A stretch of 58,303 nt of DNA from an uncultured bacterium (GTDB taxonomy: Bacteria > Cyanobacteriota > Vampirovibrionia > Gastranaerophilales > Gastranaerophilaceae): positions 1-58,303 of the forward strand of contig CASGCE010000028.1 in NCBI GenBank assembly GCA_949299935.1, read 5' to 3'. The notes under the pieces are model-generated. The model saw only the letters and a program-made list of their open reading frames with translations, ran no database searches and was not told where the DNA came from. The translations under genes and the position numbers were made by a program. Every line of letters begins with the position of its first letter. Within the stretch, counting starts at the first letter, position 1. Below, piece by piece: positions 1 to 58,303 of this stretch.

Positions 1-1359
1 ACAATAATTAACAAAACATACCATAATGCAATTGCCAAAATCCAAAATGAACAAGGACTTTTACCGGAAAAATTCAATGATATTGCGAAAAGTTTAATCA
101 ATCGGTATAACTTAAAAATCGAAAAAAATGAGATAATAAATGTGCTTGTAAATAATACAAACATTTTGTCAAAAGAACCGGAAAAGCTGTTTGAGGTTAT
201 AGAAAAAACAGCAGCTCTTTTAAAAATAAGTCCTGAAGAGCTGGTTCCGGCAACACTGAGACAACCTGCAATGTTTTGTTTAAAACCTGAAACAATTTTG
301 AATAATGTTAATAAAATCTCCGAATTACTTCATACAAGCCCTGAAAATTTTGTATCGGCAGCGCTAAAACAATCGCAGTTATTTTATCAAAAACCAGAAA
401 CAATTTTGAGTAATATAAATAAAAGTTCTGAATTACTTGGGATAAAATCTGAAGACTTTATAAACGCTGCCCTAAAACAGTCGCAGTTATTTTATCAAAA
501 ACCTGAAACTATATTGGACAATGTAAATAAAACCTCTGAATTACTCGGAATAAAACTTAAAAACTTTACAAAAGCTGCATTAAAACGACCCACATTATTT
601 TGTCTAAAACCTGAAACTATTTTGGATAATTTTAATAGGACTTGCGAACAGCTTCACATAAACCCAAAAAATTTTGTATTAGAAGCACTGGGACAACCTC
701 AACTGTTTTATCAAAAACCGGAAACTATATTAGGGAATGTGAATAAGACTTGCGAACTACTTAATATTACTCCTGAAAATTTTATACCGGCTGCCCTAAA
801 ACAGTCGCAGTTATTTTATCAAAAACCTGAAACGATGTTAGGTAATGTGAGTAAAACCTCAAAATTACTCGGAATAAAATCTGAAGACTTTACAAGCGCT
901 GCCCTAAAACAACCCACATTGTTTTGTTTAAAACCCGAAACAATATTAGGTAATGTGAGTAAAACCTCAAAATTATTCGGAATAAAATCTGAAGACTTTA
1001 CAAGCGCTGCTCTAAGACAGCCCGTGTTGTTTTGTTTAAAACCCGAAACTATTTTCAAAAAGGTTAAAATAATTCAATATTACAAAAAAATCCAAAATAA
1101 AAATTATAATAAAATTGTAACCTCTGTGCAATCTGATGCAAAATTATATGAAACAATTTTGAACTATTTAGTCAAAAAATCAGACGGTTTGAAAACCGCT
1201 ATAGCTAAGAAGGATTTTGTGAGATATTTAAATAACAGTAACAGAATATATAATTTTGAAATTCCAAATCACGAAATTGCGAAAGACTTCATAGCGTTTG
1301 TGAAAGAATTTTCCGATAAAAATTTTGGGAAACAAATCTTTATCTTTAAAATTATGTAG
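1..1359 (+). CDS. 36-residue tandem-repeat protein, 5' end outside the window
   Basis: The frame is open from base 1, so the GTG at 142 is probably not the true start and the gene continues leftward. The core is eight consecutive 36-residue units (220-1083). Each has the pattern LGIKxEDFxxAALKQPxLFxxKPETILxNVxKTSEL, which predicts two or three short helices per unit and hence an alpha-solenoid. The spacing, with a P-x-L-F step followed by a leucine-rich helix, resembles mTERF-type helical repeats, but this is only a pattern resemblance. The last 90 or so residues are non-repetitive and lysine-rich. No catalytic motif, signal peptide or membrane segment is visible. The function is unknown; a protein- or nucleic-acid-binding scaffold would fit. 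The giant HD protein follows on the same strand after about 100 bp. Confidence 0.8.
   Translation, partial: TIINKTYHNAIAKIQNEQGLLPEKFNDIAKSLINRYNLKIEKNEIINVLVNNTNILSKEPEKLFEVIEKTAALLKISPEELVPATLRQPAMFCLKPETILNNVNKISELLHTSPENFVSAALKQSQLFYQKPETILSNINKSSELLGIKSEDFINAALKQSQLFYQKPETILDNVNKTSELLGIKLKNFTKAALKRPTLFCLKPETILDNFNRTCEQLHINPKNFVLEALGQPQLFYQKPETILGNVNKTCELLNITPENFIPAALKQSQLFYQKPETMLGNVSKTSKLLGIKSEDFTSAALKQPTLFCLKPETILGNVSKTSKLFGIKSEDFTSAALRQPVLFCLKPETIFKKVKIIQYYKKIQNKNYNKIVTSVQSDAKLYETILNYLVKKSDGLKTAIAKKDFVRYLNNSNRIYNFEIPNHEIAKDFIAFVKEFSDKNFGKQIFIFKIM
220..1083 (+). repeat. Eight in-frame 108-bp tandem repeats
   Basis: Eight units of 108 bp (36 codons each) without gaps. The last units are very similar at nucleotide level: the stretches starting near 841 and 949 are almost the same for about 60 bp. 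This points to recent duplication or gene conversion. Earlier units have diverged, mainly in the first ten codons of the unit. Unit number is likely to vary between strains. Confidence 0.9.
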
Positions 1360-1462
1360 TAGTAAATGAAAAATTATAAAAAATTTACATAATTGAGCTT
1401 ATTTTTAATAAAAAATAAATGATTTATGGCAAAATAAATTATTCAGAATCTTTATAGATTCT

Positions 1463-4400
1463 ATGAAAATATCAACGTACGTAATTGATAAATCTATAAA
1501 CTTCACCTCAATCAATTTAGCAGAGCAAGAAAAAGAAAAATCTGACGAGCTGATTTTCAAAATACGTGAAGAAAAAGATAAAGACAAATTAAAATCAGAA
1601 TTGCTTGATGTGTTCGATAAACACATTAAAAAAGAAGCGGAAATAAAATCAAAAGGTACATATTACCTTGAAGATGTGCTTCAAAAAATGTATCTGAACT
1701 TTTTTGAAGCACTTGAAAATGTAAAAGATATAACAACTGAAAAGCTTGTCGAAATTCTAAATAAAACAAAACCTGAAACTATTACTGAAATTGATTCAAG
1801 CAAAGATAAAATGGAAATACCCGCTCTCATTAATTATGCTAAAATTACTCCGGATTACAAGGAGTATAAAACCAAAGGTCCCATTAAATTAATTCCAAAA
1901 ACATACAATAATAACTCTAACGTAGATTCGGGGAAAAATGTTCGAATTTTAACATATGCAAAGAAAAGTATTCCCCAAGATAGAATAAATAATATAACAT
2001 GGTCATGTCCTTCCAATTCATCTATTTTATCTGGGGATTTAGATAATTTTGATAATTTTAAAAAATATTATGAAAAAATTTATTCTTTAGATTTTTTAGG
2101 CAAGCATGTCCCGGGTATTTCAAAAGCTGCAATTAATCTATACACGAAATTTTGCGATGCAAATGTACCGTTTGCTGAAAGCTCTAAAATTATAAAGATA
2201 ATTTGTGAAGATCAAAACTCAAAGGAATTTGATATTGGTGAAGATTTGATTACCAATTTAATTACTTTGCAAAAAAGTGGCAAATTAGATACACAAATTC
2301 TTCAAACATTAAAAAAATTTCCTTTATCAGATTCAAAAATATCCGAGGTACTGTGTGAGATTGTTCGTTTAAAAGATGAAAATAAACTTACTAATGAAGA
2401 TTTTGAAAATAGTTATACATTACCTTCGATGTTACTTAATTACAAAGAACAAAATACCGCAAACTACCAGATTTTCGATAATTATAAAGATATCTTAAAT
2501 TTTTATATAAAAAATAAAAATACATTATGCAGTAACTCTAACAATAAATCACAAATCCTAACAACCGATAAATTCATAGACCTCTTTAAATTTTCAACTA
2601 CAATTGAGAACAATAAATTAAATATTTCTGATTTGGAAATATGTACTGATTTGGTACTAAAATCGATGATAAAACCTAAAGATTTATACCAAATTATTAA
2701 GAATAACGGTGACAAATTTATTAACTTTATAAAGAAAATTGATGTTGAAAATTATAAAAATACTTTCAAAATAATTTCGAATATACTTACTTTTTCATAT
2801 GATTCTTCAGGTACAGAAATTTTACGCAATGATTTAAGTGAAAGAGAATTAAATTTTATACTGAATGTTCAAGAACTTTTCTGCAGTGTTGCTGACAAAA
2901 TAGGCGGGAAATTTGTAAACGACTATTTTATTGATAAGCTTAATAAAGATATTCCTAATGAAGTGCTAGATAGAATAGAATTTTATATTGAGTCAGATAT
3001 TGAACAAATTCGCCAAAATAAATTGGGGTGCATTAACCTGTATCATTATGCAGACTTAATAGAACTTTACGCAAATAATCCGACTAAAATAGAACAAATT
3101 GAAAAAATATTATTTGACCTAGATAATAGGTTTTATAAGGATAATACGGTTTATTTGGTAGATTGTTTATCGAAAGATAAAAATATTTTAAATAAACAAT
3201 TGCAATTTTTAGATGAAATCCATACCCATATTGATGCTATATTAGATAACTACTATTACTATAAAAATTTTATAAGAAATATTTTACAAGATTCTTCGGA
3301 TGAAGAAGATTTGGATGTTAAAATTGAACTTTTGAAAAAACTATCGCCTAAAATTAATAAATCAAAATTGCAAAGGTTTGTATATTCATATAGCCAACAA
3401 GATTATTTGAGTGATGTTTTTATGCTTGTTAACAGTGTAAACAAAGCAAATAAAGATTTGATTTTTGAAAATTTGAATAACAAAGCTATCAATAAACAAT
3501 ATTTGGCAACTGTTGCTGAATATGTTACTGAGGTAAATAATAAATTCATTGAGGATTTAGTTAGAAATAATAACATTAAAAACAATAATATTCTTTTACC
3601 ATTAGCAAAATCTACATACAAAGATGCTTTTAAAACAGGGTTTATGAAGGAACATTTTGATTACATTTCTTGTGATCATTGCGTCGTTGCTCAGAATGTT
3701 AAACCTGCAAATCAAAAATTATTAAGTCGTTTATATAAAGATAAGTCTTTAAACTTTCCTGAAAATGAAATTATTCAGATTGCACAAAATGTTAATGATA
3801 CCAATTCAGGTTTAATATATCGTTTGTGTACTGATGCAGAACTCAAGTTTTTACCGAACTCAATTAAAAAAATAGCACGTAACATTAATTCCCAAAATAT
3901 AGAATTAGCCACAAAACTTTGTACCGATAAAACGTTAGAATGCCCGCAAGAACAAATAGCAGATATTTTAGCAACGACAACTTTAATTAATAAGAATTTA
4001 AAAGATTTAACTTTGAAACAAAAACTTAGAGTATATAATACTATTAATAATATTCCTGGAAATTTATTAGGTTTATTAAACGAATACAACAACACTGATA
4101 TGAGTACTAAAATTATAGAATTAAAATGCCAAATAGGACAAAGAATGGATTCAATAAACTTGTCAAAAGAACAACAACAGCTTTTTACCAAAAATATATT
4201 AGCTAATAACAATAAAGAAGCAAACGAAATCCTAACCAAATTTGATTTTGGGCAATACGGAAAAAAAGGTTTACCGTTAAAATATGCAAGGACAGAATTT
4301 GTAGATAACATAGAAAATCTGCTTAGAAAATTAAATAAAGCAGAACAGCAAATTGTTCTTGAGCATTTTGGTTTGGTAAAAGGAATTGATGGATTTGATG

Positions 4401-5926
4401 GATTACCTACCAATAAACCATTTAATAATAAGGATGTGTCAGGTAATGTAAAAGATATTGCAGATAAAATAAGAGATGAAATCGAATTATTTACATTAAA
4501 AAATTATATTTATACAGGTGAGCCAAAAGTCGATGAAGTACTCAATTGTTTGATAAAAGGCTTACCTGAATTTACATTTATTATTGGTAAAAAACAACAT
4601 GACACTCATAATTACAGTGTAGATATTCACACATTGAAAGTTTTGCAAAGTGCCATGAATAACCCTCTTTATAAAGATATTTCAGATCAGGATAAGATAA
4701 TATTAAAATTTGCAGCTTTATTACACGATTTTGGGAAAAAAGGAGCTATAATTCATAAAGGTCATGCAAGTTTAAGTGCAGAATATGCGAGATCTATCTT
4801 AGAAAAATTTCCATTCCCACAAAGTATAAAGGATAGAATTATTGATATTGTAGATAATCATCATTGGTTTGAAGCATATAATAAAGGTAAATCTTCTGCG
4901 CAAGATGTTGCAGTACGTTGTCGTAGAGCAGAAGATTTTATGATATATGAAATTTTAGCTAAGGCTGATTTTGAAAATGTAAACAAAGATTTTCATATAT
5001 CTCATTCTGAAGGTGTAAGTAATCAGCGAGAATTTGATAAATTCTTCCAAGAGAAAATGAAAGCAATCGATGAAGCTTTAAATTTAATGTACTCTAAATC
5101 AAATTTAGTTTTTGATACAAAATTTGCTCAGAATGGCACAAAATTTCCTCGAAAAGAGGTCAACATAAGGGGTAAATATAAAGAATTAAAAGTACTTAAT
5201 TTAAATGAATTAAAAAATAATAAAAATATACAAGAATATGGATTTAGTAAGAATGTGACCAAAGGTAATGCTAGCTTTATAGTACATATGACAAATCCGG
5301 ATTCAAATACGATGGAAACTGTTATGACTTTGACTCAAAATGTATTACACCAAAGTGTTTGGTCTACAAGTTTAGTCAAAGCATTAGATAATAAAACATA
5401 TTGTAATAAAAAATTCGGATTTATTTTTGATGTTGACTTGTCAAATATTTCAGAAGTAAATTTTACAAACATCGGTTCGGGTTTAACCAAGAATATTGAA
5501 ACATACAAAAGAATTATACTAAGTTCAGATAACAAAGCCAGAACTTTTGTTCGTGATAATTTAATTAAAGAGCTGTCAATAAAAGGGATTGAAATTACAG
5601 AATCAGAATATATCCAATTAGTAAGTCTTTTAATATCTAAAAAATATGTAACTCAGATAAAAAAAGACATAAAAATTGGAGACAAAATTATTAAGGTAAA
5701 AGATTTAGTTGAATGTATAGAAAAATCAATAAATAAATTATTCGCCGGTAATGATATTCATAATGAGCTGGTAGTTATTAATCCACGAGTTAATGGTCTA
5801 ATAGCGAAAGTTAATGACATTGAAGATTGTCCGGTAGAATTTTTAGAGTTTGCTCACAAGTACGATTTACCAATAATTCTTATGAAAGAGGAAGTCAAAA
5901 AATTTCATATTGGAGAATTGCTATAA
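1463..5926 (+). CDS. Giant (1,487 aa) helical-repeat protein with a C-terminal HD phosphohydrolase domain
   Basis: An HD-superfamily domain lies at about residues 1040-1180: an upstream H near DIHTL, the doublet in LLHDFGKKG, then HKGHASLSAEYAR and DNHH. These are the metal ligands expected of an active HD phosphohydrolase, most like the HD domain of tRNA nucleotidyltransferases. The preceding 1,000 residues are Asn/Lys/Ile-rich and predicted helical, with irregular leucine-rich repeats (about 700-850 is a series of QNVNDTN/RNINSQN type units). The first 120 residues (LEDVLQKMYLNFFEALENV) faintly resemble a sigma-70 region-2 helix pair; this is speculative. No signal peptide or membrane helix is seen. 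The start is the first ATG, with no clear Shine-Dalgarno; a short inverted repeat (AGAATC/GATTCT) sits just before it. The substrate is unknown. Confidence 0.8.
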   Translation: MKISTYVIDKSINFTSINLAEQEKEKSDELIFKIREEKDKDKLKSELLDVFDKHIKKEAEIKSKGTYYLEDVLQKMYLNFFEALENVKDITTEKLVEILNKTKPETITEIDSSKDKMEIPALINYAKITPDYKEYKTKGPIKLIPKTYNNNSNVDSGKNVRILTYAKKSIPQDRINNITWSCPSNSSILSGDLDNFDNFKKYYEKIYSLDFLGKHVPGISKAAINLYTKFCDANVPFAESSKIIKIICEDQNSKEFDIGEDLITNLITLQKSGKLDTQILQTLKKFPLSDSKISEVLCEIVRLKDENKLTNEDFENSYTLPSMLLNYKEQNTANYQIFDNYKDILNFYIKNKNTLCSNSNNKSQILTTDKFIDLFKFSTTIENNKLNISDLEICTDLVLKSMIKPKDLYQIIKNNGDKFINFIKKIDVENYKNTFKIISNILTFSYDSSGTEILRNDLSERELNFILNVQELFCSVADKIGGKFVNDYFIDKLNKDIPNEVLDRIEFYIESDIEQIRQNKLGCINLYHYADLIELYANNPTKIEQIEKILFDLDNRFYKDNTVYLVDCLSKDKNILNKQLQFLDEIHTHIDAILDNYYYYKNFIRNILQDSSDEEDLDVKIELLKKLSPKINKSKLQRFVYSYSQQDYLSDVFMLVNSVNKANKDLIFENLNNKAINKQYLATVAEYVTEVNNKFIEDLVRNNNIKNNNILLPLAKSTYKDAFKTGFMKEHFDYISCDHCVVAQNVKPANQKLLSRLYKDKSLNFPENEIIQIAQNVNDTNSGLIYRLCTDAELKFLPNSIKKIARNINSQNIELATKLCTDKTLECPQEQIADILATTTLINKNLKDLTLKQKLRVYNTINNIPGNLLGLLNEYNNTDMSTKIIELKCQIGQRMDSINLSKEQQQLFTKNILANNNKEANEILTKFDFGQYGKKGLPLKYARTEFVDNIENLLRKLNKAEQQIVLEHFGLVKGIDGFDGLPTNKPFNNKDVSGNVKDIADKIRDEIELFTLKNYIYTGEPKVDEVLNCLIKGLPEFTFIIGKKQHDTHNYSVDIHTLKVLQSAMNNPLYKDISDQDKIILKFAALLHDFGKKGAIIHKGHASLSAEYARSILEKFPFPQSIKDRIIDIVDNHHWFEAYNKGKSSAQDVAVRCRRAEDFMIYEILAKADFENVNKDFHISHSEGVSNQREFDKFFQEKMKAIDEALNLMYSKSNLVFDTKFAQNGTKFPRKEVNIRGKYKELKVLNLNELKNNKNIQEYGFSKNVTKGNASFIVHMTNPDSNTMETVMTLTQNVLHQSVWSTSLVKALDNKTYCNKKFGFIFDVDLSNISEVNFTNIGSGLTKNIETYKRIILSSDNKARTFVRDNLIKELSIKGIEITESEYIQLVSLLISKKYVTQIKKDIKIGDKIIKVKDLVECIEKSINKLFAGNDIHNELVVINPRVNGLIAKVNDIEDCPVEFLEFAHKYDLPIILMKEEVKKFHIGELL

Positions 5927-6081
5927 ATTAATAGGACAATGATAATAAGGGAACAGGGGCTGAAAGGTAAAACGTATTTAAGATAGAGCCTAATTTTTAA
6001 AATTGACAAAAAAGGAGCAAATTGGACTTTATTAGGTCATCATTGTCCTATTAATTTATAATTGTCCTATTAATTTATAGC
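5920..6081. repeat. Inverted-repeat element overlapping the stop of the HD gene
   Basis: A 22-base arm at 5922-5943 is perfectly complementary to 6039-6060. The 21 bases 5920-5940 are perfectly complementary to a second, tandem right arm at 6061-6081. The left arm contains the TAA stop of the upstream gene. About 95 bp lie between the arms with no convincing ORF. It could be a small non-autonomous mobile element (MITE-like) or a very stable transcript end. It sits next to tRNA-Ala. Confidence 0.7.
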
Positions 6082-6089
6082 TATGACAT

Positions 6090-6119
6090 AAAAAAGCCCT
6101 TTGATGAATTCATCAAAGG
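6090..6119 (-). terminator. Rho-independent terminator of tRNA-Ala
   Basis: Perfect 22-base palindrome at 6098-6119 (CCTTTGATGA and its complement), followed on the minus strand by GGGC and a six-T run. It lies 20 bases beyond the 3' end of the minus-strand tRNA. Confidence 0.85.
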
Positions 6120-6138
6120 TGCTAATTGTCTCTTAAAT

Positions 6139-6211
6139 TGGAGGTTAGGAGATTCGAACTCCTGACCCTCTGCGTGCAAAGCAGATGCTCTACCAGCTGA
6201 GCTAAACCCCC
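6139..6211 (-). tRNA. tRNA-Ala (TGC)
   Basis: The minus strand folds as a 73-nt cloverleaf: acceptor GGGGGTT/AACCTCC, D-stem GCTC/GAGC, anticodon stem TCTGC/GCAGA with loop TTTGCAC (anticodon TGC), T-arm AGGAG-TTCGAAT-CTCCT, discriminator A. CCA is not encoded. Confidence 0.95.
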
Positions 6212-6360
6212 AAATTAATATTTTTTAATATTAATCTTTGGTCAAACGAAAAAATTGTATTTTTTGATTTGGCGGGTAATGCATACAACTTTTTGTTTAC
6301 GGTATTTATTTGTCACATCCTTTATTTTACATGAAGAATTTTTTTTGTAAAGTACTTTGA

Positions 6361-6717
6361 CTATAATTTTTCCCACAGTTCTTTCAACATGTATTCAAGT
6401 CGTTTTTTATCATGGAGATACCACCATCCGAGTATTGTTTCGAAGGCTGTTGCTTGACGATATTTTACTTGATTTGCTCTTCTGGCAATCGGAACTGTTA
6501 AATTTCTTCCTCGTCTTACTATTTCTTGTTCCTCGTCGGTTAATTTTTCTTCCAATGCTATCAGCAGCTTGGCTTGATAAGAAAAATTTACTTTATCGGT
6601 TGTTATTTTATGCAGCTGTTTAGAATTTTGTGTCATTAAAATTGTATGTTCTCTAACGAACAGTTCCCATATAGCATCACCCAAATATGCATAGTGTCTC
6701 AGATTCATTTCTGCCAT
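6361..6717 (-). CDS. mrnC: Mini-ribonuclease III
   Basis: 118 residues, a single RNase III catalytic domain without a dsRNA-binding domain, the usual size of Mini-III. The motif HYAYLGDAIWELFVRE carries the conserved acidic residue of helix 1, and ATAFETILGWWYL near residue 92 carries the second acidic site. In this family the enzyme acts as a dimer and trims the ends of 23S rRNA precursors. A TATACT box abuts the first ATG; the second Met (residue 4) is an alternative start. It stands alone, downstream of nothing on its strand. Confidence 0.9.
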   Translation of the reverse strand: MAEMNLRHYAYLGDAIWELFVREHTILMTQNSKQLHKITTDKVNFSYQAKLLIALEEKLTDEEQEIVRRGRNLTVPIARRANQVKYRQATAFETILGWWYLHDKKRLEYMLKELWEKL

Positions 6718-6794
6718 AGTATAATTTTACTATAAAAAATTTACAAGTTGTTTTATAAGATTTATTGTGAGATAATAGTTGCACAGGAGACATA

Positions 6795-7436
6795 ATGAAA
6801 AGGGTAGTTATAATTTTTATAATTTGTTTTGCGTGTAATATGTCTTATGCATTTGCAAAGTCTTATAATGAGCCGTTTTGCAAAAGTTCTTCGGACTGTA
6901 AGTGTGATTGTAAAACTCAGTTAAAAAACTCAAAGTATTCATCCTACAAGCCAAGAGAAGTTTTTGCTGATGATTTAAAGTTTAACAAAAATTTTGCTGA
7001 TCAAGTTAAAAAAGAACGTGCCGCCGTTTCTAATGCACTTGGTCTAAGCGAGGAGCAAGCTAAACTCCGGGTAGAAATGACTAAAGAAAATACGATTATT
7101 CTTCAAGAAAAATTTCGTAATCTTTGTGACGAGAATTATAAGCTAAAAATATTGAAAGCCGAAAATGCTTCTAAAAGTACTATTAAAGCTCAAGAGGAAA
7201 ATATTAATTGCATCAAAAGGGAAATAAAAGCAATTATCGAAAAGGAAAACAAAGAATTTAACAAGATTCTTGATCGTGAGCAGCGTGCTAAGTTAAAAAT
7301 GATACAAAAACTTCAACGTAAAGCTATGAAAGATAGTACAAAACAGAAGAATTATTATAAATCAAATCCTAAAATGCGACCTTTCGCACTGCCGGAAAAA
7401 CAGAATTGTGATTGTGTTACGGGTGAATTAGAATAA
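6795..7436 (+). CDS. Secreted Spy/CpxP-like periplasmic protein
   Basis: 213 residues. The N-terminus is a signal peptide (KR, then a hydrophobic stretch ending near MSYAFA). A Cys-rich segment follows (residues 29-41, several CxC). The body is a long amphipathic helical region with two LTxxQ-like motifs, LGLSEEQ near residue 75 and LDREQRAKL near residue 155, as in Spy/CpxP proteins that bind misfolded or metal-stressed envelope proteins. SD AGGAGAC precedes the ATG. The poly-G leader ORF of the prepilin starts only 13 bp after its stop, so the two are probably co-transcribed. The Spy assignment rests on the motif and architecture only. Confidence 0.7.
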   Translation: MKRVVIIFIICFACNMSYAFAKSYNEPFCKSSSDCKCDCKTQLKNSKYSSYKPREVFADDLKFNKNFADQVKKERAAVSNALGLSEEQAKLRVEMTKENTIILQEKFRNLCDENYKLKILKAENASKSTIKAQEENINCIKREIKAIIEKENKEFNKILDREQRAKLKMIQKLQRKAMKDSTKQKNYYKSNPKMRPFALPEKQNCDCVTGELE

Positions 7437-7449
7437 GGAGGGGAGTAGT

Positions 7450-7497
7450 ATGCAAATAATTTCAGGAAAGGTTAACGGGGGGGGGCGACTCCTCTAA
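7450..7497 (+). other. Poly-G leader ORF of prepilin 1 (candidate frameshift switch)
   Basis: A strong SD (AAGGAGGGG) precedes ATG 7450. This opens a 15-codon ORF with nine consecutive G at 7477-7485; the ORF ends GGGRLL-stop at 7495-7497. The prepilin frame is one base back and has a TAA (7473-7475) directly before the G tract, so it cannot be entered from upstream without a shift. A -1 slip on the Gs, or one extra G, joins MQIISGKVNGGG to ATPLSRKDKGFAPIDV and on into the prepilin. The same layout occurs at 25831 and 39399. Confidence 0.75.
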
Positions 7498-7515
7498 GTA
7501 GAAAAGACAAGGGTT

Positions 7516-7544
7516 TTGCCCCAATTGACGTTATGTGCTATAAT
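7516..7544 (+). promoter_or_regulatory. Promoter for leaderless prepilin 1
   Basis: TTGCCC (7516-7521), a 17-bp spacer, then extended -10 TGC-TATAAT (7539-7544), six bases before ATG 7551. Transcription would start at or next to the A of the ATG. The same DNA also encodes part of the long N-terminus if the frameshifted form is made. Confidence 0.7.
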
Positions 7545-7550
7545 TCAAAT

Positions 7551-8339
7551 ATGAAGAATTATAGTTCAAGAAAAGGTTTTACGTTAGCAGAGGTATTGAT
7601 AACGCTTGCAATAATCGGTATAGTAGCGGCGATAACAATACCGACAATATCAAAGAATATTCAGCAAGCTGTACTAAAGAACCAATTTAAGAAATTTTAT
7701 AGTACGTTTTCTCAGGCAGTATATGGTATACAGACAAAAGCAGGTCGACCTATAAAATGTCATTATTGGAGTAGCAATCCTTATTCAGGTAAATGTACTG
7801 CTACTTGTCCTGTAAAAAATGAATATGGTACGTGTATAGGTGGGAATGTATGTGCTGAAACAGGGTTATCTATTCCTTCAGATTATGTTGGTCCTATGAG
7901 TGAGTGTCGAAAATTTCACGAAGAATTATTTATTAATACGTTAAAAACGGTAAAAATATGTAAAGACCATGCATATGAACAGGGTTGTTTACCGAAGGAT
8001 TTTAGAGGAGCAGATGTCATTAATTCTGAAAAAAATCCAGATAATAACTATGATCCGAACGGTAATTTTTCAGATAATAAAATAAAAAACAATTATCCTG
8101 TATTTGTTTTAGCAGATGGGACTTATGTTATAGGCTTTGCTGTATATTTCCCCCAAATGCCACTATATACAGTCGATATAAATGGCCATAAAGGCCCTAA
8201 CAAATGGGGATATGATATATTTTCTTTTAGGCTTAAAGGGGACTTAAATAATGGTATTAAGGTATTTAGCAGTACTGCATATGCCACGGAAAAGGGCGGT
8301 AAAACATTCGAGCAGATGTATAATGAATGTTTTAAATAG
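7551..8339 (+). CDS. Prepilin-like protein 1 (type IV pilin/pseudopilin N-terminus)
   Basis: The N-terminus SSRKG-FTLAEV is a prepilin peptidase site: Gly at -1, Phe at +1, Glu at +5, then a hydrophobic helix LITLAIIGIVAAITIPT. The C-terminal domain is Cys-rich and ends with the family pattern VLADGTYV...DINGHKGPNKWGYDIF, shared with prepilin 2. It is presumably a minor pilin or pseudopilin in the inner membrane or a pilus/type II secretion fibre. ATG 7551 is chosen because of the -10 box six bases upstream; ATG 7533 (MCYNSNM) lies inside the promoter. An alternative product starts at 7450 and is joined by a -1 frameshift in the G tract. No Shine-Dalgarno precedes 7551. Confidence 0.85.
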   Translation: MKNYSSRKGFTLAEVLITLAIIGIVAAITIPTISKNIQQAVLKNQFKKFYSTFSQAVYGIQTKAGRPIKCHYWSSNPYSGKCTATCPVKNEYGTCIGGNVCAETGLSIPSDYVGPMSECRKFHEELFINTLKTVKICKDHAYEQGCLPKDFRGADVINSEKNPDNNYDPNGNFSDNKIKNNYPVFVLADGTYVIGFAVYFPQMPLYTVDINGHKGPNKWGYDIFSFRLKGDLNNGIKVFSSTAYATEKGGKTFEQMYNECFK

Positions 8340-8408
8340 CTATTAATTGCTATCTAAATAAACTGTATATTGGTAATTGATACTAATATTTAATTAAGAA
8401 GTTTCATT

Positions 8409-8445
8409 AAAAAAACAAATAAGCGACTACTTTGGTCGCTTATTA
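8409..8445 (-). terminator. Terminator between convergent genes
   Basis: Hairpin AATAAGCGAC/GTCGCTTATT (8419-8445) with a seven-base A run on its left, giving a T run for minus-strand transcripts. On the plus strand the tail is only U-rich, so it may work weakly in both directions. Confidence 0.8.
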
Positions 8446-8718
8446 TTATTTCCATAATTTTTTTATCCTATAAATTATGTCTGTTAACCATTTTTTCAGG
8501 TCAAATTCGTCATCATCTGTTAATGGAAGTTTTCCACTCATTGTAAAAGTATCAACTTCGGGTTTTTGTGCGAAAATGTTCAATTCTTCATGTTTTTCTT
8601 CGTGTTCTCGTCTGCCTTGACTCATATAACCAAGGTTGCCGGCACCGCCATCGTTTTGCATATTCGCTGCGGCTTTTATTACCGGTTTTGAACTCAAAAC
8701 ATTTACATCGAAACTCAT
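8446..8718 (-). CDS. Small hypothetical protein, 90 aa
   Basis: No family recognised. The N-terminal half is polar and probably disordered (Asn, Gly, His and Glu rich: REHEEKHEEL). The C-terminus is a basic amphipathic helix (KKWLTDIIYRIKKLWK) that could touch a membrane or partner. No signal peptide. SD AGGGG lies before the ATG, and a terminator directly follows the stop, so it looks like a real single-gene unit. Confidence 0.6.
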   Translation of the reverse strand: MSFDVNVLSSKPVIKAAANMQNDGGAGNLGYMSQGRREHEEKHEELNIFAQKPEVDTFTMSGKLPLTDDDEFDLKKWLTDIIYRIKKLWK

Positions 8719-8818
8719 TTTTCCGACCCCTAGTTTTTTCCCTTATATATATAAAGTATTTTTCATAAAGAAATGTTACAATTTAAGACAAATTGTAACA
8801 AAAATTTTACAATATGTT

Positions 8819-9406
8819 TTAAGTATCAAACTTAAATACAGATTGCGTTTTAAACCCAATTTCAAATAAATCTTTTTTACGAATTGCGTATGTTATATCC
8901 GGATTATGTTGTGGACTATTTGGGGTAAGATAAAATTCGGTAATATTATTTGTACCATCATATTGTATACGAATTTTTTTAATTAAGTTTATATGAGCTC
9001 TGTCTAATCCATCTGCTATTTTTAATATTCCTGCAAGACGTTTTACTATTTTTCTTTCTTTTTTATCAAAATTGCAGTAAATTTCGTGTTCTTTTTTGTC
9101 AGGAAGACTGCCTCTGTGGTATCTGCATATACAAGCAATAATTTGCTTTTCTTTTTCACTGTAATTTTCAAGACCATATTCAAGAATCATTTGCTGGCTA
9201 TGTTTATTATGGTTTTTTGAATCTATGAAGTAACCTATATCGTGCAATAACGCTGCTTCTTCAAGATATTTGCGTTGTTTATTTGACATTCCCCGCAAAG
9301 TTTCATTTACTCCGTCAAAAATCATCATCGATAATCTTCTTACTTCAAGAGGATGTGCAAAGTTATTCGAAAACTTTTCCAGCATTTGATAGGATGTAAG
9401 TTTCAT
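8819..9406 (-). CDS. HD-domain protein related to the Ppx/GppA C-terminal domain
   Basis: About 195 residues. HD ligands: H in FAHPLEV, HD in AALLHDIGYFID, H near NKHSQQMI, then YHRGSLP and a final D in ADGLDRAHIN. This order and the YHR-G-P motif match the HD domain found at the C-terminus of exopolyphosphatase/guanosine pentaphosphatase proteins, here as a free-standing protein. A nucleotide or polyphosphate phosphohydrolase role is inferred. ATG 9406 (MKLTSY) is chosen over the TTG at 9424; neither has an SD. It is divergent from the diguanylate cyclase gene, 62 bp away. Confidence 0.75.
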   Translation of the reverse strand: MKLTSYQMLEKFSNNFAHPLEVRRLSMMIFDGVNETLRGMSNKQRKYLEEAALLHDIGYFIDSKNHNKHSQQMILEYGLENYSEKEKQIIACICRYHRGSLPDKKEHEIYCNFDKKERKIVKRLAGILKIADGLDRAHINLIKKIRIQYDGTNNITEFYLTPNSPQHNPDITYAIRKKDLFEIGFKTQSVFKFDT

Positions 9407-9468
9407 ACAGTTAAACTTTATCAAAAAAATATCTTCACTGCAATTTTTATGCTATAATCTTTTTTGAA

Positions 9469-10131
9469 ATGGAAGAAAGACGCGAAAAACCTTTGGGAGA
9501 GAATTTTGATTTTCCGCCTTCAGTGTTAGATGAAATTCAAAAAAATATTGAAGAAATCATTTTGAATTTTGATATTCCTGATGCTAATAAATTTGAGGTT
9601 ATCAAAAAAATAAATTTTATGTATTCTCAAACCAAATACATGACGGTTACGGATGCTTTGACAGGCTTATACAACAGACGTCATTTTGAAGAATGTTTGG
9701 AACGTGAGTTTTTGCGCTCCAAAAGATATAAGAATAATTTGAGTTTTGCAATTCTTGATATTGATTTTTTCAAAGAAATCAATGACACATATGGGCATAG
9801 TGCCGGTGATTATGTGTTGAAGGAATTAGCATACATTTTATTACAAACCTTTAGAAAAACAGATATTATTTTTAGATACGGCGGTGATGAATTCGCGGTA
9901 ATAATTACCGAAACCCCTATTGAAAAAGCAATTGTGCCTTTGCAAAGATTTAGAAGAACAATAGAAGCTTTAGAAATAAATTATTGCAAACAAAAAATAA
10001 AATTTACTGTAAGTATAGGGGTTTCAGAGATTACCGAAACCACAAATTCAATACATGAATTGTTTGAAAATGCGGATAAAGCCTTGTATAAGGCTAAAGA
10101 AAACGGACGTAACCAAATCATTCATTTTTGA
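9469..10131 (+). CDS. Diguanylate cyclase (GGDEF domain)
   Basis: 220 residues. A short N-terminal helical part (about 60 residues) is followed by a complete GGDEF domain: DALTGLYNRRHF, the metal site DIDFFKEINDTYGH, the active loop RYGGDEFAVI, and the end motif ADKALYKAKENGRN. The inhibitory site RKTD (RxxD) lies at the usual distance before GGDEF, so product inhibition is likely. It should make cyclic di-GMP from two GTP. No membrane segment, so it is cytosolic. TGC-TATAAT lies ten bases before the ATG. The 3' end overlaps the convergent gene by 14 bp. Confidence 0.93.
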   Translation: MEERREKPLGENFDFPPSVLDEIQKNIEEIILNFDIPDANKFEVIKKINFMYSQTKYMTVTDALTGLYNRRHFEECLEREFLRSKRYKNNLSFAILDIDFFKEINDTYGHSAGDYVLKELAYILLQTFRKTDIIFRYGGDEFAVIITETPIEKAIVPLQRFRRTIEALEINYCKQKIKFTVSIGVSEITETTNSIHELFENADKALYKAKENGRNQIIHF

Positions 10132-11320
10132 ACATATTCTGGAATTTTATACAAGCAGCAAGAGCATGTTGTACGGTATCCATTTTGACTATAGAAGCTG
10201 TTTTAGGTACTCCCAATTCTCTCCAGTCTGCAGAATTTGGAAAACCACCCTTTAATGGACCTTTTTGAATTTGTGACAGTCTTAAAAATTTTATGCCTGT
10301 ATCTATAGTTTTCATAATACGCATTTTCAAAATATCATCATCTACGCAATTATAAGTTGCTATAAGACCTTCCACAATACAAGCAATGTTTAATGGTTTA
10401 ATATTATCCACCAAGGCTCCGTAATAGCGTTCTTCTTTGTTTACAATTTGTTTTGGGATAACCTGTTCGACCATTTTTATTAAATGTAATATTAAAAGAT
10501 TTTTTTCTTCATCAGTCAATCCGTTATCGGGTGTTTTGAAAAGTTTTTCTGTTGCAAGCATGGAATTATAATCAAATTGGACTTCCTTTTGATTTTTGCG
10601 CATTTTTGCAAGAAATAATAATCCTTTTTTAGCCCCCTCAAGCCATTTTCTTTTAGCATTGAACTCGTACAGATATAAAAGTCCCAAAGGCGCATCACCT
10701 GTGTAACTAAGGTTGTAACTGTCACTTATACCGCCGTTTTCGATATCGTAAAAATTGTAGAATTGACCGTTTTTCATTTGCATAAAAAGCAGAAACTGTC
10801 CCATACCTTCAAAAATTTCATCAGGAATTATTTTTTCCGGCCTTAAATCCGAAAATGCCACAAGAGCCATGGCTGTTGCTGTGAGCTTCGCTTGTTCACA
10901 TTTTATATTTTCTTCATTTGGTTTCGAAATAACTGCATATCTGCCAAAACCTATTGATTTGACATATTCATTAACAAAATATTTTGCTGATTCCCGCCTT
11001 TTCTGTGCTAGACCTTGTAAATTTAATTCCCTTTCGCAAAGATATAATGAATACAGCATTCTTGCATGGTTGGTTGTGTTATAAGCATTTTTGTTTATGT
11101 TGTATTTATCTTTTAAATTTCTTATATATATAAATCGACCGTTGTCCAGCATGTTTTCACTAACATAATAAAGTGCATAAACTATTGAATTATGGATTTT
11201 GGTCAAATTTTTTTGCGAACCTGTAAATTTATTAGCATCCTTTGAAATTATCCATGCAAAAATTACTGCACCTATAACAACAGTTCCAAGATAAATATAT
11301 TGCAAAGAAATACCTTCCAT
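10118..11320 (-). CDS. Membrane-anchored protein with predicted (alpha/alpha) barrel
   Basis: About 400 residues. One N-terminal membrane helix (YLGTVVIGAVIFAWII) is followed by a long helical domain with repeated helix-hairpin patterns (ALYYVSENML, MLYSLYLCEREL, ALVAFSDL, LLYLYEF, HALAACIKF) and conserved-looking GGF, GDAPLG and YYGAL turns. This is typical of alpha/alpha toroid enzymes such as epimerases or glycan lyases. The specific function is unknown. The start at 11320 is set by the -10 box six bases upstream; the longer MVCYNCV start lies inside that promoter. The Mur-ligase-like gene is 15 bp upstream, so the two may act together on a cell-envelope polymer (inference). Confidence 0.65.
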   Translation of the reverse strand: MEGISLQYIYLGTVVIGAVIFAWIISKDANKFTGSQKNLTKIHNSIVYALYYVSENMLDNGRFIYIRNLKDKYNINKNAYNTTNHARMLYSLYLCERELNLQGLAQKRRESAKYFVNEYVKSIGFGRYAVISKPNEENIKCEQAKLTATAMALVAFSDLRPEKIIPDEIFEGMGQFLLFMQMKNGQFYNFYDIENGGISDSYNLSYTGDAPLGLLYLYEFNAKRKWLEGAKKGLLFLAKMRKNQKEVQFDYNSMLATEKLFKTPDNGLTDEEKNLLILHLIKMVEQVIPKQIVNKEERYYGALVDNIKPLNIACIVEGLIATYNCVDDDILKMRIMKTIDTGIKFLRLSQIQKGPLKGGFPNSADWRELGVPKTASIVKMDTVQHALAACIKFQNMFKNE

Positions 11321-11326
11321 AACGCA

Positions 11327-11335
11327 ATTGTAACA
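11327..11335 (-). promoter_or_regulatory. Extended -10 of the barrel-protein gene
   Basis: Minus-strand TGT-TACAAT ends six bases before ATG 11320; no SD is present. It is part of the leaderless series and allows expression independent of the upstream Mur ligase gene. Confidence 0.6.
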
Positions 11336-11356
11336 GACCAACCCCTAAAAATCAAA

Positions 11357-12703
11357 CTAATTACAGTTCTTTAAGTTATCAACAATTTTATGTAAACCGG
11401 TTGCGTGTGAAGATTTTATGAATACATTATCATTATCATTTATAAAATTCTTAAATTTCGGTAAAAGCTTGTTAATATTATCAAAATAGTAACATTCAAA
11501 TTCTTTTTGCAAAATGTCAAACAGTGTTTTCATCTCATTACCGCAAAATATTATTCTTGAAGGTTGGGCACTTCTTATTGTACTAATTAAGGCGAGATGA
11601 TATTCAGTTGCTTTATCCCCACCTTCGGTCATTTCTCCCAGGAAAAGGACTTTATTTTTGTCATAGTTTTTGCCGAAAGCTTCTATTGTAGCGGACATTG
11701 ATAAAGGATTGGCATTAAAAGCTTCATCTACAAGGATAATATTTTTACCTTCACATGTTATATTGGAAGTTTCACCCCGACCTTTTAGACTTTTAAAATT
11801 TTTAAGTTTATCTAATGAAGAACTAAATGGAAGACCTGATATATTTGCAACTGCTATAGCTGCGGCAATGTCATAAAGCAGATATTCAGGCATATAATGT
11901 TGACTGATTTTATATATTTGTGTATTTGTCGCCAGAGAATAATCTTCCGGAATAATTCTTATGTCGACTCCGTCTTGTTTGCCAAAGGTTACTATATTTA
12001 ATTTTTTTTCCAAAGCAGCAGACTCAAAGATTTCAAAACATTGCATATCGCGATTAAGTACAGCGGTTGCACCCGGAAGCATTGTAGCAAATATTTTACT
12101 TTTTGCATGTGCCATACCCTCAACAGTTTGCCCCTCCTTTAAGTGAACCGCGGCAAGGTTTGTTACTACTGCTATGTCGGGGAATGCTGCATACCCGTTA
12201 CCTATAGAAGATTCTATAACCCAGTATTTTTTGTTAATATCAAATGTTGTCATATTCCAGCAAATTGCAATCAAAGTGTTTGCTAAATTTAAATTTGCAT
12301 CCGCACCGTATTCTTCAACAATATCGTAAATCATTTTTGTTGTTGTAGATTTGCCTGCGCTACCGGTAATAGCTATAACTTTTCCGTTATAACATTTCCT
12401 TATGTACTTACCAAGTGAAAAAAGAGCTTTTGTTACGTCATCAATTTCTATAATCGGCAGGTTTAAATCCTCAAAATTTTTATGATTGGTACACATTATT
12501 GCCGCAATTTTATCCAAAAAAGGCATAATATTTTGTCTTACAGCACCTTTTGTTTCACCAGGAGATCTGACTATTACAACATCATGTTCGCCCAAGTCTG
12601 TATGCCATATGCGAAAGCCTGAAGAAGTCCAATTTTCAGGGAAATTGTACAATCTGCAATTTATAAGAGCTTTTTGTATATTTTCTGTGTTCCAAAAATT
12701 CAT
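11357..12703 (-). CDS. Mur-ligase family protein, MurF-like
   Basis: 448 residues. ATP-binding P-loop ITGSAGKSTTTKMI (about residues 115-128), central-domain WVIESS and VVTNLAAVH, and C-terminal domain DEAFNANPLSMSATIEAF followed by FLGEMTEGG. The NANPxSM motif is typical of MurF (UDP-MurNAc-tripeptide:D-Ala-D-Ala ligase). The N-terminal substrate domain is atypical, so this may be a paralogue that joins a different amino acid or peptide to a wall or capsule precursor. Cytosolic. It starts leaderless from a good promoter. The barrel protein follows at 15 bp. Confidence 0.75.
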   Translation of the reverse strand: MNFWNTENIQKALINCRLYNFPENWTSSGFRIWHTDLGEHDVVIVRSPGETKGAVRQNIMPFLDKIAAIMCTNHKNFEDLNLPIIEIDDVTKALFSLGKYIRKCYNGKVIAITGSAGKSTTTKMIYDIVEEYGADANLNLANTLIAICWNMTTFDINKKYWVIESSIGNGYAAFPDIAVVTNLAAVHLKEGQTVEGMAHAKSKIFATMLPGATAVLNRDMQCFEIFESAALEKKLNIVTFGKQDGVDIRIIPEDYSLATNTQIYKISQHYMPEYLLYDIAAAIAVANISGLPFSSSLDKLKNFKSLKGRGETSNITCEGKNIILVDEAFNANPLSMSATIEAFGKNYDKNKVLFLGEMTEGGDKATEYHLALISTIRSAQPSRIIFCGNEMKTLFDILQKEFECYYFDNINKLLPKFKNFINDNDNVFIKSSHATGLHKIVDNLKNCN

Positions 12704-12709
12704 AGAATT

Positions 12710-12738
12710 ATTATACTTTATTCAAAAAAGTTGTGCAA
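12710..12738 (-). promoter_or_regulatory. Promoter of the MurF-like gene
   Basis: On the minus strand: TTGCAC, a 17-bp spacer, TATAAT, six bases, ATG 12703. This is a complete sigma-70-type promoter placed for a leaderless transcript. It begins right at the end of the upstream gene's terminator. Confidence 0.75.
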
Positions 12739-12763
12739 CAAAAAAGAGCCCGAAGGCTCTTTT
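12738..12763 (-). terminator. Rho-independent terminator
   Basis: Hairpin AAAGAGCC-CGAA-GGCTCTTT with a T run on the minus strand. It overlaps the stop codon of the small coiled-coil gene. Confidence 0.85.
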
Positions 12764-12989
12764 AGGCTGTTTTTTTATGTTTAGTTTTTTCGTCTGCTAT
12801 TTTTTTACGCATTTTTTCTTTGATTTCCCCTGCCTTATTTTTAATGTCTTCTTTAGCAAGGTGTGCTTTTACTTTAACTTCATCTATACCGCGTTTAATG
12901 TCTTGTTTAATTTCATTTGTTTTTTCATTTACTTTATATGCGGTATATTCCATTTTTTCTTTGATATTTTTTTCATTATTATTTCCCAC
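12762..12989 (-). CDS. Small charged amphipathic helical protein, 75 aa
   Basis: Almost entirely Lys/Glu-rich heptad-like helix (KEKMEYTAYKVNEKTNEI and on), like small LEA or apolipoprotein-type stress proteins. No signal peptide or cysteine. SD AAGGGAG precedes the ATG, and a terminator overlaps the stop. The function is unknown; a stress or membrane-surface role would fit the composition. Confidence 0.65.
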   Translation of the reverse strand: MGNNNEKNIKEKMEYTAYKVNEKTNEIKQDIKRGIDEVKVKAHLAKEDIKNKAGEIKEKMRKKIADEKTKHKKTA

Positions 12990-13085
12990 ATTAAACTCCC
13001 TTCTTTGTTATTATAGACTTTTTTACTCAGCAATTGATTGACGGAAAGGGTAATTTTTATGTTATACTAATTGAGGAGAATTTGT

Positions 13086-14123
13086 ATGAAAGCATTAGTC
13101 TGTCATGAAGGTGGTTCCATTGAATTAATGCAAAGAGATTGTCCCGGTTTAAGGGACAGCAGGGATGCTATAGTTAAGGTTACTTTGTCATCAATTTGTA
13201 CAAGTGATTTGCATATTATACGTGGGTTTGTTCCAAGGGCATTACCGGAAATAGTTCTGGGTCACGAATTTACCGGTGAAGTTGTTGAAGTTGGCAATGA
13301 AATAAAAAATCTTAAAAAAGGTGATAGGGTTGCTGCAAATTGCGAGACTTTTTGTGGCGAATGTTTTTTTTGTAAAAAGGGCTTTATAAATAACTGTGAA
13401 AAAGGAGGTTGGGAACTTGGATGCAGAATTGATGGTTGTCAAGCGGAGTATGTCCGTGTTCCTTATGCTGATAACGGATTAACTAAAATTCCTGACAATC
13501 TTTCTTATGAAAATGCTCTTTTTGTAGGTGATATTTTATCAAGTGGATATTTCGGTGCAGAAATGTGCGAAATCAAGCGGGGTGATATCGTTGCAGTAAT
13601 AGGCTCAGGACCTGTCGGACTTTGTGCTATGATGTGTGCAAGATACATGGGGGCTGAAAAAATTATAGCAATTGATATTAATAATTTTAGACTTGAAATT
13701 GCTAAAAAGGAAAATCTTGCAGATTTTATTTTTAATCCAAATAATTGTGATATTGAACAAGAAATTAAAAATCTTACGCAAAACCGTGGAGTAGACGGAG
13801 TAATTGAATGTGCCGGTGCAAATAATACTTTTGAAATGAGCTGGAAAATAGCCCGAGCTAATGCAATTGTTGGTGTTGTTGCTATGTACGAAAAAAATCA
13901 AATTTTACCATTGCCCGAAATGTATGGAAAAAATCTTATATTTAAAACCGGTGGAGTTGATGCTATTCATTGTAAGCAAATTCTGGATTTAATATCAAAA
14001 GGTCTTATATCAACGGATTTTTTAATTACTCACAAAGTTTCACTCGAAAATATTAAACTTGGGTACGAGTTGTTCCAAAATAATATAAAAAATAATTGTT
14101 TAAAAGTTGCCGTTCTACCATAA
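13086..14123 (+). CDS. Zinc-dependent alcohol dehydrogenase, MDR family
   Basis: 345 residues. Catalytic zinc: Cys in ICTSDLH, GHE in VLGHEFTGEV and a later acidic residue. Structural zinc lobe: four Cys in CETFCGECFFCKKGFINNC. Nucleotide-binding GSGPVGLCA, followed by an Asp (AIDINNFR) that suggests NAD rather than NADP. It resembles the threonine/sorbitol/butanediol dehydrogenase branch; the substrate cannot be told. The start at 13086 is supported by SD GAGGAGA; the TTG at 13071 lies within the SD. An extended -10 TGT-TATACT lies just upstream. Confidence 0.88.
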   Translation: MKALVCHEGGSIELMQRDCPGLRDSRDAIVKVTLSSICTSDLHIIRGFVPRALPEIVLGHEFTGEVVEVGNEIKNLKKGDRVAANCETFCGECFFCKKGFINNCEKGGWELGCRIDGCQAEYVRVPYADNGLTKIPDNLSYENALFVGDILSSGYFGAEMCEIKRGDIVAVIGSGPVGLCAMMCARYMGAEKIIAIDINNFRLEIAKKENLADFIFNPNNCDIEQEIKNLTQNRGVDGVIECAGANNTFEMSWKIARANAIVGVVAMYEKNQILPLPEMYGKNLIFKTGGVDAIHCKQILDLISKGLISTDFLITHKVSLENIKLGYELFQNNIKNNCLKVAVLP

Positions 14124-14195
14124 ATGCAGTTTGTATTCAAAGGTTTATCTCAGGCTTAAAAAATATATTTTTTAAGATTCAAAAAACGAAAAATT

Positions 14196-15149
14196 TTAAT
14201 TAATAAATGGTATATTTACTATTGTTAGTAAAATTCCGACAATTATACTTATCAAGAGCAAAGATAAAATAATCCAAACAGAATCTTTGAAACTGGAATT
14301 TTTTCTCAAAAGTACTAAAAGCCCTAACCCGGCATTGGAACATAATCCGGCAATTACCGCACCGAAGGTTATTGTTCCCTTAATTAGCATCATTGTTAAG
14401 GCAATTGAGACCGCACAGTTTGGTATAAGACCGATTACTGCCGTAATAATCGGTTGTAAAAGTTTAAGGGTTACGTTTGGATTGTTCAAAAAATCTATTA
14501 TAGCAGTATCTTTTATAAAAAAGTTTAAAATTAATGTTATTATTAAAATGAAAGCAAATACATTTAAGGTATGAATGACAGGGTGCAGCCACAAATTAGT
14601 TTTATTGTTCGTAATAATATCATGTTTACAACACCCTTCTTCAGGAATTTGTTCAATAAAATTTTTATTTATGGAAGTTTTAAAGAATAAATCTATGAAA
14701 TATCCGCCCAAAATTGCAACAACAAGTTTTACCGTTATTACGGGTAAAATGAAATTAATTGTTTCAGGGTATGATAATAAAACCGGCAAAGCTTCGTCAG
14801 AAGTTGCAAGATATATTGCAATTAATGTTCCTCTGGTTATAAGTTTGTTTGTATAAAGACTGCTTGCTATTATTGAAAATCCGCATTGGGGGATTACTGC
14901 TGCTAAGCTGCCTATTAAGGGTCCGGTTTTTTCGGATTTTTTCATAAAATCATTTATTTTGTTTGCAAAATAATATTCAAAAATTTCTATGAATATAAAT
15001 ACTGTAAACAAAAATGGTACAGTATTGATACTATCAATTAAAGCATCGCATATCCAATCAGGCAAACCGGTGTTGATAATGAGAGTTTTTATTCCGCCAA
15101 ATAAAAATTCGTTAAATTCAAGAATTTTTTGTAAAAAATCAATTATCAT
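14196..15149 (-). CDS. Ten-TM metal permease (ArsP_2 type)
   Basis: 317 residues with about nine or ten hydrophobic helices in two homologous halves. Each half carries a Pro-Asn/Gln-Cys motif: VIPQCGFSI in the first and LIPNCAVSIAL in the second. A cytoplasmic loop has EEGCCKHD. This is the pattern of the putative 10TM heavy-metal/arsenic exporter family (ArsP_2), some members of which are annotated as manganese transporters. The substrate is unknown. GATAAT lies five bases before ATG, close to the leaderless layout. Confidence 0.75.
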   Translation of the reverse strand: MIIDFLQKILEFNEFLFGGIKTLIINTGLPDWICDALIDSINTVPFLFTVFIFIEIFEYYFANKINDFMKKSEKTGPLIGSLAAVIPQCGFSIIASSLYTNKLITRGTLIAIYLATSDEALPVLLSYPETINFILPVITVKLVVAILGGYFIDLFFKTSINKNFIEQIPEEGCCKHDIITNNKTNLWLHPVIHTLNVFAFILIITLILNFFIKDTAIIDFLNNPNVTLKLLQPIITAVIGLIPNCAVSIALTMMLIKGTITFGAVIAGLCSNAGLGLLVLLRKNSSFKDSVWIILSLLLISIIVGILLTIVNIPFIN

Positions 15150-15256
15150 ACAAGATTATCTTATTATGAAATGTTTATATTTTCAAATCAATTAAAGGTT
15201 ATTATTTATACACTAGGGCAATAGAAAATTTTTTTCAGCTGATAGAATCTATAAAT

Positions 15257-15973
15257 ATGAAAAAAATACTTATAACATTATTAATTTTAACCTTAGGTTT
15301 AACTGTAATGGCAGATGAAGAACAGGTTTTAGGCTATGAACATATGTTCAGTGAAAAGGGTGCATTAACTGATAAAGTTGCAATAACAAACTTGCATAAT
15401 ATAATATGCAAAGGTAATGCTTTTAAAGTTGAATTTAATTGTGATTTTAAATCAGAGTGTTATAAAGCTGGAGACAAGGTTAATTTTGATGTTCCCGGAG
15501 CCATATATACAAAAGAAGGGACGCTGTTAATTCCTTCAGGCTCAAAAGTTGTTGGTACAATAATCAAAATTGAGGAACAAAGGATTTTCAATAAGAATGC
15601 CCGTGTTTATATAAATTTTGAATGTATAATTTTTCCGGATGGTACAGCGTTTAAAATGCTTGCTAAACCTTGTACCAAAGATGGTGCTTTAAAAGAGGAC
15701 GGTTGGCATACGGCAGGAAAGCTCTTTGCATATACATTGGGTCTTGGTATAGTTGGTGCAGGTGCCGGAACAGGTTTTGCATTTATTCCTAATCCCGCAA
15801 AACTCGGTGTGGGTTATGCAATAGGTATTCCTGTAGGTACAACCGTAGGTTTAATAACCGGTTTGATTACACCGGGTTTAAAGTATCATGCAAAATGTGG
15901 TGAGAATATAATAATTTTGCTCTGTGAAAATTTGTGTTTGTCGAAACAGCAAAATTGTAGTTGTAATGAATAA
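15257..15973 (+). CDS. Secreted protein with a glycine-rich C-terminal hairpin
   Basis: 238 residues. Signal peptide MKKILITLLILTLGLTVMA. The middle (GDKVNFDVPGAIYTKEGTLL to SKVVGTIIKIEEQR) resembles the beta-rich segment of TrbI/VirB10-like proteins with an IPSGSKVVG turn. Residues 160-205 form two Gly-rich hydrophobic stretches (LGIVGAGAGTGFAF and GIPVGTTVGLITGLI) that could be membrane hairpins. A Cys-rich tail follows. No specific function can be assigned. Confidence 0.65.
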   Translation: MKKILITLLILTLGLTVMADEEQVLGYEHMFSEKGALTDKVAITNLHNIICKGNAFKVEFNCDFKSECYKAGDKVNFDVPGAIYTKEGTLLIPSGSKVVGTIIKIEEQRIFNKNARVYINFECIIFPDGTAFKMLAKPCTKDGALKEDGWHTAGKLFAYTLGLGIVGAGAGTGFAFIPNPAKLGVGYAIGIPVGTTVGLITGLITPGLKYHAKCGENIIILLCENLCLSKQQNCSCNE

Positions 15974-16000
15974 AAAAAACGACTGAATGTCGTTTTTTTT
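15972..16000. terminator. Bidirectional terminator
   Basis: AAAAAACGAC-TGAAT-GTCGTTTTTT hairpin, with A and T runs on both sides, between the convergent secreted-protein and cupin genes. Confidence 0.9.
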
Positions 16001-16023
16001 TAAACAAGCAATTAATTTCTCTT

Positions 16024-16329
16024 TTAGATTTTAATCAAGAAAAATTTACTGTTCTTTAGTGCAACAACTTTGTGTTCTTTGTTTTTTTTAAACATAAGAA
16101 TTTCACCTTTTTCAATTTTAAATTTTTCAGCATCAAAATGAAGTTCTATTTCACCATCAATAACGTAAACAGCTGCATCACGTGTTGAAGTGTGAGTATC
16201 TATAATAGCGTCTTTTTTTAACGCAATTGCAGATAAAATACTGTCGTTGTTTGTCAATAAAACATTTTTTTCAAATTGATCTTTTTCGTAACTTACAAGA
16301 TCTTTTGCCTTTAAAACATTAAAAAACAT
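16024..16329 (-). CDS. Small cupin-domain protein
   Basis: 101 residues, a single cupin barrel. Motif 1 is degenerate: HTSTRDAAVYVIDGEIEL (one His instead of the usual two His and Glu). Motif 2 ends GEILMFKKNKEHKVVAL, with one His. Metal binding may therefore be weak or absent. SD AAGGAGG lies close before the ATG. Role unknown; such proteins are often ligand sensors or small-molecule binders. Confidence 0.75.
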   Translation of the reverse strand: MFFNVLKAKDLVSYEKDQFEKNVLLTNNDSILSAIALKKDAIIDTHTSTRDAAVYVIDGEIELHFDAEKFKIEKGEILMFKKNKEHKVVALKNSKFFLIKI

Positions 16330-16471
16330 AATTACCTCCTTTTTTTAATGATAAAAGGAGATAATGAATAATACATTACCTATAAGATGAATAATATTAA
16401 TAAGACAATGTTAAAAAATTTATTGCGTCATAAATATTTTATGATAATATAAGATTACAGCGATAAAATAG

Positions 16472-16545
<74 letters not shown>

Positions 16546-16586
16546 AATAAGACAGGATAGATTTTTCTATCCTGTCTTATTTTTTT
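16546..16586 (+). terminator. Terminator of tRNA-Arg
   Basis: Arms AATAAGACAGGATAG and CTATCCTGTCTTATT around a six-base loop, followed by a T run. Confidence 0.9.
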
Positions 16587-16716
16587 GCGATAGCGATGAG
16601 GTGAGCCTTTTTGCGTTCGGCGGATTTTTTGCAGAGAGCGGAGGTTTTTTGCCAAAAGAATATTTATTTTTACAGGCAAAAACCGAAGACTCGTTTAATG
16701 CAAAAAATCCAAGACA

Positions 16717-16736
16717 AATCGCATCTAGGGTAAATA
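16717..16736 (+). repeat. Partial copy of the tRNA-Arg 3' end (att-like)
   Basis: Matches tRNA-Arg and its flank (16530-16549) at 19 of 20 bases, one C/T change. A duplicated tRNA 3' end directly before a restriction-type island is what a tRNA-directed integrase leaves. No integrase gene and no third copy is seen up to 19.6 kb. Confidence 0.65.
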
Positions 16737-16797
16737 GCAATATACAGAATTGTAAATATAGAATTTTTATGATTTAATCATACTGAGAGGATTACAA

Positions 16798-18012
16798 ATG
16801 GCTAATGAAAATTTAAAAAAAGCAAAACAAGCCAAAAATGATGAGTTTTATACTCAATGGGCTGATATTTAAAAAGAGATAATGGCTTATATTGATTATA
16901 ATCCGGATGTTTTTAAAGATAAAATAATTTTATTACCTTGTGATGATCCTGAATGGTCAAATTTTACAAAGTTTTTTGCACAAAATTTTGAGGCTTTTGG
17001 ATTAAAGAAACTTATCAGCACAAGTTACGCTTATGAAAGTAAAAATGTTAATATGCCCTATCAAGTTTCATTGTTTGAAGAACAAGCACCGCATTTTGAC
17101 CCTGATATAAACAAAATAAGAGGAAAAATTTTCACTCTAGACCATGATTCAAATCAAAACGGTGTGATTGATATAGAGGATTTAGAATGGCAATATTTAG
17201 AAGGTGACGGAGATTTTAGAAGTGACGAAGTCAAGAAATTAAGAGATGAAGCTGATATAATCATCACTAACCCGCCTTTTAGTTTGTTTAGAGAGTTCTT
17301 AGCGTGGATTGTCGAAGCTGATAAACAATTTACAATCATTGGAAATATGAATGCAATCACATATAAGGAAGTTTTTCCTTTATTGAAAAGTAACAAGATG
17401 TGGTTGGGGAACAGGTTTAATAGGCGAGTTAATGGTAAAAACATGACTTTTGGTGTTCCAGATAACTATCCGATGACTGGAACAGAAGTTGAAATTGGCA
17501 AAGACGGTCGTAAATATATTGCTGTTGCAGGTACAGGGTGGTTTACCAATATAGAGCATGGCAGGCGACATCAACCTTTACAGTTAATGACGATGGCTGA
17601 CAACATTAAATATAGCAAACATAAAGAAGTCAAAGGGCAGGAATATAAGAAATATGATAACTATAATGCTATTGAAGTTCCTTTTACCGATTCAATACCC
17701 AGTGATTATAACGGAGTAATGGGTGTTCCTATTAGTTTTCTTGACAAGCATTGTTTAGAACAATTTGAAATAGTAGGGCTTCTTAATTCAAGTGATGAGC
17801 AATTAGCAGGAATTCCGCCAATAAGAGAATATGATGACTTTAAAGAGATTAAGCAAGATGGAACATACACAAAATCAAGTGGAAGAAAAACAAGAGGTAA
17901 TCCCGTTATATCTGGAAAGTCTTCCAAGGGTAATTATTACATTAACCCTAAAACTAAAGAATGTGTTTATTCAACTTATGCAAGAGTCCTAATTAAGAAA
18001 AGAGGTGTCTAA
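16798..18012 (+). pseudogene. EcoRI-type adenine-specific DNA methyltransferase with an in-frame nonsense codon
   Basis: ATG 16798 (SD GAGAGGA) starts MANENLKKAKQAKNDEFYTQ, the usual beginning of this family. Codon 25 is TAA (16870-16872) where relatives would be expected to have Glu (DI-E-KEI), i.e. one GAA to TAA change. The frame then stays open to 18012. ATG 16882 could restart translation (376 residues) but would lose the conserved KNDEFYT segment. The rest is intact: LLPCDDPEWSNFTKFFAQNF, an EF-hand-like loop DHDSNQNGVIDIEDL, and the catalytic IITNPPFSLF (NPPF) near residue 130 of the restart product. It is either a recent inactivation or a two-part product. The downstream nuclease gene overlaps it by one base (TAATG). 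Confidence 0.85.
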
Positions 18013-19169
18013 TGAAAACAGAACTGCACACGGAATGGACTGTTGAAGATATATGCAAAGGCTTTGTTTATAATGAACTTGAGGGCAAGGGCTTATACGG
18101 TATGAGTGGTAAACTTACTATTCAACCAGAATATCAACGAAATTATATTTATGCAGACGGAAAGAAAGATGTAGCTGTTATTGAAAGTATATTAAAAGGC
18201 TATCCAATAGGCTTGATATACTTCAACAAGAATGGTGAACAACTGGAAGTATTAGACGGACAACAAAGAATAACATCTCTGGGGCGTTTTGTTACAAGCA
18301 AGTTTGCTATCATAGATAATGGAGTCCCTCAATACTTTAGAGGCTTATCGGAAGATAAGAAAGCGAAAATACTTAATACAAAATTACTTATCTATGTATG
18401 TGAGGGTGAAGAATCCGAAATTAAAGAATGGTTTAAAACTATCAACATTGTTGGTGTGCCTTTAAATAAGCAAGAAATTTTGAATGCTATATATTCGGGA
18501 GAATTTACAACTCTAGCAAAAGAAGAATTTAGCAACTCGCAAAATACTTTTGTCAATAAATGGAGTGCTTATATTAGTGGGGTTGTTAATCGTCAAGATT
18601 TTTTAGCCTGTGCTTTAGACTGGGTTAGCAAGGGTAATGTTGAGGAGTACATGTCTAAACACAGACACGATAACAATATAAATGAACTAAAAACCTATTT
18701 TAATTCTGTTATAGACTGGGTAGATAGTGTGTTTATAAATGTTTATGATGAGATGAGAGGTTTAGAGTGGGGTAGATTATACGAAACATATCACAAACAA
18801 CCTTATGATAGTCAAGTTGTGGCTAATAAAGTATCTGAATTGTATAATGATGATTTTATTAAAAACAAAAAGGGCATTTTTGAGTATGTTCTTGGTGGGT
18901 GTGTTGATAGTAGGCTGTTAGAAATTCGTATTTTTGATGATAGAGATAAGAAAGCTGTCTATAACAAACAAACCGCAGAAGCGAAAGAAAAAGGAATCTC
19001 AAATTGTCCATTATGTGCATTAGGAAATGATAACAATAGAACTAGAATATGGCAATTAAAAGAAATGGACGCTGATCATGTAACAGCATGGTCAAAGGGT
19101 GGTACAACCGATATAAGCAACTGTCAAATGTTATGCAAGACTCATAATAGAGCCAAAGGTAACAAATAA
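18012..19169 (+). CDS. DUF262 nuclease with C-terminal HNH domain
   Basis: 385 residues. The N-terminal DUF262 (ParB/sulfiredoxin-like) domain has [11 protein letters not shown] near residue 36 and the nucleotide-binding DGQQRITSL near residue 80. The C-terminal HNH endonuclease has CPLC near residue 333, the motif MDADHVTAW and [17 protein letters not shown] at the end. GmrSD and related defence nucleases use DUF262 with a nuclease domain against modified or phage DNA. It starts on the stop of the methyltransferase, so the pair looks like a restriction-modification or phage-defence unit. With the methyltransferase truncated, its toxicity must be controlled in some other way. Confidence 0.85.
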
Positions 19170-19192
19170 ATTTTATTTAACTTTTAATTATT

Positions 19193-19450
19193 TTAGTTAT
19201 TCCACCATTTGAACCAATGATGTTTTTTGGGACCTTTGTGCCATTTGTGTTTGTGTTTGGGCTTTGGCTTTGGTTTATGAATTTTATGGTGTTTAGGTGG
19301 TTTATGATGAGGATGTGAGGAACTTTGAACAACTATCTCTGTGTTATTTTTTCTTAGTCCAAACCATGTAAATGAATCGTGTGCATATGCTATTGAAAAG
19401 CATGATACTATTGAAAAACAAATTAATAACCCTAATATCTTCTTTAACAT
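19193..19450 (-). CDS. Secreted His/Lys/Pro-rich peptide
   Basis: 85 residues from ATG 19450 (SD GGAGG); the upstream GTG/ATG options lack an SD. Signal peptide LKKILGLLICFSIVSCFSIAYA. The mature part is almost entirely His, Lys, Pro and Trp (HPHHKPPKHHKIHKPKPK and on), about a dozen His. Likely extracytoplasmic metal binding or surface charge; no family recognised. It faces away from alaS. Confidence 0.7.
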   Translation of the reverse strand: MLKKILGLLICFSIVSCFSIAYAHDSFTWFGLRKNNTEIVVQSSSHPHHKPPKHHKIHKPKPKPKHKHKWHKGPKKHHWFKWWNN

Positions 19451-19600
19451 GCAACCTCCAACTTCTATAGTAAGCAATTATCTTATGTTAGGGTTCTTTT
19501 GTCAAGTGTTATATTAACATCCTTGTACTTAAATTCTTGATAATAGAGAATTTTTGTGCTACGGTTCTTTGTAGTCGTACAAAAATTAAAGGAAAAATTT

Positions 19601-22210
19601 ATGCTAACCGGAAATCAAGTAAGACAATTATATTTAGAATATTTCAAAAATAAATATCAGCACACAATAGTTGAAAGTTCAAGTCTAGTGCCTGATAATC
19701 CAACTGTTTTATTGACTACGGCGGGCATGTTGCAATTTTTACCGATATTTTTAGGTATTGTTAAATCACCTTATAATCCTCCTCGTGCAGTATCTTGCCA
19801 AAAATGTGCCCGTGCCGGCGGTAAAGATTCTGATATTGAAAATGTGGGACGCACTCCTCGGCATCATACTTTTTTTGAAATGCTCGGGAATTTTTCTTTC
19901 GGTGATTATTACAAAAAAGAAATTATACCTTGGGCTTGGGAATTTGTAACTGAAGTGTTGAAACTTGATAAGAATAGACTTTGGATAACAATTTTTGAAA
20001 CTGATGATGAAGCTTATGAAATTTGGCGTAGTGTTGGTGTTTCTGCTGACAGGATTAAACGCAAAGGGAAAAAAGATAATTTTTGGGGTCCTCCGGGGGC
20101 TTCAGGTTCTTGCGGTCCTTGTTCGGAAATTCACTATGATTTAGGTGAACAATACAAATGTGACGACCCTCGCGGTTGCGGGATTGATACTTGTGAATGC
20201 GACAGATGGGTTGAAATTTGGAACCTTGTATTCACTGAATTATACCAAGATGAAGAAGGCAACCAATCACCTTTGGAAAGTAAAAATGTTGATACAGGTA
20301 TGGGGTTGGAACGTGTTACAATGGTTTGCCAGGGGGTTGCATCAACCTTTGAAACCGACCTTTTGAAACCTATTATGGATGAAGTTTCAAAAATGTCGGG
20401 TGTTCCCTATAAAAAATCTGAAAAAACTGATATTTCACTTCGTATCATAACAGATCATGCAAGATGTGTTACTTTTTTGATTTCAGATGGTGTAATCCCC
20501 GGCAATGAAGGAAGAAATTATGTTTTGAGAATGATTTTGCGCAGAGCTCTAAGACATGGTAAAATGCTCGGGCTTGATTTGCCTTTCCTATACAAACTTG
20601 TTGATGTCGTTGTGGCCAATTATGGAGAAGCTTATCCGGATTTGGTTAAAAATAAGGCAAAAATCGTTGACATTATCAAAAAAGAGGAAGAAAGGTTTGC
20701 CAAAACTCTTGACAGAGGTTACAAATTGTTAGATGAGTTCATTTCAGCTAAGAAAAATATTGACGGTGAAAGTGCATTCAAATTATATGATACGTTTGGT
20801 TTTCCGTTTGAACTTACAAAAGAAATTGCCAAAGAAAACGGTTTAACTGTTGATGAGGCAGGTTTTAAGACGGCTATGCAAGAGCAAAAAGACCGTGCAA
20901 AGGCTGCAACTCAGAAAATCAGTGTTACAGGTGACATAAAATATGCCAAAATTGAAGAAAAAGTCGGTTCAACTGATTTTGTCGGATATGAACAAAATGA
21001 ATGTGATGCCAAAATTCTCGATTTAGTTGAAGGTGACGGCTATGTTGATATTATCCTTGACAAAACACCTTTCTATGCTGAATGCGGAGGTCAAACAGGC
21101 GATAGCGGTTATATCGAAAATGAAACTTTAAAAGCTGAAGTTTTGACAACATTTAAAGTTAATAAACTTTTTGTTCATCGTTCCAAGGTAATTAATGGCG
21201 ATGTTGTAATAGGTGAAAAGGTTCATGCAAAAATTGACGTGCCGCGTCGTGAGGAGATAAGACTTCACCACACGTCTGCTCACTTATTGCAGGCAGCTTT
21301 GATTAAGGTTTTGGGTGATGAAGTTCACCAAGCAGGTTCTCAAGTTGAAGAAAATCGTATGCGTTTTGATTTTACGTTCTCACGTGCTATGACATCTGAT
21401 GAATTGATAAAAGTTGAAGAAATTCTTAATAATTGGGTTGCAAAAGGTTTGAAGGTATCAACCGAGGTTATGGATATTGAAAAGGCAAAGCTTACTGGTG
21501 CAACAGCTTTGTTTGGCGAAAAGTATGAAGATGAAGTAAGAGTTGTTTCTATTGGCAACGAGGTTTGTATTTCCAAAGAATTCTGTGCCGGAACTCATGC
21601 AAGAAATACCAGAGATTTACGTCTGGTTAAAATTGTTTCAGAAGGTGCAATTTCAGCCAGTACAAGGCGTATTGAACTTGTTGTTTCCCGTTCGGCTTTT
21701 CAATTTATGAATTCAAAAGTTAAAGAAATGGACAGACTTTCCCTTATGTTCAAAACTCATTATTACGAGATATTTGAAAGAATTGAAAAATTGGTTGAAG
21801 AAAATAAGGAACTTCAAAAAGAACTGGTAAAAGTCAAAGAAGAAAATGCAAGGAGTAAGTTTTCAACATTTATATCGAAAGCTCAAGACATTGATGGCGG
21901 CAAGTTATTTGTGTCTAAAATAGAGGATTTTGACTCTGATGCAGTAAAAGCCGGTATTGAACTTTTATCAAATAAATTAGGTGAAAGTATTATTGTACTT
22001 GCAAATTCTAAAATGGTTATTGCAAAAGTTTCCGACAGTTTTGTAAAAAATGGCATAAATGCCGGAAAAATTGTTGGTGAAATTGCAAGAGCAACAGGTG
22101 CAAATGGCGGCGGACGTCCGAATTTTGCTCAAGGCGGTGTAAAAGATGCTTCTAAACTTGACGATATATTGGTAAAGATTGATGAAGAGATCAGAGCCGT
22201 TAAGATTTAG
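19601..22210 (+). CDS. alaS: Alanyl-tRNA synthetase
   Basis: 869 residues, normal length. Catalytic core from the N-terminus (VRQLYLEYFKNKYQHTIVESSSLVP; FEMLGNFSFGDYYKKE), editing domain zinc ligands HHTSAHLL and CAGTHARNT, and a C-Ala domain with GANGGGRPNFAQGG. It charges tRNA-Ala; the partner tRNA-Ala (TGC) is at 6.1 kb. Start at ATG 19601 (MLTGNQ) with SD-like AAAGGAAAA; the longer 19556 start is not supported. No T-box is seen upstream. Confidence 0.97.
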   Translation: MLTGNQVRQLYLEYFKNKYQHTIVESSSLVPDNPTVLLTTAGMLQFLPIFLGIVKSPYNPPRAVSCQKCARAGGKDSDIENVGRTPRHHTFFEMLGNFSFGDYYKKEIIPWAWEFVTEVLKLDKNRLWITIFETDDEAYEIWRSVGVSADRIKRKGKKDNFWGPPGASGSCGPCSEIHYDLGEQYKCDDPRGCGIDTCECDRWVEIWNLVFTELYQDEEGNQSPLESKNVDTGMGLERVTMVCQGVASTFETDLLKPIMDEVSKMSGVPYKKSEKTDISLRIITDHARCVTFLISDGVIPGNEGRNYVLRMILRRALRHGKMLGLDLPFLYKLVDVVVANYGEAYPDLVKNKAKIVDIIKKEEERFAKTLDRGYKLLDEFISAKKNIDGESAFKLYDTFGFPFELTKEIAKENGLTVDEAGFKTAMQEQKDRAKAATQKISVTGDIKYAKIEEKVGSTDFVGYEQNECDAKILDLVEGDGYVDIILDKTPFYAECGGQTGDSGYIENETLKAEVLTTFKVNKLFVHRSKVINGDVVIGEKVHAKIDVPRREEIRLHHTSAHLLQAALIKVLGDEVHQAGSQVEENRMRFDFTFSRAMTSDELIKVEEILNNWVAKGLKVSTEVMDIEKAKLTGATALFGEKYEDEVRVVSIGNEVCISKEFCAGTHARNTRDLRLVKIVSEGAISASTRRIELVVSRSAFQFMNSKVKEMDRLSLMFKTHYYEIFERIEKLVEENKELQKELVKVKEENARSKFSTFISKAQDIDGGKLFVSKIEDFDSDAVKAGIELLSNKLGESIIVLANSKMVIAKVSDSFVKNGINAGKIVGEIARATGANGGGRPNFAQGGVKDASKLDDILVKIDEEIRAVKI

Positions 22211-22310
22211 CAAATATTTTACGGTAGAGTTTATCCTCAATATGTTGGTGTGTTTTAAGCATAAAGTCACATTTTTTGCAGATAATTTCAGCCAGTGGTA
22301 AAAGATACAC
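22200..22310 (-). CDS. Possible 36-aa CxxC micro-protein, convergent with alaS
   Basis: GTG 22310 opens a short ORF with protein-like composition: YLLPLAEIICKKCDFMLKTH and a basic C-terminus ending KIFAKS. It has one CxxC pair. Its stop overlaps the end of alaS by 11 bp, as other real gene pairs here do. There is no good SD or ATG, and an in-frame stop lies about 45 bp upstream of the GTG. It may be a remnant. Confidence 0.3.
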   Translation of the reverse strand: MYLLPLAEIICKKCDFMLKTHQHIEDKLYRKIFAKS

Positions 22311-22418
22311 ACAATCATCTTTATTTTTTAGATTTGATTCAAATGTATTGTTTGTTAATCTCTAATCTACAGTTTGATTTTATACAAATTTACTTGTATT
22401 TTATCCTAATTTACCATG

Positions 22419-22447
22419 TTGTATTTAATTTGTCAATAAGTGATAAT
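22419..22447 (+). promoter_or_regulatory. Promoter of the XRE-type regulator gene
   Basis: TTGTAT, a 17-bp spacer, GATAAT, six bases, ATG 22454: the leaderless layout. Confidence 0.6.
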
Positions 22448-22453
22448 AATTAA

Positions 22454-22663
22454 ATGAATATCAAAGCATTAGGATTGAATATAAAAGCTGAAAGAAACAG
22501 AAAAGATATGTCTCAGGCGGAATTAGCCGAGATGGTTGATTTAAGTACAAATTCAATTACATCAATAGAGAAAGGTAGGCAGATTCCTAATGCAATAAAT
22601 CTTTATAGAATTGCAAAGATTTTGGGTGTTGATATAAATGAATTATTTAAAGGTATCGAATAA
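22454..22663 (+). CDS. Small XRE-family HTH regulator
   Basis: 69 residues, all one HTH_3 domain: LGLNIKAERNRKDMSQAELAEMVDLSTNSITSIEKGRQIP with the SIEKGR recognition-helix end. No sensor domain. It lies 34 bp before dut and is probably co-transcribed with it. The target is unknown; auto-regulation is plausible. Confidence 0.85.
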   Translation: MNIKALGLNIKAERNRKDMSQAELAEMVDLSTNSITSIEKGRQIPNAINLYRIAKILGVDINELFKGIE

Positions 22664-22697
22664 ACCCTAGTTATTTTATTGCCGGAGGAGTAATGAG

Positions 22698-23135
22698 ATG
22701 ACCATATTAAAAATAGAAAGATTACCACATAATAAGACTATACCTCAATATCAAACAGAGGGTGCTGCGGGGATGGATTTATGTGCTGCTATTTCGGAAC
22801 CGATTACTTTAAAACCTCTTGAAAGAGTCCTTATTCCAACGGGTTTGAAAATTGAATTGGAGCATGGGTATGAAGCTCAAATAAGACCAAGATCAGGATT
22901 ATCTATAAAACATGGCATAACTCTTGTTAACTGTGTCGGAACAATTGATGAGGATTATAGAGGTGAAGTTTGTGTTCCTGTGGTAAATTTGTCAAATGAA
23001 ACATACATAATTCAGCCCGAAGAAAGAATTGCTCAGATGATTATTGCCCGTGTTGAACAGGCTGAAATAGAGGTTGTTGTAAGTTTGACGGAAACTGCCA
23101 GAGGTGAAGGCGGTTTTGGTTCAACGGGTAAATAA
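22698..23135 (+). CDS. dut: dUTP diphosphatase
   Basis: 145 residues. All five trimeric dUTPase motifs are present: GAAGMDLCA, RPRSGLSIK, GTIDEDYRGEV, ERIAQMII and the C-terminal arm RGEGGFGSTG. It hydrolyses dUTP to dUMP, keeping uracil out of DNA. SD GGAGGAG precedes ATG 22698; the ATG five bases earlier is followed at once by a stop in its frame. Confidence 0.96.
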   Translation: MTILKIERLPHNKTIPQYQTEGAAGMDLCAAISEPITLKPLERVLIPTGLKIELEHGYEAQIRPRSGLSIKHGITLVNCVGTIDEDYRGEVCVPVVNLSNETYIIQPEERIAQMIIARVEQAEIEVVVSLTETARGEGGFGSTGK

Positions 23136-23144
23136 TTTATGTAC

Positions 23145-23327
23145 TTAAAGCTCCCTTTTTTTGAAGATTGATATTTCATTTGTTATATCTTCAAGACTCG
23201 ATTTAACTGCATTGTCAAATACATTGCCCAAAGACTGTTTTTCATTTTTTTCAGGATTTTGTAATTCCCAATAATTGTCGGGAAGTTTTGGTAATCCGTT
23301 TGGAATTTTATCAGAAAAATCAACCAT
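23145..23327 (-). CDS. Small hypothetical protein, 60 aa
   Basis: Polar, no family recognised. N-terminus DFSDKIPNGLPKLPDNYWEL, helix near residues 30-50, basic end FKKREL. SD GGAG before ATG. Convergent with dut, ten bases apart. No membrane segment. Confidence 0.55.
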   Translation of the reverse strand: MVDFSDKIPNGLPKLPDNYWELQNPEKNEKQSLGNVFDNAVKSSLEDITNEISIFKKREL

Positions 23328-23401
23328 TCTTAGACTCCATTTTATGTATCGTATAAATAATTACAAAACTTTATTGAATTTTACAAAAAATTTACAACTT
23401 T

Positions 23402-25636
23402 TTACAATCTTGGTACTGTTAACAACATTTCGTATGGTATACAGGCTTCTTTCACTCCCATACTTGCGCTGATAAACATAAATTCCAGAGTCTCATTACT
23501 TTCAACTCCCACTATTTCAAACGGAATACTTATATCAATAGTATTTTCAAAAACATAATTGATATCCTTATCCTTTTCTAATGCCCAGATGTTATCTGAT
23601 AATGATTTTATCAATCTCACAAGTTTTAATTTACCGTCAATTATTGACAGTTGTAATTCGTTATGAAATTTTTCCTTTAATAGAGGTAGTATATTTTCTG
23701 TCTTATTAATTAGTCTGACAGGTGAAAGAGTATGCTTTTTATTTGCATTCCGCATATAAATGTAGACTTGATAAGTCTTAAGTTTTAAATCAGGCTCCTC
23801 AAATATGTACTTATTAAGGTAAAACCTGATATAAAAATTATTTTTATCATAACCGTAACAAATTCTATCGAAAAATTTGGAATCTCTTAATACAGGTCCG
23901 TCAGGTATATCTATACATCCTGCATTCAGCCAGGTGTTATTATTTGCATTTCCGTCAATTATCGGAGTAAATTCACCTTTAGGATATCTTGATGGTTTTG
24001 TAAATACAGCGGTCAAAGGTTCGTCTAAATATTCCGGAACTTTCATTCCAAGATACAAGTATATATTTTTTAAATGTTCACGGAAAATGTAATCGAAAAT
24101 ATTATCACGGCCTGAATCATTTGGTTCACCATACCACCAGAACCAATCACTTCCTTCGCATATAAAAAGTTCCTTCCGAGCTTCTTTTATATGCGGATTT
24201 AAAGGGTTCTTTTTGACATATTTAGAAAAATCATCACGAACACGTTTGAGATAATTCCACGCAAGATTTTTTAGCGGTTCATCTATCCACAGTTTAAAAT
24301 TCCTGTTTATCCATGAACCTGAGCTTAATTTTTCTAACGGTTTATGACTCGTTTCTTTTGCTAAATATTCACTGATTAAAACAGTTTCCAGTGTTTCATC
24401 TTCTTCTATAAGTGTGTAGATTGTTTTTAAAAATGACAAACCGTCTTCTAAATAATTTTCCCAACAATTTTCTCCATCCATTGCAATTGTCAGCATATGA
24501 TTACTATCGGGTGAGGATAATAACTTACTCTGGATAACTTTAATCTTATCATATAAATCACTGGCGGCGGCTATTGGATTATGGTTCGGATATTCAAAAC
24601 TGATAAGATTTGGAATAGTGCTGTCACGGAAAATTATCTTTATATCTTTGTCTTTTATATTATAATTGTATGATTTTACCAGATGATAAGGATCTTCCAG
24701 ATGACCTTTAAAATCTCTTATAAATTCAAAATTTATTGAATCTGACAAAATCCCTTCATCTGAGATAGTCCAATCAATTCCAAGATTTGTGAACATATGA
24801 AGTGTTTTGGGACTTACACAATGTTCGGAAGGCCATATGCCTTTGGGACGTTTGCCAAAAATTTCTTCAATTCTGTCCAATGCCATTTTTGTTTGCATTT
24901 TCCCGTCAAGATATGTTTTTAGAACTTGCGGAGCATCATCTGTCGTTTTTTTAATATTTTTATTATCAAGTAATATCGGCAAAATCGGGTGATAATATGG
25001 ACTTGTCGTGATTTCTATTCTGCCTTCATTTAGATATTTCTTGTAAGTCGGAATTATTTGCTTAATTATTTCCCGATGAATTTCTATTATATTAATCCTA
25101 TCCTCAAGTGTATAGTTTTTCCCTTTTTTAATTAATTTTTTTAACTCCGGATATTTATTTCTATAAACCGGATCAATCCACGCAATATTGAACAAAGCCA
25201 TTAAATCTGAATATTCTTGGTCTGTAAAAATATCAATTCCGGCATCAGAATGAGTCTGAATTTTATAATAAAGTCTTTTGTATTCTTCGTACGGTAAAAT
25301 CATTGATTGATAATTTGCATCAAAAAAATTATTTATTATAAATAATTTAGCATCGTCTGTCAGCATTTCAACGGGCATCACCGTCAATCTTGAATGTATG
25401 TCATGTGCATCATGATTTGCATAATCAATTATCGAATCCAAAAGCACAGGCACAAGATTAAAATTAAGTCTTAATCGCTTGAATTTTTCCAGAATTTCAA
25501 CCATGTCAAGATAATCTTTTACGGCGTGTAACCTTACCCATGGCATTATATAGTCTCCGTCCGGAGTTAATTGGTATACAGGTTGGTGCATGTGCCAGTA
25601 GAATGCAATGGATAACTTTTTAATTTTACTCATCAT
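23402..25636 (-). CDS. Glycoside hydrolase family 57 protein
   Basis: 744 residues from ATG 25636 (SD AGGAAAAAGA). The GH57 entry motif HMHQPVYQ is at residues 15-22. The nucleophile region GIWPSEHCVSPKTL and the second acidic region TIAMDGENCWENY follow in order in the first 400 residues. The rest is a C-terminal extension with beta-rich predicted character. GH57 enzymes act on alpha-glucans (alpha-amylase, 4-alpha-glucanotransferase or branching). No signal peptide, so it should act on internal glycogen-like polymer. Upstream extension to 25741 is rejected because it lacks an SD and reads through a promoter-like region. Confidence 0.9.
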   Translation of the reverse strand: MMSKIKKLSIAFYWHMHQPVYQLTPDGDYIMPWVRLHAVKDYLDMVEILEKFKRLRLNFNLVPVLLDSIIDYANHDAHDIHSRLTVMPVEMLTDDAKLFIINNFFDANYQSMILPYEEYKRLYYKIQTHSDAGIDIFTDQEYSDLMALFNIAWIDPVYRNKYPELKKLIKKGKNYTLEDRINIIEIHREIIKQIIPTYKKYLNEGRIEITTSPYYHPILPILLDNKNIKKTTDDAPQVLKTYLDGKMQTKMALDRIEEIFGKRPKGIWPSEHCVSPKTLHMFTNLGIDWTISDEGILSDSINFEFIRDFKGHLEDPYHLVKSYNYNIKDKDIKIIFRDSTIPNLISFEYPNHNPIAAASDLYDKIKVIQSKLLSSPDSNHMLTIAMDGENCWENYLEDGLSFLKTIYTLIEEDETLETVLISEYLAKETSHKPLEKLSSGSWINRNFKLWIDEPLKNLAWNYLKRVRDDFSKYVKKNPLNPHIKEARKELFICEGSDWFWWYGEPNDSGRDNIFDYIFREHLKNIYLYLGMKVPEYLDEPLTAVFTKPSRYPKGEFTPIIDGNANNNTWLNAGCIDIPDGPVLRDSKFFDRICYGYDKNNFYIRFYLNKYIFEEPDLKLKTYQVYIYMRNANKKHTLSPVRLINKTENILPLLKEKFHNELQLSIIDGKLKLVRLIKSLSDNIWALEKDKDINYVFENTIDISIPFEIVGVESNETLEFMFISASMGVKEACIPYEMLLTVPRL

Positions 25637-25830
25637 AAAAATCTTTTTCCTAACGTAGTTATTATAACATTTTTTGTAGAAAAAATACAGTTGAACTATA
25701 CTTCTACTTCTACAACGGTTTTTAAAGTTTACAATTTGCAACTTTTTGGATTTGTTGCTATAATAATTCTCGTTTAGTTTTAGCTTTAGAATAATATTAA
25801 AAATTTATATAATTTGAGGGAGAAAGTTAA

Positions 25831-25878
25831 ATGTATAAAATCGGGTACAGATCTAGCGGGGGGGGGCGACCCTTCTAA
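25831..25878 (+). other. Poly-G leader ORF of prepilin 2 (candidate frameshift switch)
   Basis: SD GAGGGAGA, then ATG 25831 and a 15-codon ORF with nine G at 25858-25866, ending GGGRPF-stop. The prepilin frame has a TAG (25854-25856) directly before the G tract. A -1 shift on the Gs gives MYKIGYRSSGGG joined to ATLLTRNSKGFDLIG. The 3' part GCGACCCTTCTAACTAGAAATAGC matches the other two copies closely (GGG-GCGA-CCC could form a small hairpin). Confidence 0.75.
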
Positions 25879-26630
25879 CTAGAAATAGCAAGGGTTTTGA
25901 CCTAATTGGTATTAAATGTTGTAACTTAAAACACGGGTTAAAAAAAGGCTTTACGTTAGCAGAGGTATTAGTAACGCTTGCAATAATCGGTATAGTAGCG
26001 GCGATAACAATACCGACGCTTATAAATAACTATCAGGAAAAAGTATTAAATAATCAATTTAAAAAAAGTTATGCTGTAATTAATCAAGCATTGAGAAATG
26101 CCCAAAGTTACTTTGGTTACATCCCAAAATGTTATTATTTTGCTGAGCAAGGAAGTCAAGCAGAAAGAGCTGACTGCAGGGAATTGACAAATAAGTTTTT
26201 AGAATCATTAAAGATAATAAAAACATGTGAAAATAAAGCCTATGAAAACGGATGTATTCCGGAATATAAAGGTTTTGATGATATCATAAAAGATGTGCAC
26301 AAAGATGATGAAGATTACGATGAAGAATACTGGCAAGATTATGCAACGAGAAATTGTGAAGGATTCAATACATCTAAGATTTTAAATGAAAAAACCGTAT
26401 ATGTTTTAGCAGATGGTACAATTTTATTTTTTTTCTTTAACCACAGTTGTGTAATTTTAGCTTTTGATACAAACGGAATGCAAGGTCCTAATAAGTGGGG
26501 TTATGATTTGTTTGCAGTAACTTTACAGACTGACGGTAATTATTTTACTTACGGAAATACAGGTTGCATGCCTGTTGAAAAAAACGGAAAAAGTTTTAAT
26601 GCAATGTATAAAGCTGCTTTTAACAGATGA
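25831..26630 (+). CDS. Prepilin-like protein 2, readable only through a -1 frameshift
   Basis: The prepilin frame is open from 25857 to 26630 but contains no ATG or GTG before the pilin helix; the first usable in-frame start (TTG 26091) lies after it. The protein has LKKG-FTLAEVLVTLAIIGIVAAITIPT (cleavage after Gly, Glu at +5), then a Cys- and Asp/Glu-rich domain ending DTNGMQGPNKWGYDLF, as in prepilin 1. Full-length product therefore needs the leader ATG at 25831 and a -1 slip, or an extra G, in the G9 tract. The internal promoter/ATG of prepilin 1 is decayed here (TGTAAC, then CAC where ATG would be). Otherwise the copy must be silent. Confidence 0.7.
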
Positions 26631-27377
26631 TTAAAGCTGATTATCAATGTCATATCCGAACATTGCGAAATCGTATTTTATAGGATCATCAGCATCATAT
26701 TTACGTAAATTTTCAGTTAATTCCACTACTGCCTTAAAATCATTTGATATTCTATTTAATAAACCCATTTGACGTGAAATTTTTGCTACGTGAACATCTA
26801 ACGGAATTAATAAGTCAGATAAAGGCATAAAATCCCATATACCAAGATCTACAGGTCCTTTTCTTACCATCCAACGTAAAAACATACACATACGTTTCAT
26901 TGCTCCGCCATTTCTTGGATTTGGTATCATGAAATAAAAACCTTGATCCGCATTTTTTACATGTGAATAGAAATAGTCTGTTACAGGAATAAACATATTA
27001 CTATTAACAGGATTTTCATAACCGTATTTAAAAAGTTCCTCTAATCCGCTGTCTTTCAAGTACAATTCCTTCATAATTAAAAAAATTTGTGCAAAATCTT
27101 TTGTTTTTCCAAATCTATAATTAAAATCGCCTAAAATTTTAGGTTCAAAATTTATTATAAAATTATAGGGTTCATTTTCTGCCAAATCAAAAAGACTATC
27201 CAATTTTTTTATAAAAAAATCTCGACGCCCATATGCTACTAAAGAGGCTATAAAACCGGCTATTTCAATATCTTCTTTACTTTTAAATTTTTTTGGAAAC
27301 TTCACGGGATCATTTTTTATAAAATCTATTGTCTCATATTTTGTTACCAAATTATCAATTTCGGTTTTTGTAATCAT
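26631..27377 (-). CDS. TIGR02757 (DUF2400) family protein
   Basis: 248 residues, matching this conserved bacterial family: EIAGFIASLVAYGRRDFFIKKL near residue 40, GGAMKRMCMFLRWMVRK and PLDVHVAKISRQMGL in the last third. Helical, with resemblance to helix-hairpin-helix DNA glycosylase folds; function not established. Its start overlaps tadA by four bases (ATGA), so they are translated together. It abuts prepilin 2 tail to tail. Confidence 0.85.
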   Translation of the reverse strand: MITKTEIDNLVTKYETIDFIKNDPVKFPKKFKSKEDIEIAGFIASLVAYGRRDFFIKKLDSLFDLAENEPYNFIINFEPKILGDFNYRFGKTKDFAQIFLIMKELYLKDSGLEELFKYGYENPVNSNMFIPVTDYFYSHVKNADQGFYFMIPNPRNGGAMKRMCMFLRWMVRKGPVDLGIWDFMPLSDLLIPLDVHVAKISRQMGLLNRISNDFKAVVELTENLRKYDADDPIKYDFAMFGYDIDNQL

Positions 27378-27808
27378 CTTAAATCCTTAAAACACTCCTT
27401 CAATATTTTATCACATTCTTTTTCATTAATCCCGCCATAGACCTTAAGTTTAGAATTTGCAATTTGCCTTAAATCAATTTTTGAACCAAGAGCACCATAA
27501 TTCGAGTCATAAGAACCAAAATATACGGTTTTAATTCTGGAATTAATTATTGCCCAAGCACACATTGGGCAAGGCTCAAGCGTCACATATAGTTCACAAT
27601 CATCTAAACGCCATTTGTTTAATTTTTTTGCAGCTTCACGCAAAACAAGAATTTCCGCATGAGAAGTTACATCTTTATCGTGTTCTTTTTTATTTGTAGC
27701 TGCGGCAATTATTTCACCATTAAGGACAATAACAGCTCCGACTGCAATTTCACCTTTAACAGTTTTAGCAATTTCAATGGCATTTTTCATAAAATTCATA
27801 TTATACAA
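27374..27808 (-). CDS. tadA: tRNA-specific adenosine deaminase
   Basis: 144 residues. Zinc and catalytic motif HAEILVLREA, then PCPMCAWAIINSRI. The VYFGSYDSNYGALGS segment is typical of TadA rather than other cytidine deaminases. It converts adenosine 34 of tRNA-Arg (ACG) to inosine. It overlaps the upstream histidine kinase gene by eight bases and the downstream gene by four: an operon. Confidence 0.93.
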   Translation of the reverse strand: MYNMNFMKNAIEIAKTVKGEIAVGAVIVLNGEIIAAATNKKEHDKDVTSHAEILVLREAAKKLNKWRLDDCELYVTLEPCPMCAWAIINSRIKTVYFGSYDSNYGALGSKIDLRQIANSKLKVYGGINEKECDKILKECFKDLR

Positions 27809-29477
27809 TAACCTCTGCTAAATCCAAAGTAATTTCTGCACAAAATCCGCATCCTGCAGAAGATGATAATTCAATTTTGCCATTCATTGCTTCTAAAAGA
27901 CCTTTCACAATATACAGACCCAAGCCTGTTCCTCTGGTTGTGCGTGTTGTATTATCTTCAAGTCTTATAAATTTCCCGAAAAGACGTTGAAGTTTATCTT
28001 TTGGAATTATGTCACAATCGTTTTTAACAAGAATTCTTGCTTTGTTGTGTTTAACTTCTGTATCAACCCTGATAACAGAATCCGGATATGAATATTTAAC
28101 CGCATTTTCAAGCAAATTGACAAAAACCTGTTCAAGACGACCCTTATCTGCCATAACGAGCGGAAAATCATCTTTTATTTTTATTATTATACTTCTGCTA
28201 TCTTTTTTACGTAAAAGCATTTCAGAACGTTCAAGAATATCTTTTAAATTTGTTGCTTCATTTACCGTTCTCAAGCGCATTCTTTCTATGTCCGGAATCG
28301 TTAGTAAATCTTCAATCAAACGTTGCAATTTTTCCGATTGCTCTTTAATAACTCTTAGAGATTTTTGTTTTGTTTCTTCATCAATTATTATATCCTGCCT
28401 CATTAATCTTGAAGTATAACCTTGAATACTTGTTAATGGTGTTCTTAATTCGTGGCTTACCGTATCAATAAGATTTGATCTGAATTCGTTTAATTCTTTT
28501 AATTCAACGTTATTTTTTTTAAGTTGAAGATAGGATTTGTGAATGGCGTTTGCCATTTTGTTAAACTCAAAAGCAAGGAAAACTATTTCATACGGTGTAA
28601 ATGCCGTTGTTAAAAGCCGAATTTGTCTGTTGTAGTTGCCTTTTGATATCGCAATGATACCTTTGAATAACTGACGAATATTTATGTAAAGATAATAAGT
28701 ATATAGTGCCGATACAAATAAAATTGTAATTGTTGCAGCAAGCACGGAGAGAATAATTTTGTATCGGTTATCATTAATAGTTCTATTTGTGATATCTTCA
28801 GTTGTGTTTACAATTATCGTAATTTTAGGATTTTCTTTTGTTACATATACAATCGGTTGATTCTTTATATCACCGAAAATAACCGGATCATCATATTTAC
28901 GGTACTTTGGTAATAGAGAAATTGTTTTTTGAAATACTTTTTCTGTGTAATTATGAGCGGCAATAAGTTTTCCGTTTTCATCCAATACATATATTTGTCT
29001 GGTGTCATTATCCAATGATTTAAACAGATGTGATCTCAAGTTTTCAACATCATATGTAATCGTTAAATAATCACCATTATTCAATTTTGTATACAGAATA
29101 GCTTTTTTATTTTCTCTGCTGTGTTTTGTAATTTCGTCCAACTCGCTTTGATATTTTATTATCATTATTTCATCGCAGCCCGGGACTTTTTTTTCTATAC
29201 TGTCTAAGAAATCCTGTTTTCTTTGGGCAGTATCAAGATAATTAAGTGTATAAGCAATTTGGCTTAAAGTCATCTGATTTTGACTTATAAAAAAATCTAT
29301 TTCATCAGATACCATATTAGCAATCAAGACAGCAGTTTGTCTAAGTTGAGATCTGACAGATTGTTGGTTGATATTATTTATGATAAAGCCGCTTATTATC
29401 ATTGGAATAAGCACAGAAAAGAAAAATACGATAGCAATTTGTTCAACAATTTTAAGACGCTTAAACTTAAAAGCCAT
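27801..29477 (-). CDS. Membrane sensor histidine kinase
   Basis: 558 residues. TM1 near 15-35, a periplasmic sensor of about 210 residues, TM2 near 245-265, a HAMP-like linker, HisKA with the phospho-accepting His in DTVSHELRTPLTSIQGY, and HATPase N, G1 (NLLENAVKY) and G2 (GTGLGLYIVKGLLEAMNG) boxes. It is the third gene from the right of the RR-HK-tadA-DUF2400 run, four bases after the response regulator. Signal unknown. Confidence 0.94.
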   Translation of the reverse strand: MAFKFKRLKIVEQIAIVFFFSVLIPMIISGFIINNINQQSVRSQLRQTAVLIANMVSDEIDFFISQNQMTLSQIAYTLNYLDTAQRKQDFLDSIEKKVPGCDEIMIIKYQSELDEITKHSRENKKAILYTKLNNGDYLTITYDVENLRSHLFKSLDNDTRQIYVLDENGKLIAAHNYTEKVFQKTISLLPKYRKYDDPVIFGDIKNQPIVYVTKENPKITIIVNTTEDITNRTINDNRYKIILSVLAATITILFVSALYTYYLYINIRQLFKGIIAISKGNYNRQIRLLTTAFTPYEIVFLAFEFNKMANAIHKSYLQLKKNNVELKELNEFRSNLIDTVSHELRTPLTSIQGYTSRLMRQDIIIDEETKQKSLRVIKEQSEKLQRLIEDLLTIPDIERMRLRTVNEATNLKDILERSEMLLRKKDSRSIIIKIKDDFPLVMADKGRLEQVFVNLLENAVKYSYPDSVIRVDTEVKHNKARILVKNDCDIIPKDKLQRLFGKFIRLEDNTTRTTRGTGLGLYIVKGLLEAMNGKIELSSSAGCGFCAEITLDLAEVIV

Positions 29478-29480
29478 AAA

Positions 29481-30191
29481 CTACCCTTCCGCAAACGGTG
29501 TTAATTTATATCCCACATTAGTTACAGTATGTAAATATTTTGGATTTTTTGTGTCAGGTTCTATTTTGTTTCTTAAGCCCCCTACATGAACTCTCAGCAT
29601 TCTGACATCTTCATTACTGTCATATCCCCAGACTTCATCCAGTAATGTTGCCAAAGTGACAGGATTATTAAAATGCTGCATAAGAGAATATAAAATTTCA
29701 AATTCGGTAGGAGTTAATTTGACTTTTTTGTTAACTATAACTGCTTCTAAAGTTTCCGGTGAAATTGTTATATCTCCGGCGCTTAAAATTTCATCTGATA
29801 AAGAGTTTTTTCCTTCATTTACACTGTTGCGTCGTAAAAGAACTTTTATTCTTAACAGAACCTCTTGAATATCAAAAGGTTTAACAAGATAATCATCAGC
29901 TCCGCAGTCAAACCCTTCTGTTTTATCGTCAATAGTACCTTTTGCGGTTAACATAAGAATAGGAATAGCAAGTTTTGCATTACGTATATTTTTGCACACA
30001 TCAAAACCGTTCATCTTTGGCATCATCACATCAAGTATAATTAAATCGTATGTATTATTTAATGCTTTATTAAGTCCTTCCAAACCGTCTTTTGCAGTAT
30101 CAACAAAGTAACCGCTTTGACCTATGTCAAATTCTAAAAGTTCTCTTATTTCGTCGTCATCATCAACAATTAAAATTCTTTTTTCTGACAT
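29481..30191 (-). CDS. OmpR/PhoB-type response regulator
   Basis: 236 residues. Receiver: acidic pocket VDDDDEIRELL, phospho-Asp in LIILDVMMPKMNG, Thr in MLTAKGT, Lys in LVKPFD. C-terminal winged helix: KLTPTEFEILYSLMQH and RMLRVHVGGLRNKIE. Partner of the kinase just downstream. Confidence 0.95.
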   Translation of the reverse strand: MSEKRILIVDDDDEIRELLEFDIGQSGYFVDTAKDGLEGLNKALNNTYDLIILDVMMPKMNGFDVCKNIRNAKLAIPILMLTAKGTIDDKTEGFDCGADDYLVKPFDIQEVLLRIKVLLRRNSVNEGKNSLSDEILSAGDITISPETLEAVIVNKKVKLTPTEFEILYSLMQHFNNPVTLATLLDEVWGYDSNEDVRMLRVHVGGLRNKIEPDTKNPKYLHTVTNVGYKLTPFAEG

Positions 30192-30299
30192 ATAACCCCG
30201 CCTTTTATTTTTATTCTACTAAAATAAAAAGGTTTTAGCAATATTTTGTATAACAATCAACAAATATTGCAAAATTATCATTAAATCTTAACGGTAAAC

Positions 30300-32786
30300 T
30301 TAGAACTTTTTCAATTTTGCATATTCAGCTGCCATAGCTTTTTTGCCCATCTTACCGAAATCTATTGTGTACATTATACTTTCACCTATTGTAATAACAT
30401 CAGTAATATGTCCTACACCCAATTTTTCATGAAATACCCTCTCCCCAACGTTAAAAACATAATCAATTGTGGAACTTTCACGCTGTTTTTGAAGTTCTTG
30501 TTCGTGAAGCAGTTCTTCTTGGTTTTTACGTTTTCTTTCCTCTACCATACGCTTTATGGCATTATCTTTAAATAAGTCTTTAATTCTTTCTTCATCCCGT
30601 TGTTTATTAGCTTGAGATTTTACAAGAATTGTTCTGCTGGCAGTTCTGTTTGAAACTTCCCGGTTACGTTTTTGCGGCGCAATGAAACCTTTACCAAAAC
30701 CTGTAGTAGGCTTTACGTAACCATAGCTGTCAGCTTGAGCTGTTGAATAATTTTTGCCGGAATCACCTGTTTTTACTTTGGATACTGCATCACGAAAAGT
30801 TGATGCGCTTTCGGATCTGCTCTCAAATGTTGACATTTCAAGTAATTTCCGCGGGATTTCTTCAATAAATCTTGAAGGATTATAGTATTTATATTCTCCC
30901 CACATTTGGCGGCGTTTTGCAGAAATTAGGTATAGTTTTTCTTCTGCACGTGTAACTCCGACATACATTAGTCTTCTTTCTTCCTCCAATTCTGATGGAG
31001 AATTGAAGGTTCTTTGATGTGGAAAAACACCTTCATCCATGCCTGCCAAAAATACGACAGGAAATTCCAAACCTTTTGCCGAATGTAGAGTCATCAATGT
31101 AACGTTGTTTGATATGTTATCCATCCCGTCAATATCAGAAACCAAAGCAACCTGTTGCAAAAATTCGCCCAATGCATTATCTATTTCTTCCGGCTCAAAT
31201 TCTTCTGCGACGTTTACTAATTCCTGTAAATTCTCAATATCGGCGTCAGCTTCGGGTGTGTTTTGAAGTTGTAATTCCGCTAAATAACCTGTTTTTTCTA
31301 TAACTAAAGTAACAAATTCTCTTAAGTTATGACTTTTTAAAGCATCTTGAAATTTCAAAATTAAAGATGCGAAATCTTTTAGTTTATTTTGAGTTTTTGC
31401 TGAAATTTCACTTGAATCGTCAAGCTCTTGAATAGCTTGGAACAAACTTATATCACGTTCATTTGCAAACTTTTGCAGATTATTTACTGTAGTTTCACCT
31501 ATAGAACGTTTCGGAACATTTATAATACGCCTGAAACTTTGCGAATCATCCGTGTTATAAATTAATCTCAAATATGCGATGATATCTTTTATTTCCTTAC
31601 GGTCGTAAAACTTCAAGCCGCCATATATTTTATAGGGAATCCCCGCAGCCATACAAGCTTCTTCAAGTGCACGCGATTGAGAATTTGTACGATACAAAAT
31701 TGCATAACGGTTGTAATCTCCGCCGCTGTTTTGTTTAATTTTACTTACAATAAAATTAGCTTCATCAGCTTCGTCTTGTGCTTCATAGTAGTCTATGAGT
31801 TCGCCATCACCTTTTTGAGAATAGAGGAATTTTTCAACACGTTCTTGGTTATTTTCAATTATTGCATTGGCAACATTCAAAATATTAGCTGTTGAACGAT
31901 AATTTTGTTCAAGTTTGATAATTTTTGCATCTTTAAAATCATGTTGAAAATTCAAAATGATTGTGTAATCTGCACCACGCCAGCTGTATATCGATTGGTC
32001 AACATCACCGACTACGCAAAGTGAACGCTTTTTAGGAATTTCTTTTTTCATGTTGGTGTAAAGCATATTAACCAATTTATACTGCGCCAGGTTTGTATCC
32101 TGATATTCATCTACCAAAATATGTTTAAATTTATCGAAATAATATTCTCGTACTTGATCATTTTGTTCTAAAAGTTTGACAGCTAAAAGAAGCATATCAT
32201 CAAAGTCAATTGCATTATTATTATTTAAGGTATTTTCATATTCTTCAAAAATTGATGCTATTCTTTGTGATTTAAAATCTCTTGCAAAAGTTGCAAAAGT
32301 ATAGGCGTCCTGCATTTTATTTTTAGCATTGGAAATAACTGCTTTCACAAGCTTTGGTTGATAGATTTTGTCGTCAATATTTAATTTTTTAATAACCTGT
32401 TTTAATACAGCTATTGAATCAGTTTCGTCATATATGCTAAAATTTTTATCAAGTCTTTTCCCCGATTGGAAGCTATAATTTTCAATATTTTCTCGCAAAA
32501 TTCTGCCGCAAATTCCGTGGAACGTGCCAACCCACATATATTTTACGGTTTCTTCACCCAAAATACTACCAAGACGCTCTTTCATTTCACGGGCTGCTTT
32601 GTTTGTAAAAGTTACAGCCAAAATATCTCTGGCTCGGGCGTATCCATTTTGGATTAAATAAGCAATCCTTGTTGTCAAAACCTTTGTTTTGCCTGAACCG
32701 GCTCCGGCAAGGATTAATAAAGGTCCTTCGATATTTTCAACGGCTTCTTCCTGTTGCTTATTAAGTTTTTCTAATATATTTTCCAC
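30300..32786 (-). CDS. pcrA: UvrD/PcrA-type 3'-5' DNA helicase
   Basis: About 828 residues. Motif I LAGAGSGKTKVLT, Ia VTFTNKAAREM, II VDEYQDTN, III DQSIYSWRGAD, IV QNYRSTANIL, V LMTLHSAKGLEFPVVFLAG, VI RRLMYVGVTRAEEKL. The C-terminal 60 residues (GERVFHEKLGVGHITDV) form a Tudor-like domain as in PcrA, which binds RNA polymerase. Used in repair, replication restart and transcription conflicts. GTG 32786 with GGGAATAGG upstream is preferred; TTG 32801 is an alternative. Confidence 0.93.
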   Translation of the reverse strand: MENILEKLNKQQEEAVENIEGPLLILAGAGSGKTKVLTTRIAYLIQNGYARARDILAVTFTNKAAREMKERLGSILGEETVKYMWVGTFHGICGRILRENIENYSFQSGKRLDKNFSIYDETDSIAVLKQVIKKLNIDDKIYQPKLVKAVISNAKNKMQDAYTFATFARDFKSQRIASIFEEYENTLNNNNAIDFDDMLLLAVKLLEQNDQVREYYFDKFKHILVDEYQDTNLAQYKLVNMLYTNMKKEIPKKRSLCVVGDVDQSIYSWRGADYTIILNFQHDFKDAKIIKLEQNYRSTANILNVANAIIENNQERVEKFLYSQKGDGELIDYYEAQDEADEANFIVSKIKQNSGGDYNRYAILYRTNSQSRALEEACMAAGIPYKIYGGLKFYDRKEIKDIIAYLRLIYNTDDSQSFRRIINVPKRSIGETTVNNLQKFANERDISLFQAIQELDDSSEISAKTQNKLKDFASLILKFQDALKSHNLREFVTLVIEKTGYLAELQLQNTPEADADIENLQELVNVAEEFEPEEIDNALGEFLQQVALVSDIDGMDNISNNVTLMTLHSAKGLEFPVVFLAGMDEGVFPHQRTFNSPSELEEERRLMYVGVTRAEEKLYLISAKRRQMWGEYKYYNPSRFIEEIPRKLLEMSTFESRSESASTFRDAVSKVKTGDSGKNYSTAQADSYGYVKPTTGFGKGFIAPQKRNREVSNRTASRTILVKSQANKQRDEERIKDLFKDNAIKRMVEERKRKNQEELLHEQELQKQRESSTIDYVFNVGERVFHEKLGVGHITDVITIGESIMYTIDFGKMGKKAMAAEYAKLKKF

Positions 32787-32866
32787 AAACCCTATTCCCA
32801 AAATCTGTTTTTCATGCTATAATACATCTTAAGCGAAAAAAATATTAATTGCAAAAGGTAGGGAAA

Positions 32867-33454
32867 ATGGTAGAGATTTTGATGAGTACGAAAGATGATG
32901 ATAAAGAAAAACAAGGTTCAATTGTTGTTCCTATAGATGATGATATGGACGTTGTTAAGTCGAACTCACCTAATACTGTTGATGAACTTGCAATGGAGCT
33001 GGCTACCATTAAACAATCCGCAAAAAAAATTGCGATTATCGGGAGTCGTAATTTGCCGATAACACATCAGCAAATGATTGAAACACTTTCTATGGCGCTT
33101 GTTATGCAGGGCAATACAATAATAACTTCCGGCGGTTCCTCCGGAACTAATGCTGCCGCTATTCGTGGCGCTATGAAGGCTAATCCGGATAAGCTTAAGG
33201 TTATTTTGCCGCAAACAATAGGTCAACAACCTTCTGATGTCCAGGATCAATTGATCGGTGTTCCTAACATTGTTGAACACTCTGATCGTGCAATGATGAC
33301 TTTGGCTGATGCTTCTCGTGTTTGCAACAGAGAGATTATTGATGATTGCAACCAGTTGATTTGTTTCTTGTCTCATACAAGTAAAACACTTCATAATGCT
33401 GTTCAATATGCTGAAGAAGGGCATAAAGTTATTACTGTATTTTACTTGGATTAA
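32867..33454 (+). CDS. DprA-like SLOG Rossmann-fold protein
   Basis: 195 residues from ATG 32867 (AGGTAGGG upstream). A charged N-terminal stretch is followed by a Rossmann domain: KKIAIIGSRNLPITHQ, ITSGGSSGTNAAAIRGAM, then VILPQTIGQQP and CFLSHTS. The GSR and SGGSSG(T/A) loops are those of DprA/LOG-type nucleotide-binding proteins. Similar short proteins in cyanobacteria are named DNA recombination-mediator protein A. A role in binding ssDNA or nucleotides is inferred only. Confidence 0.75.
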   Translation: MVEILMSTKDDDKEKQGSIVVPIDDDMDVVKSNSPNTVDELAMELATIKQSAKKIAIIGSRNLPITHQQMIETLSMALVMQGNTIITSGGSSGTNAAAIRGAMKANPDKLKVILPQTIGQQPSDVQDQLIGVPNIVEHSDRAMMTLADASRVCNREIIDDCNQLICFLSHTSKTLHNAVQYAEEGHKVITVFYLD

Positions 33455-33526
33455 TTATTTTATGGCTTCGTTGGTATAAGATGTTTTAAACATCAGGTTT
33501 TTGTGTCTTTTTAGATAAGGGTTTAA

Positions 33527-34687
33527 ATGCTTAAGAAACTGACCGGAAAAAATCCGAAAGATTATGAATACGCAGCCCGCTGCATTATGGATAATGCAGA
33601 TGAACGGCTTTTTGCCGAATTGGTTGAAAAAGATAGTTTTTTGTTTGATTTTGTGAAGCAAAATGTGGCTCAAAGACTTGAAAATGCTACAAATGATCAT
33701 AATTGGCAATCTGTAATTCCGTTTTTAAAGTATTATTCACCTTATTATGAAGAATTTATAGTTTCAACTTTAGCAAAATATGCGGATGATGATTTAACTG
33801 ATAAAATGCTTGAATTACTAGAAAACGGTACTATCGCTCAAAAAACTTATGCCGCAAAATTTTTTTCACGTATTCAAGATCCTCTATCAATTGATCTTTT
33901 AAAGGAATATTCTTATACCTTAAACGACTACCTTAGTGCAAATTGTGCTATAGCACTTTCTGCAATGCAGGAAAAAAGTTCTTATAATGAGGCTTTAGAA
34001 AAATTACATTCCGGTGATGATTTTGAACAATTAGCCGCTGTAAAATTCTTAGTGGCATACGGAAACAAAGAAGCTATTCCCTTTATTATAAAAACCATGA
34101 AAAATTCATCAATGGCAGAAAATATTGCCGGTGAAATTCCTTATCTGGACAGTATTTTCAATATACTGGATGAAAATTTTGAAAACGGTTTGTTGATAGT
34201 AGACTGCATAATAAACGGGCTTGGTGAAATCTTGGGATTGTCACAAGTATTTGATTTTGAGCTTTTTGAAGTTTTGGAATATATTGAAAAAAAATATGAA
34301 GACAGCCGCGCAGCGGTGGTATTGTTGAATGCCAGAGAAAAATTTGAAACCCTGACTGAGAATGACGAATACCTTTTTGATGAAGATAAAAATACTAAAA
34401 ATGAAATAAATGATATTAAAAAACTTTTACTGAATGTAGACAAGAAAGATTTGCTTGCAAAGGTGAACGCCGAATTAAAAGAAGAAAGTCCTTTCGTGTT
34501 TACTGCACTGGAATTTGCCTCCGATTTAATGGCAATTCGTGAGCTTTTAAAATGTAATAATCAAACAATTATTCTAAAAACAGTAGAAGTATTAAAAAAT
34601 CTGAACAATCTTGATGATACCGCAAAAACCGTTGCATTGCTAAAAATTACAGACGAAAATATTAAATCAATAATCCGAGCATTATAA
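33527..34687 (+). CDS. HEAT-repeat protein
   Basis: 386 residues, all helical. Repeats such as LLENGTIAQKTYAAKFFSRIQDPLSIDLL and KLHSGDDFEQLAAVKFLVAYGNKEAIPFI match HEAT units, and short DP/NKEAI turns separate the helices. No catalytic motif, membrane helix or signal peptide. A protein-binding scaffold; partner unknown. Confidence 0.75.
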   Translation: MLKKLTGKNPKDYEYAARCIMDNADERLFAELVEKDSFLFDFVKQNVAQRLENATNDHNWQSVIPFLKYYSPYYEEFIVSTLAKYADDDLTDKMLELLENGTIAQKTYAAKFFSRIQDPLSIDLLKEYSYTLNDYLSANCAIALSAMQEKSSYNEALEKLHSGDDFEQLAAVKFLVAYGNKEAIPFIIKTMKNSSMAENIAGEIPYLDSIFNILDENFENGLLIVDCIINGLGEILGLSQVFDFELFEVLEYIEKKYEDSRAAVVLLNAREKFETLTENDEYLFDEDKNTKNEINDIKKLLLNVDKKDLLAKVNAELKEESPFVFTALEFASDLMAIRELLKCNNQTIILKTVEVLKNLNNLDDTAKTVALLKITDENIKSIIRAL

Positions 34688-34693
34688 TTTTAT

Positions 34694-34701
34694 GCTATAA
34701 T
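34694..34701 (+). promoter_or_regulatory. Extended -10 of the nudix gene
   Basis: TGC-TATAAT ends six bases before ATG 34708. No SD. No good -35, as is common with an extended -10. Confidence 0.6.
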
Positions 34702-34707
34702 TTCATT

Positions 34708-35235
34708 ATGGATTTTGAAGAGAAAACTATAGATTCTGAATATGTCTACAGGGGAAAAGTTATTGATGTTTTGCGTGACAATGTGGAAATTGTTACGGGT
34801 AGAAAATCTGTTCGGGAAGTAGTTGAACACACAGGTGGGGTTGTAATAGTTGCACAAAAAAGTGTTGACACAATTTTGATGGTTAAACAATACAGATATC
34901 CTATAAAAGAAACTGTTCTTGAACTTCCGGCAGGTAAACTTGAAAAAGGTGAAGAACCTTTCCCTGCTGCCAAAAGAGAACTTGAAGAAGAAACCGGTTA
35001 TAGAGCTTTAAAATGGAAAGAATTGGGTTATATCAACACAACTCCCGGATTTTGTAACGAAAAATTGTATTTATATCTGGCTAAAAATCTTGAGTTTGTT
35101 GGCGAACACCCTGACGAGGGTGAAGTTTTACAGTGTTTTGAATACAAAATTGATGAGATTTTTGAAAAAATAAAACTTGGTGAGATTAATGATGCAAAAA
35201 CAATTTGCGGACTTATGAGGGCTTTTAAACTATGA
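34708..35235 (+). CDS. NUDIX hydrolase, ADP-ribose pyrophosphatase type
   Basis: 175 residues. Nudix box GKLEKGEEPFPAAKRELEEETGY (G-x5-E-x7-REL-x-EE-x-G) near residues 73-95, preceded by LELPAG. This arrangement is the ADP-ribose pyrophosphatase/NudF subgroup: ADP-ribose to AMP and ribose 5-phosphate. It probably begins as a leaderless message. It overlaps the HAD gene by four bases. Confidence 0.9.
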   Translation: MDFEEKTIDSEYVYRGKVIDVLRDNVEIVTGRKSVREVVEHTGGVVIVAQKSVDTILMVKQYRYPIKETVLELPAGKLEKGEEPFPAAKRELEEETGYRALKWKELGYINTTPGFCNEKLYLYLAKNLEFVGEHPDEGEVLQCFEYKIDEIFEKIKLGEINDAKTICGLMRAFKL

Positions 35236-36038
35236 TTAAACTGGTTGCGACCGATATTGACGGAACAATATTAAAATGGAGTTTTCAATTCAGTCCAAAA
35301 GTAAAGCAATGCATAAGAGAACTTGATGAAAACGGAATAAAAGTTGTTTTAGTCACCGGCAGGATGCATTCTGCGACGGTTCGTATTGCGCAAGAACTTG
35401 ATTTACATACCCCCATTATATCTTATCAAGGTGGCCTAATAAAAGATGAAACCGGAAAAACTTTATATCAAAAGGATTTGCCAAAAGATTATGCTGTTAA
35501 GATTATTGATTGGGCAAGGCGAAATAAAATCCACTTAAATTTATATCTGGATGACAAATTATACGTTGAACAAGATAATGAAATAGTAAAAGAGTACACT
35601 GACGGAAGATTTATTAATTACACTGTATGCTCCTTTGATAGTTTGAAAATAGAAAACGTAAACAAACTTTTAGCAATTGATTTGAGAGATGCCGAAAAAG
35701 TTACCGGTTGGGTTGAAGAACTTAGCGAAAAATTCCCCGAGTTATATATAGTAAAATCAACTCCATATTTTTGCGAAATTGGGTCCAAAGAGGCAAAAAA
35801 ATCTTCCGGCGTTGAATTTCTAGCCAATATGTGGGGTATTAAAAAAGAAGAAATTTTAACAATAGGTGATCAAAATAATGATATAGAACTTTTAAAATCC
35901 GGCGGAATTAAGGTTGCTATGGGTAATGCTACGGATGAATTGAAATCCTGTGCGGATTACATAACAGATACTGTCGAAAACGACGGGTTTGTGAAAGCAA
36001 TTGAAAAATTTGTAACTTTAGGGGTAAAAAATGTATAG
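35232..36038 (+). CDS. Cof-type HAD hydrolase
   Basis: 268 residues. Motif 1 ATDIDGTIL (Asp nucleophile and acid/base Asp), motif 2 VLVTGR, Lys of motif 3 in KKSSGVEFL, motif 4 IGDQNNDIELL. A C2B cap lies between motifs 2 and 3. A sugar-phosphate or nucleotide phosphatase; substrate unknown. Overlaps nudix by four bases and ispF by eight. Confidence 0.9.
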   Translation: MIKLVATDIDGTILKWSFQFSPKVKQCIRELDENGIKVVLVTGRMHSATVRIAQELDLHTPIISYQGGLIKDETGKTLYQKDLPKDYAVKIIDWARRNKIHLNLYLDDKLYVEQDNEIVKEYTDGRFINYTVCSFDSLKIENVNKLLAIDLRDAEKVTGWVEELSEKFPELYIVKSTPYFCEIGSKEAKKSSGVEFLANMWGIKKEEILTIGDQNNDIELLKSGGIKVAMGNATDELKSCADYITDTVENDGFVKAIEKFVTLGVKNV

Positions 36039-36504
36039 AATTGGCTTAGGATATGATATTCATAAATTAACAGAAGGACGTGATTTAATCATTGGAGGTG
36101 TCAAAATAACCCATGAAAAAGGGCTTTTGGGACATTCTGATGCGGATGTTTTAATCCATGCAATAATTGATGCCATGCTTGGTGCTTTGGTACTTTCCGA
36201 TATAGGAACACTGTTTCCGGATACTAATCAAAATTATAAAGATATTGACAGCACTATTTTACTCAAAAAAGTTTACGAAAAAATATCCGAGAAAGGCTGG
36301 CAAATAGTCAATATCGACAGTAATATCATAGCCCAAGAACCTAAGATGATGCCATATATTCCGAAAATGAAAAAAGTTTTATGCAAAATATTGGAAATAG
36401 AGCCTGATGAACTATCAATTAAAGCAAAAACTAATGAAAATTTCGATGCTGTCGGACAAAAGCTGGCGATAGAAGCGCATGCTGTTGTTATGTTGAGAAA
36501 ATAA
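36031..36504 (+). CDS. ispF: 2-C-methyl-D-erythritol 2,4-cyclodiphosphate synthase
   Basis: 157 residues, normal length. Metal and substrate motif GYDIHKL, GGVKI, GHSDADVLIHAIIDAMLGAL, DIGTLFPD, and KAKTNENFDAVGQ at the end. It makes the cyclodiphosphate intermediate of the MEP isoprenoid pathway. Last gene of the nudix-HAD-ispF run. Confidence 0.97.
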   Translation: MYRIGLGYDIHKLTEGRDLIIGGVKITHEKGLLGHSDADVLIHAIIDAMLGALVLSDIGTLFPDTNQNYKDIDSTILLKKVYEKISEKGWQIVNIDSNIIAQEPKMMPYIPKMKKVLCKILEIEPDELSIKAKTNENFDAVGQKLAIEAHAVVMLRK

Positions 36505-36526
36505 TTCGTATCCGCTTTAAATATCA

Positions 36527-36745
36527 CTATTTAAAAACCAAAAGAGCTTCAATATCAATATCTAATGCTTTTGAAAGTTCAAGAATCTTGCCCAAAGACA
36601 TGTTTTCTTTTCCGCCTTCGATACTTGCAATATAATTTTGTGAAACTCCCATAACTTCTGCAAGCTGCTCTTGTGTTAAATCTTTTTTAACACGTTCGAT
36701 TTTTACATTTTTACCAAATTTTTTCAATAAAGTTTCTTTATCCAT
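36527..36745 (-). CDS. XRE-family HTH regulator, divergent from a small gene
   Basis: 72 residues, all HTH: KIERVKKDLTQEQLAEVMGVSQNYIASIEGGKENMS. Normal helix-turn-helix size with no effector domain. It is divergent from the 74-aa gene at 36832; half-sites TTATAAGT/ACTTATAA lie between them and overlap both promoters. It probably represses itself and its neighbour. Confidence 0.87.
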   Translation of the reverse strand: MDKETLLKKFGKNVKIERVKKDLTQEQLAEVMGVSQNYIASIEGGKENMSLGKILELSKALDIDIEALLVFK

Positions 36746-36748
36746 AAT

Positions 36749-36821
36749 TTATAAGTATACAAATATTGACTTATAAATTCTATTATGTTATAACTAATAT
36801 TATATATATTATAACTTATAA
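36749..36821 (+). promoter_or_regulatory. Divergent promoter/operator region
   Basis: Plus-strand promoter: TTGACT (36766-36771), a 17-bp spacer, TATAAC (36789-36794). Half-sites TTATAAGT (36749-36756), ACTTATAA (36769-36776, over the -35) and AACTTATAA (36813-36821, next to the SD). The first two form an inverted repeat with a 12-bp gap, a plausible dimer operator for the XRE protein. Confidence 0.6.
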
Positions 36822-36831
36822 AGGAGAATAT

Positions 36832-37056
36832 ATGGACGTTAGTAAAAAATTTTCTACGATTTTATATGAATATATGAAAATAATTATACAACTTAAGATA
36901 TTAGAAGGATTTTGTATTGCAAATAGGTGCAATGAAGAAGTTGGCTACATACTTTATTTTATTAAAAAAATAAACAGAATGAATAATAAGCTTTATAACG
37001 AAATAGACAAAATGTCGATTGATTTTAACAATTTATCTGAATTTACGCATCATTGA
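36832..37056 (+). CDS. Small protein controlled by the XRE regulator, 74 aa
   Basis: SD AAAGGAGA precedes ATG 36832 (MDVSKKF); the track-style longer start lies inside the promoter. Helical, with KIIIQLKILEGFCIANRCNEE and LYFIKKINRM. No family recognised. It could be a toxin-like or phage-type small protein by context with the XRE gene (inference). The 3' end overlaps ffh tail to tail by 24 bp. Confidence 0.6.
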   Translation: MDVSKKFSTILYEYMKIIIQLKILEGFCIANRCNEEVGYILYFIKKINRMNNKLYNEIDKMSIDFNNLSEFTHH

Positions 37057-38409
37057 CATAGCTTTTGTCATAGCGTGTTTGCCCATTTTACCGCCAAAGC
37101 CGCCCATCATTTTTTTCATATCATTCATGCCCTTCATCATCATACGCATTTGTTCAAACTGCTTGATATAAAGATTAATGTTATGCATATCAATGCCGCA
37201 GCCTTTGGAAATCCTTTTTTTACGGCTGGTATTTAATAACGAAGGATTAGCACGCTCTTCGGGCGTCATGCTTTGGATAAATACTTCGATTTTTTTGAAT
37301 TGTTTTTCACCCTCGTGTGAAAGTTTTTCCCTGTCATCTTTGGATATTTTCATCCCCGGAATCATACCTAAAATTTGATCCATTGAGCCCATCATTTTCA
37401 TTTGTTTTTGCATTTTCAAAAAATCATCAAAGGTAAATTCGGCTTTTGCCATTTTTTCTTCGAGCTCTTTGGCTGATTTTTCATCAAAAACCTCTTGCGC
37501 ACGTTCGACAAGTGAAACAATATCACCCATTCCAAGAATTCTTGTAGCCATACGTTCGGGATAAAAATCCTCCAACGCATTTAATTTTTCGCCCGTACCG
37601 GTCAGTTTAATCGGTTTGCCTGTGCAATAAACAACAGACAATGCGGAACCGCCACGGCTGTCACCATCAAGTTTTGTTAAAACAAGACCTGTCAACCCAA
37701 TTTGTGCGTCAAAGTTTTCAGCGACATTTACAGCCTCTTGACCTGTCATAGCATCGATTACGAGCAGTTTTTCATGAGGCGCAAAAATTCTGTCAATAAT
37801 CAATAATTCTGCCATCATATCTGTGTCAATTTGTAAACGACCTGCAGTATCAAGAATTAATACATTGAAGCCTTTTTCTTTAGAATAATCAATGGCGGCT
37901 TGAACTATTTGTTTGACATCTTTTGAATTGTCAATTGAAAAAACTTCAACTCCAATCTCACTGCCTAAAGTTTTAAGTTGCAAAATTGCTGCCGGCCTAT
38001 AAACATCACATGCCACCAAGAGTGGATTTTTGCCTTCTTTTTTAAGTTTTACGGCAAGTTTCGCAGAAGAAGTTGTCTTACCTGATCCCTGCAAACCAAG
38101 CATCATTATCAACGACGGATGACCGTTTAAATCCAAAGGTTTTTGTTCTTTCCCCAAAAGCTCGATTAATTCATCATTAACTATTTTTACCAATTGTTGT
38201 GACGGATTGACGCCTTCAAGAACCTTTTCGCCTTCAGCTTTATCCTTAATCGCTGAAATAAAAGCTTTGACAACTCTTAAATTCACATCAGCTTCTAAAA
38301 GAGCACGCCTAATTTCGCGCAAAGCCTCCTGCATATTATCTTGTGTAAGCTCTGTATTGCGTGTTTTGCTTATAATACTTTGTAATCTGTCACTCAAACT
38401 TTCGAACAT
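37033..38409 (-). CDS. ffh: Signal recognition particle GTPase
   Basis: 458 residues from ATG 38409. N-domain ALREIRRALLEADVNLRVV, G1 GLQGSGKTTSSAKLA, DVYRPAA, G3 DTAGRLQ, G4 TKLDGDSRGG, then a Met-rich M domain ending in MMGGFGGKMGKHAMTKAM, which binds SRP RNA and signal peptides. The start is set by TGT-TATCAT six bases upstream; MCYHEN before it lies inside the promoter. Confidence 0.97.
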   Translation of the reverse strand: MFESLSDRLQSIISKTRNTELTQDNMQEALREIRRALLEADVNLRVVKAFISAIKDKAEGEKVLEGVNPSQQLVKIVNDELIELLGKEQKPLDLNGHPSLIMMLGLQGSGKTTSSAKLAVKLKKEGKNPLLVACDVYRPAAILQLKTLGSEIGVEVFSIDNSKDVKQIVQAAIDYSKEKGFNVLILDTAGRLQIDTDMMAELLIIDRIFAPHEKLLVIDAMTGQEAVNVAENFDAQIGLTGLVLTKLDGDSRGGSALSVVYCTGKPIKLTGTGEKLNALEDFYPERMATRILGMGDIVSLVERAQEVFDEKSAKELEEKMAKAEFTFDDFLKMQKQMKMMGSMDQILGMIPGMKISKDDREKLSHEGEKQFKKIEVFIQSMTPEERANPSLLNTSRKKRISKGCGIDMHNINLYIKQFEQMRMMMKGMNDMKKMMGGFGGKMGKHAMTKAMSMMRKFR

Positions 38410-38415
38410 ATTTTC

Positions 38416-38424
38416 ATGATAACA
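38416..38424 (-). promoter_or_regulatory. Extended -10 of ffh
   Basis: Minus-strand TGT-TATCAT, six bases before ATG 38409; no SD. It directly follows the T run of an upstream hairpin. Confidence 0.55.
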
Positions 38425-38425
38425 C

Positions 38426-38456
38426 AAAAAAAAGCTATGTACTGAGGTGCATAGCT
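38426..38456 (-). terminator. Terminator-like hairpin upstream of ffh
   Basis: AGCTATG/CATAGCT arms followed on the minus strand by eight T. The upstream neighbour is on the other strand, so this would end an unannotated minus-strand transcript from 38460-38520, possibly a small RNA. Confidence 0.6.
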
Positions 38457-38596
38457 GTTGATTAGGGATATGTGTATCTTAGTCTCTAAGGAGTATGGTT
38501 TTATATTATCAGACGGTTTAAAAAATAAAATCATACATTTTATTGATGTTTTAAAAAATTTGCTAAATTTTTTTTAGTGGTACAATATAAATACAA

Positions 38597-38671
38597 AGCG
38601 GTATCGTCTAGTGGTTAGGACGGGAGATTCTCATTCTCCAAACAGGGGTTCAATTCCCCTTACCGCCGCCA
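38597..38671 (+). tRNA. tRNA-Glu (CTC)
   Basis: Anticodon stem GGAGA/TCTCC with loop TTCTCAT (anticodon CTC), D-arm GTCTAGTGGTTAGGAC, T-arm AGGGG-TTCAATT-CCCCT, acceptor end TACCGCC, discriminator G, encoded CCA. The 5' strand is AGCGGTA, so position 1 is A against C72: a mismatch where GGCGGTA would be expected. Confidence 0.88.
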
Positions 38672-38688
38672 TTTTGGTTGTATTGATT

Positions 38689-39309
38689 ATGAAAAAAATA
38701 TTGTGTTACGGGGATTCAAATACTTTCGGTTTTAACCCTCAGACCGGTAGAAGATTTGATAAAAAGAGTCGTTGGAGCGGTATATTGTCTTTCCTGCTCG
38801 CAGGTAAGTATGAAATTATTGAAGAAGGCATGAATAACAGAACAGGTTTTTTTCGAAACCCTGAGGGCTTGATTCAAAGCGGTTGTCAATATTTATCTGT
38901 TTATTTGCAGAGTAATCATGATTTTAATATCTGTGTTTTAAGTTTAGGTACAAATGATTCTCAAATTGGTTATCCGCTTGATGAAAAAAATGTGGAAAAA
39001 GGTCTTAAAAACCTTATATATGTGTTAAGAAGTATAATTCCGGGTGTTAAAATTATTATAGTTCCACCCGTTAAGATTACAAAAGATGTTCTTCACAGCA
39101 ATTTTTCAACCATGTTTAATGAGGAGTCTATTGCTAAAATTCAAAAAACTTTTCATTTTTTTAAAAAATTTGCAAAAGATAATAGTTGTTTTTACTTTGA
39201 TTTTAATAACTATGTTCTGCCTTCAAAATATGACGGTATACATTATTCAATAGATTCACACAAAATTATTGCTGAAAATCTTGCCAAATTTATTTTAAAG
39301 GAACTTTAA
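38689..39309 (+). CDS. SGNH/GDSL-family hydrolase
   Basis: 206 residues. Block I CYGDSNTFG (catalytic Ser), block III SLGTNDS (Asn), block V DGIHYS (Asp and His). An esterase/lipase-type cytosolic enzyme of unknown substrate. ATG 38689 is 17 bases after tRNA-Glu CCA and has no SD or obvious promoter of its own, so it may ride on the tRNA transcript. The longer start inside the tRNA is rejected. Confidence 0.87.
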   Translation: MKKILCYGDSNTFGFNPQTGRRFDKKSRWSGILSFLLAGKYEIIEEGMNNRTGFFRNPEGLIQSGCQYLSVYLQSNHDFNICVLSLGTNDSQIGYPLDEKNVEKGLKNLIYVLRSIIPGVKIIIVPPVKITKDVLHSNFSTMFNEESIAKIQKTFHFFKKFAKDNSCFYFDFNNYVLPSKYDGIHYSIDSHKIIAENLAKFILKEL

Positions 39310-39394
39310 AATAGTTGTATATTTACTAGATTATTTTAGTTTTTTATTGCAAATTAATATAAAACATGATAAAATAAGACCAAATAAGGAGGAA

Positions 39395-40330
39395 GTGAAT
39401 GAAGTTGAGCGGAAACAACGGGGGGGGGCGACTCTCCTAAGTAGAAATAGCAAGGGTTTTGCGGATATCTGTCATCCTGAGGCGAAGCCGAAGGATCTGC
39501 GGAGATTCTTCGCCGGCGCTCAGAATGACATTAAAGAACTTAACGACTTTAAAAAGAAAGCCGGTGCTACGCACGTAGACATGCCAGGCAACATTCGTTG
39601 TGCCGCGTTTACCCTCGCCGAGGTGCTTATCACCCTTGCCATCATCGGTATTGTGGCAGCAATGACAATTCCGACGCTTATAACGAATTATCAGAAAAAG
39701 CAGACTGTATCCAAATTAAAACAAACGTATTCAATAATATCTCAAGCGCTAACCATGGCACAGGCAGAACATGGTGATACAACAACGTGGGATGTGGCAG
39801 GTATTTACGGGACACCTACAGATGATGCTAATTTTTCATCAAAAGAAGCATTGGAAACATTTGTTAAAAAATATTTTATTCCATATTTAAATGTTTCAAA
39901 AGATTATGGATATACGTCGGTTTCATCTATTAAATATGATGGTCCAAGACTACCTTTTACAGGTAATTATACTTCCGGAAAAGATTCATTGAAATATTTT
40001 TTGTTGTTATCTAATAATGTTTTTATTTCAATTGTCATAGAAACATCGGGGTGTGCATCTGGTACAAGTGTTGAGGATGGTACGTGTGTTGATAGATATT
40101 TGCATCCTGTTTTCTATGTAGATGTTAATGGTTTTCAAAAGCCTAATACATTGGGAAAAGATATTTTTGTAATGCGTTTTAATTTGAATTCGCGTGTCGT
40201 TGAATTTTATCGTTATGCTTCAACTAGACAGTCGGCACTTTCTAACTGTGCAACCGGTAATTCATATACATGTGGATATTTGATTTTGTTAGACGGCTGG
40301 GAAATTAAAGACGATTATCCTTGGCAGTAA
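39395..40330 (+). CDS. Prepilin-like protein 3 with an unusual long leader
   Basis: Pilin segment CAA-FTLAEVLITLAIIGIVAAMTIPTLI: Glu at +5 is present, but residue -1 is Ala instead of Gly, which may slow cleavage. The C-terminal part ends DVNGFQKPNTLGKDIF. Here the prepilin frame is open upstream to GTG 39395, but the SD (AAGGAGG) is two bases from that GTG and six from the out-of-frame leader ATG 39399, so the shifted route may still be the main one. A 61-bp REP element (39470-39530) is inserted in frame between the poly-G element and the pilin. Codons at 39575-39680 are GC-rich compared with the rest. Confidence 0.7.
   Translation: MNEVERKQRGGATLLSRNSKGFADICHPEAKPKDLRRFFAGAQNDIKELNDFKKKAGATHVDMPGNIRCAAFTLAEVLITLAIIGIVAAMTIPTLITNYQKKQTVSKLKQTYSIISQALTMAQAEHGDTTTWDVAGIYGTPTDDANFSSKEALETFVKKYFIPYLNVSKDYGYTSVSSIKYDGPRLPFTGNYTSGKDSLKYFLLLSNNVFISIVIETSGCASGTSVEDGTCVDRYLHPVFYVDVNGFQKPNTLGKDIFVMRFNLNSRVVEFYRYASTRQSALSNCATGNSYTCGYLILLDGWEIKDDYPWQ
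39399..39440 (+). other. Poly-G leader ORF of prepilin 3 (candidate frameshift switch)
   Basis: SD AAGGAGG, six bases, ATG 39399, 13 codons with nine G at 39420-39428, ending GGGRLS-stop. A -1 shift gives MKLSGNNGGG joined to ATLLSRNSKGFAD. After the G tract, CGACTCTCCTAAGTAGAAAT and then AGCAAGGGTTTTGC match the other copies; homology stops where the REP element begins. Confidence 0.75.
39470..39530. repeat. REP/MITE-like palindromic element inside prepilin 3
   Basis: Ends TGTCATCCTGAG and CTCAGAATGACA are inverted repeats (11 of 12), with a GC-rich interior and a second internal palindrome (GCGAAGCC... to GGCGC). It reads in frame as CHPEAKPKDLRR. This kind of sequence is widespread as an intergenic repeat in bacteria; here it lies inside a coding frame. 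Confidence 0.75.
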
Positions 40331-40393
40331 CATATTATTTTTGCAACGATATTTTAACATTTTGTCAAAAAAATTCAGCATAAAAAATGTTTC

Positions 40394-40402
40394 TGCTATG
40401 AT
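40394..40402 (+). promoter_or_regulatory. Extended -10 before the AGCS transporter
   Basis: TGC-TATGAT, 57 bases before ATG 40460; this gene has an SD (AAAGGAAA), so it has a normal leader. Confidence 0.45.
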
Positions 40403-40459
40403 AGTAACAGGTTGGTTTTTATTAGCCGAAATGTCAGTTAACCCCGAAAGGAAACATTT

Positions 40460-41998
40460 ATGAAAAAATTTTTACTTGTACTTTTTACACTTTTATTTAA
40501 CATTCAATATGCTCATGCGGTGAATGTTGATGCAATGATGGACAAATATGTTGCACCTGTTTGCGACAGAATTGCGGATGTGGTATTCTTTCCGATTTCA
40601 ATAGGTTCGTCACAGGTTCCGTTGATTATATTCTGGATTTTGTTTGCAGGATTCTTTTTCACATTGTATTTTAAAGGTGTATCTTTATGGGGCTTAAAAC
40701 ATGCTGTGGAAACAGTTGCAAAACCGGCTGATAAAAATTCCGATTCAAACGGTGAAGTTTCTTCATTTCAGGCATTGGCAACAGCATTATCCGGTACAAT
40801 CGGTATAGGAAGTATTGCCGGTGTTGCGATTTCAATATCAATAGGCGGTCCCGGTGCAGCCTTTTGGATTTTTGTAGGTGCACTTTTGGGTATGTCTATC
40901 AAGTTTGTGGAAGCTACACTGGCTGTTAAATATAGAAGATTTAACCTTGACGGAACAGTGTCCGGCGGGCCTATGCATTATATCGCACACGGACTTACAA
41001 GAAAAAAATTACGCTGGTTAGGCCAGCCTCTGTCTGCTATATTTGCACTTCTTTGTATCGGCGGTGCAATTTCAGGCGGCAATATGATTCAAATTAACCA
41101 ATCAGCACATCAGCTTGTACATATTACAGGCGGTGCAAACAGTATTATGCACGGTTATACATGGATATTTGGTGTTGTAATAGCTGTTTTGGTTTGGATG
41201 AGTGTTGTAGGCGGTATCAAAAGTATATCTAAAATTACAACTATTCTGGTTCCGACTATGTGCTTTTTGTATATAGGCGCATCACTGGTAGTAATTCTGG
41301 CAAATTATGCCGCTATTCCGCACGGACTTATGGTAATCGTAAAAGAAGCTTTCTGTCCGCATGCTGTTGCAGGGGGTGTGTTTGGTACCATAATTATCGG
41401 TTTAAGACGTTCAGTACAATGTAATGAAGCAGGTACGGGTGCTGCCGCTATTGCTTATGCAACCGTTAAAACAAATGAACCGATTTCTCAAGGTTTTGTT
41501 GCTTTGATTGAAACATTTTTAACAGGTGTTTTATGTCTTTTGACATCATTTGCAATATTATTCTCAGGTACATTTGTTATGGGTGCTCAGGGGATTTCCG
41601 GTATTGAGCTTGCATCAACTGCATTTCAATCAGTAATTTCTTTCTTCCCGTATATTTTATCACTTGTTGTTATAATGTTTGCATTATCAACATTGATTTC
41701 CTGGTCATATTACGGTCAAAAAGCATGGAATTTCCTTGTAGGCGAAGGCAAAAAACGTAATTTAACTTTTGATATTATTTATTGTATATTTATCGTAATC
41801 GGTTCTGCCATGAACGTAGGATCCGTAATTTATATTACCGATGCAATGATGATTGCAATGTGTGTACCCAATATTATAGCTTTGTATGTTATGGCTCCGG
41901 AAATTAAACGCGATTTTAATGAGTATTGCCAAAGACATGATATTGGCAAACTTGTAAACGGTTGTTGGATTAAAAAAGCTGAAACTGCAAATAATTAA
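40460..41998 (+). CDS. Sodium:alanine/glycine symporter, AGCS family
   Basis: 512 residues. A signal-peptide-like N-terminus (KKFLLVLFTLLFNIQYAHA) is followed by about ten TM helices. The family signature lies in the first third: SGTIGIGSIAGVAISISIGG and GMSIKFVEATLAVKYR; GGPMHYIA and RRSVQCNEAGTG follow. It imports small neutral amino acids with Na+. The N-terminal extension of about 45 residues before the first TM helix is longer than in many members. Confidence 0.9.
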   Translation: MKKFLLVLFTLLFNIQYAHAVNVDAMMDKYVAPVCDRIADVVFFPISIGSSQVPLIIFWILFAGFFFTLYFKGVSLWGLKHAVETVAKPADKNSDSNGEVSSFQALATALSGTIGIGSIAGVAISISIGGPGAAFWIFVGALLGMSIKFVEATLAVKYRRFNLDGTVSGGPMHYIAHGLTRKKLRWLGQPLSAIFALLCIGGAISGGNMIQINQSAHQLVHITGGANSIMHGYTWIFGVVIAVLVWMSVVGGIKSISKITTILVPTMCFLYIGASLVVILANYAAIPHGLMVIVKEAFCPHAVAGGVFGTIIIGLRRSVQCNEAGTGAAAIAYATVKTNEPISQGFVALIETFLTGVLCLLTSFAILFSGTFVMGAQGISGIELASTAFQSVISFFPYILSLVVIMFALSTLISWSYYGQKAWNFLVGEGKKRNLTFDIIYCIFIVIGSAMNVGSVIYITDAMMIAMCVPNIIALYVMAPEIKRDFNEYCQRHDIGKLVNGCWIKKAETANN

Positions 41999-42029
41999 AA
42001 AGTGTAATTTTTCATAAAATGTAGGATAC

Positions 42030-42365
42030 CTAATTGTCTTCAATTTGCCATTTTTTAGGGTCAAATTTCAGGTCCTTGATTTTTATTTTTAATGACTTTA
42101 AATAGGGTTGAAGTTTTAAAATAAGCTGTGTTTTTTTAAGCATTAATTCTTGGGCAACAATGGCATTTTCACAAGCTATTACCATAACCCCGCTGCCAAG
42201 CATTGAATGTGGTTTTGATTTTTCGGCAAATTTTTTGCCCGCAACCTTTGACCAGAATTTGTAAAGATTACTTCTGGTTATCGCTTTTTTTATATCTTTA
42301 TTTTCAAGCATATCTGCTATAATTTCTTCTGTAGAAACAAAATTCGTATATAAAACTTTCTTCAC
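42030..42365 (-). CDS. dciA: DUF721 protein, DciA-type helicase loader
   Basis: 111 residues. LYKFWSKVAGKKFAEKSKP and the VMVIACENAIVAQELMLKKTQLILKLQ strand-helix pattern are those of DUF721/DciA, the ancestral DnaB loader. dnaB lies at 53-54.5 kb. A GTG start with SD AAGG nine bases upstream. Divergent from nrnA. Confidence 0.75.
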   Translation of the reverse strand: MKKVLYTNFVSTEEIIADMLENKDIKKAITRSNLYKFWSKVAGKKFAEKSKPHSMLGSGVMVIACENAIVAQELMLKKTQLILKLQPYLKSLKIKIKDLKFDPKKWQIEDN

Positions 42366-42388
42366 GTTTTTGTACCTTAAATTTTTTG

Positions 42389-42397
42389 TGGTATTAT
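42389..42397 (+). promoter_or_regulatory. Extended -10 of nrnA
   Basis: TGG-TATTAT six bases before ATG 42404; TTGTAC lies 16 bp upstream. No SD. Confidence 0.55.
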
Positions 42398-42403
42398 TAG
42401 AGA

Positions 42404-43369
42404 ATGGAAGTTGTTCAGTTAAATAATATCATAAAATCTTCTAAAAATATATTAATAATATCACACATAAATCCCGATGGAGATACGTTGGGTTCTATGT
42501 GCGGTATGTACTCTTTAATCAAAACTAATTTTAAAAAGAAATGTGACTTGCTTGTTGTTTCTAAAATTTCTGAGAAATATAAATTTATCCCCAATATAGA
42601 TTTGGTAAAACATATTGATGAATTTGATAAATCTCGTGTATACGATTTGGTAATAAATGTTGATGTCGCTGCAATGGATAGAATTTGTGACGGAAAAATT
42701 CTTTTTGAAAAAGCAAAAAAAACTGTCAATATTGATCACCACAAGACAAATATAAGTTATGCAGATTTAAATTTTGTCGAAGGTGATGCAAGTTCGACAT
42801 CAGAGGTTATTTATTCTATTGCTAAAAAATCGGGTTGGAAGATAAATTTCGATGTAGCAGTTTGTTTATACACCGGAATATTAACTGATACAGGTTCATT
42901 CAGGTTTAATAATACGACTGCCAGGTGTTTAGAATATGCTGCAGATATGATTAGACTGGGCATAGTGCCTAATGATATGTTTATAAAGTGCTATGAAACG
43001 TATACAAAAGATATGTCGCTTTGTCAATTTTATTGTTTGAATAAATCTGTTTTTCTGGATGATGATAAAATTGTGTACACAACGGTGTACAAAAAGGATA
43101 TGGAAAAATTTAATACTGATGAGGAGTTTGCAGAAGGTTTGGTAGAAAGACTTCGTGCAATTACATCTACAAGAGTTGCTTTTGTGGCAAAGGAAATGAA
43201 AAATGGCGGGTGCAAAATTTCTATGAGAAGCAAAGAAATAGATGTTGCGGAAATTTGCGGGTTGTTTGGCGGTGGCGGACATAAACATGCTGCAGGTTGT
43301 ACAATGAAATATAATGTTGAAGAATCAATAAAAAAAATTTTGTTCGAGATTAGGAAACATGAGTTGTGA
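42404..43369 (+). CDS. nrnA: DHH-family nanoRNase/pAp phosphatase
   Basis: 321 residues. Metal motifs ISHINPDGDTLGS, INVDVAAMDR, NIDHHKTN and a later Asp (GILTDTGSFRF); DHHA1 substrate motif GGGHKHAAG near the C-terminus. It degrades short oligoribonucleotides and 3',5'-pAp. Its stop overlaps the GTG start of the next gene (GTGA). Confidence 0.93.
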   Translation: MEVVQLNNIIKSSKNILIISHINPDGDTLGSMCGMYSLIKTNFKKKCDLLVVSKISEKYKFIPNIDLVKHIDEFDKSRVYDLVINVDVAAMDRICDGKILFEKAKKTVNIDHHKTNISYADLNFVEGDASSTSEVIYSIAKKSGWKINFDVAVCLYTGILTDTGSFRFNNTTARCLEYAADMIRLGIVPNDMFIKCYETYTKDMSLCQFYCLNKSVFLDDDKIVYTTVYKKDMEKFNTDEEFAEGLVERLRAITSTRVAFVAKEMKNGGCKISMRSKEIDVAEICGLFGGGGHKHAAGCTMKYNVEESIKKILFEIRKHEL

Positions 43370-44262
43370 AAAACAAAACATTTGTCAGAGCTATAAAAAG
43401 ATTAGTAATTTCCGTTATTAAGAATGATTTTTACGGTATGGCGGCAGAAATGGGATTTATGATGGTTATAGGTATTTTCCCGTTTATGCTTTTTCTGATG
43501 GCAGTTTTTGGCTGGATGGGGAATAAATCATATATGGATCCGATTTTACTTGCACTATCTAATATTATTCCTGAGCAAGTTATGAATTTAATCATGACAG
43601 TTTTGTCAGAAGTAATGATATTCCAGCAAGGTGACATTATGGGTACGATAGGGGTTATTGTGACTATTGTTTTGTCAACGAACGGAATGGCGGTTGTTCT
43701 TAAAGGGTTAAATCGTGCATACAAGGTTGAAGAAACAAGAAATTTCGTATACACAAGAATTTTATCTTTTATCATGGTAATAGTTGATACGTTTGTATTA
43801 TTTTTAAGTATAAACCTTATTATATTTGGTAAGGTATTTATAAATTTTGCGGTAGAGCATTTTCATATGTCGAATAAAATAGCGATTATGCTGTTAACTT
43901 TGCGTTGGCCTGTTGCATTTTTGGCATTATACTTAATGGCATTTTTAAGTTATTATATTTTACCTGATTTACGTGGTAATGAAGCGTTTAAACGAGCGAG
44001 TGCACTGCCCGGGACTTTGTTTTTCTGTACTTTTTGGCTTGTGGGGTCTTGGGGATTTTCTGTTTATGTTAACAATTTAGGAACGTATAACCTTGTTTAC
44101 GGAATAATCGGGGCATTTATAGTTTTGATGGTATGGCTTTACTATACATCAATATTAATCTTGATAGGCGGAGAAATAAATTCACAGGTTTACAACCAGC
44201 TTGAAAGAAAAGCCGGTGAAATCAGAGATGATTTTGCCAAACTTAAAAAACCCGGGACCTAG
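43366..44262 (+). CDS. YihY/BrkB-family membrane protein
   Basis: 298 residues with six TM helices. FYGMAAEMGFMMVIGIFPFMLFLMAVFGW is the family's N-terminal signature, YYILPDLR follows helix 4, and VYGIIGAFIVLMVWLYYTSILILIGGEIN ends the domain. Often misnamed ribonuclease BN; actual function unknown, perhaps envelope transport. Translation is coupled to nrnA (GTGA). The end overlaps rseP by four bases. Confidence 0.9.
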   Translation: MKNKTFVRAIKRLVISVIKNDFYGMAAEMGFMMVIGIFPFMLFLMAVFGWMGNKSYMDPILLALSNIIPEQVMNLIMTVLSEVMIFQQGDIMGTIGVIVTIVLSTNGMAVVLKGLNRAYKVEETRNFVYTRILSFIMVIVDTFVLFLSINLIIFGKVFINFAVEHFHMSNKIAIMLLTLRWPVAFLALYLMAFLSYYILPDLRGNEAFKRASALPGTLFFCTFWLVGSWGFSVYVNNLGTYNLVYGIIGAFIVLMVWLYYTSILILIGGEINSQVYNQLERKAGEIRDDFAKLKKPGT

Positions 44263-45626
44263 AGTTGTTTCGTTACAAGGGCAAGTATATCGTTAAATAT
44301 TACAAATACCATTAATAGTATCAAAAACATGAAACCTATTGTCCCAATCTTATCAATAGTTTCTTCATCCAGTGGCTTGCCTTTTAATTTTTCAATTAAT
44401 AAAAACATCACATGGCCGCCGTCAAGTGCAGGTATTGGAAGAAAGTTTACTATTGCAAGATCTAGTGAGATAATTGCTATTAACAAAAGTCCTGAAAAAA
44501 TCCCGCTGTTATCAATAATATCACCACCGACTTTTGTTATTGCAATAATTCCGTGTAAGTCTTTTAGCGGGATTTTGCCGCTAACTATTTGATAAAGACC
44601 GTATAAAAGCATATAAGTTTGGTCATATAAATATTTTCCGCTAGTGATGAATGCTGATTTGACACCTTTTGTAGAGATTAAAATTTCTCTTACATCAAGT
44701 TGAACACCTATTTGACCTTTTTCATTAGGATAAACAGGTTTAAGATTTATTTCTTCTCCGTTACGTAAAACAGTTATATATAAAGGTCTAGCACTATCGG
44801 AAAGTGCAAAAGCAAGATTATTTAAGGACAATGTACCATCAGATATTATGTATGATTTATCAACAATCCTATCGCGTAGAGCTTTTTGAACATCATTAAG
44901 TTTAAGTTGTTTATCTTCGTACTTTTGGAAGCCTTTAAGCATGTTTTGTGTCAAGGAAATTGCTTTTTCCGGTTTTTTCTGCGGTAATCTGACAAGAACA
45001 TCTTGTGGAATAATTTCATTTTTCTGATAAGCAGGATTTAATTTTTTCAGATTATTATAATTTTCATTAACGAATTCTTCGTCAACTTTGCCGTCATTTT
45101 TCGGACTAAGTTGAGCATAAGCCAAAAGCCCGTAACTTGTGTCAATATCTGAACCATTAATACGAATTATTTTATCACCTTTTTGAATACCGGATGTCCA
45201 TACAGACTGATTTTTTTCAGCAACAATTTGATTTATGTAGACTTCATATTTTCCTGAAGGCATATGTCCCCACAAAAATGCGGTCAAAAGGACAAATACA
45301 AATGCACAAACCACATTCGCAATAACTCCGGCAGAAACTACAATTAACCTTTGATAAATTGGTCTATTTAAAAAACGATCCGGAGAATCTTTTGGCAAGT
45401 CTAATTCTTTGTCATCATCAGGAAATGCAACATATCCTCCAAGTAAAAATGCGTGTACAAGAACTTTTACATCACCAACTTGTTTTTCCCACAATGTAGG
45501 ACCTATGGGTAGTCCAAATCCGAACTTTGCTACTTTCATTTTAAAAGCTTTTGCTGCCAGAAAGTGTCCTGCTTCATGTACAAGTATCAGTACGCTTAAT
45601 AAAAGTATCATTATAATTATTGACAT
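44259..45626 (-). CDS. rseP: Site-2 intramembrane metalloprotease
   Basis: 455 residues. HExxH in LVHEAGHFLAAKAFKMKV (residues 17-21) within TM1, second zinc motif NFLPIPALDGGH in a late TM helix. One PDZ domain around residues 110-180 (KGDKIIRINGSDI) and a second partial one near 290-320. It cuts membrane anchors of regulatory proteins. SD AGGAGAAT precedes the ATG. Confidence 0.93.
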   Translation of the reverse strand: MSIIIMILLLSVLILVHEAGHFLAAKAFKMKVAKFGFGLPIGPTLWEKQVGDVKVLVHAFLLGGYVAFPDDDKELDLPKDSPDRFLNRPIYQRLIVVSAGVIANVVCAFVFVLLTAFLWGHMPSGKYEVYINQIVAEKNQSVWTSGIQKGDKIIRINGSDIDTSYGLLAYAQLSPKNDGKVDEEFVNENYNNLKKLNPAYQKNEIIPQDVLVRLPQKKPEKAISLTQNMLKGFQKYEDKQLKLNDVQKALRDRIVDKSYIISDGTLSLNNLAFALSDSARPLYITVLRNGEEINLKPVYPNEKGQIGVQLDVREILISTKGVKSAFITSGKYLYDQTYMLLYGLYQIVSGKIPLKDLHGIIAITKVGGDIIDNSGIFSGLLLIAIISLDLAIVNFLPIPALDGGHVMFLLIEKLKGKPLDEETIDKIGTIGFMFLILLMVFVIFNDILALVTKQL

Positions 45627-45883
45627 AGAAATTCTCCTGCATTACTAATTATAGCATGAAAAAGAGTCAAAAATTCGCTTAAAAAGATTTTATTAACTAT
45701 TAAAGATTAATAGAAAAATTTAATTTATAAGTAATATGACATAATGTAAAAATGAATATAAAAAGGATTAAATTCGGGTTATATAAGGAGATGCAGTCAG
45801 TATTAAGAGAATTTTTTTGCGCAAATTTTTTGTTGTGTCGTTTTAATACAAATGTGGATTGAAACTTAAGGAAAGGAAATTAT

Positions 45884-46381
45884 ATGTCAATGAATACAGT
45901 AAACACGCAGATAACACCTCAAAAGAGAACAGGTGGCATTAAAAAAGCAATTGCATCGACCTTTGTGCCGGGACTTGGACAATTTTTGGATTCACGAAAA
46001 AAAGAAGGTTGTTTTTATTTAATCGGTATTGGCAGTTCAGCCATAGTTAGTGCAAAATGTTTTTCCAAATATAATAAAGATGTGTTTGAAGCATCAAAAA
46101 AGGCATCAAAAGATATTTTCAATGCTCAACAAAAGGCTACTGCAGATGCTTATAATACTTTCAAACCGGGTACAGAAGAAGATCTTCCGAGATATATAAG
46201 CAGAATGCAAAAAAAAGCCACTAGCGGTATGATAAAACCGGAAGATGCATTTAAAACTGTTAAAAAAGACAGGCTGTATATTGGTATATCAACTGCACTA
46301 ATTTGTATTATGCTGTTAATTGCAAACGTAGCAGATGCATATAAGGGCGATCGCAAAAAACTTAATAAGCAAATTGCGTAA
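45884..46381 (+). CDS. Small membrane protein with TM2/DUF5683-like hairpin
   Basis: 165 residues. First TM region AIASTFVPGLGQFLDSRKKEGCFYLIGIGSSAIVSA holds the PGLGQF motif common to TM2 and related hairpin proteins. A Lys/Ala-rich helical loop of about 70 residues follows, then TM2 IGISTALICIMLLIANVADAY. The DAYKGDRKKLNK end is cytosolic. Function unknown. SD AAGGAAAGGAAA. About 250 bp upstream hold no clear gene; a 23-codon ORF at 45791 is poorly supported. Confidence 0.7.
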   Translation: MSMNTVNTQITPQKRTGGIKKAIASTFVPGLGQFLDSRKKEGCFYLIGIGSSAIVSAKCFSKYNKDVFEASKKASKDIFNAQQKATADAYNTFKPGTEEDLPRYISRMQKKATSGMIKPEDAFKTVKKDRLYIGISTALICIMLLIANVADAYKGDRKKLNKQIA

Positions 46382-46411
46382 AGTCAATCAAATCTTCAAT
46401 TAAAGCACCTT

Positions 46412-47263
46412 TTATAATAACTCTTTCAAATAATTAGGCAAAGCAAAACGTGCTTTATGGTAATCTTTATTATAAATTTTACAAGTTTTAGTTATATTTT
46501 CGCAACGTTTTTCATCAATATATGAAAGCGGTTTGACATTTTCGGAACAAAATGCCCAAGCCCAATATCCTCCGGGATATGTCGGGATATTTGAGGTATA
46601 AGTTGAACATATCGGGAATACTTTCTTTAACAAATTATACATTTTTTTGATTTCTTTTTTGTTAGCAAAAGGTGACTCTGATTGAGCAACCATAATACCA
46701 TCTTTTTTAAGTGAGTTTTTAACATTTGAATAAAATTCTTCAGTAAAGAGACCTTCTCCTGGTCCCATGGGATCTGTGGAATCAATCAGGACAATATCAA
46801 ACTTATTTTCTTTATTTTTTATATATTCAATAGCATCTTGTACTAAGATTTCAACTTTCGGGTCATTAAGTGAGCAAGAAATTGTGGGTAGATATTTTTT
46901 ACAGACGTCAATAACCAAGCCATCAATTTCGCACAATACAACCTTCTCAACTGTGTCATGTTTTAAAACTTCTCTTACTGTACCACCATCTCCGCCGCCT
47001 ATTATAAGGACAGATTTTGGACATTTATGGTTAATCATAGGAATATGTGCAATCATTTCGTGGTAATGGTATTCATCACCTTCTGTTGTCATCATTAAGT
47101 CGTCAAGTGTCAGAACCCTGCCAAGTGAACTTTCAGTTTCAAAAACTTCTACTTTTTGAAATTCTGATTGACCGGAAAATAATATGTTGCCTGCTTTAAT
47201 TGCAATTCCAAATCCTGATGGTGTAATTTCGTGATAATATCCGTTTTCTATTCCATTTTTCAT
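46412..47263 (-). CDS. speE: Spermidine synthase
   Basis: 283 residues. SAM-type fold: LIIGGGDGGTVREVLKH, LCEIDGLVIDVCKKYLP, and the putrescine site LIDSTDPMGPGEGLFTEEFY with the catalytic Asp. It transfers aminopropyl from decarboxylated SAM to putrescine. It follows the HIT gene with a one-base overlap. Confidence 0.95.
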   Translation of the reverse strand: MKNGIENGYYHEITPSGFGIAIKAGNILFSGQSEFQKVEVFETESSLGRVLTLDDLMMTTEGDEYHYHEMIAHIPMINHKCPKSVLIIGGGDGGTVREVLKHDTVEKVVLCEIDGLVIDVCKKYLPTISCSLNDPKVEILVQDAIEYIKNKENKFDIVLIDSTDPMGPGEGLFTEEFYSNVKNSLKKDGIMVAQSESPFANKKEIKKMYNLLKKVFPICSTYTSNIPTYPGGYWAWAFCSENVKPLSYIDEKRCENITKTCKIYNKDYHKARFALPNYLKELL

Positions 47264-47580
47264 TAGTTTTTATCTCCCATTATGTGTATGTGCAGGTGAA
47301 AAACTTCTTGACCTGCTTCTTTTCCCGTATTTATAAGAGTTTTATATGAGGATAATCCCACTTTTTTAGCCGCTTGTTTCACTGTCATCATTAATTCGCC
47401 CAACAAATTTTTGTCATCAAGTTCATTCAATGATGCAACATGAGTTTTCGGAACAACAAGTATGTGAACAGGTGTTTTAGGATTTATATCGTTAAATACA
47501 ACTGCATAATCATTTTCTAATATAAAATCGGTTCCAAAATCGCCGTTTACAATTTTACAAAAAATACAATTCTCTTCCAT
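47263..47580 (-). CDS. HIT-family hydrolase (HinT type)
   Basis: 105 residues. CIFCKIVNGD at the N-terminus with two Cys of a possible zinc site, VPKTHVASLNEL, and the catalytic HLHIHIMG. A purine nucleoside phosphoramidase type enzyme. SD AAGGGGAAT. First gene of a pair with speE. Confidence 0.93.
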   Translation of the reverse strand: MEENCIFCKIVNGDFGTDFILENDYAVVFNDINPKTPVHILVVPKTHVASLNELDDKNLLGELMMTVKQAAKKVGLSSYKTLINTGKEAGQEVFHLHIHIMGDKN

Positions 47581-47704
47581 AAATTCCCCTTTTGCATAAT
47601 TTTATAACAGACATTGAAAAAATCAAAATTCTAAAAAAATGTTAACCAACTTGCCAATATATTTTTTGTAAGATACAATGTTAATGTAGATTTGGGAGGA
47701 GTCA

Positions 47705-48898
47705 ATGCCGAAGTTAGCTGAACAATATGACAGAAGGCAATTTTATGCGGATGTAAAACCTACTTATCCCAAAATTAGTGAAGTGCGTCCATTAAGGACG
47801 TATGGAAAACCTAATTATTATTCAGGGCAAATTCGTTTGCAAGCTGACAAAAAGAAAATACGGCGTAATAATATTTTACACAAAATTATTTCTTTTGTTT
47901 TTTTAATTTTGATGGCAGTGTTTGTTTTACCCTTGGGATTTCATAGGGTAACCATGTCATTATTACATGGTTCTATGTACCCGCAAATTAAAACTGACTA
48001 TCATGCTTTGAGATTTCCGACAACGAACTATCTTTCAAATGATTTGTTATTCAATAAACGTTATTTAACAAATATTGAAACCAAAAAGCCCCAGATGGAA
48101 AAGATTACCGAAACCTATAGAATGGGTGATTTGGAAATAAGTCTTAAAAATCTAATGACACAGTACCCTTCAATTTATCCGTCAATATACGTATGGCAAT
48201 ATGAAACGGAGAAATTTGCTGATATAAATGCTTCTGAAATATTTTCATCGGCAAGTATTATAAAAATTCCTGTTTTAATTGAACTTTTCAAATCCATTGA
48301 AGCAAAACAGCTTTCACTTGAGGACAAAATGATTTTAACTGATTATTACAGAGCGGAAGGTTCAGGCAGTTTACAATTTAAAGCTGAGAATTCATTGTGG
48401 ACAATAGATAATCTTGCAAGAGTTATGGTTACTGAATCTGACAATTCTGCTACTAATATGATAATGTCAAAACTCGGTTCAATGACTGACATAAACAGGG
48501 CCATAAGGCAATGGGGATTAAACAGTACATATGTTCAAACCTGGCTTCCTGATTTAAAAGGGAATAACCGGACTACTGCTCGGGATCTGGGTATAATGCT
48601 TTATAATATTGACAATAACCCTAATTTTTTAGATATATCTTCACGTGAAAAGATATTTGATTATATGGGGCATGTACATAACAGTCGCTTAATTCAAGCC
48701 GGTCTTGGACCGGGTGCATTGTTTATGCACAAAACAGGTGACATAGGTACTATGCTTGGAGATGCCGGAATTGTTTTTACACCAAACGGCAAGAAATATA
48801 TTGTGGTAATACTTGCTAATCGTCCTCATAATTCTGTTTTAGGTAAAGATTTTATTGTAAAAGCTTCTGAAATTATCTATAGTTACATGGTGAGATAA
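47705..48898 (+). CDS. Membrane-anchored class A beta-lactamase-fold protein
   Basis: 397 residues. A 57-residue basic cytosolic tail, one TM helix (about 58-80), then a serine beta-lactamase-like domain: Ser184-I-I-Lys187 (SxxK), Ser245-Asp-Asn247 (SDN), Lys343-Thr-Gly (KTG). No clear ExxLN loop is seen; PDLKGNNRT is in its place, so efficient beta-lactam hydrolysis is doubtful. It could be a penicillin-binding or peptidoglycan-editing relative. SD GGGAGG. It overlaps the LdpA-like gene by one base. Confidence 0.8.
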   Translation: MPKLAEQYDRRQFYADVKPTYPKISEVRPLRTYGKPNYYSGQIRLQADKKKIRRNNILHKIISFVFLILMAVFVLPLGFHRVTMSLLHGSMYPQIKTDYHALRFPTTNYLSNDLLFNKRYLTNIETKKPQMEKITETYRMGDLEISLKNLMTQYPSIYPSIYVWQYETEKFADINASEIFSSASIIKIPVLIELFKSIEAKQLSLEDKMILTDYYRAEGSGSLQFKAENSLWTIDNLARVMVTESDNSATNMIMSKLGSMTDINRAIRQWGLNSTYVQTWLPDLKGNNRTTARDLGIMLYNIDNNPNFLDISSREKIFDYMGHVHNSRLIQAGLGPGALFMHKTGDIGTMLGDAGIVFTPNGKKYIVVILANRPHNSVLGKDFIVKASEIIYSYMVR

Positions 48899-49848
48899 TG
48901 TTGAAAGACTTACTTGAGACTAAAAATTGTTTTAAACTCATTTGCGGTTCAGGTAATGAGGATTCGCAAGCGGTGGAAAAACTTGTTGCTGTATATGCAA
49001 AAGCCGGTTGCAGATTTTTTGACTTATCAGCATCTGAAAAAATTGTAGATGCTGCGTTTCGTGGGCTTGAATTTGCACAAGTCAGGGATGCTTATCTGTG
49101 CGTAAGTATAGGTGTAAAAAGTGATATTCACGCAAATAAAGCGGTTGTGGATTATGAAAAATGTATCTCGTGTTATTCTTGCGATAATGTTTGTCCGCAG
49201 GGCGCGATAAAATATGCAAAGGTAAAAAAATATAAATGTATTGGTTGCGGCAAATGTGCAAAAATTTGCCCTAAAGGTGCAATATCTTTTGTTTCAGAAG
49301 AAAAAGATTTACGCAAAATATTACCTTCAATTATAACAAAAGGAGTTCATTGCATTGAGCTTCATGCTATGGGTTTGAACGATGATGAAACGGAAGACAA
49401 ATGGAACTATATTAATGAAATTTTTAATGGTATTTTGGGTCTTTGTATTAGCCGAGGTAATTTAAGTGATGAGATGCTTGTTGAAAAAGCTAAAAAACTT
49501 ACAGCAATAAGAAAACCGTATACGACAATAATTCAAGCGGACGGAGTTTCTATGAGCGGGGGCGAAGATGATTATAAAACTACTTTACAGACGGTTGCTA
49601 CAGCTGAAATGCTTCAAAATATAAATTTACCGGTATATATTTTGTTATCAGGCGGTACGAATTCTAAAACCGCAAAACTGGCAAAAATGTGCGGTATTAA
49701 TGCAAATGGTGTTGCTGTTGGGTCTTATGCCAGAAAAATAGTCAGAAAATATATTGAACACGAAGATTTTTTGAAAAATAAATTTTTGTTTGAAGCTGCG
49801 ACGAAAATTGCTAAAGGTTTGGTCAACAGTTGTAATATGAACGTCTAA
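48898..49848 (+). CDS. LdpA-like 2[4Fe-4S] protein
   Basis: 316 residues. Two ferredoxin clusters in the middle: Cys89, 92, 95, 99 (CISCYSCDNVCP) and Cys114, 117, 120, 124 (CIGCGKCAKICP). The N-terminal 80 residues and the long C-terminal TIM-barrel-like region (TTIIQADGVSMSGGEDDYKTT, PVYILLSGGTNSKTAKLA) match the layout of cyanobacterial LdpA. In cyanobacteria that protein passes redox state to the circadian clock. No clock gene is seen here, so a different redox-sensing or enzymatic role is likely. Coupled to the beta-lactamase-fold gene. Confidence 0.75.
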   Translation: MLKDLLETKNCFKLICGSGNEDSQAVEKLVAVYAKAGCRFFDLSASEKIVDAAFRGLEFAQVRDAYLCVSIGVKSDIHANKAVVDYEKCISCYSCDNVCPQGAIKYAKVKKYKCIGCGKCAKICPKGAISFVSEEKDLRKILPSIITKGVHCIELHAMGLNDDETEDKWNYINEIFNGILGLCISRGNLSDEMLVEKAKKLTAIRKPYTTIIQADGVSMSGGEDDYKTTLQTVATAEMLQNINLPVYILLSGGTNSKTAKLAKMCGINANGVAVGSYARKIVRKYIEHEDFLKNKFLFEAATKIAKGLVNSCNMNV

Positions 49849-49855
49849 TTATTTT

Positions 49856-50245
49856 TTAAACCGAAATTAAAAATTTCTTATACGGTAGAATTGTTTGACA
49901 AAGCCTTTTGGGGATGTAATCAACATTATATTTTTCCGCTATTTTGTCGATGTTAGGTGAAGCTGAAATAATAACTATTTTTGTATTTTTATATTCCGGA
50001 TAAAATTTGACCTGTTTTATTAACCATTCTCCTGCATATATAGGTGAAAAATCGGATTCCATCTGCATGTCCGTAAAAATTATATCAAACGGTTCATCAA
50101 TATTTGCGGACAAAAGTCTGTCACCCTCCTTTGCAGAACTTGCTGACAAGATTTTTACATTTTCATCTTTTAAAATATATTTAATATTACAAATATGATG
50201 TCTTATCCAGTTTGGAGAATCGTCTGTTACTAAAATTTTTTTCAT
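49856..50245 (-). CDS. Single-domain response regulator (CheY-like)
   Basis: 129 residues from ATG 50245. Acidic pair VTDDSPNW, phospho-Asp in IIFTDMQMES, Ser in IIISASPN in place of Thr, Lys in YIPKRL. No output domain. The start is fixed by TGT-TATAAT six bases upstream; the MCYNKC extension is the promoter itself. Partner kinase unknown. Confidence 0.85.
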   Translation of the reverse strand: MKKILVTDDSPNWIRHHICNIKYILKDENVKILSASSAKEGDRLLSANIDEPFDIIFTDMQMESDFSPIYAGEWLIKQVKFYPEYKNTKIVIISASPNIDKIAEKYNVDYIPKRLCQTILPYKKFLISV

Positions 50246-50251
50246 ACATTT

Positions 50252-50260
50252 ATTATAACA
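50252..50260 (-). promoter_or_regulatory. Extended -10 of the CheY-like gene
   Basis: Minus-strand TGT-TATAAT six bases before ATG 50245, directly following the terminator hairpin of the Hsp20-like gene. Confidence 0.65.
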
Positions 50261-50282
50261 CAAAGGGCGGCTTTGCCGCCCT
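50258..50282 (-). terminator. Terminator of the Hsp20-like gene
   Basis: AAGGGCGGC/GCCGCCCTT hairpin (50263-50282), then TTTGTGTTAT on the minus strand. The weak T tract runs into the next promoter. Confidence 0.7.
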
Positions 50283-50288
50283 TATTAT

Positions 50289-50819
50289 TTAATCTTCAAT
50301 GGGAATCGTTATAATATACATATCACCTTTGCGTTCTTTGGTAAGTTGATTTAAATCAACGTTGTCGCCGAACATATAACTCTGCGTAAATTCAACCAGT
50401 GATCTTCTATCACCAAAACCGTGAATTCCTGCAGCTTTTACGGTTAAAATTTTGCCGTTTGTTTTGACCTCAACATTTTTTTCGTTATCGTTTAAGGGCA
50501 TTAAATCAACCAAAACTTTGTATGCATCTTCATCTTGTTCGAGTCTAATGATATGGTTAGCTCGTTCTTGTAATCTTTCTGTTCCATGAAATGCTTTTTT
50601 GAAAGCTTTTTCCATTTGTCTGTCGCGTTTTTCAATAAATTTGTCCATGCGTTTCATTTGGTTTACCGGATTAAGCATTGCCTTGAAGTACCAGTCCGTA
50701 ACTGCGTAGAATGCTAAAAACGCACCGATTAATGCCATAAAACCGTATAATAAATGTTTTAGAACCGGATGTCGGTCTATTACACAAGTTTTGTGTTCAT
50801 AATTGTTGTTTTCTTCCAT
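50289..50819 (-). CDS. Membrane-anchored Hsp20/alpha-crystallin-like protein
   Basis: 176 residues. One TM helix (LLYGFMALIGAFLAFYAVTDWYF, about 19-41), a charged coiled segment, then a C-terminal domain with the alpha-crystallin pattern: YKVLVDLMPLNDNEKNVEVK, GKILTVKAAG, the F-x-x-S-Y-x-F-G segment and MYIITIPIED. Hsp20 proteins are normally soluble holdases; a membrane anchor is uncommon. SD AGGAGAC before ATG. Confidence 0.65.
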   Translation of the reverse strand: MEENNNYEHKTCVIDRHPVLKHLLYGFMALIGAFLAFYAVTDWYFKAMLNPVNQMKRMDKFIEKRDRQMEKAFKKAFHGTERLQERANHIIRLEQDEDAYKVLVDLMPLNDNEKNVEVKTNGKILTVKAAGIHGFGDRRSLVEFTQSYMFGDNVDLNQLTKERKGDMYIITIPIED

Positions 50820-50944
50820 TGGAGTCTCCTTTCTTATTGAATTATATTATTTAATTTACCTTAATTTGTCCATAACCGATATGACTTAATTCTATTGCGC
50901 AATATTATAATATATGGTAGAATGTGTGTAAAGAGGAATAATAT

Positions 50945-51133
50945 ATGGCAAAAATTTTGGTAACTATGCCGGATGATTTTTTGAATAAAGTTGACGGGTT
51001 AGCTTTAATTGAGCAAAGGTCACGCAGTGAATTGATTAGAGAAGCTTTAAAAACTTATATGAGAAGAATTACCCCTTCTCAGGCGAAGACAGCCCTTGAA
51101 AACGCCCAAAAATTGGAGCAGCTTATCGATTAA
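50945..51133 (+). CDS. Ribbon-helix-helix (CopG-like) protein
   Basis: 62 residues: ILVTMPDDFLNKVDGLA beta strand, RSRSELIREALKTYMRR two-helix core. A DNA-binding regulator or antitoxin half; no toxin gene adjoins it. SD AGAGGAA. The 3' end overlaps the convergent regulator by 11 bp. Confidence 0.85.
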   Translation: MAKILVTMPDDFLNKVDGLALIEQRSRSELIREALKTYMRRITPSQAKTALENAQKLEQLID

Positions 51134-52406
51134 ATTCTTTTACAAAAGTTTCTACCCATTTTATCAAATGTTTTAATTCGTATGGTTTTGGCATATACAA
51201 GTCCGCGCCGCAGTTTAGTACTGTTTCTTTATCGTGAAATATTGATGTTACAATCAGTTTCGAAACGGCAAGTTTTTCATCATTTTTGAGTTTTTTGCAC
51301 AGTTTTAAACCTTTTTGTGTTTTAATATCTCCAGCATCCAGAATAATTACTGCCGGTATCGTTTCATCTTGTTTTCTAACAATCTCAAACCCTTGCAGCT
51401 CTAAAATTGTTTTTAGTAAGGTATTCATAGCTTTGTCAGGTTCAATTATTCTGATTTTATTGTTGTATATTTTTTCCATTACGGAATTTTGTGCCGTAAT
51501 TTTGGGACGCTCAATTAAATAGTTTGAACGTGTAGGCAAGTATGCCATATTACGTGTTTGAACTAGTGCATTAATTAATTGTGAAATATTTGTAAAATTA
51601 TTAAATTCCTTTGTTACAATACCTATTGTTGTATGTATGAATTCACATCTTTGTCCGGCAAATTCATCTCCTTGAAGTATCATATATCCGCGGTTTACGT
51701 CATCATAAGAATAAAATTTAGGTGAAACGGAATCTACTGCAAAAGTTAAATAATTTGCTATTTTATCAACTTTATACATATCAGTTATAACCAAATATTC
51801 ATTGTCTGATACAATTCCTATATAATCATCTTTATTTAAGGCTGATTGTATAATTGCACAAAATGTCTTGATTAACTTGTCAGAAGCAAGTTCAGTGTAA
51901 GTTTCTCTATAACTGTCAAAATTATCAATAGTGATAAGCATAGCTGCCCAAGTTTTTTTTGATTTTATAATCCTTTTTAATGTTCGGAATGAATAATTTT
52001 TGTTAGGTAAAAGTCTTTTCCCATCAAGGTTTGATTCAAATTCACGTCTGAGATGTGCTTTTATACGCATTATAAATTCATCAGAATTTACGGGCTCACT
52101 TATAAAATCATCAGCACCGTTTTCTAAAACCTTCAAACGGTCATCAATTTCCGCTGATTTTGAAATTGCAATAATTACGGGTCTCATATTATAAGTCAAT
52201 GCACGAATTTTTTTACAATAGTCTGAAAGGTCACTGTCAATGCTATCAGATATTATTATTAAATCAGGTTCGGTATCTTGAATTGTTTTTAATGCAGAGA
52301 TAAGGTTTTTAGATACAATTACCGTATTGGTGTCAGTCTCAAGTAACTTTTTATACTTTGTTGAAAGTTCTCGCCTTTTATCTATTAATAAAGTTACAGA
52401 TTGCAT
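51123..52406 (-). CDS. REC - degenerate GGDEF - REC regulator
   Basis: 427 residues. First receiver 1-120: phospho-Asp in IIISDSIDSD, SEPVNSDEF in place of the usual Lys-Pro. Middle 140-290 is GGDEF-like (WAAMLITIDNFDSYRETY), but the active loop is VSDNEYLVI instead of GGDEF, so no cyclase activity is expected. C-terminal receiver: IRIIEPD, VIILDAGD, YMPKPYEL. An output or scaffold regulator. It overlaps the upstream kinase gene by 13 bp, so the two form one system. Confidence 0.8.
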   Translation of the reverse strand: MQSVTLLIDKRRELSTKYKKLLETDTNTVIVSKNLISALKTIQDTEPDLIIISDSIDSDLSDYCKKIRALTYNMRPVIIAISKSAEIDDRLKVLENGADDFISEPVNSDEFIMRIKAHLRREFESNLDGKRLLPNKNYSFRTLKRIIKSKKTWAAMLITIDNFDSYRETYTELASDKLIKTFCAIIQSALNKDDYIGIVSDNEYLVITDMYKVDKIANYLTFAVDSVSPKFYSYDDVNRGYMILQGDEFAGQRCEFIHTTIGIVTKEFNNFTNISQLINALVQTRNMAYLPTRSNYLIERPKITAQNSVMEKIYNNKIRIIEPDKAMNTLLKTILELQGFEIVRKQDETIPAVIILDAGDIKTQKGLKLCKKLKNDEKLAVSKLIVTSIFHDKETVLNCGADLYMPKPYELKHLIKWVETFVKEFNR

Positions 52407-53107
52407 TTTACCCTCGCTTGTTCTTCTACACTCATTACAGGTAATAGAACTTCAAATGTCGTTTCACCTTCACCTGAAATTACGGAAATTCGTCCGTTCA
52501 TTTTTTCAACAAGATTTTTGGTAATGTATAATCCTAAACCGCTACCTTGTACTTTTCGTGTCAAAGGGTTATCTATTCTTGAAAATTTTGTGAAAATTTT
52601 GTTGTAATTCTCCGGTAAAATACCTATTCCATGATCGCTTACTTTTATTGAAACATAATCTCCCGCAGGTTCGGTAGAAACTTTTACCGTTGTATTTTCA
52701 TTTGAATATTTTGCTGCGTTTTCTATTAAATTTGTCATAATTTGTTGAAATTTATCCTTATCAACAATTACCGTTGAGGTTTTTTCACTAAAATCAAATT
52801 CAAACTTATGCGTCGGATATGCTGATTTGACAATATCTATTACAGGTTCTATCAAATATTTTAAATTTGCTTCTTTTAAAACAAGAATATCTTTCCCTGG
52901 CTGTAATTTGGTTACGGAAAGCATGTTTTCAACCAATCCTATAAGCCTGTTTGATTGGTCCTCTATAATTTTTAAGAATTTCTTTTTGCTATCATCATCA
53001 AGTTTATCCCAAGATTCCAACATGGTTTGTGCAAATCCTCGGATTGATGTCAATGGTGTCCTGAGTTCATGACTTACGGTTGATATAAAATCTTCATAAT
53101 TATCCAT
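52394..53107 (-). CDS. Soluble histidine kinase core
   Basis: 237 residues. HisKA with TVSHELRTPLTSIRGFAQTM right at the N-terminus; HATPase N box NLIENAAKY, G1 VSDHGIGI, G2 GSGLGLYITKNLVEKMNG. No sensor or TM part; it starts 10 residues before the His, so input must come from another protein. The start is set by TGT-TATAAT six bases upstream. Confidence 0.9.
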   Translation of the reverse strand: MDNYEDFISTVSHELRTPLTSIRGFAQTMLESWDKLDDDSKKKFLKIIEDQSNRLIGLVENMLSVTKLQPGKDILVLKEANLKYLIEPVIDIVKSAYPTHKFEFDFSEKTSTVIVDKDKFQQIMTNLIENAAKYSNENTTVKVSTEPAGDYVSIKVSDHGIGILPENYNKIFTKFSRIDNPLTRKVQGSGLGLYITKNLVEKMNGRISVISGEGETTFEVLLPVMSVEEQARVKCNL

Positions 53108-53113
53108 ATTTTG

Positions 53114-53122
53114 ATTATAACA
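53114..53122 (-). promoter_or_regulatory. Extended -10 of the soluble kinase gene
   Basis: Minus-strand TGT-TATAAT six bases before ATG 53107; no SD. Confidence 0.65.
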
Positions 53123-53186
53123 AATTTTTAAGTGTTTTGCTTAAAATTAACAATATATTCATAAATCCGTAATTTAAATTATTTAT

Positions 53187-54560
53187 CTAAAATACATTAG
53201 TTTTGACAGGGTTTTTAAATTTCGTAATATTAGCCTGAAATAACAAATCAACTTTACCTACGGGTCCATTTCTGTGTTTCGCAACAATAATTTCGGATTC
53301 GCCTCTTGAAGCTGCTTTTGTAACTTCAGCATCCTCTTCATTTTTTTGGTAATATTCCTGACGATAAATAAACATTACAATATCTGCATCTTGTTCTATC
53401 GCACCGGATTCTCTCAAATCTGATAACATGGGTCGTTTATCATTTCTTGATTCAACGGCACGTGATAATTGTGAAAGTGCGATTATTGGGACGTCGAGTT
53501 CTCTGGCAAGGGTTTTTAACCCTCTTGATATGGTCGAAATCTGTTGCATGCGATCTTCTCTGCTGCTGCTTTCCATTAATTGTAAATAATCAATTACAAT
53601 TAAACCTAAATCTTTCTGTTCCATTTTTAATCTGCGGCATTTTGCCCTTATATCAGTTAATGTAATACCACTGGTATCATCTATAAAAATTGGCGCATTG
53701 GCAAAATCATTCATTGCGTTTACAATTTTGTCCCAATCTTTACCTTGCATGTTTCCGGTTTTTATACGTTGAGTATCGACTTCTGCTTGTGAACAAAGCA
53801 TGCGTTGTACAAGTTGTTCTTTTGACATTTCAAGTGAAAATATTGCAACCGGAACTTTTTCTTTTATCGCAACATTTTGAGCTATATTTAACGCAAATGC
53901 AGTCTTACCCATTGAAGGACGTGCCGCAAGTATTATAAGATCTGATTTTTGAAGTCCGCTTGTTATATTATCAAGTTCATAAAAATCGGTTCTCAATCCG
54001 CTTAATTCACCTCTGTGTTCATAGCGGTATTCCATTTTTTGATATGAATTCAATACCAAATCTTTGACATGACTTAAATCACTTGTTGCTTTTTGGGAAG
54101 CAATATCAAATATTAACCTTTCGGCATTTTCAAGTGATTCATTAACTGGTTTCATATCGTATCCAAAAGAAACTATTTCGCTGCCGGCACTTATTAAGGC
54201 TCTTTTTACAGCCTTTTCCTGTACTATTTTTGCATAATATTCTATGTTTGATGTTGTAATTGTTTTGTAGCTTAAATCGTTTATGAAAGCACGACCACCA
54301 ATTGTTTCTAATTTTGAATTATAGCTTAATACATCAGATACCGAGACCAAATCGATTCTTTCATTTGAATTGAATAACTGCAGTATTGCTTCGTAAACAT
54401 ATTTGTGTGCAGGTTTGTAGAAACTCTCAGGTTTTATGGTTTCAACAATTTTCGTTAAAACCTCAGGATTTACAAGAATTGCACCCAAAACAGCTTCTTC
54501 TGCTTCGATATTTTGTGGTAAAAGATTGCCTTGTTCGGTCTTTTCTTTCAATGTTGGCAT
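53187..54560 (-). CDS. dnaB: Replicative DNA helicase DnaB
   Basis: 457 residues from ATG 54560 with SD AAGGGGG; the start seven codons earlier is not needed. DnaB N-terminal domain PQNIEAEEAVLGAIL, Walker A ARPSMGKTAFALNIA, Walker B GLIVIDYLQLM, and DLRESGAIEQDADIVMFIYR with the arginine finger region. It unwinds DNA at the fork. The DciA-like loader candidate is at 42 kb. Confidence 0.97.
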   Translation of the reverse strand: MPTLKEKTEQGNLLPQNIEAEEAVLGAILVNPEVLTKIVETIKPESFYKPAHKYVYEAILQLFNSNERIDLVSVSDVLSYNSKLETIGGRAFINDLSYKTITTSNIEYYAKIVQEKAVKRALISAGSEIVSFGYDMKPVNESLENAERLIFDIASQKATSDLSHVKDLVLNSYQKMEYRYEHRGELSGLRTDFYELDNITSGLQKSDLIILAARPSMGKTAFALNIAQNVAIKEKVPVAIFSLEMSKEQLVQRMLCSQAEVDTQRIKTGNMQGKDWDKIVNAMNDFANAPIFIDDTSGITLTDIRAKCRRLKMEQKDLGLIVIDYLQLMESSSREDRMQQISTISRGLKTLARELDVPIIALSQLSRAVESRNDKRPMLSDLRESGAIEQDADIVMFIYRQEYYQKNEEDAEVTKAASRGESEIIVAKHRNGPVGKVDLLFQANITKFKNPVKTNVF

Positions 54561-54631
54561 GCCAAACCCCCTTGCATGCATGATATAACAAGATGAAAAA
54601 TTGTGTAATGTATGTTAAAATAATTTTACCT

Positions 54632-55105
54632 ATGATACATAAATTAGCAAAAATTTTGTTGGAAAAGAAATTGGTTATATCTACCGCGGAATCTTGTACC
54701 GGTGGTTTGTTAAGTTCTATGTTAACGGATATTTCCGGTAGCTCCGAATATGTAAAACTTAATTTTGTTACTTATGCAAATGAAGCAAAGCATAAAATCT
54801 TAGGTGTCAGCAGTATGACACTGGAAAAAAATGGAGCTGTAAGTGCTGAATGCGCAAGAGAAATGGCAGACGGTTTGTCAGATATAACAGAATGTGATGT
54901 GGCATTATGTACTACCGGAATTGCAGGCCCTAATGGCGGTAGTGAAGAAAAACCCGTAGGATTATGTTATATATCCTGTAAGTACAAAAATGAAATTTAT
55001 GTCAAAAAAATACTTTTAAACCCCTGTATTGAAAGAAAAGAAATGAAAAAATTGTTCGCTGAGCATGCTATAGAATTTGCGTACAATGTTCTAAGTAACA
55101 ATTAA
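54632..55105 (+). CDS. CinA C-terminal-type nicotinamide-nucleotide amidase
   Basis: 157 residues. VISTAESCTGGLLSSMLTDISGSSEYVKLNFVTYANEAK and CTTGIAGPNGGSEEKPVGL are diagnostic of the PncC/CinA_C domain (catalytic Ser-x-x-Gly region). A free-standing domain as in E. coli PncC. It recycles NMN to nicotinate mononucleotide. ATG 54632 is preferred; there is no SD, TAAAAT lies ten bases upstream. Convergent overlap of 15 bp with the next gene. Confidence 0.88.
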   Translation: MIHKLAKILLEKKLVISTAESCTGGLLSSMLTDISGSSEYVKLNFVTYANEAKHKILGVSSMTLEKNGAVSAECAREMADGLSDITECDVALCTTGIAGPNGGSEEKPVGLCYISCKYKNEIYVKKILLNPCIERKEMKKLFAEHAIEFAYNVLSNN

Positions 55106-55999
55106 ATCAGCAATAATTTCGGGATTTTTCTTCATTAAGTGTTCTGCAAAAACCTCAGTGTCCAGTTGGGTTATGACAATTGACATTAAATCATTTGGTA
55201 GTTCACCAAGCATTTTTATTATTTCTTCGTCCTCTAAAACTGTCATAGCTTTTACTAATTCAGGTTTTTGTTTTTGATTATTAATCATATTTGTATAAGC
55301 TCTGGCATCAAACAGCTGATAAAGTTCAGGATTTTCTTTAGTAAGAGCTAATGTTAATTGTTGTTTTTGAGTTGTTTGCATACTTGTTAATGCTTCTTTG
55401 TATTGTAATGGGTTAAATTTGCTGATTTGTTTTATCATGTTCAAATGATCTTCTTCTTGACATTCTTTTCCTGTAACACTTTCAATCATTTGAGCAATAT
55501 ATTCAGGGGGAATAGATTTCAAATGTTCTAAAACTTTATTTTTATCAAGTTCGTGGCTTGTTAGGAGCTTATTAAGTTGTTTTTCCGGCATAAGTTGAAT
55601 TACTTCTTCTTGTGAAAAAAGTTGAAAAACAGTTTTTACAAGTTGTTCAGGCGGAACTTCTTCAAGCATTTTGAGTAACTTATCCTGAGTAAAATACATC
55701 AAGCCTTGAACCAGGTCATTGTGTTCCATTAAAGGAAGAAATTCTTCCAGTTGTTGTTCATTCATATTCATTAGAATTATAAATTTGTTATTAGGATCTG
55801 CAAGTTTAAAAATTTCAATTAAAAGATTAACATCAGTTAATAGTTCGTTGGCAAGTTCAACTGCAAGCGGGTTACCTGCAGCGGTTTCCGCCTCAAGAAC
55901 CTCTTCAATGGTTTTGCCTTGATACATCTCAAGTTTTTCGGCGGAAAGATTCAACCGGTTCTGTAGATATATTAAGTTGGTGTCAATTGTTATAGACAT
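55091..55999 (-). CDS. Helical-repeat protein like MgtE-N/FliG
   Basis: 302 residues, all helical. Repeated LExxPPEQLVK/LxxLPNDLM/LKSIPPEYIAQMI blocks of about 28-30 residues, each with an acidic-P-x-E turn, resemble the MgtE N-domain/FliG right-handed superhelix. No catalytic or TM part. Probably a scaffold; partner unknown. SD GAGGA before the ATG. Confidence 0.65.
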   Translation of the reverse strand: MSITIDTNLIYLQNRLNLSAEKLEMYQGKTIEEVLEAETAAGNPLAVELANELLTDVNLLIEIFKLADPNNKFIILMNMNEQQLEEFLPLMEHNDLVQGLMYFTQDKLLKMLEEVPPEQLVKTVFQLFSQEEVIQLMPEKQLNKLLTSHELDKNKVLEHLKSIPPEYIAQMIESVTGKECQEEDHLNMIKQISKFNPLQYKEALTSMQTTQKQQLTLALTKENPELYQLFDARAYTNMINNQKQKPELVKAMTVLEDEEIIKMLGELPNDLMSIVITQLDTEVFAEHLMKKNPEIIADLIVT

Positions 56000-56142
56000 A
56001 GTTAATCCTCGTTATATATAATAACGTTTTTTAAGAGATTCAATTCCGCGGGTAATTATTTTTGTAACTTTTCTTAACAAGATAAAAATATAAATATATT
56101 TAATCTTAAAGATTGTCCTTATAAATCAAGAATTACCAAAAA

Positions 56143-56403
56143 TATTGGTGGTTTAGCTCATATATTTGAAGCATTGCACCGAACACGACAACTAAGTATT
56201 GTTAGTAGATGTTTGATAAAGTTTAAAGCCCAAGAGTATTGATTTAAAAAATTTTTATAATAAAATGGAGTATATGGGTTGCCACTTCATGTGTTTAGAG
56301 CACTGTGTGTGAACAAGACAACTGAGTGTTGTCGGATGAAAGGCCTGATAAGGGTCAAAGCCAGAGAAATTGATTTTGAAAATTTTTACAATAGAATAGA
56401 AAA
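56143..56403 (+). repeat. Two degenerate tRNA-Ile-like units in tandem upstream of tRNA-Ile
   Basis: Units of 130-131 bp at 56143-56272 and 56273-56403 align to each other throughout, including their AT-rich 3' part. Each starts with TAT-GGG, has a D-arm-like piece (GTTTAGAGC, or GCTCATATATTTGAAGC), then a 30-50 nt insertion with hairpin GACAAC/GTTGTC, then an anticodon-loop-like TGATAA. No T-arm follows. The third position of this period is the intact tRNA-Ile. These are either decayed tRNA copies with an insertion, or structured RNAs. No gene lies in 56000-56406. Confidence 0.6.
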
Positions 56404-56406
56404 TAT

Positions 56407-56483
<77 letters not shown>

Positions 56484-56523
56484 TTTCGAACAAATAGAAC
56501 TTTGAGAAATGGTATCAAATGAG

Positions 56524-56614
56524 TAATAGGTTTCTGGGACATTGAGACAAGGAAAATTTAATAAAAAATCAAACAGACAGCACGATTGAGGCTGTTTTTT
56601 AGTATTGAGATGTA
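56524..56614. repeat. 91-bp direct repeat, copy 1
   Basis: Identical to 57873-57963 over all 91 bases. It begins TAATAGGTTTCTGGGACATT and includes AACAGACAGCACGATTGAGG then CTGTTTTTT. It is followed, after about 180 bp of unique GC-richer DNA, by a second repeated block. No gene is seen in 56484-56959. Confidence 0.9.
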
Positions 56615-56799
56615 GGGGTCTTTTTGTCTTGGATTATTCGGGGTGTCGGAAAGTTCTCAGCTTCCCGACACCTTACGGGCTTGCTCGTCAAGCCTCGCAT
56701 CGCCCTACCGAAAATCCGCTGCACTCAAGTACTCTTGCTTGGTTGTCGGCATTAAACGGGCACGCTACGCTTCAGCCCTCGGCCGACAATCCGCTTTTT

Positions 56800-56952
56800 T
56801 GCACTCTTTTGCACTAATTTTCTGTCACCCTGAATTTATTTCAGGGTCTATCCTACTCACAAAGGCTATTTCAGCCCAGTGCAATAAAGTGCAAAAAAGT
56901 GCAATTTTATTTTTGCTTACAAATTGAGATACCCCAAATTATCAATGAGATT
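56800..56952. repeat. Second block of the duplicated flank, copy 1
   Basis: About 150 bp, roughly 85-90% alike to 57998-58150. It contains TTGCACTCTTTTGCACT on the left and GTGCAATAAAGTGCAAAA on the right (a large inverted pair), around an inner CCCTGAA/TTCAGGG hairpin of the common REP type. It ends just before the minus-strand antitoxin gene. Confidence 0.8.
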
Positions 56953-56959
56953 AGGATAT

Positions 56960-57265
56960 TTACGCAATTTCTAATTCATAACCTAATTCATGGAATATTT
57001 TTACAATGGTTGAAAATTTAGGTTCCTTTTCATTTTTAAATAAACTGTATAAATGAGTTCTAGACATTCCAATTTTCTTTGCAAAACCTGAAATTGAATT
57101 TCTTGATTTAATGGCAATTTCTAACGCACGATAAAAAGAATTAAAATCACCATCTTCAATATAATCTTTTAAACTTGTATTTAGATATAATTTTATATCT
57201 TCATCAGTTTTTAAGTCGTTAATTATATAATTTTCTAAATCTATTGTATGTTTTAATTCTTTCAT
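56960..57265 (-). CDS. higA: HigA-family antitoxin
   Basis: 101 residues from ATG 57265, overlapping the toxin stop (ATGA), with SD GGAG. An N-terminal dimer part (DEDIKLYLNTSLKDYIEDGDFNSFYRALEIAIKSR) and C-terminal HTH SISGFAKKIGMSRTHLYSLFKNEKEPKFSTIV. It matches the probable addiction-module antidote family. It should bind HigB and repress the pair. Confidence 0.9.
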   Translation of the reverse strand: MKELKHTIDLENYIINDLKTDEDIKLYLNTSLKDYIEDGDFNSFYRALEIAIKSRNSISGFAKKIGMSRTHLYSLFKNEKEPKFSTIVKIFHELGYELEIA

Positions 57266-57585
57266 TGTAAGTTTCTCCATTCTTGAAGTATACTTTTTGC
57301 TTTTAGGATATCTTTACTTTGTGTTGATTTATCGCCACCATTGATAAGTAAAACTATTATATTATCTATTTCAGTATAATAAATCCGATATCCGGATCCA
57401 AACTTAAATCTTAGTTCAGATATTTCATTATCTATTTTCTTATGGTCTCCAAAATTATTTTCTAATAATCTTGTTAACCTGCTTTGTATCCTTATTTTTG
57501 TATTTTTATCAAGCGAATTCATCCATTCAATAAATGGTGCTTTATCATTTGCTAATTGTGCAATTTTTACAATTCGCATGTTCAT
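57262..57585 (-). CDS. higB: HigB-family toxin
   Basis: 107 residues from ATG 57585. RelE/ParE-fold Gp49-like type: FIEWMNSLDKNTKIRIQSRLTRL, the turn DHKKIDNEISELRFKFGSGYRIYY with the usual E-L-R-F-x-x-G-x-Y-R-I core, and LLINGGDKSTQSKDI. These toxins cut ribosome-bound mRNA. Toxin-first order is normal for higBA. The 57612 start is rejected because the promoter lies inside it. Confidence 0.9.
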   Translation of the reverse strand: MNMRIVKIAQLANDKAPFIEWMNSLDKNTKIRIQSRLTRLLENNFGDHKKIDNEISELRFKFGSGYRIYYTEIDNIIVLLINGGDKSTQSKDILKAKSILQEWRNLQ

Positions 57586-57591
57586 ATTAAT

Positions 57592-57620
57592 AGTGTAAAC
57601 TATAGCAGACATTTTGTCAA
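57592..57620 (-). promoter_or_regulatory. Promoter of higBA
   Basis: Minus-strand TTGACA (consensus), 17-bp spacer, TACACT, six bases, ATG 57585: a leaderless message for the toxin. Confidence 0.75.
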
Positions 57621-57770
57621 TCTTGGAGTAATTATTCTTAATAAGTTCTTAATAAAAAGTTTTGAGCAAATGACTTGACTTTTATTGCTACAAGAGCGAT
57701 TAATGTGTATGTAAAAGTTAATAAGGAGGTATTAAAAAAGAACAAATTAAGATAAATTAAATTTTTAACT

Positions 57771-57805
57771 GAATAGATATGGACTGATGGTCCCAGTCCA
57801 CTGAG
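57771..57805 (+). repeat. tRNA-Ile remnant
   Basis: GAATAGATATGG matches the 5' flank of tRNA-Ile (56395-56409), and TGGTCCCAGTCCACTG matches the T-arm/3' part TGGTTCGAGTCCACTG of tRNA-Ile (13 of 16). The middle of the tRNA is missing. It sits about 70 bp before direct-repeat copy 2, as tRNA-Ile sits before copy 1. The rest of 57621-57872 has only a stray SD (AAGGAGGT, 57724) without a start codon. Confidence 0.55.
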
Positions 57806-57872
57806 TGCATGTATAAATATATAAATCTATATATTATGAACCTTTATTGGATGCGAAATTTTTGCAGGTAAT

Positions 57873-57963
57873 TAATAGGTTTCTGGGACATTGAGACAAG
57901 GAAAATTTAATAAAAAATCAAACAGACAGCACGATTGAGGCTGTTTTTTAGTATTGAGATGTA
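57873..57963. repeat. 91-bp direct repeat, copy 2
   Basis: Identical to copy 1 at 56524-56614. It is followed after only about 35 bp by the second repeated block, so the 180-bp insert of copy 1 is missing here. Confidence 0.9.
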
Positions 57964-57997
57964 TGGGACATTTTTTGCACTCAAGTACTCTTTTCTT

Positions 57998-58150
57998 GCA
58001 CTCTTTTGCACTAAGATTCTGCCGCCCTGAATTTACTTCAGGGTCTATCCGGCTCACCAAGCCTATTTTAGCCCAGTGCAAGAAAGTGCAAAAAAGTGCA
58101 ATTTTATTTTTGCTTGCAATTTGAGATACCCAAAATTATCAATAAGATTT
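57998..58150. repeat. Second block of the duplicated flank, copy 2
   Basis: Counterpart of 56800-56952, with the same TGCACT inverted pair and CCCTGAA/TTCAGGG hairpin. It ends at the stop of the next minus-strand HTH gene, as copy 1 ends near higA. Confidence 0.8.
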
Positions 58151-58303
58151 ATTTTAATAATAAATATACTTCTGTTTCAAAATAATTGGCTAGCATTTCA
58201 ATTTTATCTAAAGTAATATTTATTTTACCTTTTTCAAGTTTTGAAACATAAGAATTATCAACTCCTAAAACTAAAGATAATTCTTCCCTGCTTAACTTTT
58301 TCT
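58149..58303 (-). CDS. XRE-family HTH protein, 5' end outside the window
   Basis: Frame open from the window edge: KKLSREELSLVLGVDNSYVS, then KLEKGKINITLDKIEMLANY and the tail EVYLLLK-stop (51 codons seen). A standard HTH_3 core. By position it is probably an antitoxin or regulator of a second module flanked by the same repeat as higBA. Confidence 0.75.
   Translation of the reverse strand, partial: KKLSREELSLVLGVDNSYVSKLEKGKINITLDKIEMLANYFETEVYLLLK

Follow-up and report, generated by a model that had tools for sequence, protein, structure and literature searches.

About one in eight ATG-start genes in the genome described here are preceded by a −10 hexamer that ends exactly six bases before the start codon, a spacing called N6 below. 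The genome belongs to the Gastranaerophilales, gut bacteria that are non-photosynthetic relatives of cyanobacteria. Pattern counts across this genome and in its relatives show the N6 boxes to be promoter-like elements held in a fixed register with the start codon. It is very probable that they are ordinary σ70-type promoters phased so that transcription would start on the A of the ATG, giving leaderless mRNAs. We infer from the sequence the start nucleotide (to within one base), the absence of a leader and an initiation that is free of Shine-Dalgarno (SD) pairing.

The proposed process can be described in some detail. RNA polymerase would bind a promoter consisting of a TATAAT box that often carries a TG extension, or is combined with a TTGACA-like −35 hexamer at 17 bp, and would synthesize an mRNA without a 5' leader. 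The ribosome would then start on the 5'-terminal AUG without SD pairing. About one eighth of the ATG-start genes would be built in this way, less often those close behind a gene on the same strand, and most of the others would use an SD sequence.

The window, by which we mean the whole stretch of 58,303 nucleotides analysed, is contig C28 of a 1.68-Mb Gastranaerophilales genome that is 97% complete. For one protein encoded in the window, the nearest relatives with a name are from Candidatus Gastranaerophilales MAGs. Two layers of data were used, namely pattern counts over the whole genome and a 458-kb sample, about a quarter of the genome, which includes the window. Genes in the sample were called by a simple caller of our own, which uses hexamer coding scores alone and has no motif model. 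The 385 ATG starts obtained from these motif-free calls are the set in which boxes were counted.

A promoter-like box at a single distance from the start codon

The genome contains 170 matches to TATAAT-N6-ATG, compared with a mean of 59.9 per spacing at spacings 1-5 and 7-11 (p = 2e-27; this and the other p-values assume independent sites, and paralogues are not fully independent). Twenty of the 170 matches are copies of one pilin-family 15-mer, leaving 150 without them. The reversed pattern, used as a control, is found 44 times, and ATG is the most enriched of the 64 triplets that follow TATAAT-N6 (z 6.1). At the called ATG starts of the sample, a perfect TATAAT is present at N6 in 26 cases and in 0-5 cases at each of the remaining spacings between 0 and 30. 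Scored boxes are found at N6 before 54 of the 385 starts, against a mean of 7.5 and a maximum of 18 at the other spacings, and none of the 54 is a copy of the pilin 15-mer. The excess at N6 corresponds to roughly 12-13% of the ATG genes. The genome-wide spacing count that had been proposed as a check by the first-pass annotation gives an excess, and in this genome the excess is sharp at six. A bump at N11 was rejected as a second class, being an echo of TATGnTATAAT. The degenerate pattern TANNNT-N6-ATG, counted without gene calls, gave no peak; it is too degenerate at this GC content.

The ten sites that the first-pass annotation had picked out in the window are collected in Table 1. At all ten a −10-like box does end exactly six bases before the ATG, and an SD sequence is present at none. 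The extended TGn, said to be present in most cases, lies directly before the box at seven sites, and the −35 elements reported for 7551, 12703, 22454 and 57585 are TTG-type hexamers, each spaced by 17 bp. The sites that lack a TGn (12703, 22454 and 57585) all have such a hexamer, and 7551 has both elements. A match of four out of six bases to TTGACA at a spacer of 15-19 bp occurs at 26% of random positions, so that the genome sample, rather than these four sites, has to carry the −35 claim. The names given to two core genes are correct, 38409 being Ffh with its SRP54 domains and 42404 an NrnA-type DHH/DHHA1 protein. The name higB at 57585 fits a Gp49/HigB-type match and an HI1420-type antitoxin gene downstream, but the match is just under the Pfam cut-off. 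The start chosen by the motif-free caller agrees with the cited one at eight of the ten sites. The exceptions are 7551 and 57585, where the caller moved the start 6 or 9 codons upstream to an in-frame ATG that would fall within the promoter or before it.

Table 1. Predicted promoter-start sites and the G tract, with positions in the window
Feature	Position	Strand	Sequence elements and remarks
NUDIX hydrolase gene 34708-35235	34693..34710	+	TGC TATAAT TTCATT ATG: extended −10, six-base gap, start
Pilin-like gene 7551-8339	7539..7553	+	TATAAT TCAAAT ATG; −35 TTGCCC at 17 bp; TGC extension
Gene 11320-10118, no Pfam match	11318..11332	-	TACAAT TGCGTT ATG
Mur ligase gene 12703-11357	12701..12715	-	TATAAT AATTCT ATG; −35 TTGCAC at 17 bp
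69-aa ORF 22454-22663	22442..22456	+	GATAAT AATTAA ATG; TTGTAT at 17 bp; weakest of the ten
ffh 38409-37033	38407..38421	-	TATCAT GAAAAT ATG; TGT extension
NrnA-type DHH gene 42404-43369	42392..42406	+	TATTAT TAGAGA ATG; TGG extension
Response-regulator-like gene 50245-49856	50243..50257	-	TATAAT AAATGT ATG; TGT extension
Histidine-kinase gene 53107-52394	53105..53119	-	TATAAT CAAAAT ATG; TGT extension
Gp49/HigB-like gene 57585-57262	57583..57597	-	TACACT ATTAAT ATG; −35 TTGACA at 17 bp
118-aa ORF 6717-6361, extra N6 site absent from the earlier list	6715..6729	-	TAAAAT TATACT ATG
Conserved G9 tract in the last part of a short SD-led leader ORF	7450-7497; further copies 25858, 39420		Upstream of pilin-like genes

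At window positions 50250-50280 a GC-rich hairpin (GGGCGGCAAAGCCGCCC) adjoins the TGTTATAAT box (50252-50260) on its upstream side, so that a terminator-like structure and a predicted promoter are packed together.

The −35 hexamer, the TG and the base at −1 are features that were not used in picking the 54 N6-box sites. The TTGACA-like hexamer peaks at a spacer of 17 bp, where it is found at 15 of the 54 sites compared with about 3 at other spacers. TG is present at −15/−14 in 21 of the 54 sites and at −17/−16 in 20. The −35 hexamer is commoner in sites without TGn (17/33) than in those with it (5/21; p = 0.05). The base at −1 is T in 45 of the 54 N6-box genes, against 106 of 220 SD genes (p = 3e-6). 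A T at this position is the usual pyrimidine before the purine of a start site, and a −10 box that occupies −12 to −7 is expected to place the start of RNA synthesis on the A of the ATG. N6 boxes are rarer at genes that begin no more than 25 bp after a co-directional gene (7/115, compared with 47/270 of the others; p = 0.004). An SD-like word is found at one of the 54 N6-box starts, and most of the remaining ATG genes in the sample are SD-led, in agreement with the earlier remark that other genes use SD sequences. The anti-SD sequence, CACCTCCT, is normal, as read from the 16S gene of a same-genus genome; the exact 16S 3'-end pattern had no match in the genome studied, and 16S was not found in its assembly. 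The mutual exclusion of SD and box was set aside as an independent proof, because both motifs would fill the same bases.

Two explanations that do not involve promoters have to be considered. The sample has a GC content of 35% and contains 1021 TATAAT words in 458 kb on both strands, and an AT-rich genome could yield many such words before ATG codons by chance. The excess, however, is limited to a single spacing, and a photosynthetic genome that is equally AT-rich (G107, 31% GC) does not have it, so that chance carries practically no weight as an explanation. The AT-rich box could instead be a translation signal, such as a site for ribosomal protein S1; Nakagawa et al. (2017, PMC5397173) note that S1 sites may underlie an AT-rich bias in front of start codons. 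Such a site would need neither a defined hexamer, TATAAT, at one fixed position nor a TG or a −35 hexamer at 17 bp, and the rarity of the box in closely spaced genes also suits a promoter. We regard the S1 explanation as highly improbable.

The first base of the transcript and the start codon

All 30 ffh orthologues of the family align from the same first codon, and the N-termini of the nrnA-type proteins begin at the same ATG in most of 30 orthologues. Among the 30 family orthologues of the nrnA type, TANNNT is present at N6 in 18 and TGn precedes the box in 17; several positions of the gap vary while the register of the box stays. The N6 box is also kept in three of three relatives of the Mur ligase gene (12703) and in three of three relatives of the gene at 11320. 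The base at −1 of the nrnA-type genes is mostly A, and their RNA may therefore start at −1 or at +1. In G003, a genome of genus g2 (loci L113-L119), 9 of 137 starts have the box at N6 and 11 have it at N7. Transcription in this genus may begin one base before the ATG, leaving one-base leaders.

In ffh, 11 of the 30 orthologues (L083-L112) have an N6 box without an SD sequence, 15 have an SD sequence without an N6 box, and four have neither. The predicted mode of expression is exchanged between N6 box and SD among closely related genera, while the start codon is unchanged.

It is conceivable that the boxes are real promoters, but that transcription begins at a distance of one to five bases from the ATG and leaves a very short leader. 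The N7 boxes of G003, the A at −1 in the nrnA-type genes, and N9 boxes in two ffh orthologues, one of which comes from the same-genus genome G031, are all consistent with this possibility. Nevertheless, the genome studied peaks solely at N6 (54 boxes, compared with 0-8 at N4, N5, N7 and N8), and a T at −1 followed by an A at +1 suits a start on the A. Very short leaders thus seem unlikely. It would also be possible for the true start codons to lie downstream, with the cited ATGs marking transcription starts alone, as the gene starts used here are predictions. The conserved N-termini of Ffh and of the nrnA-type proteins begin at these ATGs, however, and SD-led starts occur within the next 20 codons in 3 of the 54 N6-box genes, a rarity that makes a later true start unlikely. 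Downstream starts are therefore very improbable. Transcription from the A of the ATG, and hence a leaderless mRNA, is the reading that we prefer.

Pilin-like genes and the G tract

The site at 7551 had been counted among the leaderless ones. The N6 box is present, but the gene is a member of a paralogous pilin family and its ATG lies inside a longer open frame. The site belongs to a set of 20 copies of TATAATTCAAATATG in the genome, each of them preceding a pilin-like gene with the N-terminal sequence KGFTLAEVLIT or a close variant of it. A conserved block, CGGGGGGGGGCGACTCCTCTAAGTAG, is found about 65 bp upstream of the 7551-type site and has about 40 copies in the genome with no more than two mismatches. 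A search of 117 genomes of the family with a stricter pattern found this block limited to the same genus.

The SD-led leader ORF upstream of the pilin-like genes has about 12-16 residues, enters the G tract and stops just after it (M...GGGRLL-stop). The tract has about 40 copies in the genome studied, and 49 classifiable ones in this and same-genus genomes. Each of the 49 has a prepilin motif that could be recognised, and in each the pilin frame runs without a stop for the 9-192 codons that separate tract and pilin, while stops interrupt both other frames. No Met occurs along this stretch in 16 of the copies. Of 48 re-examined copies, 42 have a G9 tract; an SD-led leader was found in 41 of these 42, in every case out of the pilin frame. 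In 43 of the 48, the pilin frame has a stop codon no more than 60 bp before the tract. Three copies have G10; for two of these an SD-led ATG that shares the pilin frame was found. The tracts are mostly G9, with a few G8, G10 and G11, and assembled homopolymer lengths may hide mixtures. In the third copy of the window, at 39395-39402, a GTG (39395) and an overlapping ATG (39399) share one preceding SD sequence, and at G9 the GTG alone has the frame of the downstream pilin ORF.

The natural reading of this arrangement is that pilin expression would depend on slippage, be it phase variation, transcriptional slippage or ribosomal frameshift. The long form of the pilin would need a change from G9 to G10 in the DNA, slippage of the RNA polymerase, or a −1 shift of the ribosome. 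In the 7551 subclass the TTGAC-like hexamer, the 17-bp distance, TATAAT, N6 and ATG survive, and the spacer differs between subclasses. As the parts of the promoter survive despite the differing spacer, the leaderless promoter at 7551 appears to be a second, internal start. We lean slightly towards the combination of the two, in which the long pilin would be made through slippage at the tract and the internal leaderless promoter of one subclass would provide a second, slippage-independent start for a shorter pilin.

Distribution in the phylum and comparison with known systems

The same-genus genome G031 has an N6 box at 15 of 103 starts. The N6 excess is 2.2-2.8-fold in the genus itself and 1.4-2.0-fold in the other tested members of the family. 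In the sister families f2 and f3 it is 1.2-1.7-fold, and singly non-significant in three of six genomes; the signal in G160 is weak. The further families f6, f10 and f14 have an excess of 1.6-5.2-fold. Five genomes of these three families, which lie outside the class (G010, G013, G032, G038 and G044), have TATAAT-N6-ATG at 2.5-5.2-fold over the neighbouring spacings and no PF00124, the samples of 21 ATG genes from G013 and G044 being too small for a spacing spectrum. The N6 ratio of the photosynthetic genomes is 0.9-1.3, with the highest value in G151 (p = 0.05).

None of the tested genomes with a clear N6 enrichment has PF00124, the photosystem reaction-centre family, which was found in five genomes without a clear N6 excess. 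G035, whose assembly is 87% complete, has neither PF00124 nor the excess. The N6 signal is seen among the non-photosynthetic members of the phylum, and the tested photosynthetic ones essentially lack it, a contrast that is a lead and not a proof because the signals of the sister families are weak.

If these readings are correct, the gut Gastranaerophilales, and probably further non-photosynthetic members of the cyanobacterial phylum, join the bacteria with leaderless expression. The leaderless layout bears on the annotation of start codons in many uncultured genomes. Orthologues such as those of ffh, with either an SD sequence or a fused promoter at the same start codon, represent a natural experiment on the switching of modes. 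The contrast with photosynthetic members makes a loss in the oxygenic lineage, as opposed to a gain outside it, testable.

The leaderless layout is known from other bacteria (Actinobacteria, Deinococcus), and it is the lineage that appears to be new. In the literature searched there is no earlier report of leaderless expression in Gastranaerophilales or Melainabacteria, and an earlier mention elsewhere is possible. Leaderless transcription has been predicted in 21.6% of bacterial species (the StartLink paper, PMC9581028), so that this kind of expression is common. In mycobacteria the start codon can be at the 5' end of the transcript, with either a −10 hexamer or an SD sequence upstream, and a 5'-terminal ATG or GTG suffices for translation (Shell et al. 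2015, PMC4633059). The mycobacterial case was proven by start-site mapping and ribosome profiling, whereas here we infer it from sequence. In Deinococcus-Thermus a −10 motif lies 6-7 bp before the ORF and an SD sequence cannot replace it; reporter assays in Deinococcus showed that the box has promoter activity (Zhong et al. 2025, PMC12340547). The Deinococcus motif is TANNNT in a high-GC genome and serves about one third of the genes, whereas the boxes described here are TATAAT-rich and, judged by sequence, serve about 13% of the ATG genes.

The closest description is that of the TA-led genes, which lack an SD sequence and have their −10 hexamer some 12 bp ahead of the start codon, and which in low-GC genomes show TAtAAT with a TG peak (Zheng et al. 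2011, PMC3160421). The 207 positive genomes of that study did not include Cyanobacteria or their non-photosynthetic relatives. Like the TA-led genes, the N6 sites have TAtAAT with TG and no SD sequence at their starts, the latter being largely forced by geometry. The position of the box, at N6, falls within the 6-7 bp of the TA-led layout, its frequency there exceeds the controls for spacing and composition, and its genes are mainly the first or single ones of transcription units, as the 7/115 against 47/270 contrast indicates. The boxes also have the form of σ70 (extended −10) promoters, TATAAT with TGn, with a −35 hexamer about 17 bp upstream, or with both.
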